From positions 1,798,001 through 1,862,000 of the forward strand of contig NZ_CP095757.1 in assembly GCF_023093535.1 (NCBI RefSeq): 64,000 nucleotides of DNA. The letters run 5' to 3'. This stretch comes from Halovivax limisalsi (GTDB taxonomy: Archaea; Halobacteriota; Halobacteria; Halobacteriales; Natrialbaceae). Positions within the stretch are counted from its first letter, which is position 1; each line of letters begins with the position of its first letter. The position numbers and the translations under genes were made by a program. Shown here piece after piece: positions 1 through 64,000 of this stretch. The notes under the pieces are model-generated. The model was given only the letters and a program-made list of their open reading frames with translations. It was not told where the DNA came from and made no database searches.

Positions 1-776
1 TGCTCGGAATCCCGCTGTTGCTCACCGCGCCGCGCTCGCGCCAGACGGCAGCCGCGGCAACCGACTCGGACGCGATAGCCGAGCGAGCGACCGACCCGGA
101 CGCGACGGATGCGGGAGCCGACGCGCCCGCCACGGAGCCGTTCACCACTCGCGAGGCGCTCCGGTCGCTCCGGGCGCTGATCGTCCGCACCGATATCCGG
201 TGGTTCGTCGCCTACGCGGGCCTGTTCTCGGTGCTGTACCAGGTCGTCCGGGTGTTCGAGCAACCCGGCCTCGAATCGGTCGGGATCCCGGTCGCCGGCT
301 TTGGGCTGCTCTACGCCGCGTTCAAACTCGTCTCCGGGGCCGCGGCGGCGACCGCGGGGTGGATTCGCGATCGACTGGGCGTCCGGCTGACGTACACCCT
401 CCTCGTCCCGATCTACGGCGTCGCGTCTGTCGCCCTTGCGATCACGCCGCTCGCGCTCGTCCCGCTCTTTTTCGCCAATCGCGGCATCAAGGCCGTCATC
501 CGGCCGATACGGAACCAGTACCTGAACGACCGAATCGAGGACGCCGGCCGAGCGACGATCCTCTCGGGGGTGTCGATGATCCTCATGCTTTCCGGTGGCG
601 CGGCGAAACTGCTCGTCGGTGCGCTGGCCGACGCGGTGGGACTGGTCCCCGTGCTGGCCGCCGGCGGCGTCCTCGTCGTCGCCTCGGCCGTCGGCTTGCT
701 CTCCGTCACGTCCCCGTTCGGCGAGTCCGTCTCGGACCGGGTCGAACCGCCCGTCGATCCGGATCCGGGCGACTGA
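1..776 (+). CDS. MFS-type membrane transporter, C-terminal part (cut by window edge)
   Basis: The frame is open from base 3 and stops at 776, so only about the last 257 residues are visible. After a hydrophilic Ala/Asp/Thr-rich linker of some 45 residues come several hydrophobic segments spaced like the second six-helix half of a major facilitator. The short charged loop WIRDRLGVR between two helices resembles the D-R-x-G-R loop signature of the family. The protein ends in an acidic, Pro/Asp-rich cytoplasmic tail. The family is inferred from helix pattern and loop only, and no substrate can be deduced. The TTG at 18 is not a credible start because the hydrophobic frame continues upstream of it to the window edge. 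The next gene starts 129 bases downstream on the same strand and looks independent. Confidence 0.7.
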   Translation, partial: LGIPLLLTAPRSRQTAAAATDSDAIAERATDPDATDAGADAPATEPFTTREALRSLRALIVRTDIRWFVAYAGLFSVLYQVVRVFEQPGLESVGIPVAGFGLLYAAFKLVSGAAAATAGWIRDRLGVRLTYTLLVPIYGVASVALAITPLALVPLFFANRGIKAVIRPIRNQYLNDRIEDAGRATILSGVSMILMLSGGAAKLLVGALADAVGLVPVLAAGGVLVVASAVGLLSVTSPFGESVSDRVEPPVDPDPGD

Positions 777-905
777 TCCCCGCGGTGCCGTCGCCGACCG
801 ACCGGCCCGACGGTCGCACCGATCGGACGCAATGTCGGACCCACCGGTACGGGTGAGCCGGAGCGCGCCGCAAGGATTAGGGGTCCGTCTCACAACGCCT
901 CACTC

Positions 906-1808
906 GTGACCCCCGACGACACGTCCGACCCGGACCCGGCTGGTTCGGACCCGTTCGCGCTCGTCGGCAACGAGATCAGGGCGGCCATCGTCCGGGAACT
1001 CGGCGGCTCCGACGTGCGCGGCGGGCCACCGGTGGCGTTCTCCGACCTCCGGGACCGAGTCGACGTCGACGTCAGGAGCAGCCAGTTCAACTACCACCTC
1101 GGCCAGCTCGTCGGTCACTTCGTCGAGCGAACCGACGCGGGCTATCGCATCCGTCCCGAAGGGCGCGTCCTCTACCAGGCGCTGTCGGCGGGCTCGTTCG
1201 ATCGCCGGGTCAGCGAGTCGAGAGCGGCCGCGGGCTTCGACTGTCACTACTGCGAAGCGCCCGTCGACGCGGTCGTTCACGAGGGCGAACTTCGGATCCA
1301 GTGTCCCGACTGCGACTACCGATACGACGTCACGACCGTTCCGCCGGGGATCGACGCGGCGGCCGACCTCGACCTCGACGGGATCGCCCGCTTTACCCAC
1401 CAGATCCACCTCGCGTTCGCCCGCGGCGTCTGTCCGACCTGCGGCCGCCAGCCGACCGCGACGGTGCTCGAACCCGAAGAGACGCCGTTTTCCACGGACG
1501 ACCGCCGGGTCGTCTCCGCCTACCTCCGCTGTCAAAATTGCGACGACGCGCGCTACCTGTCGATCGGCGAGGCCGTCCTGGCCGACGCGACACTGCGCGC
1601 GTTCTGTCACGACCACGGCCTCGACGTCCTGACGACCCCGCTCTGGGAACTCGAGTTCGCCGCGACCGACCGCACCGTCACCGTCGAGTCCCGCGACCCG
1701 TGGCGACTCTCGCTCGTCGTGGCTCTCGACGACGAGCGACTGAAGCTCGTCGTCGACGGCGACCTAACGGTACTCGATCGCAACCGCGAGCGGATCGAGG
1801 ATGCGTGA
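906..1808 (+). CDS. ArsR-like winged-helix regulator with zinc-ribbon repeats
   Basis: Predicted DNA-binding regulator of 300 residues with a GTG start. Residues about 15-90 fit a winged helix of the haloarchaeal ArsR-like type: an opening FALVGNEIRAAIVREL helix, then SSQFNYHLGQL as probable recognition helix, then a wing ending in a hydrophobic patch (GRVLYQAL). The rest carries four Cys pairs at about 113/116, 133/136, 176/179 and 209/212, which fits two zinc ribbons, followed by a C-terminal beta-rich segment. I know this architecture from haloarchaeal proteins annotated only as helix-turn-helix regulators, and neither ligand nor target is known. It is followed 51 bases later by a cupin protein that also ends in zinc ribbons, so the two may form one transcription unit. 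Function beyond DNA and zinc binding is not visible. Confidence 0.75.
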   Translation: MTPDDTSDPDPAGSDPFALVGNEIRAAIVRELGGSDVRGGPPVAFSDLRDRVDVDVRSSQFNYHLGQLVGHFVERTDAGYRIRPEGRVLYQALSAGSFDRRVSESRAAAGFDCHYCEAPVDAVVHEGELRIQCPDCDYRYDVTTVPPGIDAAADLDLDGIARFTHQIHLAFARGVCPTCGRQPTATVLEPEETPFSTDDRRVVSAYLRCQNCDDARYLSIGEAVLADATLRAFCHDHGLDVLTTPLWELEFAATDRTVTVESRDPWRLSLVVALDDERLKLVVDGDLTVLDRNRERIEDA

Positions 1809-1859
1809 CGTCGCGGTCGACCCGGACCGTTTTGGTGGCCCGGGAGTCAATTCGCGTAC

Positions 1860-2489
1860 GTGAAACGCGCCTCGCTCGCGGACGAACGCGAAACTGGACC
1901 CGAATCCGCACGCGGAGACGGCTCCAAATCGACTGCGGACTCGTCGACGAAATCGCCGTCCCTCGTTCGCCGGACGCTTTCGACCGCACTCGATACGTCG
2001 GACCTCGCGATCAACCACTACCGGATCGATCCCGGCGGTCGCTTCCCGGCCGGGTTGCACGCCCACCGCGATCAGGAGGAATGCTTCGTCGTCCTGTCCG
2101 GACGGGCGACGTTCGAGACGCTCGACGGCGCGGTCGTCGTGGGGGCGGACGAGGCGGTTCGCTTCGCCCCGGGCGAGTACCAGGCCGGCCGGAACGACGG
2201 CGACGCCCCGCTGTCGGTGCTGGCGCTCGGCGCTCCGCGAGAGACCGTCGACGTTCGCATCCCGATCGCGTGTCCATCCTGTCGCGGCGACGATCTCCGT
2301 CTCGATTTCGCGGGGGACTCGCTCGCGTTCGAGTGCACGGAGTGCGGTGGGAACTGGGACCCCGCGGCGTGTCCCACCTGTTCGAGTGAGGACCTGCGCG
2401 TCGTCCTCGGCGAGTCGGACGACCCAGTCGTCGCCTGTCAGAACTGCGAGTCGACCTTCGAGCGACCGCCGATCGACGGCGCGTGGTGA
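1860..2489 (+). CDS. Cupin-domain protein with C-terminal zinc ribbons
   Basis: A 209-residue protein with a GTG start. Residues about 50-135 form a small cupin barrel; the motif HAHRDQEECFVVLSG is the first cupin metal motif (two His, one Glu), and FAPGEYQAGRNDG corresponds to the second motif region, although its usual final His is replaced by Gln. The C-terminal 70 residues carry four Cys pairs at about 138/141, 159/162, 171/174 and 193/196, as in two rubredoxin-like or zinc-ribbon knuckles. The first 35 residues are hydrophilic and probably disordered. The cupin could bind a small ligand or metal; no enzymatic reaction can be assigned. It lies just after the zinc-ribbon regulator, and gatB converges on it from the other strand. 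Confidence 0.7.
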   Translation: MKRASLADERETGPESARGDGSKSTADSSTKSPSLVRRTLSTALDTSDLAINHYRIDPGGRFPAGLHAHRDQEECFVVLSGRATFETLDGAVVVGADEAVRFAPGEYQAGRNDGDAPLSVLALGAPRETVDVRIPIACPSCRGDDLRLDFAGDSLAFECTECGGNWDPAACPTCSSEDLRVVLGESDDPVVACQNCESTFERPPIDGAW

Positions 2490-2526
2490 TCGGATAGGCG
2501 GAGTAGGCGAGTGGACGGGGAGGCCC

Positions 2527-4017
2527 CTATTCTTCGAGCTCCGCTCGCAGGAGCTGATTGACGGTGCCCGGATCGGCGCTGCCGCCCGTCGCCTGCATGA
2601 CCTGCCCGACGAGGAAGTTGATGGCGCCGTCGTCGCCGTTCTCGTAGTCGGCGACGGCGTCGGGGTTGTCCTCGATGGCGGCCGTCACGGCTTGGGCGAC
2701 TTCGTCGTCGCTGGTCTTGCCCAGTCCCTCGGCCTCGACGATCGCGTCCGGGCCCGTCCCCTCGTCGAGCATGGCGCGGAGGACGATTTCCTTCGCGTTC
2801 TTCGCCGTGATCTCGTCGGTGGCGACGAGTTCGACCAGTCGGGCGATCTCGTCGAGGCGGCCCTCGAGGTCGGTGATTTCCATGTCGCGATAGTTGAGTT
2901 CGCCGAGCAGCTCGTCGGCGACCCACGTCGCGGCCAGGTCCGGATCGAACTCGCTCGCCAGGTCCTCGTAGAAGTCCGCGACCTGCTTCGTCGAGGTGAG
3001 CTTCGAGGCGGCCTCCTCGTCGAGGTCGTACGCCGCGCGGAAGCGCTCGCGCCGGGCTCGCGGGAGTTCCGGAATCTCGATCTCGTCCCGCCAGTGGGCG
3101 ACCCGCAGCGGCGGCAGGTCGGCCTCCTCGAAGTAGCGGTAGTCCTTCTCTTCCTCCTTCGAGCGCATCGAGACCGTGATGCCGCGGCTCTCGTCCCAGT
3201 GGCGGGTCTCCTGTTCGACCGCGCGGCCGCGCTGGATGGCGTTTCGCTGGCGGGTCTCCTCGTAGGCCAGCGCTTTCTCCGCCGCCTTGTGACTCGAGAT
3301 GTTCTTGACCTCGGTCCGGTTGGCCGACTCGAGCGTCTCGGCCGTGAGGTCGCCGCCGTCCTCCGCCTCGTCGGCCTCGACGATCGAGAGGTTGGCGTCG
3401 ACCCGGAGACTGCCGTCTCGCTCGGCGTCGAAGACGCCCAGGTACTCGAGGACTTCCTCCAGTTCCGCGAGGAAGGCGCGCACTTCGGACGGGCTGCGAA
3501 AGTCCGGCGCGGTGACGATCTCCATCAGCGGCGTCCCCGCGCGGTTGTAGTCGATCAGGGTGTACTCGGCGGTGTCGATGCCGCCGCCCCCGCCGACGTG
3601 CTGGAGGCTCCCGGGATCCTCTTCGAGGTGGGCACGTTCGATCTCGATGGTGCGACGGTCGCCCTCGACGGAGACCTCGAGTTCGCCGGACTGGCAGATG
3701 GGCTCGTCGTACTGCGTGATCTGGAAGTTCTTCGGCAGGTCCGGGTAGAAGTAGTTCTTGCGGTGAAACCGCGTCTCCTCGGGAATCGTCGCGTCGATCG
3801 CCTTGCCGACCTTCACGGCCGCCTCCACGGCCCCCTCGTTGAGCACCGGCAGCGATCCCGGCAGGCCCAGACAGACGGGGCAGACGTGGTCGTTCGGTTC
3901 GTCAGCCGGGTCCGTCGGGCAGCCGCAGAAGATCTTCGTCTCGGTTTCCAGCTGGACGTGGACCTCGAGGCCGATGACCGTCACGAGGTCGCTTCGCTGG
4001 ACGTGCTGGGCGGTCAT
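2527..4017 (-). CDS. gatB: Asp-tRNA(Asn)/Glu-tRNA(Gln) amidotransferase subunit B
   Basis: GatB is the kinase/amidation subunit of the GatCAB complex, which converts misacylated Asp-tRNA(Asn) or Glu-tRNA(Gln) to the correct aminoacyl-tRNA. The protein has 496 residues, the normal family length. Visible landmarks are the start motif IGLEVHVQL, the zinc site made by FCGCPTD and CPVCLGLPGSLP, the HRKNYFYPDLPKNFQITQ stretch, the DYNRAGTPLMEIVT motif and a C-terminal GatB/YqeY domain ending FLVGQVMQATGG. The start is the ATG at 4017; the frame stays open 42 codons further upstream, but that extension is low-complexity, and a TATA-like GTTTTACC (reverse strand, about 4041-4048) lies 26 bases before the chosen ATG, arguing for a leaderless message. 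gatA and gatC are not in the window. Confidence 0.95.
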   Translation of the reverse strand: MTAQHVQRSDLVTVIGLEVHVQLETETKIFCGCPTDPADEPNDHVCPVCLGLPGSLPVLNEGAVEAAVKVGKAIDATIPEETRFHRKNYFYPDLPKNFQITQYDEPICQSGELEVSVEGDRRTIEIERAHLEEDPGSLQHVGGGGGIDTAEYTLIDYNRAGTPLMEIVTAPDFRSPSEVRAFLAELEEVLEYLGVFDAERDGSLRVDANLSIVEADEAEDGGDLTAETLESANRTEVKNISSHKAAEKALAYEETRQRNAIQRGRAVEQETRHWDESRGITVSMRSKEEEKDYRYFEEADLPPLRVAHWRDEIEIPELPRARRERFRAAYDLDEEAASKLTSTKQVADFYEDLASEFDPDLAATWVADELLGELNYRDMEITDLEGRLDEIARLVELVATDEITAKNAKEIVLRAMLDEGTGPDAIVEAEGLGKTSDDEVAQAVTAAIEDNPDAVADYENGDDGAINFLVGQVMQATGGSADPGTVNQLLRAELEE

Positions 4018-4184
4018 TGGGCCCGATTCGAGTTCCCGCGGGTAAAACGTATCGGGACGGCGCGATCGCGGTGTGGTCGGTCCCGTCGCTGCCCTCCGGC
4101 GGCGGTCGGTCGCGAGACGGGCCGATCGGGACGTGCTCGGCAATCGGGAGCACCCGAAACGTATCGCTCTCGGACAATTGACGA

Positions 4185-4193
4185 ATTAAATAT
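4185..4193 (+). promoter_or_regulatory. TATA-like box before the smc operon
   Basis: The AT-rich run ATTAAATAT stands out in GC-rich sequence and sits 28 bases before the first possible ATG (4213) and 55 before the preferred ATG (4240). It is the only good basal promoter ahead of the coiled-coil gene, smc and scpA, which are spaced tightly enough to be one operon. Confidence 0.6.
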
Positions 4194-4239
4194 GTTTGTC
4201 TGACGCACGTTTATGTACACGGCGGCGCCCCTAGCGCGT

Positions 4240-4596
4240 ATGCCGAAAAATCGCGTCGACGAACTGGAGTCGACGGTCCGCGAACTGGAGTCGACGATTC
4301 AGGGATTGACGGAGGAACTCGTCGAGTCGAAGGAACGAATCAGAGTCCTCGAGGACATGCTCGAAGCCGAGGCGCCGACCCGGGTGCCGGACCGCCGGAG
4401 CGAGGGGACGTTCGAAGCCGAGCCCGACGAGGTCGCCGCGGCGGCCGCGGAGGCGGAATCGGCCGACGATCTCGGGCTCGAACCGGACGCGGCCGAGGAC
4501 GCCCCGGAGACGGAACCGGCTTCGGCGGAACCGACGGACGGCGACACTGACTCAGAACCACAAGAGTCACGTACCGACGACATCATCGTAGCCTAA
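4240..4596 (+). CDS. Small acidic coiled-coil protein upstream of smc
   Basis: A 118-residue protein. Residues about 5-45 give a clear heptad pattern (VDELESTVRELESTIQGL, then a second heptad run to LEDML), predicted to form a short parallel coiled coil. The remaining two thirds are highly acidic (Glu/Asp/Ala/Pro) and look disordered until a short conserved-looking C-terminus DDIIVA. It ends 38 bases before smc on the same strand, so co-transcription is likely, and a role near SMC-ScpA is a guess from position only. An upstream in-frame ATG at 4213 would add nine residues and fits a leaderless start from the TATA box; I prefer 4240 because the heptads begin there. No enzyme motif is present. 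Confidence 0.7.
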   Translation: MPKNRVDELESTVRELESTIQGLTEELVESKERIRVLEDMLEAEAPTRVPDRRSEGTFEAEPDEVAAAAAEAESADDLGLEPDAAEDAPETEPASAEPTDGDTDSEPQESRTDDIIVA

Positions 4597-4634
4597 CTGC
4601 TCGATTCGACGTCGGCCCCGGAGGCTCCCAGGAA

Positions 4635-7600
4635 ATGCACATCAAAGCCCTCGTTCTGGATAATTTCAAGAGCTTCGGGCGCAAGACCCGAATTCCCTTC
4701 TACGAGGACTTCACCGTCGTCACCGGTCCGAACGGCTCTGGCAAGTCGAACATCATCGACGCCGTGCTCTTCGCGCTCGGACTGGCGCGGACGCGGGGCA
4801 TTCGCGCCGAGAAGCTCACCGACCTGATCTACAACCCCGGATACGAGGACGGCGAGCGCCCGCCGGGCACCCGCGAAGCCGAGGTCGAAGTCATCCTCGA
4901 CAACGCCGATCGGACCCTCGAGAAATCCCAGGTCGCGACGGCCGCGGGCACCGAGGACGTCGGCGACTGCGACGAGATCCGCATCCGCCGACGGGTCAAA
5001 CAGACCGAGGACAACTACTACTCCTACTACTATCTCAACGGCCGCTCGGTCAACCTCACCGACATCAAGGACCTGCTCGCCCAGGCCGGCGTCGCCCCGG
5101 AGGGGTACAACGTCGTCATGCAGGGCGACGTCACCGAGATCATCAACATGACCCCGCACAGTCGGCGCGAGATCATCGACGAGATCGCCGGCGTCGCGGA
5201 GTTCGACGCGAAGAAGGCGGACGCGTTCGAGGAACTCGAGGTCGTCCAGGAGCGCATCGACGAAGCCGACCTCCGCATCGAGGAGAAGCGGACCCGCCTC
5301 GACCAGCTCGAAGACGAGCGCCGGATGGCGCTTCGCTACCGTCGCCTCCGGCGCGAAAAGGCCGAGTACGAGGGCTACCTCAAGGCGAGCGAACTCGAGG
5401 AGAAACGCGAAGAACTCGAATCGGTCGAGGAACGCATCGACGACCTCGAGGCCGACCTGGAGGAACGCCAGCGCGACCTCGACGAGAAGCAGGGCACCGT
5501 CGTTCGCCTGCAGGAGGACCTCGAGGACCTAAACGCCGAGATCGAGCGCAAGGGCGAGGACGAACAGCTACGGATCAAAGCCGAGATCGAGGAGGTCAAA
5601 GGCGAGATCGCCCGCCTCGAGGACAAGATCGAGACCTGCCGGGAGCGCATCGAGGAAGCCGAGGCCGACCGGCGCGAGGCGTTCGTCCAGATCGACCGCA
5701 AGCAAGAGCGCGTCGAGGAGCTCGAGGACGAGATGCGCGAGTGCAAACTCGAGAAGGCCTCGATCGCCTCCGAGATACAGGAGCGCGAGGCCGAGATCGA
5801 CGAGCTCGAGACCGAACTCGAGAACGTCGACACCGAGTACGACGAAGTGAAGGCCGACCTCGCCGAGCGCAAGGACGAACTCGAGGTGGCGAAGACGGCG
5901 AAGAACGACCTCCAGCGCGAGCAGGATCGCCTGCTCGACGAGGCGCGACGGCGATCGAACGAGATCTCGGAGCTCGAGTCCTCGATCGAGGAGACCCGTG
6001 AACTCCTGCCGGAACTCGACGAAGAGCGCTCGGAACTCGAACGGGAACTGTCGAAGGCCGAGGCGAACAAGGAGAACATCGCCGAGGTCGTCCAGGACCT
6101 GAAACGCGAGCGCTTCCAGCTCCAGGACGACCTGGACGAACTCGAGGACGAACTCCAGGCGAAACAGCAGGAGTACGCCGAACTCGAGGCGAAGGCGGGC
6201 GAGAGCGGCGACTCCTCGTTCGGGCGCGCGGTGACGACCATCCTGAACGCCGGCTTCGAGGGCGTCCACGGCGCGGTCGCGCAGCTGGGAAGCGTCGCGG
6301 GCGAGCACGCCGTCGCCTGCGAGACGGCCGCCGGCGGCCGGCTGGCGAACGTCGTCGTCGACGACGACGGCGTCGGCCAGCACTGCATCGAGCACCTCAA
6401 GTCGAAGAACGCCGGGCGGGCGACGTTCCTCCCGATGACCGAGATGCACACGCGAAGCCTGCCCTCGGCCCCGGCAGACCCCGGCGTGGTCGACTTCGCG
6501 TACAATCTGGTCGACTTCGACGACCAGTACGCGGGGGTTTTCTCGTACGTCCTCGGCGACACGCTCGTCGTCGAGGACATCGAGACGGCCCGGTCCTACA
6601 TGGGCGACTTCCGGATGGTGACCGTCGACGGCGACCTCGTCGAGAAGAGCGGGGCGATGACCGGCGGCTCGCGCAAGGGATCGCGCTACTCGTTCTCGAC
6701 GGACGGTCGCGGCACACTCGAACGCGTCGCGACCCAGATCACGGAGCTGCAGGACCAGCGCGAGGACCTGCGCGAGGAGCTTCGCGACGTCGAATCGAGA
6801 CTCGACGACGCGCGGGACCGACAGACCGACGCGGCGGACGAGGTTCGGTCCATCGAGAACGAGATCGAGAAGCTCGACGACCAGCGCGAGCGACTCGAGG
6901 CGGAGATCGAGTCCGACGAGTCTGAACTCGAAGAGCTCGAGGACGAGCGCGAATCCGTCGACGAGGAGATGACCGAAATCTCCGGGAAGATCGAGGCAAA
7001 ACAGGCCGATATCGAGTCGATCGAGGCGGCGATCGAGGAACTCGAGACCGAGCTGGCCGACTCGAAGATTCCGGAACTCACGGCCCAGATCGAGGAGCTC
7101 GAGGACGAGATCGACGAGCGCGAGGATCGCGTCGAGGCGCTCAACTCCGAGCTCAACGAGTACGAACTCGAGAAGAACTACGCCGAGGAGGCGATCGAGG
7201 ACCTCCACGACGAGATCGAGACCGCCCAGAACCAGAAGGCGGAGTACGAAGGGCGCATCGAAACCTACGAGGCCGAGATCGAGAGTCAGGAGGGCGCCCT
7301 CGACGAAAAGCGCGAGGCGGTCGAACAGCTCGAATCCGAACTCGCCGAACTCAAAGACGAGCGCTCCGATCTCAAGGACGATCTCGCCGACGCCCGGCTG
7401 GCTCGCGACGAGGCCCAGGAGGCCGTCGACGAGACCGAGTCCGACCTCGCCGCGGCGCGGGACCGCGAGGAGGCCCTGACGTGGGAGATCGACTCGCTCG
7501 AGGACGAGGTCGGCGACTACGACCCCGAGGACGTCCCGGACCACGACACCGTCGTCGAGATGATCGACCTCCTCGAGGCCGACATGGAGGCGCTCGAACC

Positions 7601-8210
7601 GGTGAACATGCTCGCGATCGACGAGTACGACGAGGTTCGATCCGCCCTCGACGAACTGGAGGAAAACCGGGAGACCCTCGTCGAGGAGGCCGAGGGCATT
7701 CGCGATCGGATCGAGCGCTACGAGCGCCAGAAGAAGGACACCTTCATGGACGCCTACGAATCGATCAACGGCCACTTCACCGACATCTTCGAGCAGCTCT
7801 CGGAGGGGACGGGCTCGCTCCACCTCGAGGACGATGAGGACCCGTTCGACGGCGGGCTGACCATGAAGGCCCAGCCCGGCGACAAGCCGATCCAGCGCCT
7901 CGACGCGATGTCCGGCGGCGAGAAGTCCCTGACGGCGCTGGCGTTCATCTTCGCCATTCAGCGGCACAACCCGGCGCCGTTCTACGCGCTCGACGAGATC
8001 GACGCCTTCCTCGACGCGGTCAACGCCGAACGCGTCGGCCGGATGGTCGACGAGCTGGCCGGCGACGCGCAGTTCGTCGTCGTCTCGCACCGCCAGGCCA
8101 TGCTCGATCGCTCCGAGCGAGCCATCGGGGTGACGATGCAACAGGACAACGTGAGCGCGGTGACCGGGATCGACCTGAGCGGCGGGGAGGAGGTCGTTGC
8201 TGATGACTAG
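4635..8210 (+). CDS. smc: Chromosome segregation ATPase SMC
   Basis: Structural-maintenance-of-chromosomes ATPase of 1191 residues, the usual family length. It dimerises through its hinge and, with ScpA, makes the condensin-like ring that organises the chromosome. The Walker A motif GPNGSGKSN is at residues 31-39. Two very long charged coiled coils (about 170-520 and 680-1030) flank a globular hinge around 525-670. The ABC signature MSGGEKSLTALAF lies near residue 1090 and the Walker B/D-loop FYALDEIDAFLD near 1117. A GGAGG sequence stands 8-12 bases before the ATG. The gene overlaps scpA by 8 bases, so the two are translationally coupled. A long open frame exists on the opposite strand but is only a by-product of GAG/GAC-rich codons. 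Confidence 0.97.
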   Translation: MHIKALVLDNFKSFGRKTRIPFYEDFTVVTGPNGSGKSNIIDAVLFALGLARTRGIRAEKLTDLIYNPGYEDGERPPGTREAEVEVILDNADRTLEKSQVATAAGTEDVGDCDEIRIRRRVKQTEDNYYSYYYLNGRSVNLTDIKDLLAQAGVAPEGYNVVMQGDVTEIINMTPHSRREIIDEIAGVAEFDAKKADAFEELEVVQERIDEADLRIEEKRTRLDQLEDERRMALRYRRLRREKAEYEGYLKASELEEKREELESVEERIDDLEADLEERQRDLDEKQGTVVRLQEDLEDLNAEIERKGEDEQLRIKAEIEEVKGEIARLEDKIETCRERIEEAEADRREAFVQIDRKQERVEELEDEMRECKLEKASIASEIQEREAEIDELETELENVDTEYDEVKADLAERKDELEVAKTAKNDLQREQDRLLDEARRRSNEISELESSIEETRELLPELDEERSELERELSKAEANKENIAEVVQDLKRERFQLQDDLDELEDELQAKQQEYAELEAKAGESGDSSFGRAVTTILNAGFEGVHGAVAQLGSVAGEHAVACETAAGGRLANVVVDDDGVGQHCIEHLKSKNAGRATFLPMTEMHTRSLPSAPADPGVVDFAYNLVDFDDQYAGVFSYVLGDTLVVEDIETARSYMGDFRMVTVDGDLVEKSGAMTGGSRKGSRYSFSTDGRGTLERVATQITELQDQREDLREELRDVESRLDDARDRQTDAADEVRSIENEIEKLDDQRERLEAEIESDESELEELEDERESVDEEMTEISGKIEAKQADIESIEAAIEELETELADSKIPELTAQIEELEDEIDEREDRVEALNSELNEYELEKNYAEEAIEDLHDEIETAQNQKAEYEGRIETYEAEIESQEGALDEKREAVEQLESELAELKDERSDLKDDLADARLARDEAQEAVDETESDLAAARDREEALTWEIDSLEDEVGDYDPEDVPDHDTVVEMIDLLEADMEALEPVNMLAIDEYDEVRSALDELEENRETLVEEAEGIRDRIERYERQKKDTFMDAYESINGHFTDIFEQLSEGTGSLHLEDDEDPFDGGLTMKAQPGDKPIQRLDAMSGGEKSLTALAFIFAIQRHNPAPFYALDEIDAFLDAVNAERVGRMVDELAGDAQFVVVSHRQAMLDRSERAIGVTMQQDNVSAVTGIDLSGGEEVVADD

Positions 8211-9471
8211 CGAGGAATCCGAGGAGGCGAAGGCGACGACGGATTCCTCGGAAACGCGAACGGGGAACGAAGTGACCCGTGAGCGAAGGGAGGGCTCCGA
8301 GGAGGCGAAGGCGACGACGGATTCCTCGGAAACGCGAACGGGGAACGAAGTGACCCGTGAGCGAAGGGAGGGCTCCGAGGAGGCGAAGGCGACGACGGAA
8401 CCCTCCGAACACTCGAGCGGGGAGCGAAGCGACCCGCGAGAGAGCGTGGACGGCGAGTTCGAGCGATCCTCGGAACCATCCGACGAGGCCGCCGAGGACG
8501 ACATTCCCCTATCGATCGCCGGGCACGAGGATCGCGAGCCACCGGGCGGAGACGACGCGGAATCGGTCTCGTTCGGCGACGCGGACGAGGAGTCGGACGC
8601 CGATGCACCCGACGACGCGGATCCGTACCCCGACCAGGTCGACGCGCTCGCCGCCGATGAGGACGATGAGGACGTCCAGCCGGTCGAGTTGCTCGTTCAG
8701 CTGGCCAAGAACGGCGAGATCGACCCGTGGGATATCGACATCGTGCACGTGACGGACGCGTTTCTCGACGCGCTCGACGAGGCCGATCTGCGAACCTCGG
8801 GTCGGGCGCTGTTCTACGCGAGCGTCCTCCTGCGGATGAAGAGTGACGTGCTGTTCACGCCGGACGAGCCCGACGAGGAGGAGTTGCCGCCGTGGGAGGC
8901 GCCGTTCGCCGAGGAGGGGCCGGCCCCGGAGGAAGCGGAGGGGCCGGACGGGTTCGATCCGGTCGAGCGGCTCGAAGCGGAGATGGATCGCCGGCTGGAG
9001 CGCCAGCACGCACGCGGCAAGCCGGAGACGCTGGACGAGCTGGTTCGGGAACTGCGCGACGCCGAGCGGGGGTCGTGGTGGAAGCGCTCGCGCGAGTACG
9101 ACACGTCGAACTCGCCGAGCGGGTTCAACCGCGGCGTGCAGGAACTCAGCTACCACTCGGGCGACGCCTTTCGCGGCGTCGACGAGCCGACGGCCGACGA
9201 CGTCACGCACACCCAGCACGACGAGGATATCGAGGACGTCATCGACGCCGTCGAGGCGGCGCTCGAACCGCACTACGAGGGCGGCCGCGAGGAGGTCCTG
9301 TTCGTCGAGATCGAGGCGTCGGGCGGCTCGCGGGTGATGACCTACCTGGCGCTGCTGTTTCTCGCCCACCGCGGTCGGGTGCGACTCGAACAGGACGAAC
9401 TGTTCGGCGACCTCTGGGTCCAGCAGGTGACGGTCGAGGCCGAGGCGACCGGCGAAGCGGTGGCGGACTGA
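8203..9471 (+). CDS. scpA: Segregation and condensation protein A with repeat-expanded N terminus
   Basis: ScpA is the kleisin that bridges the two SMC heads. The kleisin core begins near residue 158 with the N-terminal helical domain (VELLVQLAKNGEIDPWDIDI), and a C-terminal winged helix covers roughly residues 330-422 (the segment EEVLFVEIEASGGSRVMTYLALLFL). The first ~155 residues are an acidic disordered tail not found in bacterial ScpA; its residues 7-65 are made of a 26-residue unit repeated twice plus a partial third copy, rich in Thr, Ser, Glu and Arg. The ATG at 8203 overlaps the smc stop by 8 bases. Total length is 422 residues, well above the ~250-300 usual for the family because of the tail. 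No scpB is visible in the window. Confidence 0.92.
   Translation: MTSEESEEAKATTDSSETRTGNEVTRERREGSEEAKATTDSSETRTGNEVTRERREGSEEAKATTEPSEHSSGERSDPRESVDGEFERSSEPSDEAAEDDIPLSIAGHEDREPPGGDDAESVSFGDADEESDADAPDDADPYPDQVDALAADEDDEDVQPVELLVQLAKNGEIDPWDIDIVHVTDAFLDALDEADLRTSGRALFYASVLLRMKSDVLFTPDEPDEEELPPWEAPFAEEGPAPEEAEGPDGFDPVERLEAEMDRRLERQHARGKPETLDELVRELRDAERGSWWKRSREYDTSNSPSGFNRGVQELSYHSGDAFRGVDEPTADDVTHTQHDEDIEDVIDAVEAALEPHYEGGREEVLFVEIEASGGSRVMTYLALLFLAHRGRVRLEQDELFGDLWVQQVTVEAEATGEAVAD
8221..8399 (+). repeat. 78-base in-frame tandem repeat inside scpA
   Basis: Two copies, identical or nearly so, run 8221-8298 and 8299-8376, followed by about 22 bases of a third copy from 8377. The period of 78 bases keeps the reading frame (26 residues per unit). 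Each unit contains the motif GAACGAAGTGACCCGTGAGC, and a decayed form (GAGCGAAGCGACCCGCGAG) follows at about 8422-8440. There are no spacers, so it is not a CRISPR array. Confidence 0.95.
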
Positions 9472-9543
9472 CTCGCCCCATCCGTCCACTGCGACGGAGG
9501 GTGAACGAAATTCCTATGTGGTCAGTTCACCTACCAGTTACTG

Positions 9544-10032
9544 ATGTCCAGACCCGAGGACGCCCTGTATCGCCTCCGCGTCGTCACGTTCGCCCTGCTC
9601 CGATTGCTCCTGTTCGGCGCGGTTCTGCTCGGCTTACTGGTGGGGCCGCTACTCCTCCTTGATTCGGGGGTCGGACTCGCCATCGGGATGGCGCTGTTCA
9701 CCGTGGCCCTCTTCGCCGTCACCACGGCCCGGCCACTCCCGCTCTACGCCCCGGATGCCTTCGGCGTGCACCACCGCGTCGACGAGGACACGTTCGACGG
9801 GTCGCGAAAGCGCTGTACCGAGTGCGGCCGATCGACCACGCAGGGCCTGCGTCGGCGATACGCGCGCCAGTTCGTCTGCTTCGGCGTCCCGCTGCACACC
9901 CTCGGGTGGGGAGTCAACGAGTACTGTCTGGACTGCGCCGAACCGGGCGGGTCGGCCGTCCGCCGCGAGGCCGACGCGACCGCCCGTACGGACGACGCGG
10001 TCGATCGCGAACTCGAACGGGCGTTCGAGTGA
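9544..10032 (+). CDS. Small membrane protein with a Cys4 zinc-binding tail
   Basis: A 162-residue protein of unknown function. Residues about 15-65 form two hydrophobic helices separated by a short LLDSGV turn, so the N terminus is membrane-anchored as a hairpin. The soluble part has two Cys pairs at 91/94 (CTEC) and 128/131 (CLDC), which with the intervening beta-rich, aromatic segment fits a single zinc ribbon, most likely on the cytoplasmic side. The C terminus is charged. It is followed after only six bases by the convergent phosphoribosyltransferase gene. I do not recognise a named family and see no catalytic motif. Confidence 0.65.
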   Translation: MSRPEDALYRLRVVTFALLRLLLFGAVLLGLLVGPLLLLDSGVGLAIGMALFTVALFAVTTARPLPLYAPDAFGVHHRVDEDTFDGSRKRCTECGRSTTQGLRRRYARQFVCFGVPLHTLGWGVNEYCLDCAEPGGSAVRREADATARTDDAVDRELERAFE

Positions 10033-10038
10033 CGGGGA

Positions 10039-10734
10039 CTAGGCGGCCAGACGCCACTCCCCGTCGCCGACGGCTTCGACGACCTCGCGGCGTTCCATCT
10101 CCGAGAGCACCTCCGGGAGGCGGTCGGGCTGGGCGATCTCCATCTCGATGCGCTGGATGTCGTGGACGCTCGCGAGGAAGTGTCGGATCTCGTCCGCGGT
10201 GAACGTCTCCTGGTCGGCCCCGTCCATCACGCCCGAAATCAGGTCGATCATGTCCTCGATGAAGTTCCACGGGTAGACGATCCAGGCCCACTCCTCGAGT
10301 CGTTCGCCCACGTAGTGGGGTTCGAACTCGCTCGTCCCGAGCAGCTGGAGGGTCGCGGTGCGGACGGTCCCCGCGTCGCGGTCGGTGACGTACTCGTGGG
10401 CGCGTTCGATCGAGCCGCCGGTGTCGGCGATGTCGTCGACGATGAGGACGTCCTTGTCCGAGACGCTGCCCTCCGGCATGGGATACCTGACGGTGGGTTC
10501 GTCGGCCTTCTCCGCCGCGCCGACGTAGTGTTCCATCTTCAGGCTCGTCAGGTCGTCGAGCCCCAGGAAGTCACAGCAGCAGCGTCCGGCGAACCAGCCT
10601 CCGCGAGCGAGCGCGACGATGACGTCCGGCTCGAACGCGTCGCGTCTGACCTGTTCGCTCACCTCCCGACAGAGGCTGTAGATGTACTCCCAGTTGGTGA
10701 TGGTACAGCTGAAGTCCTCCGGTAACTCGGACAT
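10039..10734 (-). CDS. Purine-type phosphoribosyltransferase with C-terminal helical extension
   Basis: Type I phosphoribosyltransferase of 231 residues. The PRPP-binding signature VLIVDDIADTGGS is at about residues 91-103, preceded by the ALARGGWFAGR loop and the strand TSLKMEHYVG. The spacing matches haloarchaeal hypoxanthine/guanine/xanthine-type enzymes of the purine salvage pathway, but the base specificity cannot be read from sequence. About 60 residues after the catalytic domain (FTADEIRHFLASVHDIQRIEMEIAQ...MERREVVEAVGDGEWRLA) look like a winged-helix module, so either a regulatory or an RNA/DNA-binding role should be kept in mind. The ATG at 10734 is chosen because the further upstream frame (to 10830) is not protein-like. 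Confidence 0.8.
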   Translation of the reverse strand: MSELPEDFSCTITNWEYIYSLCREVSEQVRRDAFEPDVIVALARGGWFAGRCCCDFLGLDDLTSLKMEHYVGAAEKADEPTVRYPMPEGSVSDKDVLIVDDIADTGGSIERAHEYVTDRDAGTVRTATLQLLGTSEFEPHYVGERLEEWAWIVYPWNFIEDMIDLISGVMDGADQETFTADEIRHFLASVHDIQRIEMEIAQPDRLPEVLSEMERREVVEAVGDGEWRLAA

Positions 10735-10893
10735 CGTGTGCTCGCGAGACACCACGGAGCACCGCCGGTTAAGTGGTGCGTTGTTCGGTTCCATCAGCCC
10801 GGTCCACTCGAATCGAGACCCGGTCCACACGAGCCAGGCTGCACTCGCACGCGCGCCAGTACCGATTTAGCTGCGCCGGATGTAGGTGGCGCC

Positions 10894-11577
10894 ATGCTCT
10901 CCGGACTCGACTGGCTCGCCCTCGAAGTGAAGTACCTCGACCCGGCGCGATCGTTCTACGAGGAGACGCTCTCGCTCTCGGTGCGGTCGGAATCGGCCGA
11001 CGAAGTTCGCTACGCCGCCGGTCCGTCGGACCTCGTTCTCAGGCGACCGTCCGGGATTCCGCGCGGGGGTCTCCACACCCACTACGCCTGTTCGATCCCG
11101 CGAGCCGCGTACGACGACTGGTGGGACCGGCTCGCGGCCGAGTACGACCTCGAGGAGACGACGTTCGGCGACGCGCGATCGCTCTACCTGTACGATCCGG
11201 ACGGCAACTGCGTCGAACTCGGCCAGCGCGACGTCGCGGGGCCGGGGATCGACGGCATCTTCGAAGTGGCCCTGGAGGTGGCCTCGCTCGAGGACGCCGA
11301 GTCGTTCTACGAGTCCCTCGGCTTCGAGACGGTGGATCGAGGGGGGAACCGCCGTCGCGTTCGAATGGCCGGGCCGATGGCGCTCGAACTCTGGGAACCC
11401 CAGCTCGGAATCGCGGACGCCCGAGGCGGCGTCCACGTCGATCTGGGGTTCTCCGCAGCCGACCCGCGGGCTGCGGTCGACGCCGTGGCTGAACGGGCGT
11501 GTCGATGCGAGCAGACCCAAAACGGCTGGATCGTCGTCGACCCGGACGGCCACCACCTGACGATTCGGCCAGACTGA
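10894..11577 (+). CDS. VOC-superfamily protein with two glyoxalase-like modules
   Basis: A 227-residue protein made of two vicinal-oxygen-chelate repeats. The first module (about 1-115) has the typical opening LDWLALEVKYLDPARSFYEETL and closes with YDPDGNCVELGQ; the second (about 125-227) repeats this as FEVALEVASLEDAESFYESLGFET and ends VDPDGHHLTIRP. Such proteins are metal-dependent dioxygenases, lyases or resistance proteins. The terminal Glu ligand of module 1 is present (VEL) while module 2 has Thr/Ile there, so only one complete metal site may exist. Substrate unknown. A TATA-like GATTTAGC at about 10864-10871 lies 27 bases before the ATG, indicating a leaderless message. Confidence 0.8.
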   Translation: MLSGLDWLALEVKYLDPARSFYEETLSLSVRSESADEVRYAAGPSDLVLRRPSGIPRGGLHTHYACSIPRAAYDDWWDRLAAEYDLEETTFGDARSLYLYDPDGNCVELGQRDVAGPGIDGIFEVALEVASLEDAESFYESLGFETVDRGGNRRRVRMAGPMALELWEPQLGIADARGGVHVDLGFSAADPRAAVDAVAERACRCEQTQNGWIVVDPDGHHLTIRPD

Positions 11578-11673
11578 GGCCGAGACCGGAGTCCGCGACG
11601 GCCGGGCCGTCGTCTCCGAATCGGACCGACGGCCGACTTCTCGGGTCGCCGTCGAATCGGCGACCGACTATCG

Positions 11674-11973
11674 TCACTCCCCCAATCGGCTGTTGTCCAC
11701 TTCGACGTCCGGCGGCGTGACGATCAGAAACCCGCGGAAGTGAACCAGGTTGCCGCCGAGCTCCGAAATTTCGCGAGCGAAGTCCGCGGCCAGTTCGTTG
11801 ACGTCGCCCTCGACGTTCAGGACGAGGACGTTCCCGTCGGCGACGGTCTCGACGCGCTCCTCGCCCGGCGTCGACCCGTCGAGGACGTCGAGGACGATGC
11901 TCCCGTCGACGGCATCCTCCGACGCCTCGATGTGTTCTTCCATCGCCCGGAGATCCAAGTCGAAGTCGCTCAT
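11674..11973 (-). CDS. Small conserved haloarchaeal protein, possibly SepF-like
   Basis: A 99-residue acidic protein. The stretch from about residue 45 (GNVLVLNVEGDVNELAADFAREISELGGNLVHFR followed by GFLIVTPPDVEVD) has the strand-helix-strand pattern, the central Gly and the IVTPPxVxV ending seen in SepF, the FtsZ membrane-tethering division protein. The N-terminal amphipathic helix used by SepF for membrane binding is not obvious (MSDFDLDLRAMEEHI is too acidic), so this is either a SepF relative with another role or only a chance pattern. Haloarchaea carry a clear SepF elsewhere, so this would be a paralogue. Start is the ATG at 11973; the longer open frame upstream adds nine unremarkable residues. 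Confidence 0.6.
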   Translation of the reverse strand: MSDFDLDLRAMEEHIEASEDAVDGSIVLDVLDGSTPGEERVETVADGNVLVLNVEGDVNELAADFAREISELGGNLVHFRGFLIVTPPDVEVDNSRLGE

Positions 11974-12074
11974 GGTCGCGAGATTGGCGGCGGCCGGCAA
12001 AAGCGTTCCCCACGGCTGACCGGGGTTGTAACCGATCGACGGGGATGTCGAACCCGACCCGCACCGACGCGGAT

Positions 12075-12692
12075 CTACCCCGTGTAGGAGACGAGCGCGT
12101 CCGCGTCGCTGGCCAGGGAGACGGCGTCCGGGCCGAACGAGTCGGCGTGCCTGGTGAGGAGGACGAGCAGCGATTCCGGGCGGACCAGGCTGTAGCCGTC
12201 GGATCGGTCGAGGAGCCCCTGCGATTCGAGCTCGGCCGCGTACTTGCTCACCGTCGGCGCGGAGACCTCGAGGGCATCCGCGAGTTCGCTCGCGGCGGCG
12301 TCCGGCTCCCGGAGGAGGTGAATGATCATCCCGCGCGGGGTCTCGCGTCGCAGGTAGCCCAGCGCGCAGCGCTCGAACGCGTCGAATCGACCGGCCGGGA
12401 CGAAGCGACTGTAATCGCCGTCCGCGAAGCGCTCGACGCGGCCGGCCTCCTCGAGCGTTCGAAGGTGGTGTTGGGTCTCGCCCGTCCCGAGCTGGAGGTC
12501 GTCGCGGATCTTCGAGAAGTGCGCGCCGGGCGTAGTCGCGAGGTAGCCCGCGATGGCGTCGCGGGCCTCGCTCTCGCCCGTCTCACCGGCGGCCGATCCG
12601 GCCGCACCGACGAGGGGCGCGCCGGCGCCGACGGTCGCAAAGCGCCGCAGCGTCGCCCGCTTGTCCTCGTCGACGCGGTCCTTCCCGGTCAT
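12075..12692 (-). CDS. Double winged-helix regulator with Tat-like N terminus
   Basis: A 205-residue protein. Two winged-helix modules are visible: about 45-100 (AIAGYLATTPGAHFSKIRDDLQLGTGETQHHLRTLEEAG) and 115-165 (GMIIHLLREPDAAASELADALEVSAPTVSKYAAELESQGLL). Both are typical of haloarchaeal transcriptional regulators. Unusually, residues 10-35 read KRATLRRFATVGAGAPLVGAA, with a twin Arg followed by Phe and a hydrophobic Gly/Ala stretch that looks like a Tat signal or a weak membrane segment. Whether this anchors the regulator at the membrane or is a decayed remnant is unclear. The gene lies alone between two minus-strand genes. Confidence 0.75.
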   Translation of the reverse strand: MTGKDRVDEDKRATLRRFATVGAGAPLVGAAGSAAGETGESEARDAIAGYLATTPGAHFSKIRDDLQLGTGETQHHLRTLEEAGRVERFADGDYSRFVPAGRFDAFERCALGYLRRETPRGMIIHLLREPDAAASELADALEVSAPTVSKYAAELESQGLLDRSDGYSLVRPESLLVLLTRHADSFGPDAVSLASDADALVSYTG

Positions 12693-12776
12693 CTGGCTCT
12701 ACAGTACGCACACGGTCGAGGGTAAAACACGTTTCGTTCGATTTCGATTCGTCGAATGTAACCTCCGTCGAACTGA

Positions 12777-13892
12777 CTAGTCGTCCTCTCCCTTCGCGTC
12801 ACCGCCGAACTCCTGGTCCATCTCCTCGATGACCGCGTCGGGATCGGTGATGTTCGCCGCGTCCTTGCCCTCCTTGATCGCCTGGGCCTGCTGTTCCATC
12901 GCCTCGATGTCCATATCGGCCTCCTCGTCGATCTCGCCGATGATCTCGGCGATGTCGTCGAGGCCGATCAGCTCGCGGGTCTCCTCGTCGAAGTCGAGGC
13001 TCTCGAGCGTGCCGTCGCCCTCGGCGACGTCGCTGCCGGTGAGGTGCTTGCCGTAGCGTCCGACCAGCGAGGAGAGTTCCTGCGGGAGGACGAACGTCGT
13101 CGACTCGCCCTGGCCGATCTCGGAAAGCGTCTCCATCCCCTTGTCGACGATGGCCCGCTCGCCCATGGACTCGGCGGATTTGGCCCGGAGGACGGTCGAG
13201 ATGGAGTCACCCTGCGCTTCGAGGATCTGACTCTGCTTCTCACCCTGCGCGCGGATGATCTGGCTCTGCTTGTCACCCTCCGCCTTCTCGACGGCGCTGC
13301 GACGTTCTCCCTGGGCTTCGAGGATCATCGCGCGGCGTTTGCGCTCCGCGGAGGTCTGTTGCTCCATCGCCTGCTGGACGTCCTTGGAGGGGTTGACCTC
13401 GCGGACCTCGACGCTCTCGACGCGGATCCCCCACTCGTCGGTGGGCTCGTCGAGTTCTTCGCGAATGTGGGCGTTGATCTCCTGGCGCTTGTTGAGGGTG
13501 TCGTCGAGTTCCATGTCGCCGAGGACGGCCCGAAGCGTCGTCTGGGCGAGGTTCGAGACGGCCTTCTTGTAGTCGTCGACCTCCAGAAACGCCTTCTTTG
13601 CGTCCATGACCTTGATGTAGACGACGGCGTCGGCCGTCACCGGCGAGTTGTCGCGGGTGATGGCCTCCTGGCGGGGGACGTCGAGCGTCTGTGTGCGCAT
13701 GTCGAACTTGTACGTTCGCGAGACGAACGGCGGGATGATGTTGATCCCGGGTTCGAGGAGTTTCCGGTACTCCCCGAAGACGGTCAGGGCGCGCTTTTCG
13801 TACGCGTTGACGATCTCGACGGCGCTCAGAAGCGTCGCGATGACGACGACGAAGACGAGCGCGCTGATGACGAGGATGGATGTCGTTGCCAT
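12777..13892 (-). CDS. SPFH/band-7 (stomatin-like) membrane protein
   Basis: A 371-residue stomatin/prohibitin-family protein. One N-terminal membrane segment (ILVISALVFVVVIATLLSAVEIV, about residues 5-27) is followed by the SPFH domain (NAYEKRALTVFGEYRKLLEPGINIIPPF ... VYIKVMDAKKAFLEVDDYKKAV) and a long helical region rich in Ala/Glu/Gln (about 175-250, ERKRRAMILEAQGERRSAVEKAEGDKQ) that drives oligomerisation. The acidic C-terminal 100 residues are haloarchaeal style. The NfeD protein gene lies 66 bases upstream on the same strand, the usual partner arrangement. The ATG at 13892 is preferred to 13919 because a TATA-like GAATACAT (reverse strand) lies about 25 bases before it. Confidence 0.9.
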   Translation of the reverse strand: MATTSILVISALVFVVVIATLLSAVEIVNAYEKRALTVFGEYRKLLEPGINIIPPFVSRTYKFDMRTQTLDVPRQEAITRDNSPVTADAVVYIKVMDAKKAFLEVDDYKKAVSNLAQTTLRAVLGDMELDDTLNKRQEINAHIREELDEPTDEWGIRVESVEVREVNPSKDVQQAMEQQTSAERKRRAMILEAQGERRSAVEKAEGDKQSQIIRAQGEKQSQILEAQGDSISTVLRAKSAESMGERAIVDKGMETLSEIGQGESTTFVLPQELSSLVGRYGKHLTGSDVAEGDGTLESLDFDEETRELIGLDDIAEIIGEIDEEADMDIEAMEQQAQAIKEGKDAANITDPDAVIEEMDQEFGGDAKGEDD

Positions 13893-13958
13893 ACCCGATA
13901 CTTGCGCGGATGTATTCAAAAGTGTTGTCGTTCAAGAATGTGAACGAACGGGCGATTC

Positions 13959-14591
13959 TCAGCCGGAGCGCTCGGACTCGAGTTCGGAATCCGACGCCCG
14001 CTCGGCCTCGCCAGTGGCGTCCCGCTCGCCCTCGACCGACCCGCCGTAGTCGTCGTTCTTCGACTCCTCGTCTCCGTCGCTCGCGGACTCGCGGGCGAGC
14101 GCGCGGTCGATCCCGTCCGACTCGATGCTATCGAGCGCTTCCACTTTGAGGACGTTGCCGCCGCCCGGGTCGAGGACGATGACCTCGGTGCCCTCCTCGA
14201 TCGTACCGTCGGTCGTCCGGGCCGTGTAGTACGGCGAGAACCCGCCGCGTTCGAGTTTCACCTCGCCGGAGCGCGGCGTGACGGTCTCGGTGACGTAGCC
14301 GGTCGCACCGGCGAGGGAACTCGAACTGCTGGTCTGGGCCGTCCCCTTCCCGCCGTAGAAGTCGAACTCCCGGTAGGTCCAGGTCGCCGCCGCGCCGATG
14401 GCGAGCGTCAGGACGGCAAGCACCAGGATGTTGAGGCCGCCGGGGACGAGTACGCCAACCAGCCCCGCGCCCGCGAGGGCGACCCCGATGACGATCAGAT
14501 ACGCCCCCGGCGATACCGCCTCGATCGCCATCAACACGAGCCCCGCAGCGAGCAGGGCGTAGGCCGCATTCGAGACCAGCAGATCGATCAT
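13959..14591 (-). CDS. NfeD-like membrane protein, partner of the SPFH protein
   Basis: A 210-residue protein. Four closely spaced hydrophobic segments lie in residues 5-75 (short NfeD1b-type membrane part without the serine-protease domain). A beta-barrel OB-like domain follows at about 95-155 (GATGYVTETVTPRSGEVKLERGGFSPYYTART...EEGTEVIVLDPGGGNVLKVE), the signature of NfeD C-terminal domains that contact stomatins. The last 50 residues are charged and disordered. It is upstream of, and probably co-transcribed with, the SPFH gene. The TATA-like GTTTAATC on the reverse strand at about 14611-14618 gives it its own promoter. Confidence 0.88.
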   Translation of the reverse strand: MIDLLVSNAAYALLAAGLVLMAIEAVSPGAYLIVIGVALAGAGLVGVLVPGGLNILVLAVLTLAIGAAATWTYREFDFYGGKGTAQTSSSSSLAGATGYVTETVTPRSGEVKLERGGFSPYYTARTTDGTIEEGTEVIVLDPGGGNVLKVEALDSIESDGIDRALARESASDGDEESKNDDYGGSVEGERDATGEAERASDSELESERSG

Positions 14592-14655
14592 GGGCGGGGG
14601 TAGGGGACGGCCCCGATTAAACCTTTAGTGTGCGTCATTTTCGAACGGTTCGATC

Positions 14656-14979
14656 TCAGAGTCCCAGTCCGGTCGCCCGGAGCAACACCAGCACGGTCGT
14701 CAGCGCTCCCAGGACGACGAACGCCGCGTGTTCGCGGTCGATGCGACCGGCCACCACGGGGGTCGATCCCGACTCCGGAATCGGCTCCGAATCCTCGCCC
14801 TCGTCGGCTGCCGTCGGTTCCGCGCCGCCCGCGTCACCGTCGGGGCCCTCGTTCGTCCCCGCGTCCGCCCACGTATTTGGATTGGGGATGGACGGCTGTG
14901 TTCTGTGGTCGGCGTCTCCCGCCGTCGCGGGCTCGGTGTGTCCCTCCGAGTCGTCCTCGGGGTCCGCGTCGCGAGTCAT
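14656..14979 (-). CDS. Small tail-anchored acidic membrane protein
   Basis: A 107-residue protein of unknown function. The first 80 residues are acidic, rich in Gly, Asp, Glu, Pro and Thr, and look disordered. A single C-terminal hydrophobic helix (AAFVVLGALTTVLVLLRATGLGL, about 85-107) would anchor it in the membrane with almost no residues beyond. It sits 64 bases upstream of the NfeD gene on the same strand, so a link with the NfeD/SPFH pair is possible but rests only on position. No known domain is recognised. Confidence 0.6.
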   Translation of the reverse strand: MTRDADPEDDSEGHTEPATAGDADHRTQPSIPNPNTWADAGTNEGPDGDAGGAEPTAADEGEDSEPIPESGSTPVVAGRIDREHAAFVVLGALTTVLVLLRATGLGL

Positions 14980-15080
14980 GGACGAACGTACTCGACGCGC
15001 GGTGAAAAAGTCGCGGGCTCAGATGCAGTCGCCCGATTGCGCGCCGAATCACGCCGTCGCGACGATCCGCCGGTCCGCGC

Positions 15081-16838
15081 TCACGCCGTTTGGTCGCGGG
15101 GGGCGAGTTCGCCGTCGTAGACGACGCCGCGGTCGCCGTCGATGGTGACTACTCGACCCGCCGCCAGGTCAGTGCAGTCGGCCCCGCTGAGCATCGGAAT
15201 GCCGACTTCCCGCGCCACCAGCGCCGCGTAGCCCGTCATCCCGGGTCGGGCGTCGAGGATGCCCGAGAGCCGCGAGACGTCGCCGTCGAATTCGCCGTCG
15301 AACTCGGCGTCGAGCGCGAGGATCGCCCCCTCGGGGAGGTCGGTGAGGGCTCCGTCGGAAGCGTGCGCGATCGGCCCGCTCGCTCGTCCCTCGACGACGA
15401 CGCGGCCGGTTTCGAGCGTGTCGGCGGCGACGTGGACCTTGAGCATGTTCGTCGTGTTCGCCCCCTCGAGTTCGGTCATCATCCCGCAGAGGACGACGAC
15501 CGTCTCGCCGCTCTCGGCGACGCCGGCGTCGATGGCCGACTGGACGGCGCGCTCGATGACGGCGTCCGCGCTCTGATCCGAGATGGGGGCGTAGACCGGC
15601 GTGACGCCCCAGCTCAACGCCAGCTGGCGTCGGACACCGTCGTGTGGCGTCGAGGCGATGATCGGAATGGACGGGCGGTAGGTCGCCGCCTTGCGCGCCG
15701 TGTAGCCCGATTCGGTCGCCGCGACGATGGCGTCGGCGCCGACGTCCCGGGCCAGGTACCGCGCGGCCCGCGCGAGGGCGTCGGTCTTCGAGCCGCCGGA
15801 TTTCGGCACGCGCCCTTCGAGTACGTCCCCGTACTCGGACGACGACTCGACCTCGCGGACGATCCGATCCATCGTCTCGACGACGCGGACGGGGTCGTCG
15901 CCGACGGCGGTCTCGGCGGAGAGCATCACCGCGTCGGTGCCGTCGAGCACCGCGTTCGCCACGTCCGACGCCTCGGCTCGCGTCGGTCGCGGCGCGTGGA
16001 CCATCGAGTCGAGCATCTCCGTCGCCGTGATGACCGGCACGCCGGCCTCGTGGGCCCGGCGGACGATCCGCTTCTGGATCATCGGCACCTCCTCCATCGG
16101 CAGCTCGACGCCGAGGTCCCCGCGGGCGACCATGATACCCTCCGAGGCGTCGATCATCGAGTCGAGATTCGAGACCGCCTCGGCGCGCTCGATCTTCGAG
16201 ACGATCGGGACGTCGGCGCCGAGACTTTCCAGGAACTCGTTCACCTCGTAGACGTCGTCGGCGCTCCCGACGAAGCTCGCCGCGACGAAGTCGACCGATT
16301 TCTCGGCCGCCAGTTCGAGCTCGCGTCTGTCCGCGTCGGTGACCGTCTCCAGATCCAGTTCGACGCCGGGGACGTTCACCCCCTTCCGACTTCCGAGTTC
16401 GCCTCCGCTGTCGACCCGCGCGTGGACCGCTTCGTCGGTTACTTCCGTCACCGTCAGTTCGATCAGGCCGTCGTCGAGGAGGATCCGATCGCCCGTCGTG
16501 ACGCCGACGATCGGGTCCGAGAGACCGATCTCCGCCGGCGTCGCGGCCTCGCCCTCGACGAGCGCGATCGTCTCGCCGTCGCGCAGCGTCACTGCCTCGT
16601 CGTCCTCGAGCGGCGCCGTTCGGATCTCTGGCCCCTGGAGGTCGAGCATGACGGCCAGCGGGCTAGTGGTCTCCTCGTCGACGGTCCGAACCCGGTCGAC
16701 GAGTGTCGCCCGATCCGCCGTCTCGCCGTGGCTGGCGTTCAACCGGGCGACGGACATGCCTGCGTCCGCCAGCCGGTGGATCGTCTCGACGTCGCTCGAG
16801 GCCGGTCCGAGCGTGCAGACGATCTTCGCGTTTCTCAT
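15081..16838 (-). CDS. pyk: Pyruvate kinase with C-terminal mobile domain
   Basis: Pyruvate kinase transfers phosphate from phosphoenolpyruvate to ADP, the last step of glycolysis. The protein has 585 residues. Landmarks are the N-terminal KIVCTLGPASS, the substrate-binding VARLNASHGE, the catalytic Lys in IVSKIERAEA, the metal-binding GIMVARGDLGVELP and the ITATEMLDSM loop. After the regulatory alpha/beta domain (to about residue 475) comes an extra ~100-residue segment (EGRASGPIAHASDG...GYAALVAREVGIPMLSG...VVTIDGDRGVVYDGE), which is the PEP-utilising mobile domain found in many archaeal and some bacterial pyruvate kinases. The gene stands alone between a small membrane-protein gene and a divergent small gene. 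Confidence 0.95.
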   Translation of the reverse strand: MRNAKIVCTLGPASSDVETIHRLADAGMSVARLNASHGETADRATLVDRVRTVDEETTSPLAVMLDLQGPEIRTAPLEDDEAVTLRDGETIALVEGEAATPAEIGLSDPIVGVTTGDRILLDDGLIELTVTEVTDEAVHARVDSGGELGSRKGVNVPGVELDLETVTDADRRELELAAEKSVDFVAASFVGSADDVYEVNEFLESLGADVPIVSKIERAEAVSNLDSMIDASEGIMVARGDLGVELPMEEVPMIQKRIVRRAHEAGVPVITATEMLDSMVHAPRPTRAEASDVANAVLDGTDAVMLSAETAVGDDPVRVVETMDRIVREVESSSEYGDVLEGRVPKSGGSKTDALARAARYLARDVGADAIVAATESGYTARKAATYRPSIPIIASTPHDGVRRQLALSWGVTPVYAPISDQSADAVIERAVQSAIDAGVAESGETVVVLCGMMTELEGANTTNMLKVHVAADTLETGRVVVEGRASGPIAHASDGALTDLPEGAILALDAEFDGEFDGDVSRLSGILDARPGMTGYAALVAREVGIPMLSGADCTDLAAGRVVTIDGDRGVVYDGELAPRDQTA

Positions 16839-17012
16839 GTCCCCGCCTACGAGCGAACTCCGGAAAAACCTACCCAGTGCTGCTCGACGCGTCCCTCGGA
16901 CGCGGGTTAGCGTCGGCGGCCACTGTCAGCGGCGGTCGCCGCCGGTCGCGGCTGACCGGGCTTGCGCTTTCCGCCCCCGCGGCTTATCCTCGTCGGCGGT
17001 GGACGACCGCGT

Positions 17013-17273
17013 ATGCCGAGCGCATCGAAGGTCGAGACGGAGGACGAGTACATCCACGTTCGATTTCGCGATCCGGACCGGTTCGACGAGATCCGCACGC
17101 CCGACTGGGCGGAGAACCCGGCCCGCTCCGTCTCCGAGGGGAGCGAAGTCCGGATGGGTCAGGAGGAAGGAAGCGACGACTGGAAGGTCGAATCCGTCCT
17201 CATCAAGAAGAACGTCGGCGAGGACGAGGCCGAAGCGCAGGCCTCGGAGATCGTCGACAAGATCGAGTCCTGA
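17013..17273 (+). CDS. Small conserved haloarchaeal protein of unknown function
   Basis: An 86-residue acidic protein without transmembrane segments or Cys pairs. The first half is beta-rich (EDEYIHVRFRDPDRFDEIRTPDWAENPARSV) and the second holds a charged helix. The arrangement, including the RTPDWAENPARS stretch and a putative strand WKVESVLIKK, is familiar to me from small haloarchaeal orphan proteins, but no function is known. A TATA-like CTTATCC at about 16982-16989 lies 28 bases before the ATG, indicating a leaderless monocistronic message. It converges on the following minus-strand gene with a 27-base gap. Confidence 0.65.
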   Translation: MPSASKVETEDEYIHVRFRDPDRFDEIRTPDWAENPARSVSEGSEVRMGQEEGSDDWKVESVLIKKNVGEDEAEAQASEIVDKIES

Positions 17274-17300
17274 CGGCCGAACGCGACCGAAGCCGCGGGC

Positions 17301-17855
17301 TCAGTCCGATTCGATCGCGTCCTCGTCGAGTTCGTGTCCGCAGTTGGGACAGCGGTCGTAGCGGAGGTCCCGGCTCGCGCGGTGGACCGATTCCATGGCG
17401 GAACGGACCTGCGCTTCGGATCGCGATTCGTCGGCGTGCGAGCGCCGGAGCCCCTCCACCTCGATCAGGAACCGGGCGACCTCCGTCGCCTCGTAGAGCA
17501 CGTCGTCGAGCTCGTCGGCCGTGAAGAAGTCGGCGAACGCGCCGTAGCAAAACGTGGCTCCCGCGGTGCGAACCTTCTCCTCGAACGAGCGACGCGCCTG
17601 GTAGACGGCCTGGCGGCTGTAGGGCTCGTGCACGAAGGGGACGAGATCCGGCAGCTCCTCGCCGACGGTCGTCATCTCGACGCCGGTCTTCGTCCGGAAG
17701 TCGGCGCAGAGTCGGGCGATCGCCCACTCGCGCGCGGTGAACGCGACGCGGTCGCGAAGGAAGTCGTCGACGCGATCGCGGGCGGCGCCTTCGAGCGATT
17801 CGAACCGGTCGGGTGTCGTGTCCCCGTCGGGGGACGAATGGGTGTTCTCGGGCAT
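17301..17855 (-). CDS. Conserved haloarchaeal protein (DUF5806-like) with C-terminal zinc knuckle
   Basis: A 184-residue protein. The central block (RDRVDDFLRDRVAFTAREWAIARLCADFRTKTGVEMTTVGEELPDLVPFV) followed by a long helical part ending ELDDVLYEATEVARFLIEVEG matches, from memory, the haloarchaeal family DUF5806. Its first half could fold as a helix-turn-helix, but there is no experimental role known to me. A single Cys pair (RCPNCGH) stands close to the C terminus; one knuckle alone would need partner ligands or dimerisation to bind zinc. The start is the ATG at 17855, since the 11 further upstream residues are atypical. Confidence 0.7.
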   Translation of the reverse strand: MPENTHSSPDGDTTPDRFESLEGAARDRVDDFLRDRVAFTAREWAIARLCADFRTKTGVEMTTVGEELPDLVPFVHEPYSRQAVYQARRSFEEKVRTAGATFCYGAFADFFTADELDDVLYEATEVARFLIEVEGLRRSHADESRSEAQVRSAMESVHRASRDLRYDRCPNCGHELDEDAIESD

Positions 17856-18155
17856 GGTGTGTTGCGGCGGTTGCCCGCAACTGTCCACGGGGCTGGACGG
17901 TGAAAACGCTGTCTCCGGGCCGCTTCCCCTAGTTTTCGTGAGATTCAGGAGATCCCGATCGTCGGAAGAGACGGTCGGGAGCGCCGACGCGAATTTTCAC
18001 TTTCACCCCGCTACGCGAGGCCTTTTTTCCGCCGAACCCCCTCTCGTAGACGTGGGAATTCGACCGACAGTCGCCGGTCGGCGACCATCGAGACGAGTCG
18101 CCAGCGCGTCGACGGGACGCGAGTCGCCAGGTATCTCGGGCCCGCGGAGGAACCC
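17856..18155. other. Intergenic region between divergent genes
   Basis: 300 bases without a convincing gene. It contains the direct repeat TTTCACTTTCAC within 17990-18010 followed by a T-rich run (CCTTTTTT, about 18019-18027), which may be a regulator site and promoter element for the downstream RHH gene or an upstream terminator. Possible frames on both strands show no protein-like composition. Confidence 0.5.
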
Positions 18156-18392
18156 ATGACGGAACGGAGCAATTCGTCACCGGATCGAGCGGCCGATGGG
18201 CGCCGTTCTCGCCTCGAACCGCGCCAGATATCCGATCGCGTCACGGTCAGGACGACCGACGAGCAACTGGAAGCGATCGAGTCGCTCGTCTCGGCCGACG
18301 TCTATCCGAACCGGAGCGAAGCCATCAGGGCGGGGATCGAAGCCGTGATCGAACGGCACGATCCGGACGACTCCACCGATGACGGGGGGTGA
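18156..18392 (+). CDS. Ribbon-helix-helix (CopG-type) DNA-binding protein
   Basis: A 78-residue protein. After a charged 24-residue tail comes a complete ribbon-helix-helix fold: the beta strand DRVTVRTTDEQ, helix A (LEAIESLVSAD), the turn VYPNRS, and helix B (EAIRAGIEAVIERH). Such proteins dimerise and bind operator DNA through the paired strands. The short acidic C-terminus follows immediately. It precedes cbiA by 129 bases on the same strand, so it may regulate itself or the cobalamin genes, but nothing in the sequence proves this. There is no metal-binding domain as in NikR. Confidence 0.82.
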   Translation: MTERSNSSPDRAADGRRSRLEPRQISDRVTVRTTDEQLEAIESLVSADVYPNRSEAIRAGIEAVIERHDPDDSTDDGG

Positions 18393-18521
18393 GGCGAGCC
18401 GAACGCGATGGGAGCCGACCGCGAAATTAAAGTGACGTTGTCCTACTACAGGTGATATGGTATTTGCGGCTCGAAGGCGGGGTGCGCGGACGTCGGCGGA
18501 ACCGTCGAACCGGAGGGGGCG

Positions 18522-19913
18522 ATGAAGGGCCTCGTGCTCGCCGGAACGGCATCGGGCGTGGGCAAGACCGTCGCCACGCTCGCCGCGATACGCGCACTCG
18601 ATAACGCGGGCTACGACGTCCAGCCGGCCAAAGCCGGGCCGGATTTCATCGATCCGAGTCACCACGCGGTCGTCAGCGGCCGCCCCTCCCGGACGCTCGA
18701 TCCCTGGCTCGAAGGCGAGGCGGGGCTCCGTCGGGCTTTCTGGCGCGGCGACGGCGACGTCTGTCTCGTGGAGGGCATGATGGGCCTCTACGACGGCAGC
18801 GAGGTGAGCACGGCGGGGATCGCCGCGCGACTCGACCTGCCGGTCGTGCTCGTCCTCGACGCGAGCGCCGGGATGCAGAGCGTAGGCGCGACCGCGCTCG
18901 GCTTTCGCGAGTTCGCCGCCCGGCTCGATCGGGACGTCGACGTCGCGGGCGTCGTCCTCCAGCGCGCCCACGGCGGCCGTCACGAGGCCGGCATTCGGGA
19001 CGCGCTTCCCGACGATCTGGCGTATCTGGGTCGCATCCCGCCGATGGCCGACCTCGAGATCCCCGACCGCCACCTCGGACTGCACAGGGGCGAGGAGGCG
19101 CCGGTCGACGCGGACGCGCTGGACCGGGCCGCCGAGACGATCGACGCGGCCGGCCTCGCAGCCCTCGCTCGCACGCCACCGCGTCCGAGCGCGGCCGCCG
19201 CCGAACGTGATTCGACGAGCGGGGCCGAGGCGACGTCGATCGGGATGGCGTCGACGGCCGACCCCGAGGTGCGCGTCGCCGTCGCCCGCGACGAGGCCTT
19301 CTGCTTCGTCTATCCGTCGACGATCGAGCGACTGGGCGAGCGTGCTGACGTCGTGACCTTCCAGCCGACCGCCGGCGATCCGGTGCCGTCCTGCGACGGC
19401 GTCTACCTTCCCGGCGGGTACCCGGAACTCCACGCCGAGACCCTCGCGAACGCGCCCGCGCTCGAGGATCTCGCCGCCCGAGCGAGCGACGGGCTGCCCG
19501 TGCTGGGCGAGTGCGGCGGACTGATGGCGCTTTCGGAATCGCTGACGACGGCGGACGGGGAGACCCACCGGATGGCCGGCGTCCTGCCCGCCGACGTGGA
19601 ACTGTGCGAGCGGTATCAGGCGCTGGACCACGTCGAACTGCGGGCCCGGACCGACGGGGTCACCGCGCGAGCGGACGAGTCCCTGCGGGGGCACGAGTTT
19701 CACTACTCGACGGCGAGCGTCGGCGACGACGCTCGGTTCGCGTTCGACGTCCGACGCGGCGAGGGGATCGACGGCGCGCACGACGGTCTCACCGAGTACG
19801 CGGTACTGGGCACGTACACGCACTGTCACCCCGAGAGCGGCGCGTTCGACCGCTTTCTCGACGTCGCGTCGGAACGCGCTGGCGTCGCCGACCGGCGCGG
19901 CGGTCGCGCATGA
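18522..19913 (+). CDS. cbiA: Cobyrinate a,c-diamide synthase
   Basis: CbiA amidates the a and c side chains of cobyrinate (or its cobalt-containing form) with glutamine and ATP in adenosylcobalamin biosynthesis. The 463-residue protein has the N-terminal P-loop-type ATPase domain ([28 protein letters not shown], and [10 protein letters not shown]) and a C-terminal type-1-like glutamine amidotransferase domain with the nucleophile Cys in [13 protein letters not shown] and the terminal His in THCHPES. A Ser/Ala/Thr-rich linker near residues 225-245 separates the two. Its stop overlaps the ATG of cbiP (ATGA), so both are translationally coupled. An AT-rich element at about 18424-18431 is the best promoter, leaving a ~70-base leader in which I see no cobalamin riboswitch. 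Confidence 0.93.
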
Positions 19914-21415
19914 GCGGCGCGGACACGATCCTCGTCGTCGGGACGGCCTCGCACGTCGGCAAGAGCGCGGTCTGTGCGGGCCTCTGCCGGCTCCTGGCCG
20001 ATCGCGGCTACGACGTCGCGCCGTTCAAGGCCCAGAACATGAGCAACAACGCCCGCGTCGCCGTGACACCCTCGGGGTCGTGGGGCGAGATCGGCGTCTC
20101 GCAGTACGTCCAGGCGCGCGCCGCCCGCGTCCCGGCCACGACCGACATGAACCCCGTCCTCCTGAAGCCCCGCGGGGAGGGCGAGAGTCAGGTGATCGTC
20201 GACGGGGAACCGATCGGTCACCGATCCGCGGCCGCCTACTACGAGGAGGGCTGGGAGACGGCCGTGTCGGCCGCCGAAGCCGCCCACGCCCGGCTCGCGA
20301 GCGAGTACGACGTGATCGTCGCCGAGGGGGCCGGCGGCGCCGCGGAGCCGAACCTCGCCCACCGCGACCTGGCGAACCGCGAGACCGCCCGCTTCGCGGA
20401 CGCGGCCGTGCTCGTCCTCGCCGACATCGAACGGGGCGGCGCCTTCGCGAGCCTGTACGGCACGCTCGAACTCGCGCCCGCAGAGTTGCGCGAGCGGGTC
20501 GTCGGCGCGGCGATCACCAAATTCCGCGGCGATCGAGACGTTCTCGCGCCCGCGCTCGACGACATCGAGGCGCGCACCGGCGTCCCGATCCTGGGCGTCC
20601 TTCCCTACGACGATCCCGGCCTCCCCGAGGAGGACAGCGTCGGGCTCCCGGACGGCGTCGAGACCGTGGGGGCGGACGAGGTACCCGACTCGCGATCGGT
20701 GCACGTCGCCGTCCCGCGTCTGCCGCGGATCTCGAACTTCACGGATCTCGAACCGCTCGCTCGCGAACCCGGCGTCCGAATCCGGTACGTCGATCCCGAC
20801 GATCCGATCGAGACGGCCGACGCCGTCGTCCTGCCCGGAACCAAGAACACCGTCGACGACCTGCGGACGCTCCGTGCGGCCGGGTTCGGCGACAGACTCG
20901 CGGCATTCGACGGACCGATCGTCGGCATCTGCGGCGGCTACCAGCTGCTCGGCGAGCGACTCACGAACGCCCATGTCGAGGGGACCGGCGACGGCCGTAC
21001 CCTCGCGGGATTCGGGTTGCTCCCGGTCGAGACCCGGTTCTCCCGGGCGAAGCGGGTCGAACGGGTCAGCTACGCCGTCGACGGGGTCGGCCCGCTCGCC
21101 GGCGCCGCGGGCCGTGCGAGCGGCTACGAGATCCACGCGGGCGAAACCCGCGCGACCGAATCCGTCGCGCGGCCGATCGGCCCGCAGAGTGCGGCGTCGG
21201 GGCGGGTGCTCGGGACCTACCTCCACGGCCTCTTCGAGAATCGATTCGTGCGCGAGGCGTTCTGCGAGCGGGTCTTCGGCCGCGCTGGAACCGAGCCGCC
21301 CGCTCGCGGTCCGGAGCGGGTGAATCCGTACGACGCCGCCGCGACCCTCGTCGAGACCCATCTCGACGTCGAGGCGCTACTCGCATCCGTATCGGCGGGA
21401 ACATCGTCACACTGA
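19910..21415 (+). CDS. cbiP: Cobyric acid synthase
   Basis: CbiP/CobQ amidates the b, d, e and g side chains of adenosylcobyrinate a,c-diamide. The 501-residue protein shows the P-loop start [19 protein letters not shown], the diagnostic [11 protein letters not shown] motif, [15 protein letters not shown], and a C-terminal glutamine amidotransferase domain with Cys in [10 protein letters not shown] and His in [10 protein letters not shown]. It overlaps cbiA by four bases and lies in the same operon. The product feeds the B12 pathway needed by glutamate mutase, whose genes are about 18 kb downstream in this window. Other corrin-ring genes are not in view. Confidence 0.95.
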
Positions 21416-21551
21416 GCGACCGGACACGATCGATCGTTCCGCCTGCCTCGTTCGCGATCGTCCGATCGCTGTCGCCATCTCTCGATCCGCGCACGGTACC
21501 CCATCGCTCGGTGCGACCGTTCGATCGCGACGCTCCGTTCACCCGGGTCCC

Positions 21552-21800
21552 TCAGTGGTACCGGTTGTGGTAGTCGACGACGCGATAGAGGACGAAGAGG
21601 ACGGCGTTCAACGCGCCGGTCAGCAGGAGCAGGTCGCCGAGTTGCCAGAGGGTCCGTTCGAAGAGCCCGAATTCGGTCAGCCCGAACCGGACGAACGTGC
21701 CGAGGATTCCCCAGAGCAGGAGTATGCCGGCGATCCTGGCACCGTCCTCGAGGTACGTCGGCAGGTCGTGCGGCGTCGGAAGTGCGGGTACGGTCGCCAT
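21552..21800 (-). CDS. Small two-helix membrane protein
   Basis: An 82-residue protein with two hydrophobic helices (about residues 22-42 and 52-73) joined by a short amphipathic segment, and a His/Tyr-rich C-terminus (YRVVDYHNRYH). No family recognised. The start ATG at 21800 gives a conventional hydrophilic N terminus. It stands alone, with cbiP converging from the left. Transmembrane prediction is by eye; function unknown. Confidence 0.6.
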   Translation of the reverse strand: MATVPALPTPHDLPTYLEDGARIAGILLLWGILGTFVRFGLTEFGLFERTLWQLGDLLLLTGALNAVLFVLYRVVDYHNRYH

Positions 21801-22196
21801 TTCGAACCCCTTTCGTGACGGGATTGGTAAATGCAGTGGAACGAGCGCGACGGTTCCCCATCGGTCACGCCCGTCGGCCGGGCGATCCCCGTCGTGGTTC
21901 GGGCACGATCGGTCGACCGGGCGCGGAACTGAGCGATCCGGCTACTCGTCGCAACCCTCGATCGGTCGCGATACGCGTCGCTCGCGAGGTTCGAACCGCG
22001 CCGGCCGGGGTGGTCGGCCGGCGAGACAGGTGGTGCATCTCCCATCGGCGGCACCTGCTGTAGGGCCTTTCGACGGTGCCTGCCGGGGAATTGGTTTTTC
22101 GGTTCGAAACCCATCGAGAGCTCGGGTCGAAGCAACCGGCTGCGTTCGTCGATCGTCGAACCAGAGTTTTATTATCGTCGACTTCCTGGTCGGGGT
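21801..22196. other. Intergenic region with a promoter at its right end
   Basis: About 396 bases without a convincing protein gene. The left part is the divergent upstream region of the small membrane-protein gene. At its right end the run TTTTATTATC (about 22167-22176) is a good TATA box 25-29 bases before the ATG of the zinc mini-protein at 22197. No repeats or stable hairpins stand out. Confidence 0.5.
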
Positions 22197-22364
22197 ATGC
22201 TCGAACCACGAACCGTCGGCGCGAGCCGGTGTCCGTCGTGCGACGTGGCCCTCTCGAACGTCCAAGGCCTCGACACCTGCCCGACCTGCGAGTGGGTTCG
22301 AGATCGCTCGAACCGGCCCACCTCGAATCGGTCGAACGAGACCGCCTCGGATCGCTCGGAGTGA
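22197..22364 (+). CDS. 55-residue zinc-finger mini-protein
   Basis: A short gene between a clear TATA box and map. The protein starts MLEPRTVGASRCPSCDVAL and continues with two Cys pairs, CPSC at residues 12-15 and CPTC at 28-31, which is a complete Cys4 zinc finger of the CPxC type known in many haloarchaeal mini-proteins. The remainder is a polar Arg/Ser/Asn-rich tail. The TATA-like TTTTATTATC ends about 21 bases before the ATG, so the transcript should be leaderless. The role is unknown; similar mini-proteins in Haloferax have been linked to stress, biofilm and swarming traits. Confidence 0.75.
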   Translation: MLEPRTVGASRCPSCDVALSNVQGLDTCPTCEWVRDRSNRPTSNRSNETASDRSE

Positions 22365-22597
22365 CATCGTATTCGGATCGCCAGGCATGCAAACGGCTGC
22401 GTGCTTGCCGCTTCCGGCTTTATCGCCGCGAGTACCGAGGTCGCACACCCGACTGCGACGAGGCCGGAGGATTCGGCCGGACGACTGATCGACTCCGGCG
22501 ACTGACGGACGAGCCGAGTCGCGGCCGCCGGACGTCCGGTATCGCGGGCGCCCCGGGAAGACGCAATCTCTTTTTGTGGACCCGCCGAACTCCGTCC

Positions 22598-23503
22598 ATG
22601 GCCGATTCCGAGGTCGATCTCGATGCCGAGCAGTACGACAAGCACCGCGAGGCGGGCGAGATCCTGGCCCAGGTGAGAGCCGAGACGGCCGACCGCGTCG
22701 AGGTCGGCGTCTCCCACCTGGAGGTGGCGGAGTTCGCCGAGGATCGCATCCGCGAACTCGGCGGGCAACCCGCGTTCCCGGTGAATATCTCCATCGACGA
22801 AGAGGCGGCCCACGCGACGCCGGGAATCGACGACGAGACCACCTTCGGCGAGGAGATGATCAATCTGGACATCGGCGTCCACGTCGACGGCTGGCTGGCC
22901 GACACGGCGATCACGGTCGACCTCTCCGGACACGACGACCTCGCTGAGGCTCCCGCCGCCGCCCTCGAGGCCGCGATCGACCTGATCGAACCGGGCGTCG
23001 AAACGGGCGAGCTCGGCGCCGCGATCGAATCGTCGATCGACGACTACGGCTACAATCCGGTCGTCAACCTCACCGGCCACGGACTCGGTCACTGGGAACA
23101 ACACACCAGCCCGACGATCCCGAACCGGGAAGTCTCGCAGGGGACGACGCTCGAGGTGGGCGACGTGGTCGCCATCGAACCCTTCGCGACCGACGGCGGC
23201 GGCAAGGTGAGCGAAGGGGCCTCGGAGGAGATCTTCTCGCTCGAGCGCGAGGGAACGGTCCGAAACCGCCAGGCGCGTCAGGCCCTCTCGCAGATCACCG
23301 AGGAATTTCGAACCCTTCCGTTCGCGACGCGCTGGCTGGAGACCGACCGCGCGGCGATGGCGCTGCGCCGGCTCAAGCGAAACGACATCGTCCACGGCTA
23401 CCCCGTGTTGAAAGAGGACGACGGTTGCCTCGTCAGCCAGAAAGAACACACCGTCATCGTCACCGAGGACGGCTGCGAAGTAACTACCCGCGATCGAGCG
23501 TAA
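22598..23503 (+). CDS. map: Methionine aminopeptidase, type II
   Basis: Removes the initiator methionine from nascent proteins. The 301-residue protein is the archaeal/eukaryotic type II form, with the typical insertion in the C-terminal half (about 190-255). Metal ligands are visible: Asp in INLDIGVHVDG, Asp in WLADTAITVDLS, His in NLTGHGLGHWEQH, Glu in VVAIEPFAT and the final Glu in SQKEHTVIV. The catalytic pocket His occurs in the HAT segment (EEAAHATPG). A CTTTTTGTG box about 27 bases before the ATG suggests leaderless transcription. No partner gene is directly adjacent. Confidence 0.96.
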   Translation: MADSEVDLDAEQYDKHREAGEILAQVRAETADRVEVGVSHLEVAEFAEDRIRELGGQPAFPVNISIDEEAAHATPGIDDETTFGEEMINLDIGVHVDGWLADTAITVDLSGHDDLAEAPAAALEAAIDLIEPGVETGELGAAIESSIDDYGYNPVVNLTGHGLGHWEQHTSPTIPNREVSQGTTLEVGDVVAIEPFATDGGGKVSEGASEEIFSLEREGTVRNRQARQALSQITEEFRTLPFATRWLETDRAAMALRRLKRNDIVHGYPVLKEDDGCLVSQKEHTVIVTEDGCEVTTRDRA

Positions 23504-23787
23504 GGCCCCGTTCGACGCGTCCCCCGCGTCGTGATATCGAGTCCCCCGCGTCTCGACAGCCGTCGAACGGCGTGCGTCGTCAGTCAACCGGAGTGACTCG
23601 GCGACGCGCACCGCGACGCCCGGTCTGGGGTGGTCGCGTCTCCGCGGCCGTCGTCCACCCGAATTCGATCCGCGGGCTATCGCTCCCCATCGGACGCTCT
23701 GGCCCTTCGGAGCTACCAGCAGCTATATGGGCCCGCGCCCGATCGCTGCCCCGTCACGCCTCCCGCGGCGAGGGACGGCCCGGCCGA

Positions 23788-23988
23788 TCAGGCGTTGTTC
23801 ATCCGCTGGCTGCCGCGGTGTCCGCAGCGCTGGCACTCGGTGACGCGGTAGGGTTCGCGCGAGAACTGGCTGTTCTCCTCTTTGAGGCTCTCGGTTCGAA
23901 TCTGCACCGACACCTCGTGGAGCGTTTCGAGGTCGCAGTCCTCGCAGTATTCGGTCAGTCCGTTGAACGTGTCGTCTGTCGTTGCCAT
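23788..23988 (-). CDS. Conserved haloarchaeal zinc-finger protein, 66 residues
   Basis: A 66-residue protein with two Cys pairs, CEDC (residues 15-18) and CQRC (52-55), separated by a charged beta segment (HEVSVQIRTESLKEENSQFSREPYRVTE). This fits a zinc ribbon, and the closing HRGSQRMNNA is very conserved among haloarchaeal homologues that I remember. A TATA box on the reverse strand (GTATAAAT read on the plus strand, 24013-24020) lies about 27 bases upstream, so the message is leaderless. The function is unknown. Confidence 0.78.
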   Translation of the reverse strand: MATTDDTFNGLTEYCEDCDLETLHEVSVQIRTESLKEENSQFSREPYRVTECQRCGHRGSQRMNNA

Positions 23989-24225
23989 CTACCTACGAAT
24001 TTAGATAACTCAGGTATAAATCCACGTTTCATTTCGAAGCGCGAGTCGCGGGATCGCACTACGGCGCCGGGGTCGACAAGCGACGCCGCGAGACCGTTCG
24101 ATACGGTTTACGGGGCGATATGCGCCCGTTTCTCGGCGGCGGACCGTCGATTCGCCGTCGCAGGGCCGGCCAGCGTCGAAGCGACGGGTGGACAGATTTA
24201 GGCCGGCCGCGGCCGAGTCGCCGGT

Positions 24226-24774
24226 ATGGATCAGGTGTTCGCTCCCTGGCGCATCGAGTGGGTGGAGCGGGAGGACGCCGTCGACGACGGTGACGCGTCG
24301 GCGTGTCCGTTCTGCGATCTCCCGGAGCGTCAGGACGACCGCGAGACCCGCATCGTCGCCCGGAGCCCCCGGAGCTTCGTCCTGATGAACAACTACCCGT
24401 ACAATCCCGGCCACGTGATGGTGATCCCCCGGACGCACACCGGAGCGTACGCGGGACTCGAGGAAGCCGTCCTGCTCGATCACGCCCGGCTGAAACAGCG
24501 AACGCTCACCGCACTCGACGAGGCCATGGGCGTCGACGGATTCAACACCGGGTTGAACCTGGGCGACGCGGCCGGCGGCTCGATCGACGATCACGTCCAC
24601 ACGCACGTCGTCCCCCGCTGGGGCGGCGACACCAACTTCATGCCCGTCATCAGTGACACCAAGGTCATCGTGCAGGCGATCGAGGACACCTACGACGCGC
24701 TGTACGATGCGTTCGCGGACTTCGACGACGCGACGGTCCCGGGGTCGGATCGGGCGGTCGAGTTCGAGTGGTGA
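24226..24774 (+). CDS. HIT-family nucleotide hydrolase/transferase
   Basis: A 182-residue histidine-triad protein. The catalytic triad reads HVHTHVVPRW near residue 127, the usual H-x-H-x-H pattern of Fhit/AP4A-phosphorylase-like proteins. An N-terminal Cys pair (CPFC near residue 26) is the zinc-binding knuckle of this branch, and the segment FVLMNNYPYNPGHVMVIPRTH is the nucleotide-binding strand-loop. It probably cleaves or phosphorolyses dinucleoside polyphosphates or related adenylated compounds; the exact substrate is open. A TATA-like GATTTAGG at about 24195-24202 precedes the ATG by 28 bases. The neighbouring MiaB-type gene converges. Confidence 0.9.
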   Translation: MDQVFAPWRIEWVEREDAVDDGDASACPFCDLPERQDDRETRIVARSPRSFVLMNNYPYNPGHVMVIPRTHTGAYAGLEEAVLLDHARLKQRTLTALDEAMGVDGFNTGLNLGDAAGGSIDDHVHTHVVPRWGGDTNFMPVISDTKVIVQAIEDTYDALYDAFADFDDATVPGSDRAVEFEW

Positions 24775-24839
24775 CGGTGGCATTCGGGCGGTGATGCGGT
24801 CGGTCTCGACCGGTGGCGACGGACGATCGCCGCGTTCGA

Positions 24840-26093
24840 TCACGCCGGCTCTGCGAAGGCGTACATGGTCTCGTTGGCGGTCACTTCGAGATCGACGAAG
24901 TCCCCGGGCTCGATGCCGTACTCGCTCGCGTTCCTGACGATGAGCTGTCGGTAGGCAGAGTCGCGACACTTCACGGAGTCGCCGGTGCCGCGCTCGACGA
25001 CGAGGACGTCCTCGCGCGTTTCGCCCACCATGTCGGCGTAGGCCTCGCGGACGATCTCGCGCTTGGCGGCGCTCATCTCCGTCGAGCGCTCCTTCTTGAC
25101 GGTGCCGCCCAGCCCCTTCATGTCGGCGGCGTCGGTGCCCGGGCGCTTCGAGAATCGGGTGACGTTGATCTTCTCCGGGCGGGTTTCGCGAAGCAGGGCC
25201 ATCGACTGGGCGTGATCGTGCTCGGTCTCGGTCGGGAAGCCGACGATGAAGTCCGTCGAGAGCGTCCAGTACTCCAGCGCGTCGTCGAACGCCTCGACGA
25301 CCTCGACGTACTCCGAGACCTGGTGCTGGCGACGCATGTCGGCGAGGACGTCGTCGCTGCCCGACTGGACGGGCGCGTGCAGGAAGTCGTAGAGTTCCTC
25401 GTGTTCGGCGAAGGCGGCGGCGAGTTCCTCCCGGATGCCGTGGACGCCCTTCGGGTTGGCCATGCCGACGCGAACCCGGAAGTCGCCCTCGAGTTCGCAG
25501 ATGCGTTCGAGGAGGCGGTGGAGCCGTCGTTCGCCGTCGTCCCAGCCGTAGACCCCGGTGTCCTGGCCGGTGATGCGAAGTTCCTTTGCCCCGGCGTGGA
25601 GTAGCGCGCGGGCTTTCTCGACGTTCTCCTCAATCGGCGGCGAGTCGATCTTGCCGGTCGCCCGCTTCGTGATGCAGTACGAACAGTCCGACATGCAGCC
25701 GCGAGCGATCGGCAGGATGCCGACGACGCCGTCCAGGACGGGTTCGGCGTCGGGCGTGGTCGTGGGACACTCGCCGTTGGTGACCGCCTCGGGGACCTCG
25801 TCCCAGTGACAAACCTCGGCGTCGATTCCGGCGTCTTCGAATTCCTCGCCCTGTGCGAGGGCCATGCAGCCGGTGACGTAGAGGTCCGCCGTCGCCTCGG
25901 TCAGCTCCGCGGCCCGTCGGAGCATGTTCCGCTCGGTCTTCTCCACGACGGTGCAGGTGTTGAGGATCGCGACGTCCGCCTCGTCGGGGCCGTCGACCCG
26001 GTGGTGGCCCGCGTCGCGGAGCCGCCGCTCGATCCGGCGGCTCTCCCCGCGATTTGACGTACAGCCGTACGTCTCGATGTGATAGCGGGCCAT
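24840..26093 (-). CDS. tRNA-t6A37 methylthiotransferase (CDKAL1/MiaB-type radical SAM)
   Basis: Adds a methylthio group to N6-threonylcarbamoyl-adenosine 37 of tRNAs decoding ANN codons. The 417-residue protein has the N-terminal UPF0004 iron-sulfur domain (Cys in ETYGCTSNRGE, LNTCTVVEKTE and VTGCMA), the radical-SAM cluster motif CMSDCSYC in GCMSDCSYCITK, and a C-terminal TRAM domain (from about 355, GETREDVLVVERGTG...YGIEPGDFVDLEVTA). The archaeal protein belongs to the CDKAL1/MtaB-like subfamily; the assignment to t6A rather than i6A rests on family knowledge. Convergent with the HIT gene, with a 65-base gap. Confidence 0.92.
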   Translation of the reverse strand: MARYHIETYGCTSNRGESRRIERRLRDAGHHRVDGPDEADVAILNTCTVVEKTERNMLRRAAELTEATADLYVTGCMALAQGEEFEDAGIDAEVCHWDEVPEAVTNGECPTTTPDAEPVLDGVVGILPIARGCMSDCSYCITKRATGKIDSPPIEENVEKARALLHAGAKELRITGQDTGVYGWDDGERRLHRLLERICELEGDFRVRVGMANPKGVHGIREELAAAFAEHEELYDFLHAPVQSGSDDVLADMRRQHQVSEYVEVVEAFDDALEYWTLSTDFIVGFPTETEHDHAQSMALLRETRPEKINVTRFSKRPGTDAADMKGLGGTVKKERSTEMSAAKREIVREAYADMVGETREDVLVVERGTGDSVKCRDSAYRQLIVRNASEYGIEPGDFVDLEVTANETMYAFAEPA

Positions 26094-26209
26094 CTCGATT
26101 CACAGTGGGCGCTCGCCGGCCAAAAGCGCGACGATTACCGGGCAACGCGAGCCGAAAGCGCGACGTTTCCGGGCGCTCCGCCGCGTCGCTCGGAGAAACC
26201 CCGGGCGCG

Positions 26210-27223
26210 TCAGGCCGACCGCTGGTCCTGTCGATCCCAGTAGTCGTCGACCGTCTCGACCGTCGCGATCAGCGCGCCGAGGACCACCGGGCCGTAGAAC
26301 AGTCCCATCACGCCGAACGCGTACGCGCCACCGAGGACGCCGAGGATGATCACGGCCGGGTTGAGCCGGGCGTACCGGTCGACGACGATCGGGCGGAGGT
26401 AGTCGTCGGAGACGCTGACGATGATGAGACTGTAGACGAACAGCGCCGCGGCGAGCACGGGTTCGTCGACCAGGAACAGGTAGAGCGCGGCGGGCCCCCA
26501 GACGAGGAAGGCGCCGACGAGCGGGACGAGCGCGAGGACCATCATCACGACCGTCCAGAAGGCGGCGTTGGGGACGCCCATCGCGAAGAGGCCGAGGCCG
26601 GCGAGCGATCCCTGGACGAACGCGATGAAGACGTGGCCCAGCAGGACGGCCCGCATGACGGCGTCGATCCGGGCGAATAGGTCCCGCTGGAGGTCGGGCG
26701 GCAACGGCGTGACGTCGTGCAACCAGGCGAGCAACCGATCGCTGTCCTTCAGCAGGTAGTAGAGGAGAAACAGGGTCAGCCCCAGTCCGAGGAGCGTGTG
26801 CGTCGCCAGCGCGAAGTAGGTCGTCGTCTGGTCCACCAGGAAGGCCGCGATCTCCTGACTCGCGCTCGCCGCTTCCGCGGCCAGGTCGACCTCGTATCCC
26901 GTCGTCTCCTCGATCGCCGATTCGACGTCCGCGAGCTGGATCGACTCCGGGTCGACCCCCTGTGCCCACCTGACGGCGTTGTCCCCGATCAGCGCGAACA
27001 GGGCGGCGATCGGGACGACGAACCCCGTCAGCGCGAGGAGGACGAGGATGAACGCGGCGATCGACGGCGTCGTACGGTCGGCGAGCGGATCTCTGAGCGG
27101 TAGCAGGACGTACGCGAGCAAGAGTGCGAGTAGGACGTACTGGACGAACGGCAGGACCAACTGGAGCGAGAGGAAGCCGAAGGCGACCACGAGGGCGAGA
27201 AACGTTCCCGTCGCGCGGTTCAC
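26210..27223 (-). CDS. AI-2E-family membrane permease
   Basis: A 337-residue integral membrane protein of the AI-2E transporter family (PF01594). Hydrophobic helices occur near the N terminus (two, then one in PSIAAFILVLLALTGFVVPIAALFALIGD), after a hydrophilic external domain of ~70 residues (VRWAQGVDPESIQLADVESAIEETTGY...), and as a cluster of about five from residue 150 onward. The motif YYLLKDSDRLLAWLHDV with a Lys-Asp pair is the best-conserved family signature. Some members export signals or act in Na+/H+ exchange, so the substrate is unassigned. A TATA-like TCCCTTTTAGG (reverse strand) precedes the start by ~26 bases. Confidence 0.85.
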   Translation of the reverse strand: MNRATGTFLALVVAFGFLSLQLVLPFVQYVLLALLLAYVLLPLRDPLADRTTPSIAAFILVLLALTGFVVPIAALFALIGDNAVRWAQGVDPESIQLADVESAIEETTGYEVDLAAEAASASQEIAAFLVDQTTTYFALATHTLLGLGLTLFLLYYLLKDSDRLLAWLHDVTPLPPDLQRDLFARIDAVMRAVLLGHVFIAFVQGSLAGLGLFAMGVPNAAFWTVVMMVLALVPLVGAFLVWGPAALYLFLVDEPVLAAALFVYSLIIVSVSDDYLRPIVVDRYARLNPAVIILGVLGGAYAFGVMGLFYGPVVLGALIATVETVDDYWDRQDQRSA

Positions 27224-27371
27224 TCGGGGCCGTACCCGAGCGCCCGCCTAAAAGGGACCGACCGGTGCGGCGCGTTTCAGCGCGTAATGGCCGGTTTATA
27301 CCCGCGCCGGGCGGAGTGTTCGGTTCACCCACAGGGCGGCTTCAAGAGCGTTCCCGTCGTAGCCTCCGCCG

Positions 27372-28085
27372 ATGTCGGCGCAGCTCGATCCACTCTCTGC
27401 GGCGGCGGACCTGCTCTACACGGTGAAGACGGACGGGAATCCGTCGGAACACCGAGACCATCTCGCCCGGCTCGATCAGGACCGCCTGGATCACATCCTG
27501 GCCGATCGCCCGCGCCGCCTGGCGTTCTGGCTCAACGTCTTCAACGCATACGTCCACCTCCTGCTCGACGACCTGGACGAGGAACTCGGGAGTAATCGAC
27601 TGCGGCGCTACCGCTTTTTCTCCAGGGACCGGATCCCGATCGCGGGGACGACGCTCAGCCTGAACGACGTCCGCGACGGCATGCTTCGCCACTCGAAGCT
27701 CCGCTGGGGACTCGGCTACCTGCCACGACCGTTCCCGTCCGCCTTCGAGCGTCGATTCCGGTTGGCGGAGTGCGATCCGCGGATTCACTTCGCGCTGAAC
27801 AGCAGCGGGGAGCACTCGCCGCCGCTGTCGGTCTACTCGCCGGCCGACGTCGACCACGAACTCGACGTCGCGACCGAGTGGTACCTCTCGGAGACGGTGC
27901 GCTTCGACGGCGAGCGGGCCGTCGCGACGGTCCCGCGACTCTTCCGGTGGTACCGGGGCGACTTCGGCGGAATGAGCGGCATTCGGTCGTTCCTCCTCGA
28001 CTACGACGTGATCCCTGACGTCGACGGGCTCTCGATCGAATTCGTCGAGTTCGACTCGATCGAACTCGACCGCTACCGGGTCTGA
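27372..28085 (+). CDS. DUF547 domain protein
   Basis: A 237-residue soluble protein of the DUF547 family (PF04784). The family-typical block RRLAFWLNVFNAYVHLLL is followed by SLNDVRDGMLRH and the segment DPRIHFALNSSGEHSPPLSVYSP, whose Ser/Gly-rich loop plus His resembles a papain-like or transglutaminase-like active site proposed for this family; the usual Cys at this place is replaced by Ser/Gly residues here. Function unknown. The TATA-like GGTTTATA at 27293-27300 would give a leader of roughly 45 bases. Confidence 0.85.
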   Translation: MSAQLDPLSAAADLLYTVKTDGNPSEHRDHLARLDQDRLDHILADRPRRLAFWLNVFNAYVHLLLDDLDEELGSNRLRRYRFFSRDRIPIAGTTLSLNDVRDGMLRHSKLRWGLGYLPRPFPSAFERRFRLAECDPRIHFALNSSGEHSPPLSVYSPADVDHELDVATEWYLSETVRFDGERAVATVPRLFRWYRGDFGGMSGIRSFLLDYDVIPDVDGLSIEFVEFDSIELDRYRV

Positions 28086-28215
28086 GCGCAACCGGGGGGG
28101 CGACACGCAGGCCTTCTGATCCCGGTTATCGGTCAACTGACGGCTACCGGTCCGCTGACGCGATACGGCCGATCGGCCCCGAACGCTTTTCGTCGGTCCC
28201 TGCGAGTAGCAACTC

Positions 28216-29052
28216 GTGACCGAGGTCGTAGCCGACGCGGCGATATTCGAGCGAGACGAGTACGCGTGTCAGCAGTGCGGCGCCACCGGGGCTGACGCGT
28301 CGACGCTCACCACCTGGTCGATCGATTCGCACCCGGTTCGGTCGTCACTGGTGACGCTCTGTTCGTCCTGTGGGGCGCTTCTCGACGGTGCCGACCCGAC
28401 CTGGCGGTCGACTCTCGGCGACGACGTCCACGGGAGCCTGTTCTCGCTGCTCGAGACCACGACCGCGACGCAAGGGGCGACCGTCGCCGCGATCGCCAGA
28501 CTCGCGACCGACGTGACGGGCGGGCCGGAGTCGGCGGACGAGTCGGACCCACCGACCGGCCGCACGCGCGAAGCGTACCTGGCGACTCGTCGCGACGTTT
28601 ACCGTTCGCTGGCGGTGGTCGATCGACACCTCGACGCGCTCGCCGACGTTAGTGCGGACACCGATACGGCGACGCCGTTCGACGATCTCGACCCGTCGGT
28701 GCGATCGAGACTGGAGACGGTCGACGACCTGATGCGGACCCTGAGAACCCATCTCCGTTCGGCCGTCGTCCTCGCGGAGACGGCCGTCGTCGCCGACGGT
28801 CGCTGCCAGGTCTGTCTGGAACCGATCGCCGTGCGGCGCGAGGGCGACGACGCGAGCTCGTCGGACGAACCCGATCGCTGCGGAGCGTGTTCGAACGATC
28901 GTCGAGCGATCGACGAGTGGGAGACGACGGACGGCGAGGTCGATCGAACGCGCCTCTTCCGAGCGCTCTCGAACCAGCTGGAGGCGGCCGGCGAGACGAC
29001 GACGGAGCTAACCGACGAAACGGGAACGCTCGCGGCCCGATTAGCTGGGTAA
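28216..29052 (+). CDS. Zinc-binding protein with a degenerate HNH-like N terminus
   Basis: A 278-residue protein with a GTG start. The N terminus (residues 9-57) has FERDEYACQQCGA and LVTLCSSCGALLDG, the two Cys pairs of an HNH nuclease zinc frame, but the catalytic HH-I motif and the last His are missing (TTWSIDSHPVR occupies that place), so nuclease activity is doubtful. A long helical middle part (80-190) is followed by a second zinc frame with CQVC (near 197) and CGAC (near 221). No close functional family is recognised. A GCTTTTCG box about 30 bases before the GTG is the likely promoter. Composition matches the neighbours. Confidence 0.65.
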   Translation: MTEVVADAAIFERDEYACQQCGATGADASTLTTWSIDSHPVRSSLVTLCSSCGALLDGADPTWRSTLGDDVHGSLFSLLETTTATQGATVAAIARLATDVTGGPESADESDPPTGRTREAYLATRRDVYRSLAVVDRHLDALADVSADTDTATPFDDLDPSVRSRLETVDDLMRTLRTHLRSAVVLAETAVVADGRCQVCLEPIAVRREGDDASSSDEPDRCGACSNDRRAIDEWETTDGEVDRTRLFRALSNQLEAAGETTTELTDETGTLAARLAG

Positions 29053-29137
29053 CGAAAACCGCGGGCCAGCCCCCGTATCGTCGAGTGAGGGAACCGGCGG
29101 TATCGATTCCCGGTGACTGACCGGGGTATCTGGGTAA

Positions 29138-29755
29138 TCAGCGCCCGCGACCGGGATTCCGATTTCGGCAGAGCAGGTGACGAAGGAACTTGAGGAGGCC
29201 GCTCTCCTCCGCGAGCCCCGGATAGACGCGAGCCGTGTCGACCCCCGAGAGGCCGTGCTTTCCGGACTCGTCGCGCTCCCAGAAGAGCCAGACCGATTCT
29301 TCGCGACCCTCGAGGCCCGTTCCCTCGATCGGGAACGTCAGTTCCAGCCCTTCGACCCGGTCGCCGCCGTCGGTCTCGACCCTGACGACGTCGCCGTCGT
29401 CGACGGGTCTCGAGCCGTCACCCGCGTCGAGGGCGTACCGCGAACCGAAGCGATATCGGACGGCCCGCTCGGTCGGGTCGAACGTCTCGACCTCGCCGTC
29501 GCCGTTCAGGTAGTCCGTTGGACGGACGACGAGGGTGACGGTTTCGTCCTCGCCGAGGTCGATGAAGTCGTCTTCGTTCTCCGGTTGCACGTCGAAATCC
29601 AGTTTCGTCGGGAAGTGGGCCGCTGCAACGCCGCTCAGGAGTCCGACGCCGGCGAGCGAAGCGCCCACGCCGACCGTCCCCGAGAGCATGCGGCGTCGTG
29701 AGGTCGCGCCACCTGGCGATTCGTCGACGGTCGTTCGGGAATTCGGTTTGCTCAT
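29138..29755 (-). CDS. Tat-exported secreted protein
   Basis: A 205-residue protein with a clear twin-arginine signal: SRRRMLSGTVGVGASLAGVGLLSGVAAA at about residues 19-46, with cleavage expected after the Ala-Ala-Ala. The mature part is beta-rich and acidic (LDFDVQPENEDDFIDLGEDETVTLVVRPTDYLNGDG...), a sequence type seen in haloarchaeal secreted proteins in which several such modules may repeat. The segment close to the C terminus (VWLFWERDESGKHGLSGVDTARVYPG) is also typical. There is no lipobox Cys at the cleavage site, so it should be released or loosely bound. An AT-rich TTATAATT on the reverse strand at about 29787-29795 is the likely promoter. Role unknown. Confidence 0.8.
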   Translation of the reverse strand: MSKPNSRTTVDESPGGATSRRRMLSGTVGVGASLAGVGLLSGVAAAHFPTKLDFDVQPENEDDFIDLGEDETVTLVVRPTDYLNGDGEVETFDPTERAVRYRFGSRYALDAGDGSRPVDDGDVVRVETDGGDRVEGLELTFPIEGTGLEGREESVWLFWERDESGKHGLSGVDTARVYPGLAEESGLLKFLRHLLCRNRNPGRGR

Positions 29756-30086
29756 GTCCCATCGATACAGAACGGCGGGTGCATAATTATAATTCTGGTA
29801 CGAAAGTAGAAAACCGGGTTGGGGTTCGCGGTCGTCTCGCCTCGGGTGCGCGTGAACGGTTCACGGCTGGGCGCCGTATGCACCCCGTGCGTGTTCCGAA
29901 CGACCGAACGTGTATCGAGAGCGGGAGCCATCTCGACTGTGCCGGGCGCCGACAGAACCCTCTGCCCGTCGGGCATTGCCTTGACAGCACGAACGAGGTG
30001 CGACAACCGAGGTCGCGGGCTGTCCGGGTAACCGCCTGGGACGCGACGGGGAGGTCCCGAACCGTCGCGCATCGGGTGGCCGGGGA
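29756..30086. other. Intergenic region with a perfect short palindrome
   Basis: 331 bases between two minus-strand genes. The left 60 bases hold the AT-rich promoter of the Tat-exported protein. The sequence TGCCCG-T-CGGGCA (29963-29975) is a 13-base palindrome. No protein gene is convincing here. Confidence 0.5.
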
Positions 30087-33000
30087 CTATCCGGTTCGTC
30101 GTCGACGGGCCGCGAGGACGGATAGCAGTGCCACGATCGTCACGATCGGGGTGAATCCGGGGACGCCGTCAGCTCCGGGCCCGGGGTCCCCGGCGGACGT
30201 CGAATCGGGATCGGTGCTCGCGGTCGGACCGGATCCGGCCCCCTGCTGGTCGGATCCTGAATCGGTGTCGTCACCGCCCTCGGTCTCGTCCGGATCAGCA
30301 GCCTTCGAGTCCCCGTCCGCAGCGGATTCCTCGACGGTCACCGTACCCGCGGATTGGCCGTTGATCGCGAGCGCGTACGAACCCGCCGACTCGAACGTGT
30401 AGGAGACGGTTTCGACGACGGTCGCCCCGGCCGCGACGTCGACCGACGCGGACGCGACGACGGTTCCGTCGACCGTCAGCTCGAGCGATTGCGTGCCGGC
30501 CGCGTCGCCGTCGTTGGCGACCGTGACGGTTACCGAGATCTCCTCACCGGGCGCGACTGTCGTCGCGGCGGCGTCAATCCCGACGACCGAGAGGTCGGGT
30601 TCGCTCGGCGGTGGCGGCGGGAGCGCCGGCCCGCCGCCCGATGACGGTTCTTCGATCGTTACGTCGACCGACGCGCTGTCGTCCGTGCTGGTGACGGTGA
30701 TCGATCCCGATCCCGCGTCGCCGTCTCCGGTCGACCAGGTGAGGGTGATCGTCGTACTCGCACCGGATTCGAGGGTGATCGTTTCGCTATCGACCGACGA
30801 TCCCGAGAGATCGAGCAACCCGACGTCTTTCGTCCCCGCCGCGGCGCCGGTATTCGTGACGGTGACGTCGACCGAGAGGGCCGATCCCGCCTCGACGGGC
30901 GCGTTCGTCGAATCGATCGCGACGTCGAAGTTCGCCGAACCCTGTTGTTCGCCCGCGCTGACGCTCACCGTTCCCGCCGAGTAGTGGACGGGGAACTCGT
31001 ATCGAGCGCCGCCGTCGACTGCCGTGACGTTCATCCCGGTCACGCCGCTGCCCTGATAATTCGCGATCAGCTCCGTCGTCGGATCGGAGACGTTCCACGC
31101 CGCGAGTTGCGCGTCGGTGACGAACCCTTCGAAGAACCCGTAGTTCGTCTTTCCGCCGACCGTCAGGTGCGGTCCGGCGATATCGATCGAGAGCGATCCG
31201 GGCTGGTCACTCGTCCCCTCGTCGTACTGGGGCATCGAGAAGGTCTGTGCGTCGGTCGCGAGGATGGAGCCGTTAACCTGCGCCTTCTCCGATTCGGACA
31301 TGCCCACGTAGTCCATTTCGTCGAACGCGAAATCCCACATCTGCTCGAACTCGACGTCGGCCTGGTCGGTGCCGTCGTCGGGCCACTCGTGGAGTCCGGG
31401 TGCGTTGTTCATGTATTGCGCACTGCCCGGCTTCCCGACGACTGAGACGGTCACTTGCTTCCCGGTGACGTTGACGTACTCCCAGCTCGCGTCGTGCATC
31501 GTCCCGATCATCTGGCGCGGCGTGAAGTCCTCGAACGTGGCGTTCACTCTGAACACCGTGTCGGTTTCGACGCCGATGGAGGCCAGATCCTGTCCGCTCT
31601 CCCCGACGAGATTGACGCCTGCGAGGTTGGTTCGATACGTACTCACCGTTGGCATCATCGAGGGTTCGGTCCCGCCGACCCACTCGACGCTCGTGTCGAC
31701 GATCTTGAACGACGGTTTCGTCAGCGCGACGTCGACGGTCGTCGTCCCGCCGTCGGTGACGCCGACGCCGTTCGTCGAATTGTCGTCGTAATCGACGTGG
31801 GAGACGAACACGTCGTAGGTTCCGGGTGCGACGTCGAGCGAGTAGTTGCCGCCCGAGTCCGTCGTCGTGGTCGCGTATTCCGCCCCGTAGACGTCGACGG
31901 TCGCGCCGCCGATCGGCGTCCCGTCGGTGGCGTTGGTCACCCGTCCCTCGATGGTCCCGGTGTTACTCCCACCGCCGTCGGAACCGATGGTAAAGTCCGC
32001 CGAACCGCCGGTGATTCTGCCCACCGACTGGTTCCCCATGAGGTCGATGTACCCGGTATAGGTGCCGTTCGCTGGCGGGTTCTCGACGACGTCGGCGAGG
32101 AAATTCACCGAAACCTCGTGTTCGCTCTCGAGGATGACGTCGTTACCGAGCGAAATCGAGGCGTTCTCGGCCGATCCGGTGTCGAGTACGTCATGGACCG
32201 TGGCTGGCGTCCCGTTCACGCTCACGGCGACGTCACCGGGGGCGACCCTCGAGAGATTGACTCCGGTGCCGAGATACGAGAGGTCGATCTGCGTGAGGTT
32301 CTCACCGCTCGCGGAGAGCGCCGACATCGACCAGTTGTGGGCCGTCAATACGCCTTTCTCCGCGTTTCCGAGGGTGACCGAGGCGGGATCCGATACGTCC
32401 TCGGTCGACTCCGCCAGTGCGAGATCGACCCGCGTCGTGGCGCTATCCGTAACGCCGACGTCCTGCGTCGTGTTCGCGTCGTACCCGTCGGCCGCCGCGG
32501 ATGCGTTGTAGGTCCCGGTCGGAACGCTCACCGAGTAGTTCCCGTTCGAATCGGCAACCGTACTGTTGACTAATCCGCCACCCTGTGTGACGTACACCTC
32601 CGCCCCGCCGATCCCGGTCCCGTCCGATGCGTTGGTGACCTGTCCGGCGATGGTTCCGGTTCCGCCCTCGTCACCGGACCCGATCGTGAACGAACTCGAC
32701 CCGCTGGTTATGAGCCCGCCGCCGTCGTCGAAGAGGTCCATCCACGCCACGTACTCGCCGTCACTCGACGGATTTTCGACGACGTCGTTGCGGAACTCGA
32801 CGGTCACGTTGTCGCCGCCCGCAACTTGCGTCGCGGTAACCCACACGTCGAGCGTCTCGTTTCCGTTATAATCGAAGACGTCGTTCACTGTAACGGAGCT
32901 GCCGCCGACCGTCACGGCGACGTCGTTCGGTTCCACCGCCGACAGGTTGGTGTTGGTGCCCGCGTAATCGAGTGAGAGGCGGCCGAGATTCTCACCGCCG

Positions 33001-33215
33001 GCACTGTCCGCCGACAGCGACCAGTTGTGGGCTGTCATCGCGCCCGGATCGGTGCTTCCGAGCGTGACGTCGGCCGGATCGCCCGACGCCGCCGCGACCG
33101 GCAGCGCAACGAATCCGGTCGTCGCGACGGTCGAGAGGACGACGAGGATCGACAGGATGATTGCACGGCGCGCTGCTGCGGTGGGGGTCCGGGGGGTTGG
33201 TGTGTTCGAGTGCAT
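30087..33215 (-). CDS. Large PGF-CTERM surface protein with carboxypeptidase-regulatory-like and CARDB repeats
   Basis: A 1042-residue exported protein. A Sec-type signal lies at about 15-42 (ARRAIILSILVVLSTVATTGFVALPVAAA). Two homologous modules follow (about 45-273 and 274-500); each has an immunoglobulin-like part starting DPAxVTLG and a carboxypeptidase regulatory-like domain (TIAGQVTNASDGTGIGG / TIEGRVTNATDGTPIGG). A unique central region (about 500-760, with WEYVNVTGKQVTVSVVGKP) is not known to me. Two CARDB-type Ig domains (about 761-860 and 871-962), a low-complexity acidic linker and the C-terminal sorting signal GVPGFTPIVTIVALLSVLAARRR complete it. The PGF-CTERM tail predicts archaeosortase A processing and lipid anchoring, like S-layer-associated proteins. 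Start taken at the ATG at 33215, just before the signal peptide. The ligand is unknown. Confidence 0.85.
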   Translation of the reverse strand: MHSNTPTPRTPTAAARRAIILSILVVLSTVATTGFVALPVAAASGDPADVTLGSTDPGAMTAHNWSLSADSAGGENLGRLSLDYAGTNTNLSAVEPNDVAVTVGGSSVTVNDVFDYNGNETLDVWVTATQVAGGDNVTVEFRNDVVENPSSDGEYVAWMDLFDDGGGLITSGSSSFTIGSGDEGGTGTIAGQVTNASDGTGIGGAEVYVTQGGGLVNSTVADSNGNYSVSVPTGTYNASAAADGYDANTTQDVGVTDSATTRVDLALAESTEDVSDPASVTLGNAEKGVLTAHNWSMSALSASGENLTQIDLSYLGTGVNLSRVAPGDVAVSVNGTPATVHDVLDTGSAENASISLGNDVILESEHEVSVNFLADVVENPPANGTYTGYIDLMGNQSVGRITGGSADFTIGSDGGGSNTGTIEGRVTNATDGTPIGGATVDVYGAEYATTTTDSGGNYSLDVAPGTYDVFVSHVDYDDNSTNGVGVTDGGTTTVDVALTKPSFKIVDTSVEWVGGTEPSMMPTVSTYRTNLAGVNLVGESGQDLASIGVETDTVFRVNATFEDFTPRQMIGTMHDASWEYVNVTGKQVTVSVVGKPGSAQYMNNAPGLHEWPDDGTDQADVEFEQMWDFAFDEMDYVGMSESEKAQVNGSILATDAQTFSMPQYDEGTSDQPGSLSIDIAGPHLTVGGKTNYGFFEGFVTDAQLAAWNVSDPTTELIANYQGSGVTGMNVTAVDGGARYEFPVHYSAGTVSVSAGEQQGSANFDVAIDSTNAPVEAGSALSVDVTVTNTGAAAGTKDVGLLDLSGSSVDSETITLESGASTTITLTWSTGDGDAGSGSITVTSTDDSASVDVTIEEPSSGGGPALPPPPPSEPDLSVVGIDAAATTVAPGEEISVTVTVANDGDAAGTQSLELTVDGTVVASASVDVAAGATVVETVSYTFESAGSYALAINGQSAGTVTVEESAADGDSKAADPDETEGGDDTDSGSDQQGAGSGPTASTDPDSTSAGDPGPGADGVPGFTPIVTIVALLSVLAARRRRTG

Positions 33216-33504
33216 GGCACGTTCGGCGGACGGCGCCACCGGACGGCGCGGTATCCACCAGGTGAATTTCGAACGTACCACATAATCAGAGTGATATGAT
33301 GCTATCGGCCGTCGTGTCACCGTGGGGCCACGTTTGCCGGCCGATTCCTCCGCCTTTCGCAAGCTGAGAGGGTGCGAGCTCCGGTCTCGCAGGGTTGGGC
33401 GCTCCGACGACCAGCGACCGGATCGATTCCGGATCGGCCTCGAACCGCGTCCGAACGGTCAGTGCGCCCGAAGTCATTTGCGACCACTCGTGGAAGCGAC
33501 GGCT

Positions 33505-34857
33505 ATGGCTGCGTCGCAACCGAACGTGCTCCTCGTCCACTGCCACGATCTCGGTCGCTACCTGGGGTGTTACGGCGTCGACGTCGAAACGCCGAACGTC
33601 GACGCGCTCGCAGCCGGCGGGGTGTTGTTCGAGAACCACTTCGGGACCGCCCCGCAGTGCTCACCGAGTCGGGGCAGTCTGCTAACCGGTCGCTACCCGC
33701 ACGTCAACGGCCTGATGGGGCTGGCCCACGGGAACTGGGAGCTGCATCCCGCCGAACGCATCCTGCCGCAGTACCTCGACGAGGCGGGCTACGAAACCCA
33801 CCTCTTCGGCCTCCAGCATATCAGCCAGGACACCGACCGGCTGGGCTACGAGTACGTCCACTCCGAGCGAAACCTCTATCCCGGCGTCTCGCCGGCGGTC
33901 CACCAGGTCAATCGTGCGGGGAACGTGACCGACGTCTTGACCGAGTTTCTCGAGACGGAGGCGTTCGACGCACCCTTTTTCGCCTCGGTCGGGTTCTTCG
34001 AGCTGCACCGCGTCGAGGAGCCCAACGGGCGATACGGGTTCGAGCGCGACCACTACGACGGCGCCGATCCGGACGACGTCTCGCCGCTCTCGTACCTCCC
34101 GGATCGGCGGGGCATCCGCCAGGACCTCGCGGAGATGCACGGCATGGTCGGTGCGATCGACGAGGCGATGGGTCGGATTCACCGGTGCCTGATCGAGACC
34201 GGCCTCGAGGACGAGACGCTCCTCGTCTTCACCACGGAACACGGCATTGCGTTCCCCCGAGCGAAGGGAACGTGTTACAACCCCGGGATCGAGGCGGCGC
34301 TGATCGTCTCCCATCCCGAGATCGCGAGCGGCGGCCGACGCGTCGACGACCTCGTGAGCAACGTCGACGTCCTTCCGACCATCCTCGACGTGCTCGACAT
34401 CTCGATCCCCGACGCGGTCGACGGACGAAGCGTCAAATCACTCCTCTCCGGCGATTCCGGCGAGGGCCGCGAGGAACTCTTCGCCGAGATGACCTGGCAC
34501 GACATGTACAACCCAATCCGGGCCATCCGGACGGAGCGATTCAAGTACATCCGAAATTTCTGGTACCTGCCTCGGGTCTACCTCCCGCGAGATGTCTTCG
34601 CCAGCGAGGCCGGCCGCGAGGTGCGGGAGGCCTACGGCGTCCCGTTACGCCCGTTCGAGGAACTGTACGACCTCCGCGAGGGGCCGACGGAGACGGAAAA
34701 CGTGGTGAACGAACCGCGATACAGCGAGCACCGCCGGAACCTGGCGACGCGACTTCACGAGTGGATGGTCGAGACCGACGACCCGCTGCTCGACGGACCA
34801 GTTCCGCCGGCCGACTTCGACGAGATCATGACCTGGCCAGGGGACGATCCGGGGTAG
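33505..34857 (+). CDS. Sulfatase-family hydrolase
   Basis: A 450-residue alkaline-phosphatase-superfamily sulfatase. The nucleophile motif CSPSRGSLLTGRYP has Cys52, the residue converted to formylglycine in active sulfatases. The opening metal site reads VLLVHCHDLGRYLGCYG; the usual Asp-Asp is His-x-His-Asp here, a variant seen in related haloarchaeal proteins. TEHGIAFPRAKGT and DLVSNVDVLPTILDVL are the second metal and C-terminal family motifs. Whether a formylglycine-generating enzyme exists cannot be seen here. No signal peptide, so it is cytoplasmic. The start ATG at 33505 is chosen by homology to the family start; the frame upstream is not protein-like. The neighbouring AstE-type gene converges with a gap of 25 bases. 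Confidence 0.85.
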   Translation: MAASQPNVLLVHCHDLGRYLGCYGVDVETPNVDALAAGGVLFENHFGTAPQCSPSRGSLLTGRYPHVNGLMGLAHGNWELHPAERILPQYLDEAGYETHLFGLQHISQDTDRLGYEYVHSERNLYPGVSPAVHQVNRAGNVTDVLTEFLETEAFDAPFFASVGFFELHRVEEPNGRYGFERDHYDGADPDDVSPLSYLPDRRGIRQDLAEMHGMVGAIDEAMGRIHRCLIETGLEDETLLVFTTEHGIAFPRAKGTCYNPGIEAALIVSHPEIASGGRRVDDLVSNVDVLPTILDVLDISIPDAVDGRSVKSLLSGDSGEGREELFAEMTWHDMYNPIRAIRTERFKYIRNFWYLPRVYLPRDVFASEAGREVREAYGVPLRPFEELYDLREGPTETENVVNEPRYSEHRRNLATRLHEWMVETDDPLLDGPVPPADFDEIMTWPGDDPG

Positions 34858-34882
34858 CAGGCTGGGCCCGCATCGGACCACA

Positions 34883-35854
34883 TTACTCGTCCCGGACGAT
34901 CGCGACGCTCGCGAGTTTGTCTCCGGCCTTTACTGTCGCGTCGCGAGTGCAGGCGTACAGGATCCCCGAACGGTCGGTCGAGACGTTCTGTACCGTCTCG
35001 TAGGTCGTCGGGTCGTACACCGTGCCGATCGAGGTGCCGGCTGGAATCGATTCCCCGAGTTCGAGCGACGGTTTCGGACGAAAGAGTCCGGACGCCGACG
35101 CCGTGACCTGCCCGAGGTGGTTGCGAGCCAGCGTCTGCGACCGATCCGGGACGGTCCCCTCCAGGAGTCCGAGATGGCGACAGACGTCGAGTAGTCCTTC
35201 GACGCCCACTTCGATGGCATCCTCGACGAGTTCGCGACTGTGGGCCAGCTCCGGCGTGATGGCGGGGATCCCGTCGCGGTCGGCGACGACGCGGAGTTTG
35301 CCCGCGAAGCCCCGGCGGTGCCACTCGTCCGACGCGTCGGCGCCCGCCTGCTCGCCGAGCAAGAGATCGGTGCCGAACGCCTCGGCCAGCTGGCGCGAGC
35401 CCTCGCTCCCCTCGAGGAAGACGACGTGGGGGTACATCGCCGGACTCCCGGTGTGGAGGTCGACGACGGCGTCAGAGTCCTCGACCCGCCGCCACAGCGT
35501 GGCCGCCATTCGCTGGTGCAGCGAGCCCGACGCGTCGCCCGGCCAGACGCGATTCATGTTGGGATTCACGCTGTCGAGCACCTCCGGAGTGGTGTAGGAG
35601 ACGCGATCGAACGTGAGCGGGTTCGCCACCGGGACGACCACGATGCGGCCGGCCAGCGATCGCCCGCGAATCCGGTCGTGAAACCGGCGGCACACCGCCG
35701 TCCCGTTCACCTCGCGGCCGTGCTGGGCCGCCTGGACGTACAGCGTCGGACCAGGCTGAGCCCCCTCGTAGGTGTGCACCGTCGTCTCGACGGAAACCCC
35801 CGAGGGCAGCCTCGCCAGGACGACCCGGTCGCTCGTGTGGCTCGCACTGCGCAT
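34883..35854 (-). CDS. Succinylglutamate desuccinylase/aspartoacylase (AstE/AspA) family hydrolase
   Basis: A 323-residue zinc carboxypeptidase-like protein of the AstE/AspA family. The zinc ligands are His and Glu in [10 protein letters not shown] and the second His in [10 protein letters not shown] Glu in the ITPELAHS segment is the likely catalytic residue. The C-terminal beta domain (about 225-323) holds the short biotin-like motif and resembles that of ectoine-derivative or N-acyl-amino-acid deacylases. Substrate not deducible. The ATG at 35854 is preferred over the GTG at 35869 because a TATACAT-like box lies about 30 bases before it. Not linked to amino-acid operons in its direct surroundings. 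Confidence 0.82.
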
Positions 35855-36065
35855 GCCCGTTTCTTCCACGGGGGACAGTATGTATGCAGGGGGAACCTAT
35901 CACGCGCGGATAACGGTAAACGGGGCCGAGATCCTCTCGCGGCCGACTCGTCTTCCAGATCTGTTGATCCGGCCCTCTCGACCGGGTCCTGACGACGGGC
36001 GCACGGGTAGCGACCGATCGTGCGCGATCATCACCGTTTTCAGCGCGTACCTCCTCGGCCCGGAC

Positions 36066-36614
36066 ATGGGTACACCTACGGCGACCCTGCACACCACCGC
36101 GGGCGATATCGAGATCGAACTCTACGCGGATCGAGCGCCCCGCACCGTGGAGAACTTCCTCAATCTGGCGGAACACGACCCCGCGGCCGACGCGGACCCC
36201 GCCCCGGACACGACCACCTGGGCCGACCCGGAGACCGGCGAGATACGCGGCGACTCGCTGTACGCGGGCACCGAGTTCCACCGCGTTATCGAGGGCTTCA
36301 TGGTCCAGGGCGGCGACCCGACCGGCACCGGTCGCGGCGGTCCCGGCTACGAGTTCGACGACGAGTTCCACGACGAGCTCCGCCACGACGGGCCCGGCAA
36401 ACTCTCGATGGCCAACTCCGGTCCCAACACCAACGGCTCGCAGTTCTTCATCACCCTCGACGCCCAGCCCCACCTCGACGACCGCCACGCCGTCTTCGGG
36501 GAGGTCACGGACGGCATGGACGTCGTCCGCGAGATCGGCGCCGTCGAGACCGACTCCAACGACAAGCCCACCGACGCGATCGAGATCGAATCCGTCACGG
36601 TCGATCGCGACTGA
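36066..36614 (+). CDS. Cyclophilin-type peptidyl-prolyl cis-trans isomerase
   Basis: A 182-residue single-domain cyclophilin that catalyses proline isomerisation during protein folding. Family motifs in order are [40 protein letters not shown] (active-site Arg and Gln), [19 protein letters not shown] and [13 protein letters not shown] short charged insert ([22 protein letters not shown]) after the first motif is a typical haloarchaeal expansion. No signal peptide, so it is cytoplasmic. It is isolated: the divergent AstE-type gene is about 210 bases to the left and a long structured intergenic region lies to the right. Confidence 0.93.
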
Positions 36615-37078
36615 GCGGCACGTACTGACCCCGGTTCGCGTTGCCACCCGAACCGATGCGCTGCTCCTGCTATGGGCGTCTCGTTTCAACCGCCAAGGGA
36701 AAAATTAATAACGTATGGCTTCGTACGTGTGATTGCCTGACGAGAGTCAGGGATGGGGGTCCGACGAAGCTGATGGGGGTCCGCTTCGTCGGCATTTTCT
36801 CTCTTCGAATCGACCGACGAGATGAATCGCTACATTGATTCTTAGTCGAAGGAACCGGTGTCGCGCGTAGCGCCCGGATACATAGACCAGTCGGGACAGT
36901 ACCGGGGTGAGTTCGAATGGAGTTTCCGATCACCGACCGTTCGTTGTACTCCTGTTGTCGGTCGGGCCGCTCACGATCGCGCTTCGAGGCGCAGCGAGAA
37001 CCGCGATCGCTCGCGGTCGGTGCGGACCGACACCGAAACGCACATCCACACCCCCCAGCAATCAACAGACGCGTCTGC
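36615..37078. other. Long intergenic region before tRNA-Leu
   Basis: 464 bases. It holds an isolated AT-rich box (36701-36711), two hairpins and a T-rich run (see the ncRNA entry), then 270 bases of ordinary sequence leading to the tRNA. The open frames in it, such as 36641-36838, are low-quality and cross the hairpins, so I call no gene. Confidence 0.5.
36733..36805 (+). ncRNA. Candidate small structured RNA
   Basis: A TATA-like AAAATTAATAA (36701-36711) predicts a start near 36733-36737. From there come hairpin 1 (CCTGA 36736-36740 / TCAGG 36747-36751, six-base loop) and hairpin 2 (ten perfect pairs, CCGACGAAGC 36761-36770 / GCTTCGTCGG 36783-36792, 12-base loop), then the pyrimidine-rich CATTTTCTCTCTT. 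The 12-mer GATGGGGGTCCG occurs twice (36752-36763 and 36772-36783), once before and once inside the loop of hairpin 2. The unit could equally be a terminator or a protein-binding site. Confidence 0.4.
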
Positions 37079-37163
37079 GCGAGGGTAGCCAAGCCAGGCC
37101 AACGGCGGTGGGCTTAAGACCCGCTCCCGTAGGGGTCCTTGGGTTCGAATCCCAACCCTCGCA
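37079..37163 (+). tRNA. tRNA-Leu (anticodon UAA)
   Basis: An 85-base type II tRNA. The acceptor stem pairs GCGAGGG with CCCTCGC, discriminator A. The anticodon stem GTGGG/CCCGC encloses CTTAAGA with anticodon TAA at 37115-37117. A long variable arm (TCCCGTAGGGGTCC) is typical of Leu. The T arm is TTGGG-TTCGAAT-CCCAA. CCA is not encoded and there is no intron. It is followed by a small hairpin (GTCTC 37168-37172 / GAGAC 37181-37185) that may help termination or processing. Confidence 0.96.
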
Positions 37164-37278
37164 TACCGTCTCGAACGTGAGAGACGTGTATGCGTGACGA
37201 GGGATTCGAATTATGCCAGTCGCAGCGCGAACGAAGTGAGCGACCGTCTGGAGGTGGTTCGAATCCCAACCCTCGCAT
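37142..37278 (+). repeat. Duplicated tRNA-Leu 3' end (possible attachment-site remnant)
   Basis: The 23-mer GGTTCGAATCCCAACCCTCGCAT occurs at 37142-37164 (tRNA T arm and acceptor 3' end) and again, identical, at 37256-37278, 114 bases apart. Each copy is followed by a hairpin (GTCTC/GAGAC after the first, GAGACAC/GTGTCTC at 37281-37306 after the second). The interval holds GCGCGAACGAAGTGAGCGAC, a member of the scattered haloarchaeal motif, and a piece resembling an inverted fragment of the tRNA end (GAGGGATTCGAA, about 37199-37210). Confidence 0.85.
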
Positions 37279-37368
37279 GCGAGACACGAACGTCGGTGAG
37301 TGTCTCGGTTCTGCGAACGGTGAGCGAAGCGAGCCGTGAGCATCCCGAATGTGGGGCACCCAAAACCA

Positions 37369-38083
37369 CTAGTCAGATTTCGTCGCACGGACACACAGAA
37401 TGGTCGGGTATTTCGATCGCTTCTCGTAGGACTCCGGTTTCTTGGCTTCGAACGACTCCGTCGGCCTCGGTTCGAGCAGTTCATCCAGATGGAAACCGGT
37501 TTCGATGAGCGGATTGATGGCCTCCGAAAGTGGTCGTCGATAGACCGGGACGTCGACGTCATCGCCTGCAGCCGACCACGTCATCTGTCTCCGTTCGACG
37601 TCGAAGTAGTTCTCGCTATCGAACGCGATGTACTCGTCGACCGGGTTCTGGGCCGAAAACACGAGGAAGCCACCTGGCCGGAGAACGCGAGCGAACTCCG
37701 TGAAGGGGTCTCGCCAGTCTTCGACGTAGTGGAGCGAGAGGCCGCAAACGACGCCGTCGAATACGTCGTCGGCGAACTCGAGGGGCTCCGTGATATCTGC
37801 GTGGCGGAGTTCAGCGCGATCGCCGATTCGATCCCTCGCCCGTGTCGAGCATCTCACCGTTCACATCGGCAGCTGTGACGTCTGCACCGCTCTCGAGCGT
37901 CCACTCCGTGTACCGGCCGTGGCCACACCCGCATCGAGAACTCGAGCGCCCGCGACGTCAGGAATGAGGTCCGTCATCGCAGAAACTCCAGGTCTGCGCA
38001 GTACGGGTTCAATTATTGCGCCCTGTACGTCCTCGAAAGGTATCGTACGCGTCCGCGACGGTGGGATTCTCATCGGGCGGCAT
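37369..38083 (-). pseudogene. SAM-dependent methyltransferase, frameshifted
   Basis: Remains of a class I methyltransferase of about 235 residues. Its natural start is probably the ATG at 38083 (MPPDENPTVADAYDTF), then the frame changes to ...VQGAIIEPVLRRPGVSAMTDLIPDVAGARVLDAG (38040-37940), then to CGHGRYTEWTLESGADVTAADVNGEMLDT (SAM-binding motif I and II), then to ARDRIGDRAELRHADITEPLEF onward to the stop at 37369. At least two single-base indels (one base lost inside the GCGGGTGTGG stretch, one gained in ACGGGCGAGG) and probably a third near the start break it. The piece 37369-37857 alone is long and intact, so a shorter product could still be made, but it lacks motif I. Sequencing error cannot be ruled out. 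It stands next to the tRNA-Leu patch. Confidence 0.75.
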
Positions 38084-38279
38084 ACACCCGATCGTGCTGT
38101 CCTCGCGACGGTAATCGTTGTGAACGCTGGGTCGACTCTCGTCCGTTCGGTGCTATCAGTGACAAACTCGCCTGAGAAGCAGGCTGATAGTCGGTTTTCT
38201 GCGGGGCAGAGATCGGCATCGACACGCGCGAGTCGCGGCGTCCGAGCGCAGTGAGGGCGACCGTCCGGAGCGCTCTCGG

Positions 38280-39461
38280 TCAGTCGTCGGCGGTCGCCGC
38301 TTCGTCGTCCGCCAGTTCGTCGAACACCTCCGCCTCGTGCTCGTTCAACAGCGGCGCCCTGCCTCGCGGTTCCGGGGTCGTCTCGCTCATCTTGATCGGG
38401 GCCCCGGCGATCTGGACCGGTCGGTCGGCTCCCGGCTGTTCGACCTCGTAGAGCATGTTGCGCGTGTGGACGTGCGAATCGTCGAAGATGTCCGCCGTCG
38501 TCTGGACCGGGGCCACGGGAACGCTTCCTTCGAGCAACTCGACGACGTCGTTGGACGCCCGCTCGATCATCCAGTCGGCGAGTTCGCCGCGGAGGACCTC
38601 GCGGTTGGCGAGCCGACTGTCGGCCGTCGGATACTCTTCCGCGAGGTCCTCGCGACCGATCGCCTCGCAGAGTGCGGTCCAGTGGTTCGATCCGAACGCG
38701 GCGATCACGACGTACCCGTCGTCGACTTCGAAGGCGTCGTAGGGAAACAGCGTCGGGTGAGCGTTGCCCAGCCGGGTCGGCGGTTCGCCGTCGTAGGACT
38801 GCTGGTAGATGGCGCGCTCGGTCATGCTGATCATCGAGTCGTACAAGGCCGTGTCGACGAACTGGCCCTCGCCCGTCCGTTCGCGGTGATGGAGTGCGCC
38901 GAGGATGCCGATGCAGTTCAGCGTCGCCGTGAAGAGGTCGCCGATGCCCGGCCCGACCTTCGTCGGCGGTCCGTCCGGCTGGCCGGTGATCTCCATGACG
39001 CCCCCGAGCGCCTGCGCGATGAGATCGAACGAGGGCTGGCCCTGTCGGTGCGTTTCGCCCGTTCGCGGGTCGCCGAAGCCCCGGATAGCGGAGTAGATGA
39101 TCGACGGATTCCGCTCGGCGAGCGTCTCGTAGCCGAGGTCGAATCGCTCCATCGTGCCCGCGCGATAGTTCTCCACGACGACGTCTGCCGTCTCGACGAG
39201 TCGGAGGAAGTCCTCCCGATCCTCGGCGTCGCCGAGGTTCAACTCGATGCTTCGCTTGCCGCGGTTGACGCTCTGGAAGTAGCCGCCGTAGGCCTCCTGA
39301 TCGGGCTCCTCGACGAACGGCGGGTTCGACCGGATGAGGTCGCCGCCGGGACGCTCGATCTTGACCACGTCCGCCCCCATGTCCGCGAGTACCATCGTGC
39401 AGTACGGTCCGGCCAGAACCTGCGTCAGATCCAGAACCCGGATATCTGAGAGCGCTCCCAT
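38280..39461 (-). CDS. mct: CaiB/BaiF-type CoA-transferase, probably succinyl-CoA:mesaconate CoA-transferase
   Basis: A 393-residue class III CoA-transferase. Family landmarks are the start IRVLDLTQVLAGPYCTMVLADMGADVVKIERPGGD, the catalytic Asp in QPSFDLIAQALGG, and the later motif GIGDLFTATLNCIGILGALHHRERTGEGQFVD. In the methylaspartate cycle this enzyme moves CoA from succinyl-CoA to mesaconate, giving mesaconyl-C1-CoA for the hydratase; the assignment is by context, since it is divergent from glmS-glmE-mal-mch-mcl, the other cycle genes. Alternative CoA acceptors cannot be excluded. A near-perfect inverted repeat at 39492-39515 lies in its promoter region. Confidence 0.85.
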   Translation of the reverse strand: MGALSDIRVLDLTQVLAGPYCTMVLADMGADVVKIERPGGDLIRSNPPFVEEPDQEAYGGYFQSVNRGKRSIELNLGDAEDREDFLRLVETADVVVENYRAGTMERFDLGYETLAERNPSIIYSAIRGFGDPRTGETHRQGQPSFDLIAQALGGVMEITGQPDGPPTKVGPGIGDLFTATLNCIGILGALHHRERTGEGQFVDTALYDSMISMTERAIYQQSYDGEPPTRLGNAHPTLFPYDAFEVDDGYVVIAAFGSNHWTALCEAIGREDLAEEYPTADSRLANREVLRGELADWMIERASNDVVELLEGSVPVAPVQTTADIFDDSHVHTRNMLYEVEQPGADRPVQIAGAPIKMSETTPEPRGRAPLLNEHEAEVFDELADDEAATADD

Positions 39462-39795
39462 ACCCCGGATTCCCGGATGATCGCCATAATTGTTACTATC
39501 GTTCGTGATAGTTACGGCGCCTCCGGTCGTGGCTCGTCGCCGGCCCGCACGGGCGCCGCCGGTCCGATCGGAAGACGGTGTCGTCGCCTTCGGCGTATCC
39601 GTCTGCTCTCAGCGGTCCGTTCCGACGCGACGGAGACCCGGCGACGGTCGCGGGAGTCGGCCACCGTGACTCCCTGGTACAGGGTCGTACGACGACGAAT
39701 TGGCATTGACAACTATTCACAAATAAGGGTGTACAAGGCCTAATATCATGATCAAACATTAACTTTATACCCGGAACCCTCATGATTCTGCATGC
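39462..39795. promoter_or_regulatory. Divergent control region of the methylaspartate-cycle genes
   Basis: 334 bases between the divergent mct and glmS starts. Near mct lies an imperfect inverted repeat GTTACTATC-GTTCGT-GATAGTTAC (39492-39515, one mismatch in nine pairs), 31-54 bases before the mct start, where a regulator would cover its promoter. Near glmS the sequence is AT-rich, with the 8-base palindrome ATCATGAT (about 39747-39754) and a TATA box TTTATA at 39764-39769, 27 bases before the ATG at 39796. The middle 150 bases are GC-rich and show nothing specific. Confidence 0.7.
39764..39769 (+). promoter_or_regulatory. TATA box of glmS operon
   Basis: TTTATA inside AACTTTATACCC, centred about 29 bases before the glmS ATG at 39796, predicts a leaderless glmS-glmE-mal-mch transcript. 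Confidence 0.7.
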
Positions 39796-40236
39796 ATGAC
39801 GAAAACGGTCGTCCTCGGCGTGATCGGATCCGACGCGCACGTCGTCGGCATCACTATCCTCGAGCAGGCTCTCGGGGCTGCGGGATTCGACGTGATCAAC
39901 CTCGGCGTCCAGACCTCCCAGGAGGAGTTCGCCGAGGCGGCACGTGTTCACGAGGCCGAAGCCGTACTCGTCTCTTCGCTCTACGGACACGCCGAGCAGG
40001 ACTGTCAGGGCTTCCACGAACTCCTCGCGGAGGAGGGCCTCGACGTTGTCACCTACATCGGGGGGAACCTCGCGGTCGGACAGGATACCTTCGACGGGAT
40101 CAGGTCGACGTTCGAGGACCTCGGGTTCGACCGGGTCTTCGACTCCGAGACCGACCCCGAGGAGGCCATCGCTGCGTTGCACCGTGATCTGCAGCTGACG
40201 ACGACCGAGGCCGAACAGGCGACTGTCAACTCCTGA
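39796..40236 (+). CDS. glmS: Glutamate mutase, sigma (B12-binding) subunit
   Basis: The 146-residue small subunit of adenosylcobalamin-dependent glutamate mutase, which interconverts L-glutamate and (2S,3S)-3-methylaspartate. The cobalamin-binding signature D-x-H-x-x-G is present as SDAHVVG at residues 12-18, followed by the Rossmann-like VLVSSLYGHAEQDCQGF and YIGGNLAVG, the second nucleotide-tail-contacting loop. Its length equals that of clostridial GlmS/MutS. Two ATGs (39792, 39796) stand close together; only the latter is in frame. It is followed 13 bases later by glmE. Regulated probably from the divergent mct-glmS region. B12 supply could come from the cbiA/cbiP pathway. Confidence 0.95.
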   Translation: MTKTVVLGVIGSDAHVVGITILEQALGAAGFDVINLGVQTSQEEFAEAARVHEAEAVLVSSLYGHAEQDCQGFHELLAEEGLDVVTYIGGNLAVGQDTFDGIRSTFEDLGFDRVFDSETDPEEAIAALHRDLQLTTTEAEQATVNS

Positions 40237-40249
40237 CGTAGTCCACCGA

Positions 40250-41707
40250 ATGATACGAGACGAACGTATTCCCGCCGACGAGCTACGGCATATCGACGAG
40301 CAACTACGATCGAGGTGGCCGACGGGGGCGGACGTCGACTTCGAAGAGGCGATCGAGTACCACGAATCGCTCCCGCGGCACAAGCGGTTCGCACCGGTCC
40401 TCGAGTCGGCCGACCAGCCGCTCCTCCAGCCGAGGGCCGGGGTGGCGCGACTCGACGACCAGATCGACCTGCTTCGGTACCTCAACCAGGAGGGCGAGGC
40501 CGACCTCTTGCCGACGACCATCGACTCGTACACGCGCGACAACGAGTACGGGAAGGCCCAGGAGGGGCTCGACACGGTTCGGGAGACCGGCGAGGACACG
40601 CTCAACGGCTTCCCCGCCGTCAACCACGGCGTCGAGGGGTGTCGCCAGCTGATCGATGCGATCGACGCGCCGATCGAGGTGCGCCACGGCACGCCGGATG
40701 CCCGGCTCCTGGCGGCGATCACCTTCGCCGGCGGCTTCCAGAGCTTCGAGGGCGGTCCGATCTCCTACAACATCCCGTACACGAAGCGCCGCGACCTCGC
40801 CCGGACGATCGAGCACTGGCAGTACGTCGACCGCCTCGCCGGGGCCTACACCGAGCGCGGCGTCACGATCAACCGCGAACCGTTCGGCCCGCTCACCGGC
40901 ACGCTGGTGCCCCCGTCGATCGCCATCGCCGTAATGCTGATCGAGGGAACGCTCGCGGCCACGCAGGGCGTCCGCTCGATCACGCTCGGCTACGGACAGG
41001 TCGGAAACGTCGTCCAGGACGTCGCCGCGCTCCGCGCGCTACGCGACCTCGGTACCGAGTACCTCCCGGACGAGGTGACGGTGACCACGGTCTTCCACGA
41101 GTGGATGGGCGGGTTCCCGCCGGACGAGGCCCGCGCGAACGGGGTCATCAGTCTCGGGGGCATGACCGCCGCGATCGCGAACCCGGACAAGGTGATCACC
41201 AAGTCGCCCCAGGAATTCCAGGGCATCCCGACGAAGGAGGCGAACGCCGCCGGACTCCGCACTACCAGACAGATAATCGATATGACGATCGAACAGCGGA
41301 TCGACATCGACGGTGTCGAGGATGAGCAGGACCTGATCGCGCGCGAGACGCGCTGTCTGCTGGACGCCGTGTTCGACCGCGGCGACGGCGACGTCGCCGC
41401 TGGGACCGTCGAGGCGTTCGAGTCCGGCGCGCTCGACGTGCCGTTCGCCCCGAGCGACAGCGCGAAGGGGGACGTCCTCCCCGCCCGGGACGACGACGGA
41501 CGGGTGCGAATCATCGAGTTCGCGGACCTCGAGATGAACGACGACATCAAGGAGATCCACGCCGCGCGACTCTCGACGCGTGCGGAGTCCGAAGGCCGAA
41601 CCCAGTCGTTCCGCATGGTCGCCGACGACGTCGCCGCCATCAGCGACGGCAAGCTGATCGGCCGGCCGACGGACGGAACCGAGGGAGGGGTGCAGAATGC
41701 GGATTGA
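40250..41707 (+). CDS. glmE: Glutamate mutase, epsilon (catalytic) subunit
   Basis: The 485-residue TIM-barrel subunit that binds glutamate and generates the radical with B12 from GlmS. The family-typical blocks visible are RFAPVLESADQPLLQPRAGVARLDDQIDLLRYL, FPAVNHGVEGCRQLI, EVRHGTPDARLLAAITFAGGFQSFEGGPISYNIPYTKR (substrate-binding Arg and Glu), and TVFHEWMGGFPPDEA. The C-terminal ~100 residues extend beyond the barrel and hold charged helices. It overlaps mal by 11 bases, with a purine-rich GGAGGGGTG before the mal ATG, so translation is coupled. The GlmS-GlmE pair forms the A2B2 enzyme known from clostridia. Confidence 0.95.
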   Translation: MIRDERIPADELRHIDEQLRSRWPTGADVDFEEAIEYHESLPRHKRFAPVLESADQPLLQPRAGVARLDDQIDLLRYLNQEGEADLLPTTIDSYTRDNEYGKAQEGLDTVRETGEDTLNGFPAVNHGVEGCRQLIDAIDAPIEVRHGTPDARLLAAITFAGGFQSFEGGPISYNIPYTKRRDLARTIEHWQYVDRLAGAYTERGVTINREPFGPLTGTLVPPSIAIAVMLIEGTLAATQGVRSITLGYGQVGNVVQDVAALRALRDLGTEYLPDEVTVTTVFHEWMGGFPPDEARANGVISLGGMTAAIANPDKVITKSPQEFQGIPTKEANAAGLRTTRQIIDMTIEQRIDIDGVEDEQDLIARETRCLLDAVFDRGDGDVAAGTVEAFESGALDVPFAPSDSAKGDVLPARDDDGRVRIIEFADLEMNDDIKEIHAARLSTRAESEGRTQSFRMVADDVAAISDGKLIGRPTDGTEGGVQNAD

Positions 41708-42974
41708 TGGCGTCCACGCCACGGCCGGCTATTCGGGCTATTTTGTCGACGATCAGCGCGCGATCAAGCGCGGGGCCGAACGGGACGGGTTCACCTACGA
41801 CGGCGATCCCGTCACCGACGGGTTCGACGAGATTCGCCGGGCCGGAGAGTCGATCCTGGTCGAAATCGAACTCGCGGACGGAACCCGCGCTCGCGGCGAT
41901 TGCGCCGCAGTCCAGTACGCCGCGGCCGGTGGGCGCGACCCGCTGTTCGTCGCCGAGGAGTACGTCCCGGTGGTCGACGGGCCGGTCGCGGAGGCGCTCG
42001 TCGGCCGCGACGCGACGGCGTTCCTCGAGAACGCCGAGTTGCTGGAGGCCCTCGTCGTCGACGGCGACCGCCTCCACACGGCGATCCGGTACGGCGTCTC
42101 CCAGGCGCTGCTCGCCGCGGCCGCGGCGGCCGAGCGGACGACCGAGACCGACGTGCTGGCCGCGGCGCTGGGGACCGAACCGGCGACCGAGCCGATCCCC
42201 GTCTTCGGGCAATCGGGCGACGCCCGATACGCGAACGCCGAGAAGATGGTCCTCAAGGGTGTTCCGGTTCTGCCACACGCCCTGATCAACAGCGAGGAGA
42301 AGATCGGCTCGAACGGCGAGACGCTCCTCGAGTACGTCGAGTGGCTGACCGAGCGGTCGCAGGAACTCGGACCCGAGGGTTACGATCCGCGGTTCCACGT
42401 CGACGTCTACGGCATGATCGGCGAGCTCTTCGGCGGCCCCTTCGATCGGCCGGAGATCGTCGACTACTTCGCCGCGCTCGAAGAGGCGGCCGACCCCTTC
42501 CCGCTCCAGATCGAGGGGCCGATGGACGTCGGCGACCGGGCGGCCCAGATCGAGGCGATGGTCGAACTCCGGGACGGGCTGGCCGAGGCCGGGGTCGCCG
42601 TCGACGTCGTCGCCGACGAGTGGTGCAACACGTTCGCGGACGTCCGGGCGTTCGTCGACGCCGGAGCCGCCGACGTCGTCCAGATCAAGACGCCAGACCT
42701 CGGCGGCGTTCACCGCAGCGCCCGGGCGGTCCGGTACTGCGAGGGGACCGATACGCGAGCCTACCTGGGCGGGACGTGCAACGAGACGGACGTTTCCGCG
42801 CGGGCGTGCGTGCACGTAGCACTCGCGACCGACGCCGCGCAGGTGCTCGCCAAACCCGGAATGGGCTTCGACGAGGGCTACATGATCGTCGAGAACGAGA
42901 TGCGCCGGACGATCGCGAGACGAAACCGACGGCGCGGTGCGGAGACGACCGACGAGGTGTCCGTCGATGACTGA
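41697..42974 (+). CDS. mal: Methylaspartate ammonia-lyase
   Basis: A 425-residue enzyme of the enolase superfamily that removes ammonia from 3-methylaspartate to give mesaconate. The second-sphere metal ligands line up as Asp in HVDVYGMIGE, Glu in QIEGPMDVGD and Asp in VADEWCNTFADV; the catalytic Lys of the family is in VVQIKTPDLGG. The N-terminal capping domain (1-150) and the LINSEEKIGSNGE loop are also typical. Overlaps glmE (11 bases) and mch (8 bases). Together with glmSE it makes mesaconate from glutamate, the second step of the methylaspartate cycle. Confidence 0.95.
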   Translation: MRIDGVHATAGYSGYFVDDQRAIKRGAERDGFTYDGDPVTDGFDEIRRAGESILVEIELADGTRARGDCAAVQYAAAGGRDPLFVAEEYVPVVDGPVAEALVGRDATAFLENAELLEALVVDGDRLHTAIRYGVSQALLAAAAAAERTTETDVLAAALGTEPATEPIPVFGQSGDARYANAEKMVLKGVPVLPHALINSEEKIGSNGETLLEYVEWLTERSQELGPEGYDPRFHVDVYGMIGELFGGPFDRPEIVDYFAALEEAADPFPLQIEGPMDVGDRAAQIEAMVELRDGLAEAGVAVDVVADEWCNTFADVRAFVDAGAADVVQIKTPDLGGVHRSARAVRYCEGTDTRAYLGGTCNETDVSARACVHVALATDAAQVLAKPGMGFDEGYMIVENEMRRTIARRNRRRGAETTDEVSVDD

Positions 42975-44055
42975 CTGGACCGATCCGGAGACGTTCGCAC
43001 GGGCGCTCGAGCGCGTCGAGACGGTGGAGAACGGGAATTACTTCGAGGACTTCGCGGCGGGGGAGGTGATCGAACACGATCCCGGACTCACGCTCACGCG
43101 GTGGGGAAACGAGGCGTGGATGAGCCAGACGCTCAACCACGATCCCGCCTACTGGCGATCCGACGCGGCCGAGGCGCGGGACTTCGACGAACCGCCGATC
43201 CATCCCGACTACCTCACCGCGGCGACCCTGGGGAGCACCGTCGAAGACCTGAGCGAGACGGGCGGGTACTTCCTCGGACGAACCGACGTCCGATTCCCGC
43301 AGGACGCCGTGTACCCGGGTACCGAACTCGCCGTCGAGAGCGAAGTCGTCGACACCGCGACCTCGCGTTCCAGGCCCGAGTTCGGTATCGTCTCCTGGCG
43401 AACCAGGGGAAGAGACGCCGACACCGACGAGGTCCTCTGTTCGTACGAGCGGACGAACATGATCCCGCGTCGCGAGCCGGTCGCGACCGACGACGGGGAG
43501 CGCTCGGGAGCTGACGCTTCGCGAACGGACGGCGGGGCTGGGGCCGCCGAGGACGACGAGGGCTCGGGCCTCCCCGAGACGTTCGTCACGCCCGACGGGG
43601 GATACTTCGAGGACTTCCAGGCCGCCCTCGAGGCGGCCGAGGCCGAAAACGGCGCCGTCGCGTACCGCCACGAGCGCGGGCGCACGCAGGACGCCGTCAC
43701 CGTCGCCCAGCTCCCGCTCGCGACGCTCAACACGGCGAAACAGCACCACAACGTGGACGCGATGGCCGACTCTCCCTCGGGCGACATCGTCACCTACGGC
43801 GACGTGACGCGCTCGACGGCGCTCGGCCACGCGCGATCCGACGAGGAGACCTACCGCGAAGTCGGCTTCGACGACGAGTCGTTCCACACCTTCGTCACCC
43901 CGGGCGACACCGTCTACGCGTTCACTCGCGTCCTCGAGACGGGGGCGGCCGACGGCGCCGCCGGCACGGTTCGCTTCGAGCACGTCGCGTTCGACCAGGA
44001 CGACGAACCGCTGTACTCAGGCACGAGGACCGCGAAAATCCGGACGCGGGACTGA
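42967..44055 (+). CDS. mch: Mesaconyl-CoA hydratase (beta-methylmalyl-CoA dehydratase)
   Basis: A 362-residue double hot-dog (MaoC-like) hydratase. It starts with NGNYFEDFAAGEVIEHDPGLTLTRWGNEAWM, and the second half reopens with GGYFEDFQAALEAAE and contains the AKQHHNVDAMADSPSGDIVTYGD motif. In the methylaspartate cycle it converts mesaconyl-C1-CoA to beta-methylmalyl-CoA. A disordered acidic linker (about residues 178-205) joins the two folds and is a haloarchaeal feature. The ATG at 42967 overlaps the mal stop by 8 bases and has GAGGTG before it, so it is translated from the same message. Assignment combines fold and position. Confidence 0.9.
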   Translation: MTDWTDPETFARALERVETVENGNYFEDFAAGEVIEHDPGLTLTRWGNEAWMSQTLNHDPAYWRSDAAEARDFDEPPIHPDYLTAATLGSTVEDLSETGGYFLGRTDVRFPQDAVYPGTELAVESEVVDTATSRSRPEFGIVSWRTRGRDADTDEVLCSYERTNMIPRREPVATDDGERSGADASRTDGGAGAAEDDEGSGLPETFVTPDGGYFEDFQAALEAAEAENGAVAYRHERGRTQDAVTVAQLPLATLNTAKQHHNVDAMADSPSGDIVTYGDVTRSTALGHARSDEETYREVGFDDESFHTFVTPGDTVYAFTRVLETGAADGAAGTVRFEHVAFDQDDEPLYSGTRTAKIRTRD

Positions 44056-44111
44056 GACCAGCATGCCACGACACAAAACCGTCCAGCCCGACACGGATGG
44101 CCGATTCACCC

Positions 44112-45152
44112 ATGAGTAACCGACGACTCTGCCGAACGTTCCAGACCGCACCGGCCGCCGTCCCGAAAGACGACACGGCGAAGTACCTCCGATCAGGCCT
44201 CGAAGCCGAGGGATTTCGAGCGCCCGACTGGCTCGTCCCCGACGTGGAAGACGGCACGGCGCCGGACATGAAAGACGACGGGCTGGAGAACACGATCGAG
44301 CTCGTCCCGCGGTACGACTTCGCGGGCGAGATCTGGCCCCGCGTCGAGTGGGGTGACGAGAACGAAGCGTCCCGCGAGCGCGGTCGAGAACAGATCGACC
44401 GGCTCGTCGGCGAGATCGGCGACGACGTCGACGGCGTCGTCGTCCCGAAGGTCGGCCGCCTCGACGACGTCGAGCGCGCCGCCGCGGTCGTGGCCGACGC
44501 CGAGGCCGAACACGGGTACGCCGACGGGTCGATCGGCCTCTCCATCATCGTCGAGACGGGTCGGGCCCGCTCGGACCTCCGCGAGATCGCGACGTTCGGC
44601 GCCGACTCGCGACTGACGGCGCTGGTCTTCGGTCCCGTCGACTACGCGGCCGACCTGGGCGCGCGCGACCTCGGCGACGGGATGCCCCGCTGGGACGGAC
44701 TCCTCGAGGCGCTCTCGAACGAGGCGAGCGCGGCCGGCCTGCTCTCGATCGGCGGCCCATTCGACGACCTGTTCACAGAGCGCGCGGGGCTGACCTACTA
44801 CAACGCCGACGGCTACGCCGACCAGGTCGAACACGAGGCCCGCATCGGCCTCGACGGCTCCTGGTCGCTGTATCCCAAGCAGACGATCCAGGCCAACACC
44901 GTCCACATGCCGACCGCTGCGGAACTGGAACGGGACGTCCACAAGATCGAGCGCTTCAACGAGGCCAAGCGGGAGGGGACCGGCGCCGTCAACATCGACG
45001 GGCAGATGGTCGACGAGGCCACGTTCAAGAACTTCCGAAACACGGTCGAGACCGTCCGGGCGATCGACGAAGGCCGCCCCACCCAGACCGAGGCGACGTA
45101 CGACGACGACCTGCTGGAACGCGCCCGATCGGTGGACCTCGTCTTCAGGTAG
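44112..45152 (+). CDS. mcl: CitE-like beta-methylmalyl-CoA lyase
   Basis: A 346-residue HpcH/HpaI-CitE-family TIM-barrel lyase. It should split beta-methylmalyl-CoA into glyoxylate and propionyl-CoA. Typical motifs are WLVPDVEDGTAPDMKDD (Asp and Glu metal and substrate ligands), VVPKVGRLDDVERAA, SIIVETGRARSDLREI (metal Glu) and LVFGPVDYAADLGARDLG (metal Asp). The DG-SWSLYPKQ segment near 265 is the final barrel loop. It starts 57 bases after mch. An upstream in-frame ATG at 44097 adds five residues and has a CACAAAACC box 24-28 bases before it, so an internal leaderless promoter is possible; 44112 is chosen as the family-like start (MSNRRLCRTFQTAPAAVP). Confidence 0.88.
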   Translation: MSNRRLCRTFQTAPAAVPKDDTAKYLRSGLEAEGFRAPDWLVPDVEDGTAPDMKDDGLENTIELVPRYDFAGEIWPRVEWGDENEASRERGREQIDRLVGEIGDDVDGVVVPKVGRLDDVERAAAVVADAEAEHGYADGSIGLSIIVETGRARSDLREIATFGADSRLTALVFGPVDYAADLGARDLGDGMPRWDGLLEALSNEASAAGLLSIGGPFDDLFTERAGLTYYNADGYADQVEHEARIGLDGSWSLYPKQTIQANTVHMPTAAELERDVHKIERFNEAKREGTGAVNIDGQMVDEATFKNFRNTVETVRAIDEGRPTQTEATYDDDLLERARSVDLVFR

Positions 45153-45505
45153 CGCCCGTCTCGCGCCGGTGCCGATAGTTTGCTCGACGTCCCGGTAACC
45201 GAATCGCTCTGGATACACCGTGTGACTGCCGATCGGACGCCGCTGGGCCCGTCTAGCCCCGCTGTTTTCTACTCACCGTTCGCTCACTCGGCGTCCTCGG
45301 TCGGTTGCTGACGGCCCACCGGCAGGCCGTTACTGGGTCCGTCGGCCAGGCCGGTGAGTAGCGCGAATTGGCGTCGGTCTGCGGCTTGACGATCGAGTGC
45401 CATGCCGTCAGGCTTCGGCGGTCGGTCCCGTTGTAAGCGGCGGCCTACGGATCGACAGGGGGCGCCTACGGCGATTACCGCGCCCGCGATGCAGACGCGA
45501 TCCGA
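45153..45505. other. Intergenic region between mcl and the hut regulator
   Basis: 353 bases. It contains a short minus-strand open frame (45284-45403) that may be a small gene, plus one more member of the scattered repeat motif at about 45275-45290 (CACCGTTCGCTCACTCGG; reverse strand CCGAGTGAGCGAACGGTG). No promoter or hairpin is evident in the rest. Confidence 0.5.
45284..45403 (-). CDS. Possible 39-residue small protein
   Basis: An ATG-initiated frame of 39 codons: MALDRQAADRRQFALLTG at the start and LPVGRQQPTEDAE at the end. The composition is haloarchaeal (charged, balanced) and the region otherwise lacks genes, but there is no recognised domain or clear promoter, so it could be chance. 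It sits upstream of neither operon (same strand as the hut regulator, about 100 bases after its stop). Confidence 0.35.
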   Translation of the reverse strand: MALDRQAADRRQFALLTGLADGPSNGLPVGRQQPTEDAE

Positions 45506-46150
45506 TTAGGGTGCCAATTCCGGGACGACCGCGTGCATGACCTTTCGTTCGGCTCGCCGGAGGTGCTCTTCGGCCGTCCGGCGCTCGACGCCGAGCTCGG
45601 CCGCGATCTCGGCGGTCGTGGTCCCCCTCGGCAGGTCGTAGTAGCCACCCTCGAACGCGACGACGAGCGCGTCGTGTTGCCGGGCCGAGAGCTGCGGAGG
45701 CGACGCGCCGGCACCCGGGCCGGGCGTTTCGACCGCGGGATCGTCGACCGATCGTTTCGATTCGACGGTCACCGAGCGCTCGTCCAGGAGGTCGCGATAG
45801 AGGCCGGTGAGGTCGGACGGGTCGAGGGCGAGGATCCGACAGAGTTTGGCGCCGCGGGCGTACCGCAGCGGCGGGACGAGCAGACAGCCGTGCCGCCGGA
45901 GGGGTTCCTCGACGGTGCCGCCGCGTTCCCGAAGGCAGTCCGCGGTGACGACCACGGTGCGGTCACCTCGTTCGAGCCGGTCGCGAATTCCCACGCGCGC
46001 CTGTACGGCGTCGACGACCGCGGTCGGGTCGCCCCGAATCGACAGGAGGTCCGAGTGATCGTTACACCACAGCTCCACGGTCGTTTCCGTCCGGGCCGTC
46101 GGCTCGCCGTACGGTCCGCCCGGGGCGATCCGGAACACGGCTTCGTGCAT
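45506..46150 (-). CDS. HTH_10 (Bat-type) transcriptional regulator
   Basis: A 214-residue regulator. The C-terminal 60 residues ([55 protein letters not shown]) form the HTH_10 domain first known from the bacterio-opsin activator. The N-terminal 130 residues ([31 protein letters not shown]...) match the ligand-less sensor half of this haloarchaeal family. It is divergent from the hut genes, 84 bases apart, and is the prime candidate to control them; which signal it reads is unknown. A TATTTACGTATCG-type box on the reverse strand (about 46172-46180) lies 26 bases before the ATG, suggesting a leaderless message. The open frame extending further over hutU is an artefact. Confidence 0.85.
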
Positions 46151-46234
46151 ACCGACGAACGGCGCCGACGATACGTAAATCCCCCACCGTACGGAGGCCG
46201 ACCACGTTTCGGCGTGGGCGTGCGAGCGGATGGC
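46151..46234. promoter_or_regulatory. Divergent promoter region regulator/hutU
   Basis: 84 bases between the regulator and hutU starts. A TATA-like ATTTACGTAT (reverse strand, about 46172-46180) serves the regulator. The palindrome CCGTACGG at 46187-46194 lies between the two starts and could be an operator for either gene. Confidence 0.45.
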
Positions 46235-47971
46235 ATGCAACGGGAGGATACCTCGTTCGACCGCGGCGAGCCCTCGGCGACGTGGGAGTCGTACCGGGGC
46301 GCTCGAACGGGCACCGAGATCGAGTGCGAGGGGTGGCGTCAGGAGGCCGCCCTCCGAATGCTCAACAACAATCTCGATCCCGAGGTGGCCGAGAAGCCCG
46401 AGGAACTGGTCGTCTACGGCGGAACCGGGAGCGCGGCCCGGAGCTGGGACGCCTACGACGCGATCGTCGCGGAGTTGCGGACCCTGGGAGACGACGAGAC
46501 GCTGCTGGTCCAGAGCGGAAAGCCTGTCGGGCGATTCAGGACCCACGAGCGCGCCCCGCGGGTCCTGATCGCGAACTCGAACCTCGTCGGGAAGTGGGAC
46601 GACTGGGAGCACTTCCACGAACTCGAGGCCGAAGGGAAGATCATGTACGGCCAGATGACGGCGGGGTCGTGGGCCTACATCGGCACGCAGGGGATCATCC
46701 AGGGAACTTACGAGACCCTGGCCGCGCTCGCACGCGTCGAATACGACGACACCGACCTCGAGGGACGCATCGTCGTCACCGGCGGCCTCGGCGGAATGGG
46801 CGGCGCCCAGCCGCTGGCCGTCACGATGAACCGCGGCGTCTGCATCGCGGCCGAGGTCGACGAGGAGCGCATCGATCGGCGCATCGAGACGGGCTACTGC
46901 GAGGAGAAAACGGACGACCTCGACGAGGCGATCGAGCGCGCCGAACAGGCCGCCGCGGCCGGCGACCCCTACAGCGTCGGCGTCCACACGAACGCCGCGG
47001 ATATGCTCGAAGCGATGCTCGACCGGGGGTTCGTCCCGGATGTCGTCACCGACCAGACGAGTGCGCACGACGCGCTGGAGGGATACTACCCGTCGGGCTA
47101 CACCGTCGCCGAGGCCGATCGGCTGCGCGAGGCCGACCCCGACCGGTACGTCGCGGAGAGCCTGGACACGATGGAACGCCACGTCCGGGCCATCCTCGAC
47201 CTGCAGGATCGCGGCGCGACCGCGTTCGAATACGGAAACAACATCCGGGGGCAGGTCCGCGACGAACGCGGGATGGAGTCGGCGTTCGACTATCCGGGAT
47301 TCGTCCCGGCGTACATCCGCCCGCAGTTCTGCGAGGGGCGGGGCCCGTTCCGCTGGGCCGCGCTCTCGGGCGATCCCGAGGACATCTACCGCACTGACGA
47401 GGCCGTCCTCGAGCTGTTCCCCGGGAAGCACTCGCTGCGGCGCTGGATCGAACTCGCCCGGGAGCAAGTGCAGTTCCAGGGATTACCGTCCCGCGTGTGC
47501 TGGCTGGGATATCACACTGACGAAGACGGACTCACCGAGCGCGCTCGATTCGCCCTGCGGATCAACGAACTCGTCCGCGACGGCGAGATCGCGGCGCCGA
47601 TCGTCGTCACGCGGGATCACCTGGACGCCGGTTCGGTCGCGAGCCCCAACCGCGAGACCGAGGCGATGCGCGACGGCACCGACGCGGTGGCCGACTGGCC
47701 GATTCTCAACGCCTTACTCAACTGTGCAGCGGGAGCGGACATCGTCAGCGTTCACGACGGCGGCGGCGTCGGCATCGGGAACGCGTTGCACGCGAACAAC
47801 CACGTCGTGCTCGACGGGACGGATCGCGCGGCCGAGACCGCCGAGCGGGTCTTCACTGCGGATCCCGGAACGGGCGTGATCCGTCACGCCGACGCCGGAT
47901 ACGAGGAAGCGCTCGAAACCGCCCGCGAGTCCGACGTCGCGATCCCGATGCGCGACCGAGGTGGTGAGTGA
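46235..47971 (+). CDS. hutU: Urocanate hydratase
   Basis: Converts urocanate to 4-imidazolone-5-propionate, the second step of histidine catabolism. The 578-residue protein has the NAD+-binding glycine-rich motif [15 protein letters not shown], the [25 protein letters not shown] block, the catalytic Cys in [14 protein letters not shown], and [22 protein letters not shown] near the C terminus. The ATG at 46235 gives the family N terminus ([32 protein letters not shown]). Its stop overlaps the hutG ATG by one base (TGATG). It is first in the order hutU-hutG-hutI-hutH, probably controlled by the divergent HTH_10 regulator. Confidence 0.97.
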
Positions 47972-48984
47972 TGGCCGAGGCGACGATGACGGACCCCCGA
48001 ACGTGGGCGTCGCCGTCCGACGATCCGTACGACAAGACGTTCGGCGACGTGATCGAGCCCGCGACCGTGGACGCCGCCGACGAACTCGACGCCGTCCTGC
48101 TCGGCGAACCGTACGACGGCGCCGTCATCGGTCGCCGCGGTGCGCGCGAGGGGCCCGGAGCGATCCGCGAGGCGCTGGCCGGCGTCAAGACCCACCACGT
48201 CGAGGCCGGCGCGGTCGGGAGCGTCGGGGACCTGGGCGACGCCGCGTGGCCGGCGGACGCGGTGGCTCTCGACGACCGAGGAGACGTCGCCGACGTCCAG
48301 CAACTGGCCGAGACGCTGACCGCCGACGTCCACGCGACCGAGGCGCTCCCGATCTTCCTCGGCGGCGACAACTCCCTCACGGTGCCCAACGTCACGCCCC
48401 TGCTCGATCGGGGATCGGTCGGCGTCCTCAACTTCGACGCCCACCTCGACGTGCGCGAACCCGTCGACGGCCCGTCGAGCGGAACGCCGTACCGCCAGCT
48501 CGTAGCGCGCGGCCTCGACGCCTACGCCGTCGTCGGTGCGAGGCACTTCGAGACCTCGACGGCGTACGTCGAGTGGCTCCAGGCCGAGGGCGGTGCGGTG
48601 GTGACCGCCGAGGCGGTCGACGAGGATCGCGACGCGGCGCTCGATCGGGCGTTGCGGACGGTCTCCGGCGTCGATCACCTCTACGTCAGCGTCGACCTGG
48701 ACGTGCTCGACGCGCCGTCGGCGCCGGGCGTCAGCGCGCCGACGCCCGGAGGGCTCACGACGAGGGAACTCTTCGCGTGCGTGCGACGAGCCTGCGACGA
48801 CGACCGGCTGGCCGGCGTCGAGGTCGTCGAGTGCGCGCCCGGCCTCGGCGACGGTGATCGAACTCCGCGGGCGGCCGCACGGACCGTGGCGCACGCCCTC
48901 GCGGGGTACGGCGCGGGCGGTGAAACGGGCGAGGCGATCGGCAGTCGCGAAGTCGGTGATTCCGGAGGTGACGACCGTGTCTGA
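47971..48984 (+). CDS. hutG: Formimidoylglutamase
   Basis: An arginase-family hydrolase of 337 residues that splits N-formimidoyl-L-glutamate into L-glutamate and formamide, the last step of this hut route. The binuclear manganese ligands are in [19 protein letters not shown] and [14 protein letters not shown], with the closing [15 protein letters not shown] motif. The GTG at 47968 directly before would add one residue; the ATG at 47971 is preferred. The upstream GAGGTGGTGAG is a plausible ribosome-binding site. It overlaps hutI by 8 bases. The product glutamate can enter the methylaspartate route encoded just upstream. Confidence 0.93.
48964..48971 (+). promoter_or_regulatory. Ribosome-binding site of hutI
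   Basis: GGAGGTGA lies five bases before the GTG at 48977, inside the end of hutG. It decides for this GTG over earlier in-frame GTG codons and shows that the overlapping hutI is translated by reinitiation. Confidence 0.75.
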
Positions 48985-50242
48985 TCTCGACGCGGTCGTA
49001 CACGACGCCGCGGAGGTCGTCGTGGGGCCCACGGAAGACGAGAACGTCGCCGTCTCGCTCGAACGCCACGAAGACGCCGCCGTGGCCGTCGTCGACGGCT
49101 CGGTCGCCGCGGTGGGGTCGAGCGACGAGGTCACTCGCGAGTACCCGCCCGAAAACGCCGCGACGGCGATCGACGGCGGCGGTCGCAGTGTCATCCCCGG
49201 CTTCGTCGACTCGCACACGCACGCGCTCTTCGCCGGCGATCGGTCGGACGAGTTCGCCGCCCGACTTCGCGGGGCCGACTACCAGGAGATCCTCGCCGAG
49301 GGCGGCGGCATCCTGCGAACGGTGCGGGCCGTCCGCGAGGCGAGCGACGACCAGCTCGTCGCGAACCTGACGGCCCAACTCGATCGGGCGCTCGAACACG
49401 GATCGACCACCGTGGAGGTGAAGTCGGGCTACGGGCTCGATCGGGAGACGGAGCTACGCATGCTTTCGGCCGTCGAACGAGCCGGCCGCGACCATCCGGT
49501 CGACGTCGTCCCGACGTTCATGGGCGCCCACGCGGTTCCCGAGGGGGTGGACGCTGAAGCCTACGCGCAGCGGGTGATCGACGAGCAACTGCCCGCCGTG
49601 GCCGAGCAGGGAATCGCCACGTTCTGCGACGTCTTCTGCGAGGAAGACGTTTTCACGCCCGAGCAGAGTCGGCGCATCCTCGAGGCCGGTCGGGACCACG
49701 GCCTGGCGCCGAAGATCCACGCCGAGGAGTTCGCCAGGACCGGCGGCGCGCAGGTTGGAGCCGACGCGGGAGCGGTGAGCGCCGACCACCTCCTGCAGGC
49801 GAGCGAGGCCGACGCCGAGGCGCTGGCCGACGCCGACGTGGTGGCGACGCTGCTACCCGCGGCGGCGTTCTCGCTGGACACCGACTACGCCGATCCGGGA
49901 CTGTTTCGCGAGGCAGGAGCGACGATCGCGCTCGCCTCCGACTTCAACCCCAACTGCCACGGCCAGTCGATGGGATTTACCGTCGCCCTGGCGTGTGCGA
50001 AGATGAAGATGACGCCCGAATCGGCGCTCGTCGCGGCCACCCGCGGCGGAGCCCGAGCCCTCGGCGCCGGCCGCGAGCCGGTTCAGACTGGCGCGCTCCC
50101 CGCCGAAACCGGCACGCTGCGGAAGGGTGCCCCCGGCGATCTCCTCGTCCTGGACGCGTCCAGTCACGTTCACGTTCCCTACAGCTTCGGCGTGAACCGG
50201 GTCGAAACCGTCCTCAAAGGGGGTGAGCGCGCCCGTGAGTGA
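48977..50242 (+). CDS. hutI: Imidazolonepropionase
   Basis: Hydrolyses 4-imidazolone-5-propionate to N-formimidoyl-glutamate. The 421-residue amidohydrolase has the first zinc motif [28 protein letters not shown], the later His sites in [10 protein letters not shown] and [12 protein letters not shown], and the catalytic Asp in [15 protein letters not shown]. The GTG start is fixed by the GGAGGTGA ribosome-binding site. It overlaps hutG by 8 bases and hutH by 8, as part of the four-gene hut operon. Confidence 0.95.
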
Positions 50243-51863
50243 CGGAGACGACTCGGCGACAGCCTCCTCGTCCGTCGCGGATCCAGTCCGGATCGACGGG
50301 GAGACGCTCACTCCGACCGACGTCGAGCGCGTCGCGCGACGCGACGCGCCGGTGGAACTGACCGACGAGGCGCTCGAACGCATCGAACTCGCGCGCGAGC
50401 GCATCGCGGACGTCGTCGACTCGGGCGAGGCGGTTTACGGCGTCAACACCGGTTTCGGCGAACTCGTCGACGAGCGCATTCCGGCGGCCGAGCTCGAACG
50501 ACTGCAGCACAACCTGCTTCGCAGCCACGCCTCGGGCGCCGGCGCGGACCTCGAACGCGAGGCCGTTCGGGCGATGCTCGTCACCCGATTGAACGCGCTC
50601 GCGAAGGGCCACTCCGGCGTTCGACCGGTCGTCACCGAGTACCTCGCGACGATGCTGAACGAGGGGATCCACCCGGTCGTCCGCTCGCGCGGCAGCCTCG
50701 GCGCGAGCGGGGACCTCGCGCCGCTGGCCCACATGTCGCTCGTGCTCATCGGCGAGGGCGAAGCCGTCGTCGACGGTGGAGAGAGCGAGCAGTCAGCTGA
50801 CCCGAGTCGCCTGCCCGGCGACGAGGCGCTCGCGACAGCGGGGCTCGACCCGCTCTCGCTCGCCCCGAAGGAGGGACTGGCAATGATCAACGGCACGCAG
50901 TTGACCGTCGGGCTGGCCGCGCTGCTCGTCGTCGACGCCGAGCGCCTCCTCGAGGCGGCCGACGCGGCGGGCGCGCTGACGACCGAGGTGACGATGGGGT
51001 CGACCGTCCCGTCACACCCCGTTCTCAACGAGGTGCGCCCTCACGCGGGCCACCGCGAGAGCGCATCGCGAGTCCGCGCACTCACGGCCGACTCCGAGAT
51101 CGTCGAGTCCCACCGCAACTGCGATCGCGTGCAGGACGCCTACTCGCTTCGCTGCCTGCCGCAGGTTCACGGCGCGGTCCGCGACGCCGTGGCGCACCTC
51201 CGTGAGGCCGTCGCGATCGAACTCAACAGCGCGACGGACAATCCGCTGGTGTTCGACGCGGTCGACGCCGACCCGCGCGCCAGCGGCACCGACCGGGCGG
51301 CCGTCCTCTCCGGTGGGAACTTCCACGGCGAACCGCTCGCGCTCCGGCTCGATTACGCCACCGCGGCGCTGACCGAACTCGCGGCCATCTCCGAGCGCCG
51401 CGTCGACCGACTGCTCAACCCAAATCTGCAGGAACCGCACCTGCCGCCGTTTCTCGCCACCGAGAGCGGCGTCGAGTCCGGTTACATGATCGCGCAGTAC
51501 GCCGCCGCGTCGCTGGTCAACGAGAACCGATCGCTCGGCCGGCCGTCGACTGACAACACGCCGGTATCGGGGGGCCAGGAGGACCACGTCAGCATGAGCG
51601 CCCAGGCCGCGACCCACGCACGGACGGCCCTCGACAACGCCCGCCACGTCGTCGCGACCGAACTGGCCGCGGCCGCCGAAGCGGCGGAGTACGTCGACGA
51701 CGACCTGTCCCACGGCGTCGGGACGGCCGCCGTCTACGAGCTCGTCCGCGAGCGCGTCCCGCCGCTTGCCGGCGATCGACCGCTCACCGACGACATCGAG
51801 TCGGTGGCGGCGCTGGTCGCGGACGGGACGGTCGCGGAAGCGGTCGAATCGGTCGTCGAGTAA
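50235..51863 (+). CDS. hutH: Histidine ammonia-lyase
   Basis: The first enzyme of histidine degradation, making urocanate and ammonia. The 542-residue protein has the Ala-Ser-Gly triad that forms the MIO cofactor, in RGSLGASGDLAPLAHM, plus VYGVNTGFGEL, MINGTQLTVGLAAL and the late SGGQEDHVSMSAQAA block. It overlaps hutI by 8 bases with a GTG start at 50235 preceded by GGGGTGA; a second GTG at 50223 is in frame but is the less likely start. It is last in the hut operon. The four hut genes lie in the order hutU-G-I-H, not in pathway order. Confidence 0.96.
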   Translation: MSDGDDSATASSSVADPVRIDGETLTPTDVERVARRDAPVELTDEALERIELARERIADVVDSGEAVYGVNTGFGELVDERIPAAELERLQHNLLRSHASGAGADLEREAVRAMLVTRLNALAKGHSGVRPVVTEYLATMLNEGIHPVVRSRGSLGASGDLAPLAHMSLVLIGEGEAVVDGGESEQSADPSRLPGDEALATAGLDPLSLAPKEGLAMINGTQLTVGLAALLVVDAERLLEAADAAGALTTEVTMGSTVPSHPVLNEVRPHAGHRESASRVRALTADSEIVESHRNCDRVQDAYSLRCLPQVHGAVRDAVAHLREAVAIELNSATDNPLVFDAVDADPRASGTDRAAVLSGGNFHGEPLALRLDYATAALTELAAISERRVDRLLNPNLQEPHLPPFLATESGVESGYMIAQYAAASLVNENRSLGRPSTDNTPVSGGQEDHVSMSAQAATHARTALDNARHVVATELAAAAEAAEYVDDDLSHGVGTAAVYELVRERVPPLAGDRPLTDDIESVAALVADGTVAEAVESVVE

Positions 51864-51900
51864 CGCAACGCACTTTTCTCGCCGGCGCGTCCATCCGTCG

Positions 51901-52422
51901 ATGACCGACGAGACCCTTCCCGACGACGTCGCGACGGCGCTGTCGGCTCACGACGCCTTCGAACCGGCCGCGGACGGCTACGCGCTCTCGACCACCGTCT
52001 TCGACGTGCGGGTGACGGCGACCGAGACGGCCGGCGATCGCGCCGGCGAGTTCACCGTCGAGGTCTCCCTCCCGACGCTTTCGGCCGCGGTCGTCGGCGA
52101 GGTCGCCGACGTGGTCGAAACGGACTGGGTGGAGACGTTCGAGCGCCGGATCGCGGACGCGTTTTCGGTCGCGAACGCGGGGACCCACGATGATCCCGCG
52201 GTGGAGCGGTCGGGGGATACCCTGTCGGTGAGGTTGACGTACGAGGCGTGGGACGCGACCGAGGGCGTCGAGGACGCCAAGGCGCTCGCGGAGTTCGTCG
52301 AGGGGACCTACGCCCAGGGCCTGATTCCCGGCTACGAGTACCGGGGTGCGGCGAACACGCTTCGAGCGAACGCGCACGAACGCGGCGGGACGGCCGCCGA
52401 GGAAGGGGGAACGCCACTTTGA
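51901..52422 (+). CDS. Conserved haloarchaeal protein (DUF5813-like)
   Basis: A 173-residue acidic protein with no transmembrane segment. The segment GYALSTTVFDVRVTATETAGDRAGEFTVEVSLPTLSAAVVGEVADVVETDWVETFERRIADAF and the closing YRGAANTLRANAHERGG correspond, from memory, to the haloarchaeal family DUF5813, whose function is unknown. Predicted fold is alternating strands and helices. It begins 37 bases after hutH on the same strand, so it may be read through from the hut operon, although there is no known histidine-related role. Confidence 0.65.
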   Translation: MTDETLPDDVATALSAHDAFEPAADGYALSTTVFDVRVTATETAGDRAGEFTVEVSLPTLSAAVVGEVADVVETDWVETFERRIADAFSVANAGTHDDPAVERSGDTLSVRLTYEAWDATEGVEDAKALAEFVEGTYAQGLIPGYEYRGAANTLRANAHERGGTAAEEGGTPL

Positions 52423-52478
52423 CCACCCACGGCTGATGCCGTTGGCGTTCCCCTCGTTTCGCTGGAACCGACCGGCCC

Positions 52479-52712
52479 TCACTCCATCGCGATGTAGGTT
52501 TTCGTCCCCTCGACGCCGTCGATCCCCTGGACCTCCGTCGCAGAAATCCGTTTGACGGCGGCCGGGTTCTCGACGCGCGTCTTCGCGATCAGGTCGACGT
52601 CGCCGGCGACGACGTGGACCGACTCGACGCCGTCGATCGACTCGATCGCCGCCTGCAAGCGTTCCGCCTCGCCCGTGTTCGCCTTCACCAGCACGTAGGC
52701 GATCACGCTCAT
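52479..52712 (-). CDS. Stand-alone RAM/Lrp-ligand-binding-domain protein
   Basis: A 77-residue protein consisting only of the Lrp/AsnC C-terminal ligand-binding (RAM) domain: AYVLVKANTGEAERLQAAIESIDGVESVHVVAGDVDLIAKTRVENPAAVKRISATEVQGIDGVEGTKTYIAME. No DNA-binding domain is present. Such single RAM proteins bind amino acids or other small molecules as ring oligomers. It overlaps the trkA stop by four bases (ATGA type, reverse strand) and so is translated with it; the pair may act as sensor and target. A second copy lies on the other side of trkA. Confidence 0.85.
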   Translation of the reverse strand: MSVIAYVLVKANTGEAERLQAAIESIDGVESVHVVAGDVDLIAKTRVENPAAVKRISATEVQGIDGVEGTKTYIAME

Positions 52713-53404
52713 CGCCGATCACCGCCGGCGGCGATCCGTTCGTTCTCCGAGGAGCCGACGACGAGCTGGCGCACGTCGTCGAGGACCGCGAAATCGGCCA
52801 GGACGACGAGCCGGTCCTCGGCTTCGAGCGCCTCGTCGGGGTCCGGAATCTCGAACGACGCCCCCGCTTTCGCCAGCGCGAGGACGGTCGCGTCCGCCGG
52901 GAGCTGGAGTTCGCTGACCGTGTAGCCGGCCATCGGCGATTCGGTCGTGATGGTGAGCTCGACGATCTGGAGGTGCTGGGCGACGTCCGCGATGGCGCGG
53001 ATGGTCCCGCCGAGGAGGGCGTTCTTCGCCCCGATCGCGCCGAGGCGTTCGGGGTAGACCACCTCGTCGACCGCCGCGGCGTACTTGCGGTAGATCTCCT
53101 CGCGGTAGTCGTCGTCGATCCGCATGACGGTTCGACAGCCGTGGTGGGCGCCGATCATGCAGGCGGCGAAGTTCACGTTCAGGTCGCCGGTGAGCGCACC
53201 CAGCGCGTCCGCCTCGGCGACGCCCGCTCGTTCGAGGGTTTCCTCGCGCGACCCGTCGCCCGCGACGACGTCGAAGCCGGCGGACTCGGCCCGACGTCGC
53301 GTCGATTCGTCCGGTTCGATCAGGGTCACCGCGTGGCCCTCCTCGCGAAGGACGCGCGCGGTTCGCAACCCGACGCGTCCGGATCCCACGATAACAAACC
53401 GCAT
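52709..53404 (-). CDS. trkA: TrkA-type potassium uptake regulatory protein
   Basis: A 231-residue protein with TrkA-N (RCK) at about 1-135 and TrkA-C at about 145-225. The nucleotide-binding start MRFVIVGSGRVGLRTARVL and DVVAGDGSREETLERAGV bind NAD(H)/ATP, and the C-terminal part (SPMAGYTVSELQLPADATVLALAK...EDRLVVLADFAVLDDVRQLV) is the ligand-binding RCK_C. It normally gates a TrkH/KtrB-type potassium channel, but no membrane subunit is present in this window. Overlap with the RAM gene and its divergent homologue suggests a small regulatory module. The 117-base region to the right holds the shared divergent promoters. Confidence 0.92.
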   Translation of the reverse strand: MRFVIVGSGRVGLRTARVLREEGHAVTLIEPDESTRRRAESAGFDVVAGDGSREETLERAGVAEADALGALTGDLNVNFAACMIGAHHGCRTVMRIDDDYREEIYRKYAAAVDEVVYPERLGAIGAKNALLGGTIRAIADVAQHLQIVELTITTESPMAGYTVSELQLPADATVLALAKAGASFEIPDPDEALEAEDRLVVLADFAVLDDVRQLVVGSSENERIAAGGDRR

Positions 53405-53521
53405 GGGTCGAGGTACGCTGTCGCCAGTTAATAACGTTACCCCGCTCCCCGCAACGACGCCTCGTCCCGTCGTGACGAGCGGGGGAACACTTTAGTCGTG
53501 CCATCGTGTACCACACCCGCG

Positions 53522-53752
53522 ATGGTCCACGCCTACGTCATGGTGCAGACGGCCGCCGGAAAATCGGAGGAGCTCCTTTCGGCGATCGAGTCGATCCCTC
53601 CGGTCGAGGAAGCCCACATCGTCGCCGGGGACTACGACATCATCGCCGAAGTCGATGCGGGTGCGGTCTACGACGTCCTCGAGGCCGTCTCGTCTGACAT
53701 TCAGTCGCACGATGGCGTGACCGATACCAGAACCTACATCGCGATGGTGTGA
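53522..53752 (+). CDS. Stand-alone RAM/Lrp-ligand-binding-domain protein, second copy
   Basis: A 76-residue protein, again a lone RAM domain: AYVMVQTAAGKSEELLSAIESIPPVEEAHIVAGDYDIIAEVDAGAVYDVLEAVSSDIQSHDGVTDTRTYIAMV. It is clearly related to the RAM gene at 52479 (shared VAGD-D-IA and TYIAM endings) and is divergent from trkA. It has its own promoter region (117 bases). Both may sense an effector for potassium transport or act elsewhere; this is inferred from proximity. Confidence 0.85.
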   Translation: MVHAYVMVQTAAGKSEELLSAIESIPPVEEAHIVAGDYDIIAEVDAGAVYDVLEAVSSDIQSHDGVTDTRTYIAMV

Positions 53753-54029
53753 CTCACTCAACGGCGTGAATTACCGCGTTCCCGAACCGGGAGCCACGGC
53801 TGAAGCGATGAACCGGGCACGCATCCCGCCCGAACGGGAGTTCCTGTCCGGAAGTAGACCTGGGCTGGAAGCGTTTCCGACCCGGAAGTGGACCTCGTCG
53901 TTGTATCCGGCGCATACCGGGGGAGAGACCCGTGACGCTCGCGACTCGCATCCTCTCGGGCGTACTCGACTTGCCGCAGGCGGAAACGCGAGACGTTCGC
54001 GCCGAACCCGTTTCGATTCTGGTCACGGA
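53753..54029. other. Intergenic sequence leading into the hydrolase remnant
   Basis: About 277 bases. Open frames such as that at 53932 have mixed composition and may preserve shreds of the upstream part of the decayed hydrolase, but I can align nothing here with confidence. No promoter or repeat stands out. Confidence 0.4.
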
Positions 54030-54714
54030 TGGCGCCGCCCTGGAGGCGACCCACTACGCTCTCCGTCCGGGGTGCCGACGAGTGGCGACGGTTCGAGGAG
54101 TGGCCACCGTCCGGCGTCGACGGACGCCGGTGGTACTTCCAGCCGGGTCGCGGCCTCTCGCCCGACCCGCCCTCGACGGCGTATCGCGACGAGTTCGCGT
54201 ACGATCCTCGGTATCCGACCCGAACGTCGCGGGGCCGATCACGGGCACTTCGGCCGGCCGGGCGGAGCAGTCCGCGCTCGAGTCCCGGCCCGACGTTCTG
54301 ACGTGCACCTCGGCCCGCTCGACGAGGCGCTCGAACTGATCGGCCCCATCTCGGCCGATCTCGTCGTCGACCCGGTCTCGCCACACGCGGACGTCTACGT
54401 CTGCCTCTGCGAGGTCGACGCCGACGGTGGCTCCCGCAACGTCTGCGAGACTTCGTCACTCCGTCCCGACGAGACGGCGAACACCGGCCGTCCGCGCCGG
54501 GTGACCGTCGAGTGCTGGCCGACCGCGTTCCGGGTCGACCCGGGCAGCCGACTCCGCGTCCAGGTCGCCGGCGGCGCCTTCCCCCGCTGGTCGCGAAACC
54601 CGGGGACCGGCGCACCGATCGGCGAGGCGACGACGCTCAGGACGGTCGAGCACGCGGTTCGCGGCGGGCCGGACGAACGGTCGGGGATCCGGCTTCCGGC
54701 GTTCGAGCCGGGTC
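54030..54714 (+). pseudogene. Remnant of an S15/CocE-NonD-type hydrolase, C-terminal part
   Basis: The C-terminal jelly-roll domain of an X-Pro dipeptidyl-peptidase/CocE family hydrolase in three different frames. ADEWRRFEEWPPSG...WYFQPGRGLSPDPP...DEFAYDPRYPT (from about 54076) continues in another frame as GPITGTSAGRAEQSALESRPDVLTCTSA (about 54233-54320) and then as LDEALELIGPISADLVVDPVSPHADVYVCLCEVDADGGSRNV...FPRWSRNPGTG (about 54315-54612). The alpha/beta-hydrolase half is absent, so the gene is both truncated and frameshifted. No clean stop follows; the frame runs into tmk on the other strand. It is between the RAM gene and tmk. A sequence of indels by sequencing error would not restore the missing N-terminal half. 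Confidence 0.75.
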
Positions 54715-54771
54715 CGCAGCCCGCGTTCGACGGCGCTCAGAGACCGACCGCCCCTTCGACGGATGCCGTGC

Positions 54772-55362
54772 TCAATCACGGGCGCTCAGCGCGTCGTCGA
54801 CGATCCGGATGGCGGCCTCGATCACGTCCTCGGGCGGCTGCGTGGCGTCGATTCTGACGAATCGTTCGGGTTCGGCCTCGAGCAGTCGCTCGTAGTTCTC
54901 GCGGACGGCGGCCAGCATCGCCGCGCGTTCGAACTTGTTCGTCGCACCGGCCCGCTCGGCGCCGGTCTCCGGATCGACGTCGAAGTAGAGCGTGAGGTCC
55001 GGCTCGACGGTGAACGCGGCGTGGATCCCCCGCACGTACTCGAGAGGCCTGACGACTTCGCCGTCGAGCGTCGCACCCTGGTAGGCGTAGCGCGAGTCGG
55101 CGTAGCGGTCCGAGATCACCAGATCGCCGCGTTCGAGGGCGGGTTCGACGACCCGCGAGAGGTGGTCGGCGTGGTCCGCCGTGTAGAGAAAGCACTCTGC
55201 GAGGGGATCGGCGTCGTCGTCGGCGATCGAGCGCTCGACCGCCTCGCCGTACCACGAGTCGGTCGGTTCCCGGGTGAACGTCGCGTCGGGATACTCGGCC
55301 TGCAGCGCCTCCCAGACCGTGGTCTTGCCGCTGCCGTCGATCCCTTCCAGCGTGAGCAGCAT
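54772..55362 (-). CDS. tmk: Thymidylate kinase
   Basis: Phosphorylates dTMP to dTDP. The 196-residue protein has the P-loop [11 protein letters not shown] at residues 5-15, the substrate motif [11 protein letters not shown], the [13 protein letters not shown] (DRY-type) region with the catalytic residues, and [15 protein letters not shown] near 130. Length and motifs are normal for archaeal tmk. It converges on the hydrolase remnant. The start at 55362 is the only sensible one. Confidence 0.95.
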
Positions 55363-55528
55363 GTGCCCGACGAGGGTCGGCGCCTACAAGGATGTACCGA
55401 GTTCGGCTGCGTCGCAGTCGCTTCGAGAGCGGACGGTCCATCCCGCAGGCACCGCCGAACGCGCCCGAGCGCCGCGGCGAGACCCGTCCGTGCCAACGTA
55501 TTTCAGTTCGTTCGCCGAATCGATCCGC

Positions 55529-56428
55529 ATGGATGTCCTCGTCGCCGGCGGAACCGGATTCATCGGGACGGCACTGTGCGAAACGCTCGCGGAGCGCGGT
55601 CACGACGTGACGGCCCTCGCGCGCGATCCCGATCCGGCGGCCCTTCCGTCGGGCGTCGACGCCGTCTCCGGAGACGTCACGGATTCGGATTCGATCGACC
55701 GGGCGGTCGCCGGGCGGGATGCCGTCGCGAACCTCGTCGCCCTGTCGCCGCTGTTTCAGACGCCGAACGGGGTGACCCACGAGTCGGTCCACCTCGGCGG
55801 CACGAAGCATCTCGTCGCAGCCGCATCGTCGGCGGACGTGGACCGATTCCTGCAGCTGAGCGGTCTCGGTGCCGATCCGGACGCGCCGACCCGACACCTT
55901 CGGGCGAAGGGGCGGGCCGAACGCGTCGTCCGCGAGAGCGACCTGCCGTCCGTGATCGTCAGGCCGTCGGTGGTCTTCGGGGATGGGAGCGAATTTCTCT
56001 CGTTCATCGAGCTGACCACGACCCCGTACGTGACCGCGCTGCCGGGGGGCGGATCGACTCGATTCCAGCCGATCTGGATCGGCGATCTGGCGCCGATGCT
56101 CGCCGACGCCCTCGAAGATCCCGACCACGCCGACGGAACGTACGAACTGGGCGGCCCCGAGCGGCTCACGCTGGCCGACGTCACCCGGCTGTACTACGAG
56201 ACCCGGGGCAAATCGGTCCGGATCGTCCCCGTCCCCATGACGCTATCCAGACTCGGACTCACCCTCGCCGGACCGATCCCCTTCGTCCCGTTCGGCCGCG
56301 AGCAGGCGCTCGGCCTGACCGTCGACAACACGGTCGACGCCAACGACGTGCCGGCCTTCGGCCGCTCGGACGGCGACCTTCGAACGCTCCGGCAGTACCT
56401 CGAGGCCTCGATCGACGGACCCGACTGA
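55529..56428 (+). CDS. NAD(P)-dependent epimerase/NDUFA9-like protein
   Basis: A 299-residue atypical short-chain-dehydrogenase-type protein. The dinucleotide-binding motif VAGGTGFIGTALCETLAERGH is at residues 4-24. The active-site Tyr-x-x-x-Lys is not in its usual form (RHLRAKGRAERVVRES carries the region), as in the NDUFA9/complex-I-accessory subfamily and NmrA-like proteins. VIVRPSVVFGDGSEFLSF and the RFQPIWIGDLAPML region are characteristic of this subgroup. The C-terminal part (from about 230) probably forms a membrane-facing helix. The function is uncertain: reductase, isomerase or quinone-related. Divergent from tmk with 166 bases between. Confidence 0.85.
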   Translation: MDVLVAGGTGFIGTALCETLAERGHDVTALARDPDPAALPSGVDAVSGDVTDSDSIDRAVAGRDAVANLVALSPLFQTPNGVTHESVHLGGTKHLVAAASSADVDRFLQLSGLGADPDAPTRHLRAKGRAERVVRESDLPSVIVRPSVVFGDGSEFLSFIELTTTPYVTALPGGGSTRFQPIWIGDLAPMLADALEDPDHADGTYELGGPERLTLADVTRLYYETRGKSVRIVPVPMTLSRLGLTLAGPIPFVPFGREQALGLTVDNTVDANDVPAFGRSDGDLRTLRQYLEASIDGPD

Positions 56429-56699
56429 CTTACGAGCCTGCTCTGGTCATTACATCGATCCTTCTATCACGATCTCGGTACAGCCCCCTATTTCAAGCCG
56501 CCATTGTATCGCCCAAACCTATTTCAACCATCGTCATCCGGGCGGATTAATCCCGACATCTGGCCCAAAATTTAACATCTTAACCCGACTCCGTCCTGCG
56601 ATTTACCAGAACTAGACAACGAACGTGAAAGTCATACAGACACAAAGTTTATATTCTTCTTTCCACTGGTCTCTATTCAACGGAGCCCCCAGAATACAA
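56429..56699. promoter_or_regulatory. AT-rich upstream region of cetZ
   Basis: 271 bases, clearly more AT-rich than the rest. The TATA-like GTTTATATTC (about 56647-56656) lies 44-53 bases before the ATG at 56700 and predicts a leader of about 20 bases. Further runs (CAAAATTTAACATCTTAACC, about 56566-56585) could be additional promoters or regulator sites. No gene is seen in it. Confidence 0.55.
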
Positions 56700-57884
56700 A
56701 TGAAGCTGGCGATGATCGGATTCGGACAGGCGGGAGGGAAGATCGTCGATCGATTCCTCGATTACGACGATCGAACGAACAGCGGCATCGTTCGTGCGGC
56801 GATCGCCGTCAACACGGCGAAAGCCGACCTCATGGGCCTGCAGCGGATCCCACAGGAAAACCGTGTACTGATCGGTCAGGCACGCGTGAAAGGACACGGA
56901 GTCGGAGCGGACAACGAGCTCGGCGCGGAAGTCGCCGAGGAGGACATCGACGAGATCCAGAACGCCGTGGACTCGATCCCGACCCACGAGGTCGACGCGT
57001 TCCTGATCATCGCCGGCATGGGCGGTGGCACCGGGTCCGGCGGCGCCCCCGTCCTCGCGAAACACCTCAAGCGAATCTACACGATCCCCGTCTACGGGAT
57101 GGGAATCCTCCCCGGGACGGACGAGGGCGGGATCTACACGCTCAACGCGGCGCGATCCTTCCAGACGTTCGTCCGCGAGGTGGACAACCTGCTCGTCTTC
57201 GACAACGACTCCTGGCGGAGCGCCGGCGAGTCCGTCGAGGGTGGCTACGACCAGATCAACGAGGAGATCGTCCGGCGATTCGGCGTCCTCTTCGGCGCCG
57301 GCGAGGTCCAGGCCGGCCAGGAGGTCGCGGAGAGCGTCGTCGACTCCTCGGAGATCATCAACACCCTCTCCGGGGGCGGCGTCTCCACCGTGGGCTACGC
57401 CTCGGAAGAGGTCGACCTCACGTCGTCTTCTGGCGGCCTCCTTTCGCGGTTTACCGGCGGTAGTTCGACCGGCGGGACCGACCTCGACGCGGCCAACACG
57501 ACCAACCGGATCACGAGCCTGGTCCGCAAGGCCGCGCTCGGTCGCCTGACGCTGCCCTGCGAGATCGACGGCGCCGAGCGCGCACTGTTGGTCCTCTCCG
57601 GTCCCTCGGACCACCTCAACCGCAAGGGGATCGAGCGCGGTCGCAAGTGGCTCGAGGAGGAGACCGGCAGCATGGAGGTCCGCGGCGGCGACTACCCGCG
57701 TCGCGTCCCCGAGGTCTCCGCGTCGATCCTGCTCTCGGGCGTGACGAACGTCCCCCGGATCAAGCGCCTCCAGCAGGTCGCCATCGAGGCCCAGGACAAC
57801 ATGGAGGACATCCAGCAGGAGAGCGAGGAGAATCTCGAAGAACTCGTCGAGGACGACGCGGACGACCTCGAACCGCTGTTCTGA
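56700..57884 (+). CDS. cetZ: Tubulin-like protein CetZ
   Basis: A 394-residue tubulin/FtsZ-superfamily GTPase of the archaeal CetZ group, which controls cell shape and motility rather than division. The tubulin signature GGGTGSGGAP is in IIAGMGGGTGSGGAPVLAKHL; the N-terminal IGFGQAGGKIVDRF is the first nucleotide contact, and NTAKADLMGL is typical of CetZ (instead of the FtsZ NTDAQ motif). GILPGTDEGGIYTLNAARSF completes the binding pocket. The C-terminal tail (about 350-394) is an acidic, coiled-coil-like segment. Start ATG at 56700 is preferred to an in-frame GTG 25 codons upstream that precedes the TATA box. Confidence 0.93.
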   Translation: MKLAMIGFGQAGGKIVDRFLDYDDRTNSGIVRAAIAVNTAKADLMGLQRIPQENRVLIGQARVKGHGVGADNELGAEVAEEDIDEIQNAVDSIPTHEVDAFLIIAGMGGGTGSGGAPVLAKHLKRIYTIPVYGMGILPGTDEGGIYTLNAARSFQTFVREVDNLLVFDNDSWRSAGESVEGGYDQINEEIVRRFGVLFGAGEVQAGQEVAESVVDSSEIINTLSGGGVSTVGYASEEVDLTSSSGGLLSRFTGGSSTGGTDLDAANTTNRITSLVRKAALGRLTLPCEIDGAERALLVLSGPSDHLNRKGIERGRKWLEEETGSMEVRGGDYPRRVPEVSASILLSGVTNVPRIKRLQQVAIEAQDNMEDIQQESEENLEELVEDDADDLEPLF

Positions 57885-58009
57885 ATCCGACCGAATTCGG
57901 CGGGCTCGGGCCAGATTCAATCGAGACGAAGACTGCACGCGCATCGACTCGTGCGTTCTCCGGGCGCCGGTGACGACGCGCTTTTGGGCCGGCGCCGACG
58001 AGTTCGACC

Positions 58010-58660
58010 ATGGAGGTGCTCATCCCGTTCGCCGCCGACGCCCCGAAGAGTCGGCTTTCGCCCGTTCTCTCGCCGGACGAGCGGCGGGCGTTCGCCCGGG
58101 CGATGCTCGCCGACGTGCTCGGAGCGATCGAGGCGAGCGGTCGCGACCCGCGCGTCCTCGCGACGGCCCCGATCGACGTCGACGCGACGGTGACCGTCGA
58201 CGAGCGTCCGCTGAGCGAGGCGGTCAACGCCCGACTCGACGAGCATTTCGGCTCACCTGCGCCGCGCCGCTCCGTGAGCGCCGACCCGCTGGCGGTCGTC
58301 ATGGCCGACCTGGCGCTCGCGACGCCCTCGTCGCTCGACCGGCTGTTCGACGCGTCGGCCGACGTCGCGCTGGCGCCCGGTCGTGGCGGGGGGACGAACG
58401 CGTTTCTGACGCGCCACCCCGACTTCCGGGTCGACTATCACGGGACGTCCTACCTCGACCACCGTCGAATCGCGAGCGAAATCGACGCGTCGGTCGCCGT
58501 CGTCGACTCGGTTCGCCTCTCGACGGACGTCGACGAGCCGGCCGACCTCGTCGAGGTGCTCTGTCACGGCGACGGGCGGGCCAGGGACTACCTCGACGAC
58601 GCCGGGTTCGAGCTCGAGACGACCGACGGCCGGGTGACGGTCTCCCGGCCCGGTCGGTGA
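58010..58660 (+). CDS. cofC: 2-phospho-L-lactate guanylyltransferase
   Basis: Makes lactyl-2-diphospho-5'-guanosine (or the PEP analogue) for coenzyme F420 biosynthesis. The 216-residue protein has the nucleotidyltransferase start LIPFAADAPKSRLSPVLSPDERRAFARAML, the Asp metal ligand in VVMADLALA, and LAPGRGGGTNAFL with the segment FRVDYHGTSYLDH, all typical of CofC. A GCTTTTGGGC box about 27 bases before the ATG indicates a leaderless message. cofG follows about 100 bases later with its own promoter. Confidence 0.95.
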   Translation: MEVLIPFAADAPKSRLSPVLSPDERRAFARAMLADVLGAIEASGRDPRVLATAPIDVDATVTVDERPLSEAVNARLDEHFGSPAPRRSVSADPLAVVMADLALATPSSLDRLFDASADVALAPGRGGGTNAFLTRHPDFRVDYHGTSYLDHRRIASEIDASVAVVDSVRLSTDVDEPADLVEVLCHGDGRARDYLDDAGFELETTDGRVTVSRPGR

Positions 58661-58763
58661 TCCGGTTAGCAGGACATCCGGGGGCGGGCTCCCAGCTCTC
58701 GGGATGGGACAGCTCCGGCCGGAACGATACCACTTAACTGACCGGCCGACGACCTCCCGAGCG

Positions 58764-59939
58764 ATGAGCTCCGGGGCGGCCCGCCACGACGCCGACGTCC
58801 GCGTCGACTCCGACGAGATCGACGAGCTGTGTGCGGTGATGCCGGAAGACGTCTCGACGCCGGCCGAACTCACGTTCGCCCGGAACGTCTTCGTGCCGCT
58901 GACGACGGCGTGTCGCTACACCTGCACCTACTGCACGTACTTCGACCCGCCTGGCGAGGCGTCGCTGCTCTCGCTCTCGGAGGTGCGCGATATCTGTCGG
59001 CGCGGCGCCGACGCCGGCTGCACGGAGGCCCTGTTCACTTTCGGGGACGACCCCGACGATCGATACACCGAAATTCACGCCCAGCTCGCCGAGTGGGGCT
59101 ACGATTCCATCCACGAGTACCTCCGGGCGGCCTGCGAGGTCGCGCTGGAGGAGGGACTGCTCCCCCACTCGAATCCGGGCGACCAGACGCGCGAGCAGAT
59201 GGAGACCGTCGCGGACCTCAACGCCAGCATGGGCGTGATGCTGGAGACGACGGCCGACGTCGACGCCCACGCCGGTCCGCGGCGGAAGGAGCCCGGCCAA
59301 CGACTCGCGACCATCCGGACGGCGGGCGAACTCGCCGTGCCCTTCACCACCGGGATCCTCGTCGGCATCGGCGAGGACTGGCGCGACCGCGCGGAGAGCC
59401 TGCTCGCCATCCGCGACCTGCACGAGCGATACGGCCACATCCAGGAGGTGATCGTCCAGCCCGTTCGCGACAACGAGCGCTGGCGCGGCGGGACGCCGGA
59501 CCTCGCGACGATGCGCCGCGCGACGGCGATGGCCCGGGCTGCCCTGCCCGAGGAGATTTCCGTCCAGGCGCCGCCGAACCTGGCGCCGATCCGCGACCTC
59601 GTCGACTGCGGCGTCGACGACCTCGGGGGCGTCTCGCCGGTGACCGACGACCACGTCAACCCGGACTACGCCTGGCCCGCGTTGCGGGAACTCGAGGCCA
59701 TCGCGGAAGACGTCGGACTCCCCCTGCGCGAGCGATTGGCGGTGTACGAGCGGTTTTTGCCGGCGGAACTCGCGTCTGCTACCGCCGACCGGCCGGTCGC
59801 CGCCGACGCTTCGGCTGATATTCCAGGCATCCGGGCGAAATCGAACTCGACGGGCGAGTGGATTTCGCCTCGAATCTCCGACGCGATCGCCGCGGACGAT
59901 GAGGCGGGCCGGCGATTCAGAACGGTCCTCACCTCGTGA
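58764..59939 (+). CDS. cofG: FO synthase subunit CofG (7,8-didemethyl-8-hydroxy-5-deazariboflavin synthase)
   Basis: Radical-SAM subunit of FO synthase, which builds the deazaflavin ring of F420 together with CofH. The 391-residue protein carries the cluster motif CRYTCTYC (Cys-x3-Cys-x2-Cys) near residue 52, the GDDPDDRY loop, GVMLETTADVD and the conserved HIQEVIVQPVRDN segment. The C-terminal part after about 330 is acidic and probably disordered. A CACTTAACTG box about 28 bases before the ATG gives it a separate promoter. cofH is not in the window. Confidence 0.94.
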   Translation: MSSGAARHDADVRVDSDEIDELCAVMPEDVSTPAELTFARNVFVPLTTACRYTCTYCTYFDPPGEASLLSLSEVRDICRRGADAGCTEALFTFGDDPDDRYTEIHAQLAEWGYDSIHEYLRAACEVALEEGLLPHSNPGDQTREQMETVADLNASMGVMLETTADVDAHAGPRRKEPGQRLATIRTAGELAVPFTTGILVGIGEDWRDRAESLLAIRDLHERYGHIQEVIVQPVRDNERWRGGTPDLATMRRATAMARAALPEEISVQAPPNLAPIRDLVDCGVDDLGGVSPVTDDHVNPDYAWPALRELEAIAEDVGLPLRERLAVYERFLPAELASATADRPVAADASADIPGIRAKSNSTGEWISPRISDAIAADDEAGRRFRTVLTS

Positions 59940-59995
59940 CCGGCCGGCCCCAGTCGCGGAGGTTTTCGTGCGGGTCGCGCCGTCTGTCCGTGGGA

Positions 59996-61363
59996 TCAGG
60001 CCTCGGATCCGCTCGCCGTCGCCCCTGCACCATCCCTTCCCTCGCCAGAACTGTCCTCGCCGGCACTCCCCCCGCCAGCACCGCTTTCACCTGCCTCGCC
60101 GAGCCCACGGATGTAGCGAATTCGCTCGGGGATCGGCGGGTGGTCGTAGTGGAACGTGGCGTACAGGGGGTGCGGAAACGGGTTCGAGAGGTTCTCGCCG
60201 GTGAGGCGAGTGAGCGCCTCGACGAGCGGCGCGCCGTCGCCCATCACGCTCGTCGCGAAGGCGTCGGCCTCGCGCTCGTGAGCCAGCGAGAGGCGGTTCT
60301 CGAGCGGGCTCGTCAACTCGAGCAGGGGTCCGAGCCAGAGGGCGCCCACGGCGAGGCCGACGTACGGCGTCGCGGGCAGGTCGAACATCGCGTAGAGCCA
60401 CGTCGTCTCCAGCAGGGCCCAGAGGACGCCGAGGGCGACGCCGATCCGGACGAGGCTGGCGCCGAATTGCTTCCAGATGTGGTTTTGCTTCCAGTGGGCG
60501 AGTTCGTGCGCGAGGACGCTCTCGAGTTCGGGCAGATCCATCTGCTCGACGAGGGTGTCGAAGAGCACCACGCGCTTCGTTCGGCCGAAGCCGACGAAGT
60601 AGGCGTTCGAGTGGCCCGATCGGCGGCTGGCGTCCATCACGTAGACGTCGTCGCAGGTGAAGCCGGCGCGGTCGAAGACCCGCTCGACGGCCTCGCGCAG
60701 CTCGCCCGCCTCGACGGGCTCGAAGTCGTTGAACAACGGCGCGATCACCCGCGGGTAGACGACCAGCATGGCGAGCGAGAAGGCCGCGAAGATCGCGAGC
60801 GCGGCGAGGGGCCACAGGGTCGGCAGGGCGTCGACCGCGACGAGGACGGCCGCGGCGAGACTGGCGACGAGCGCGACGGTGACGCAGAACCCGATCACCA
60901 GATCGCGGACGAACAGGCCGAGGGTCTGGTTGTTGAAGTCGAAGCGCTCCTCGACGACGAACGTGTCGTAGAGGTCGAACGGCACCGACAGGGCCCGCAT
61001 CCCCACCATCACGGCGACGAAGAACCCCGTTCCGGTGACAACGGGGCCGTAGCCCAGCGTCTCGAACCACTCGACGATCGAGGCGATGAGTCCCGAATAG
61101 AGGGCGAGCAGGACGACCGCGAGGACAGCCCACGACCGGACCTGCCCGAGGGTCGTCTTCGCCCGGTGGTACGCGCTGACGCGCGACGGGTCCTCGAGAT
61201 CGAAGGTCGACTCGACCCACTCGCGCTCGCGATCGAGCGTGCGGCGGCCGTGGCGGACGTTCACCCAGGCGAGCCAGCTGAAAAACACCGACGAGCCGAC
61301 GACGAGCGCGAGGAAGACGGCGTGTGCGATCGGGTACTCGCCCATCGGCACGGGTTCGATCAT
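59996..61363 (-). CDS. M48-family (Ste24/HtpX-type) membrane metalloprotease
   Basis: A 455-residue CAAX-protease-like membrane peptidase. The zinc motif HELAHWKQNH (near residue 292) has the two His and Glu, and the third zinc ligand Glu is in LAHEREADAFA (near 375). About seven hydrophobic helices occur in the N-terminal half (residues 10-35, 70-95, 100-120, 150-180 and so on), as in Ste24 proteases. The VEERFDFNNQTLGLFVRD segment is a family hallmark. A Gly/Ala/Ser-rich acidic tail of about 40 residues ends the protein. Start ATG at 61363; alternative start MGEYPIAH at 61345. It may cleave prenylated or membrane proteins, but substrates are unknown. Confidence 0.88.
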   Translation of the reverse strand: MIEPVPMGEYPIAHAVFLALVVGSSVFFSWLAWVNVRHGRRTLDREREWVESTFDLEDPSRVSAYHRAKTTLGQVRSWAVLAVVLLALYSGLIASIVEWFETLGYGPVVTGTGFFVAVMVGMRALSVPFDLYDTFVVEERFDFNNQTLGLFVRDLVIGFCVTVALVASLAAAVLVAVDALPTLWPLAALAIFAAFSLAMLVVYPRVIAPLFNDFEPVEAGELREAVERVFDRAGFTCDDVYVMDASRRSGHSNAYFVGFGRTKRVVLFDTLVEQMDLPELESVLAHELAHWKQNHIWKQFGASLVRIGVALGVLWALLETTWLYAMFDLPATPYVGLAVGALWLGPLLELTSPLENRLSLAHEREADAFATSVMGDGAPLVEALTRLTGENLSNPFPHPLYATFHYDHPPIPERIRYIRGLGEAGESGAGGGSAGEDSSGEGRDGAGATASGSEA

Positions 61364-63881
<2,518 letters not shown>

Positions 63882-64000
63882 GCCTCGCAGCTACCGCGTT
63901 CGTCGGTGTTCGGTTTCGTTTTCTCGGCTGCGTCGTTCGCGGGTGGGCAATTCCGCCGCGATCAGGATCGTGACGGCGACACGGGTTGCGATCGGGGCGT

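Follow-up and report, generated by a model that had tools for sequence, protein, structure and literature searches.

A tandem hairpin repeat in the N-terminal tail of a haloarchaeal scpA gene and its relatives across the order

A 78-base tandem array is translated as part of scpA

The window, a stretch of 64,000 nucleotides from a 3.89-Mb single-contig haloarchaeal genome, carries the genes smc and scpA of the SMC complex (Table 1). The smc stop codon (TAG, 8208-8210) is overlapped by scpA, whose ATG lies at 8203, and a tandem array starts 8 nt downstream of this stop, so that the array is translated. Tandem Repeats Finder, applied to the whole window, located the array at 8218-8440 with a period of 78, 2.8 copies, 93% matches and a score of 381, in comparison to 107 for the runner-up among the tandem repeats of the 64-kb window. 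The original prediction of a 78-base repeat, with two copies and a partial third kept in frame, was thus confirmed: the whole array is in frame within scpA and copies 1 and 2 are identical, while copy 3 shows a 1-nt length change ahead of its hairpin relative to the other two. Inside smc, at 6089-6135, a sub-threshold match to Rfam Guanidine-II was also observed (21.7 bits, cut-off 32), which is probably a chance match.

The scpA open reading frame encodes 424 residues, and its Pfam SMC_ScpA match starts only at residue 169. The N-terminal tail consists of residues 1 to about 159, and the array precedes the first conserved kleisin helix. In the predicted structure, a low-confidence model (mean 52.8), residues 1-159 have pLDDT values of about 35-46 and form no secondary structure, in agreement with the earlier placement of the repeat within a disordered kleisin tail. 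Among named scpA genes, the closest one found belongs to Halovivax asiaticus (88%), and the organism is a Halovivax-like haloarchaeon.

Table 1. Features of the smc-scpA junction and of the tandem array (window coordinates)
Feature	Position	Strand	Basis or description
smc	4635..8210	+	Pfam SMC_N and SMC_hinge
scpA, kleisin subunit of SMC complex	8203..9471	+	Pfam SMC_ScpA, E 2.3e-12
Repeat unit copy 1	8218..8295	+	Tandem Repeats Finder, copy alignment
Copy 1 first hairpin	8218..8252	+	TCCGAGGA ... TCCTCGGA, from unit folding and sequence
Copy 1 second hairpin	8256..8284	+	GC-GA-ACGGG-GA-AC-GAA-GT-GA-CCCGT-GA-GC; member of dispersed family
Repeat unit copy 2	8296..8373	+	78/78 bases same as copy 1
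Copy 2 first hairpin	8296-8330	+	Same as copy 1 first hairpin
Copy 2 second hairpin	8334..8362	+	Identical to copy 1 second hairpin
Repeat unit copy 3 (incomplete, diverged)	8374..8440	+	Hairpin frame differs from copies 1 and 2
Copy 3 hairpin	8417..8437	+	GCGGG-GA-GC-GAA-GC-GA-CCCGC; two compensated pairs differ from copies 1-2

The repeat is best viewed as a hairpin with a constant apex

Comparison of the array copies revealed that the hairpin of copy 3 differs from that of copies 1-2 in two base pairs, both of which are compensated, and that two reading frames are used for the hairpin, giving RTGNEVTRE in copies 1-2 versus SSGERSDPRE in copy 3. The reading in two frames, together with the compensated pairs, argues that a nucleic-acid structure is conserved rather than a peptide, and the repeat is best seen as a hairpin and not as a peptide unit. 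In the hairpin, the outer stem varies and is followed by GA/GA mismatches in tandem and by two inner pairs that close a GNA or GNNA loop. The apex of the hairpin, first read as GA-RC-GN(N)A-GY-GA and now as GA-xC-GN(N)A-Gx'-GA, is constant, and the self-complementary stem beneath it varies freely. At 97 of 269 apexes the outer stem reached a length of 4 bp, with 13 expected when the right flanks were shuffled, in a set where some loci had been retrieved through a single fixed stem; seven altered apexes yielded only 0-3 such stems each.

To count the hairpin element by element, the fixed-stem loci were left out and one element was left free at a time, with kinship among loci ignored. The inner pair was Watson-Crick in 43/45 cases, the loops were mostly of 3 or 4 bases (GNA 23/32, GNNA 16/19), and the flanking dinucleotides were GA/GA in 14/17. 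The outer stems comprised 23 different 5-bp sequences among 39. As a replication set, we used loci retrieved with nothing but the right half of the hairpin as query, from four genomes belonging to other families. In this set, with kinship again ignored, 56 of 59 inner positions pair (GC/GC 30, CC/GG 18, AC/GT 8, unpaired 3). At the outermost of the tested positions, 11 of 30 cases have A-T, 11 have G-C and 1 has C-G. Base pairs were thus shown, as far as sequence comparison goes, to covary across loci and between the array copies.

Two variants of the apex were also recorded. The inner pair C-G (GACCGNAGGGA apex) accounts for 18/59 in the four genomes of other families (stretches L242-L271); in stretches from this family it is uncommon (3/45). 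In one genus (genomes G006-G009), a sub-type carries a two-base loop, CGGGGAGCTTGCGACCCG and also CT and GT, in place of GNA/GNNA.

The apex resembles a known DNA motif. The oligonucleotide d(GCGAAGC) forms an extraordinarily stable DNA mini-hairpin, a motif whose GNA or GNNA loop sits on two or more G-C pairs (PMC4686876), and it is described there as a chemical motif and as a part of aptamers, not as a genomic repeat family. The apex GC-GAA-GC corresponds to it by sequence. A GNA/GNNA loop with at least two G-C pairs is found in copy 3 and in most members of the family, whereas the loop of array copies 1-2 is closed by an A-T plus a C-G pair instead of two G-C pairs.

The hairpin is dispersed in the genome and in the order

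When at most 3 mismatches were allowed, the motif GAACGAAGTGACCCGTGAGC had 4 matches in the window versus 0.02 expected and 9 in the genome versus 0 for the reversed control, which bears out the earlier remark that a short motif is scattered in the window. With the array as the query, 38 genome matches were obtained, mostly short and weak; among them were arrays with periods of 70 bp and 65 bp, near 909,779 and 3,432,918. Searching the genome for the unit gave a divided answer: the hairpin half is dispersed, but the complete 78-mer has scpA as its sole location, and the first-hairpin half SEEAKATTDSSE has no match outside the array. Two further arrays of the same hairpin family, both longer than that of scpA, are present in this genome (G000). 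One has a 65-bp period (3,432,885-3,433,302; stretch L062, 7885-8302) and starts about 4 nt past a stop codon according to our own gene calls, and the other has a 70-bp period (about 909,779-910,294; stretches L021-L028).

In 125 genomes of the family, the pattern CGGGGAGCN{2,6}GCGACCCG gave about 273 matches versus 21 for the reversed pattern; this genome has 10 exact matches and hence few copies. The pattern CGGGGAGCGNAGCGACCCG is found in 167/392 genomes of the order, and none was seen for the reversed control. The largest count in a single genome (G405) is 33 exact matches to one sub-pattern, varying stems escaping any single pattern, and in a motif-free scan for enriched inverted-repeat spacings the family was too sparse to stand out. 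In sampled stretches of genome with our own gene calls, members were located both between genes and inside protein linkers. Same-family hairpins also lie near tRNA genes: the window region 37079-37345 holds tRNA-Leu(TAA) followed by hairpins around 37229-37239 and 37317-37339, and the tRNA 3' end occurs there once more as GGTTCGAATCCCAACCCTCGCA; in stretch L056 hairpins are likewise located downstream of a tRNA-Val gene (12445-12520).

The array could in principle be an ordinary local minisatellite, produced by slippage in a GC-rich tail and having no kin among other repeats. The confinement of the full 78-mer to scpA and the identity of copies 1 and 2, as after a fresh duplication, would fit such an origin. 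However, the hairpin half has relatives throughout the genome and the order, scpA tails of other genera share the hairpin, and slippage accounts for tandem growth only, which makes this origin highly improbable.

The scpA tail is a recurrent site of the repeat

Comparison of five genomes of the genus revealed related repeats, built differently, at the same place of scpA in the congeners G001, G002, and G004 (for example TTEPSEDANGERERPVSEDG in the tail of G004), and no such repeat in scpA of G003. We further read 75 haloarchaeal scpA loci, with one genome per species. The tail of Natrarchaeobius contains a 23-residue unit four times, that of Natronococcus pandeyae three units, and that of Halopiger goleimassiliensis four. 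The arrays therefore vary in both copy number and sequence between congeners and between genera; the original prediction had named a repeat number conserved in distant genera, or a motif confined to this locus, as observations that would speak against it, and instead the number varies and the motif occurs elsewhere in the genome.

For the scpA genes, a hairpin was scored when an apex was accompanied by four or more base pairs of outer stem, or when the motif matched with no more than two substitutions. By this fixed criterion, 20/79 scpA genes carry the hairpin, and many tails contain repeats too diverged for assignment. On a tree of the conserved part of the 79 genes, presence of the hairpin requires about 14 gains or losses, at least six of which are forced by well-supported branches. 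The scpA tail again contained the hairpin in two genomes from another family that had been retrieved solely through the DNA motif. Where measurable, the first motif lies 30-150 nt past the smc stop. The scpA tail is a recurrent site, colonised many times by the hairpin repeat.

All the scpA tails read are hydrophilic and without predicted structure, as would be expected if selection on the protein retained the tail as an acidic, disordered peptide that the repeats merely lengthen. The hairpin, however, occurs in two frames within a single array and between genes elsewhere, its two altered pairs changed in a compensated manner, and many scpA genes do without it; we consider selection on the protein an improbable explanation.

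Entry into genes and a possible route of spread

A second protein gene of this genome, encoding a CBS-domain protein (665,596-666,144), contains about 40 in-frame residues built of related modules. This insertion is missing from all four congeners, indicating that sequence of this kind enters genes within the lifetime of this genus, and no insertion edge or target-site duplication could be fixed for it. We infer from these patterns that the repeat is mobile. The earlier proposal of a mobile repeat tolerated and amplified inside a gene held in part: dispersal, the array, and the unstructured tail agree with it, while a mobile element in the strict sense is putative, neither a Y1/RAYT-type transposase in this genome nor a target-site duplication having been found.

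REP elements and BIMEs are short hairpins located mostly downstream of coding regions, with some in replication and repair genes (PMC3733652), and sometimes they occupy the same site in relatives (PMC3733652); REP elements usually exceed 100 copies per genome (PMC2817692). The repeat described here shares with the REP/BIME elements (GTAG and CGTC super-families) the short hairpins, the position mostly downstream of genes, and a recurrent site. It differs in its apparently low copy number, its tandem GA/GA mismatches and its GNA/GNNA loop; the hairpin foot is GCGA...GAGC, and no GTAG (GTGG) or CGTC foot tag recurred when the contexts were read by eye. If a Y1 (IS200/RAYT-like) transposase had moved a REP-type element, short, imperfect hairpins often near stop codons and sometimes within genes would be expected (PMC3733652), as are seen here. 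However, no Y1/RAYT-type transposase (PF01797) was detected in this genome, and PF01797 is present in 13/20 repeat-rich versus 11/20 repeat-free genomes, not tracking repeat abundance. Mobilisation by Y1/RAYT was rejected on these grounds, and a REP-type origin of this kind is very unlikely.

A DNA reading is tentatively favored over an RNA reading

With RNA parameters, the second hairpin folds at -12.3 kcal/mol (z -3.85, 0/200 shuffles as low) and the whole unit on the + strand reaches z -4.07, the other strand being weaker, while folding with DNA parameters is weak (z -1.52 for the second hairpin, and -0.9). Intergenic members of the first set lie downstream of co-oriented genes in a ratio of 32:11 (p 0.002), 19 of these 32 being within 50 nt of the stop codon, and members within genes are in the sense orientation 13:1. 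These data are consistent with the main rival explanation, that of an RNA element whose hairpin works in the transcript, for instance in 3'-end formation or stability downstream of smc and further genes, its translation in scpA being due only to the gene overlap. However, the orientation bias was not seen among the intergenic members of the replication set (13:10), and the sense bias within genes can arise by filtering at the protein level. In addition, the third position of four-base loops is a pyrimidine in 13/20, unlike the GNRA loops of RNA, and the array has no match in Rfam. A function in RNA deduced from strand bias was thus kept as a rival only, and we consider the RNA element unlikely; we lean toward a hairpin acting as DNA.

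Discussion

Analysis of the array, its dispersed relatives, and the scpA tails of other haloarchaea suggested that the array is probably a tandem amplification of a hairpin repeat dispersed through the order, with dispersal, settlement in scpA, and forced translation as its successive elements. A repeat would have settled directly downstream of the smc stop and would have been forced into translation, as scpA starts inside the smc stop codon. It may have been retained because the frames used contain no stop and the kleisin tail is free in length and sequence. Copying may have proceeded via a folded single DNA strand, as suggested by the apex, which corresponds to the d(GNA)/d(GNNA) mini-hairpins known for their stability. 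The tandem copies would have grown by slippage or unequal recombination. Counted against this explanation are the small number of copies in this genome, the weak folding with DNA parameters, the many tails with repeats beyond assignment, the lack of dispersed kin for the first half of the unit, and the failure to find an enzyme of spread, an insertion edge or a target duplication. A wider proposal, which we offer tentatively and consider doubtful, is that of a class of repeats extending through the haloarchaeal order and spreading in the form of single DNA strands folded into hairpins. Their constant apex would be bound by a putative protein, and they would settle time and again at the smc-scpA junction and so rebuild the kleisin tail. 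Since the apex is constant while the stem varies, a recognising factor, if any, can be sought.

By analogy, the nearest known kinds appear to be REP and Rickettsia palindromic elements (RPE). RPE are palindromic repeats that have been inserted without a shift of frame into protein genes of unrelated kinds, and copies lie in other parts of the genome as well (PMC10969869, PMC3733652). They measure about 150 bp and encode a conserved peptide (PMC10969869). The analogy lies in the in-frame entry into unrelated genes, here scpA and the CBS-domain protein, with relatives lacking it. In contrast to RPE, the hairpin here is about 29 nt in a unit of 78 bp, is read in two frames, and combines a constant apex with varying stems. 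Haloquadratum walsbyi contains short transposase-free repeats known as SMRs, MITEs, and PATEs (PMC3119063), of which the SMRs span about 110 bp and have terminal inverted repeats, and the PATEs are related to IS605-type transposons (PMC3119063). The hairpins described here are shorter, and no IS link was found in a search for PF01797 only.

Taken as a whole, the original prediction is partly supported: it was largely right, and what it missed are the hairpins in the unit, the conservation of structure in place of a peptide, and the many colonisations of the scpA site. No description of the repeat in haloarchaea was found in the literature searched, which was mainly open-access. The hairpin family, which extends through an archaeal order and is recognisable by its constant apex and its covarying stems, not by any fixed sequence, appears to be unreported, and its apex coincides with a DNA motif of known extreme stability. 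The family represents an archaeal counterpart of protein-coding palindromes, in which nucleic-acid repeats insert into core genes without breaking the frame and alter a protein tail, and the same site of the smc-scpA operon appears to have been reshaped again and again by hairpin repeats.

Follow-up and report, generated by a model that had tools for sequence, protein, structure and literature searches.

Does the gap between a cyclophilin gene and the tRNA-Leu(UAA) gene downstream of it hold a small RNA gene of its own, or do its hairpins belong to the transcript of a neighbour? The window, by which we mean the whole 64-kb stretch of DNA that was analysed, is a piece of a single-contig genome of 3.89 Mb from a haloarchaeon, probably a Halovivax (Natrialbaceae), and in it 464 nt separate the cyclophilin stop (36614) from the start of the tRNA (37079). 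A sequence-only reading had picked out about 100 bases of this gene-free gap as a candidate small RNA, on the strength of a TATA box, two hairpins, a duplicated 12-mer and a pyrimidine-rich tail, and all of these elements are present (Table 1).

Table 1. Features of the cyclophilin to tRNA-Leu(UAA) interval, in window coordinates
Feature	Position	Strand	Basis or remark
Cyclophilin-type peptidyl-prolyl isomerase, upstream gene	36066..36614	+	PF00160, E 7e-52
Archaeal promoter, BRE-like GGGAAA and TATA-like AATTAATAA	36697..36711	+	Conserved in 9 genomes
Promoter-to-RNA spacer	36712..36731	+	37% mean identity, length fixed
Predicted small RNA, about 70 nt	36732..36804	+	Conserved block between unconserved flanks; both ends predicted
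Hairpin 1, CCTGAC-GAGA-GTCAGG, 6 bp, GNRA-type tetraloop in the window	36736..36751	+	Pairs in 9/9 genomes
G-rich linker GATGGGGGT, first partial copy of the 12-mer	36752..36760	+	G-rich in 9/9 genomes
Hairpin 2, ten pairs, 36761-36770 with 36783-36792	36761..36792	+	Covariation
Hairpin-2 loop GATGGGGGT, invariant, proposed functional site	36772..36780	+	Identical in 9/9 genomes
Pyrimidine-rich tail, possible terminator in this genus only	36793..36805	+	Terminator-like match 36769-36793, T-rich tail
tRNA-Leu(UAA), downstream gene	37079..37163	+	ARAGORN and Rfam RF00005

The element in the window and its relatives

Within the window, both hairpins are found, the second with the ten perfect pairs that had been described, and the pyrimidine-rich tail occupies about 36794-36805. 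The 12-mer GATGGGGGTCCG occurs at only two places in the 64 kb (36752-36763 and 36772-36783), compared with 0.06 matches on average in shuffles, none of 100 of which gave two. The duplication holds, but the first copy is only mostly single-stranded, since 3 nt of it belong to the 5' arm of hairpin 2. The RNA strand folds at -35.8 kcal/mol as against -26.9 for dinucleotide shuffles (z -2.9, with 2 of 200 shuffles equally good), which, being taken on one sequence alone, is moderate evidence; it is the relatives that decide.

In a DNA search of 61 genomes, each of the four genus-mates matched strongly, as did one genome of another genus, G018. Among 125 genomes of the family, a covariance model of six sequences (R1) added G028, G066 and G005, and a second model of nine sequences (R2) recovered nine carriers at E <= 1.7e-10 with one further match at 0.014. 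Strong matches are limited to these nine of the 125 family genomes and to four genera: the genus set is made up of five genomes (that of the window, G001, G002, G003 and G004), and the carriers outside it are G018, G028, G066 and G005. In 392 genomes of the order, which are a sample and were searched with the stricter filters of large searches, so that distant relatives may be missed, R2 returned eight of the nine carriers (G066 was not among the matches) and three matches at E 0.014-0.044, with no relative beyond the carriers at E below 0.01. A pattern combining hairpin 1 and the loop motif found the same eight carriers and no others in the 392 genomes, while its reversed control gave one match each in five other genomes. 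We take the weak matches of both models as chance: R1 gave 23 at E 0.07-0.9, the DNA around 12 of which was inspected by eye and held no promoter with loop motif, and those of R2 at E 0.014-0.044 fall in three distinct places, each under long open reading frames and without a promoter.

The address of the element is constant, since all nine copies have the cyclophilin gene upstream and tRNA-Leu(UAA) downstream. Five of the 30 best cyclophilin loci in the family are carriers, and the other 25 lack TGGGGG within 350 nt downstream. The window's own genome has a single copy, with no convincing paralogue. A mobile repeat was considered and rejected: there is one strong copy per genome, with no plasmid or phage match and no exact-pattern match in viral contigs. 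In a tree of 34 cyclophilin sequences the carriers cluster, yet they do not form one side of a branch (four changes are needed), and because four of the five genus members have cyclophilins that lie near G030, apart from that of G002, the tree is unsafe as a species tree. Within the genus, the cyclophilin of G002 is shorter than those of the window, G001, G003 and G004 (36066-36614; L079-L083, L090). It is possible, to judge from these sequences, that the cyclophilin gene was replaced beside a conserved RNA gene.

Several other features of the surroundings were recorded. An AstE/AspA-type deacylase gene (PF24827; 34883-35869, minus strand) is divergent from the cyclophilin gene and lies near cyclophilin in 31 of the 34 compared loci, in carriers and non-carriers of the RNA alike. 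About 90 nt past tRNA-Leu, in window positions 37198-37290, there is a partial second tRNA 3' end (GGTTCGAATCCCAACCCTCGCATG), as if left by an integration or a duplication, and the tRNA gene of G001 (L006) has an incomplete copy of its 5' half in front of it. A block around CGAAACGC, with small variants, stands about 35-45 nt before mature tRNA-Leu(UAA) in all nine genomes (window 36969-37078, L048-L056); it has no obvious AT-rich TATA box and is probably the promoter of the tRNA. Carrier G066 has, on contig C2, a stretch that shares 96.5% identity with a plasmid of Halomontanus rarus.

Conserved promoter and covarying stem

Mean pairwise identity along a nine-sequence alignment (A6) rises and falls with the proposed parts. 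It is 83% for the promoter, against 30% for the sequence preceding it and 37% for the spacer that follows; hairpin 1 reaches 90%, the linker 65%, the two arms of hairpin 2 68% and 73%, and the hairpin-2 loop 89%, before a drop to 37% in the tail. Alignment columns 101-110, the hairpin-2 loop block, stand at 94%. An independent archaeal transcription unit would be expected to leave such a footprint: conservation in the promoter, none in a spacer whose length is nevertheless fixed, and conservation again in the block that follows. The TATA box of the sequence-only reading is part of this footprint; the TATA-like AATTAATAA lies at about 36704-36711 with an A/G-rich, BRE-like stretch 5' of it, and the promoter takes the form GAAATATTAAT in seven genomes, GAAAAATTAAT in the window and GAAATCTTCAT in G005. 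From the promoter end to CCTGAC, the distance is 26 nt in seven of the nine genomes and 27 nt in the other two. Archaeal transcription usually starts about 22-27 nt from the TATA box, and because of this the 5' end of the RNA would lie at about 36731-36735, just before hairpin 1. The 3' end would fall in the pyrimidine tail; however, the T-run that follows hairpin 2 occurs within the genus alone (it is absent in G018, G028, G066 and G005), so that the terminator-like ending is perhaps not a general feature and the position of the 3' end is tentative.

The pairing is conserved along with the promoter. For six sequences in a plain MAFFT alignment (A4), the structure that was scored had been specified beforehand by the analyst as two hairpins, and all 96 of its 96 cells are paired, with two-sided changes at five pairs; the covariation score is 0.325 as against 0.195 in shuffles, none of 500 reaching 0.325, and versions of the structure slid along the alignment drop to 0-0.112. 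On a nine-sequence alignment (A7) that was fitted to a covariance model, and is hence biased towards the structure, 97.9% of the 144 cells of both hairpins are paired, the score is 0.307 compared with 0.171 for shuffles (0 of 500 reach it), and hairpin 2 has 96.7% of its cells paired and two-sided compensatory changes at six of its ten pairs, which are the stem changes that the sequence-only reading had proposed looking for in related genomes. RNAalifold, unaided, recovers both helices. The unpaired cells in this register come from the most distant sequence, that of G005, which folds with a small internal irregularity. Hairpin 1 hardly varies (one pair goes from U-A to U-G in G018, and the rest is invariant), and it is thus better described as conserved than as proven by covariation.

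What is kept, then, is the promoter, both hairpins, the G-rich linker and the loop GATGGGGG, which is invariant across the nine genomes. The exact duplication of the 12-mer is kept in only two of them (the window and G002); its first copy is altered in G001, G003 and G004 and merely G-rich in the other genera. An intergenic region with its own promoter, conserved in sequence and at fixed spacing in nine genomes, and an RNA structure conserved through the covariation of hairpin 2 are the marks of a small RNA, and with the conserved promoter, the conserved hairpins and the covariation in relatives, the original proposal has gained support. From these comparisons, the element is very probably a real structured RNA gene, and we also think it fairly probable that it is transcribed independently, from its own conserved promoter, as a noncoding RNA of about 70 nt.

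Alternative explanations for the element

The neighbours offer two other accounts. The hairpins lie on the cyclophilin strand, 3' of its stop codon, and hairpin 2 together with TTTTCTCTC resembles a terminator, so that they might be read as a transcription terminator or a stabilising 3' UTR of the cyclophilin mRNA; the terminator is what the sequence-only reading had named as fatal to its proposal. We consider this very unlikely: a conserved promoter intervenes between the cyclophilin stop and the hairpins, at a fixed distance from hairpin 1, whereas the spacing from the cyclophilin stop differs among genomes by some 190 nt (worked out by hand); four genomes outside the genus keep the hairpins and lose the T-run, so hairpin and T-run are not maintained as the unit that an intrinsic terminator would form; and a terminator requires neither an invariant loop nor hairpin 1. 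An element transcribed from the conserved promoter could instead be the 5' leader or a cis-regulatory element of a downstream gene, either a 4Fe-4S ferredoxin or tRNA-Leu. The tRNA is indeed downstream in nine of nine genomes, and a ferredoxin-like gene on the same strand (PF13459 in the G005 copy) lies between RNA and tRNA in five of the nine (G002, G005, G018, G028 and G066), but the window, G001, G003 and G004 all keep the RNA and lack the ferredoxin gene at this place. The same downstream gene is therefore not close by throughout, as a leader would have it: by hand measurement, with start codons chosen by eye, the distance is about 126 to 570 nt to the ferredoxin start and 143 to 1130 nt to the tRNA, which also has an upstream conserved block of its own around CGAAACGC. 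The leader is in our view improbable, although less so than the terminator.

There are two further accounts. Hairpin 1 is a sequence-conserved inverted repeat just 3' of the promoter, as would suit a DNA operator, that is, inverted repeats bound by a repressor beside the promoter of another transcript; yet hairpin 2 alters its sequence while keeping its pairing, which recognition of DNA does not require, and the hairpin-1 palindrome is nearly unique in each genome (one place in six of the nine, two places in two, and no exact stem in G018), so an operator is highly improbable. A microprotein read from the ATG in the hairpin-2 loop (ATG GGG GTC) could account for the invariance of ATGGGGGT, and the window does have an open reading frame of 21 amino acids there. 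Across the carriers, however, the frames from this ATG run from 21 to 100 amino acids and share only their first residues outside the closest relatives, the changes in hairpin 2 track pairing and not codons, and linker indels of 1-2 nt shift the longer frames, which leaves the microprotein scarcely credible. Two classes of guide RNA were also rejected. C/D box RNAs carry the motifs C (RUGAUGA) and D (CUGA), and the window loop has CTGATGG where G005, G018, G028 and G066 have CGATGG (by eye). H/ACA RNAs have a 3' ACA/ANA box after a hairpin with an internal loop and kink-turn; here the 3' tail is unconserved (37%), and the ten-pair stem is without an internal loop in eight of nine folds (by eye).

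Proposed action and comparable RNAs

For the small RNA with its own promoter, which we prefer, a mode of action can be proposed from the arrangement of its parts. The BRE/TATA promoter would direct RNA polymerase to start a few bases before hairpin 1, and hairpin 1 would cap the 5' end of the RNA. Hairpin 2 would act as a long stem whose main job may be to display the invariant G-rich loop GAUGGGGG, backed by the single-stranded G-rich linker, and these G-rich segments would most likely be the working site, either pairing in trans with C-rich stretches of mRNAs or binding a protein. Contact between the loop and a partner is suggested because a long covarying stem presents an invariant loop beside a G-rich linker. 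Of the two routes, we tentatively favour base-pairing through the loop, which may well be how the RNA acts, over protein binding, which is a less likely option. The invariant loop can partly pair with itself (GAU/GUC around GGGG), and such pairing would shrink the exposed seed.

A search for targets gave no partner that could be named. In the nine genomes, 103 places match GACCCCCATC, the exact complement of the invariant loop, as against 42 for the backwards pattern, an excess that may be caused by codon usage. We compared 95 of the 103 places, the eight omitted being the RNA genes' own copies, with two own copies (L143 and L148) still among the 95; among these exact 10-nt complements in nine genomes there was no convincing conserved sense target. 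Five groups contain places from more than one genome that align at one position. The RNA gene itself makes up one of them, and three were rejected as antisense: a group within the RNA polymerase B subunit gene in six genomes, a pair at the start of a hydantoinase-like gene (L142 and L158; both genes were named by eye), and a group antisense to a small cysteine-rich open reading frame (L140, L168 and L176). L179 and L180 make up the fifth. A C-run upstream of tRNA-Leu that is partly complementary to the loop was rejected as well; it is present in the five genus members only and absent in G018, G028, G066 and G005.

At gathering scores, Rfam matched only tRNA in the window and nothing in the gap, and a permissive scan of the gap gave a single match outside the element (36977-37035), which lies on the opposite strand and scores well short of the gathering threshold. 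Among the open-access papers searched, we found none on this locus or on a cyclophilin-linked haloarchaeal sRNA. We therefore class the candidate provisionally as a new RNA family, an archaeal intergenic sRNA. Some bacterial sRNAs have repeated C-rich loops, such as LhrC of Listeria and the mycobacterial 6C RNA, and others, CsrB/RsmZ, titrate CsrA; the present RNA is like all of these in being short, with a conserved base-run motif in loop and linker, and unlike them in that its motif is G-rich, it is archaeal, and it has one firm loop copy only. Closer to home, it resembles sRNA132 and s479 of Haloferax volcanii, which are described as short and intergenic. For s479, a 9-nt interaction region is predicted, and the RNA lies between a CRISPR locus and the cas genes and is proposed to be Cascade-bound (PMC8155600), whereas the present RNA adjoins cyclophilin. 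For sRNA154 of Methanosarcina mazei, a stable structure is described with two loops that contact targets, conserved across related species (PMC5867862); the present RNA is similar in its stable two-loop structure and its conservation among related species, but it comes from another clade and sits in another genome context.

It is also conceivable, though rather unlikely, that this is a hitherto undescribed, clade-specific archaeal regulatory RNA whose invariant G-rich loop, together with the linker, serves as a general sponge or seed for an RNA-binding protein or for many C-rich mRNAs, in which case it would be an archaeal counterpart of the bacterial protein-titrating or C-rich-loop sRNAs. 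To our knowledge, few archaeal sRNAs are backed by evolutionary covariation, and many are known from transcript lists alone. The present RNA combines a promoter and a defined structure with an invariant loop, and it keeps a fixed genomic address across nine species. Some of the carriers, if they are Halovivax, are cultured, so transcript mapping and deletion would be directly feasible, and the RNA could serve as a clean example of partner choice, be it RNA or protein, by a small archaeal RNA.
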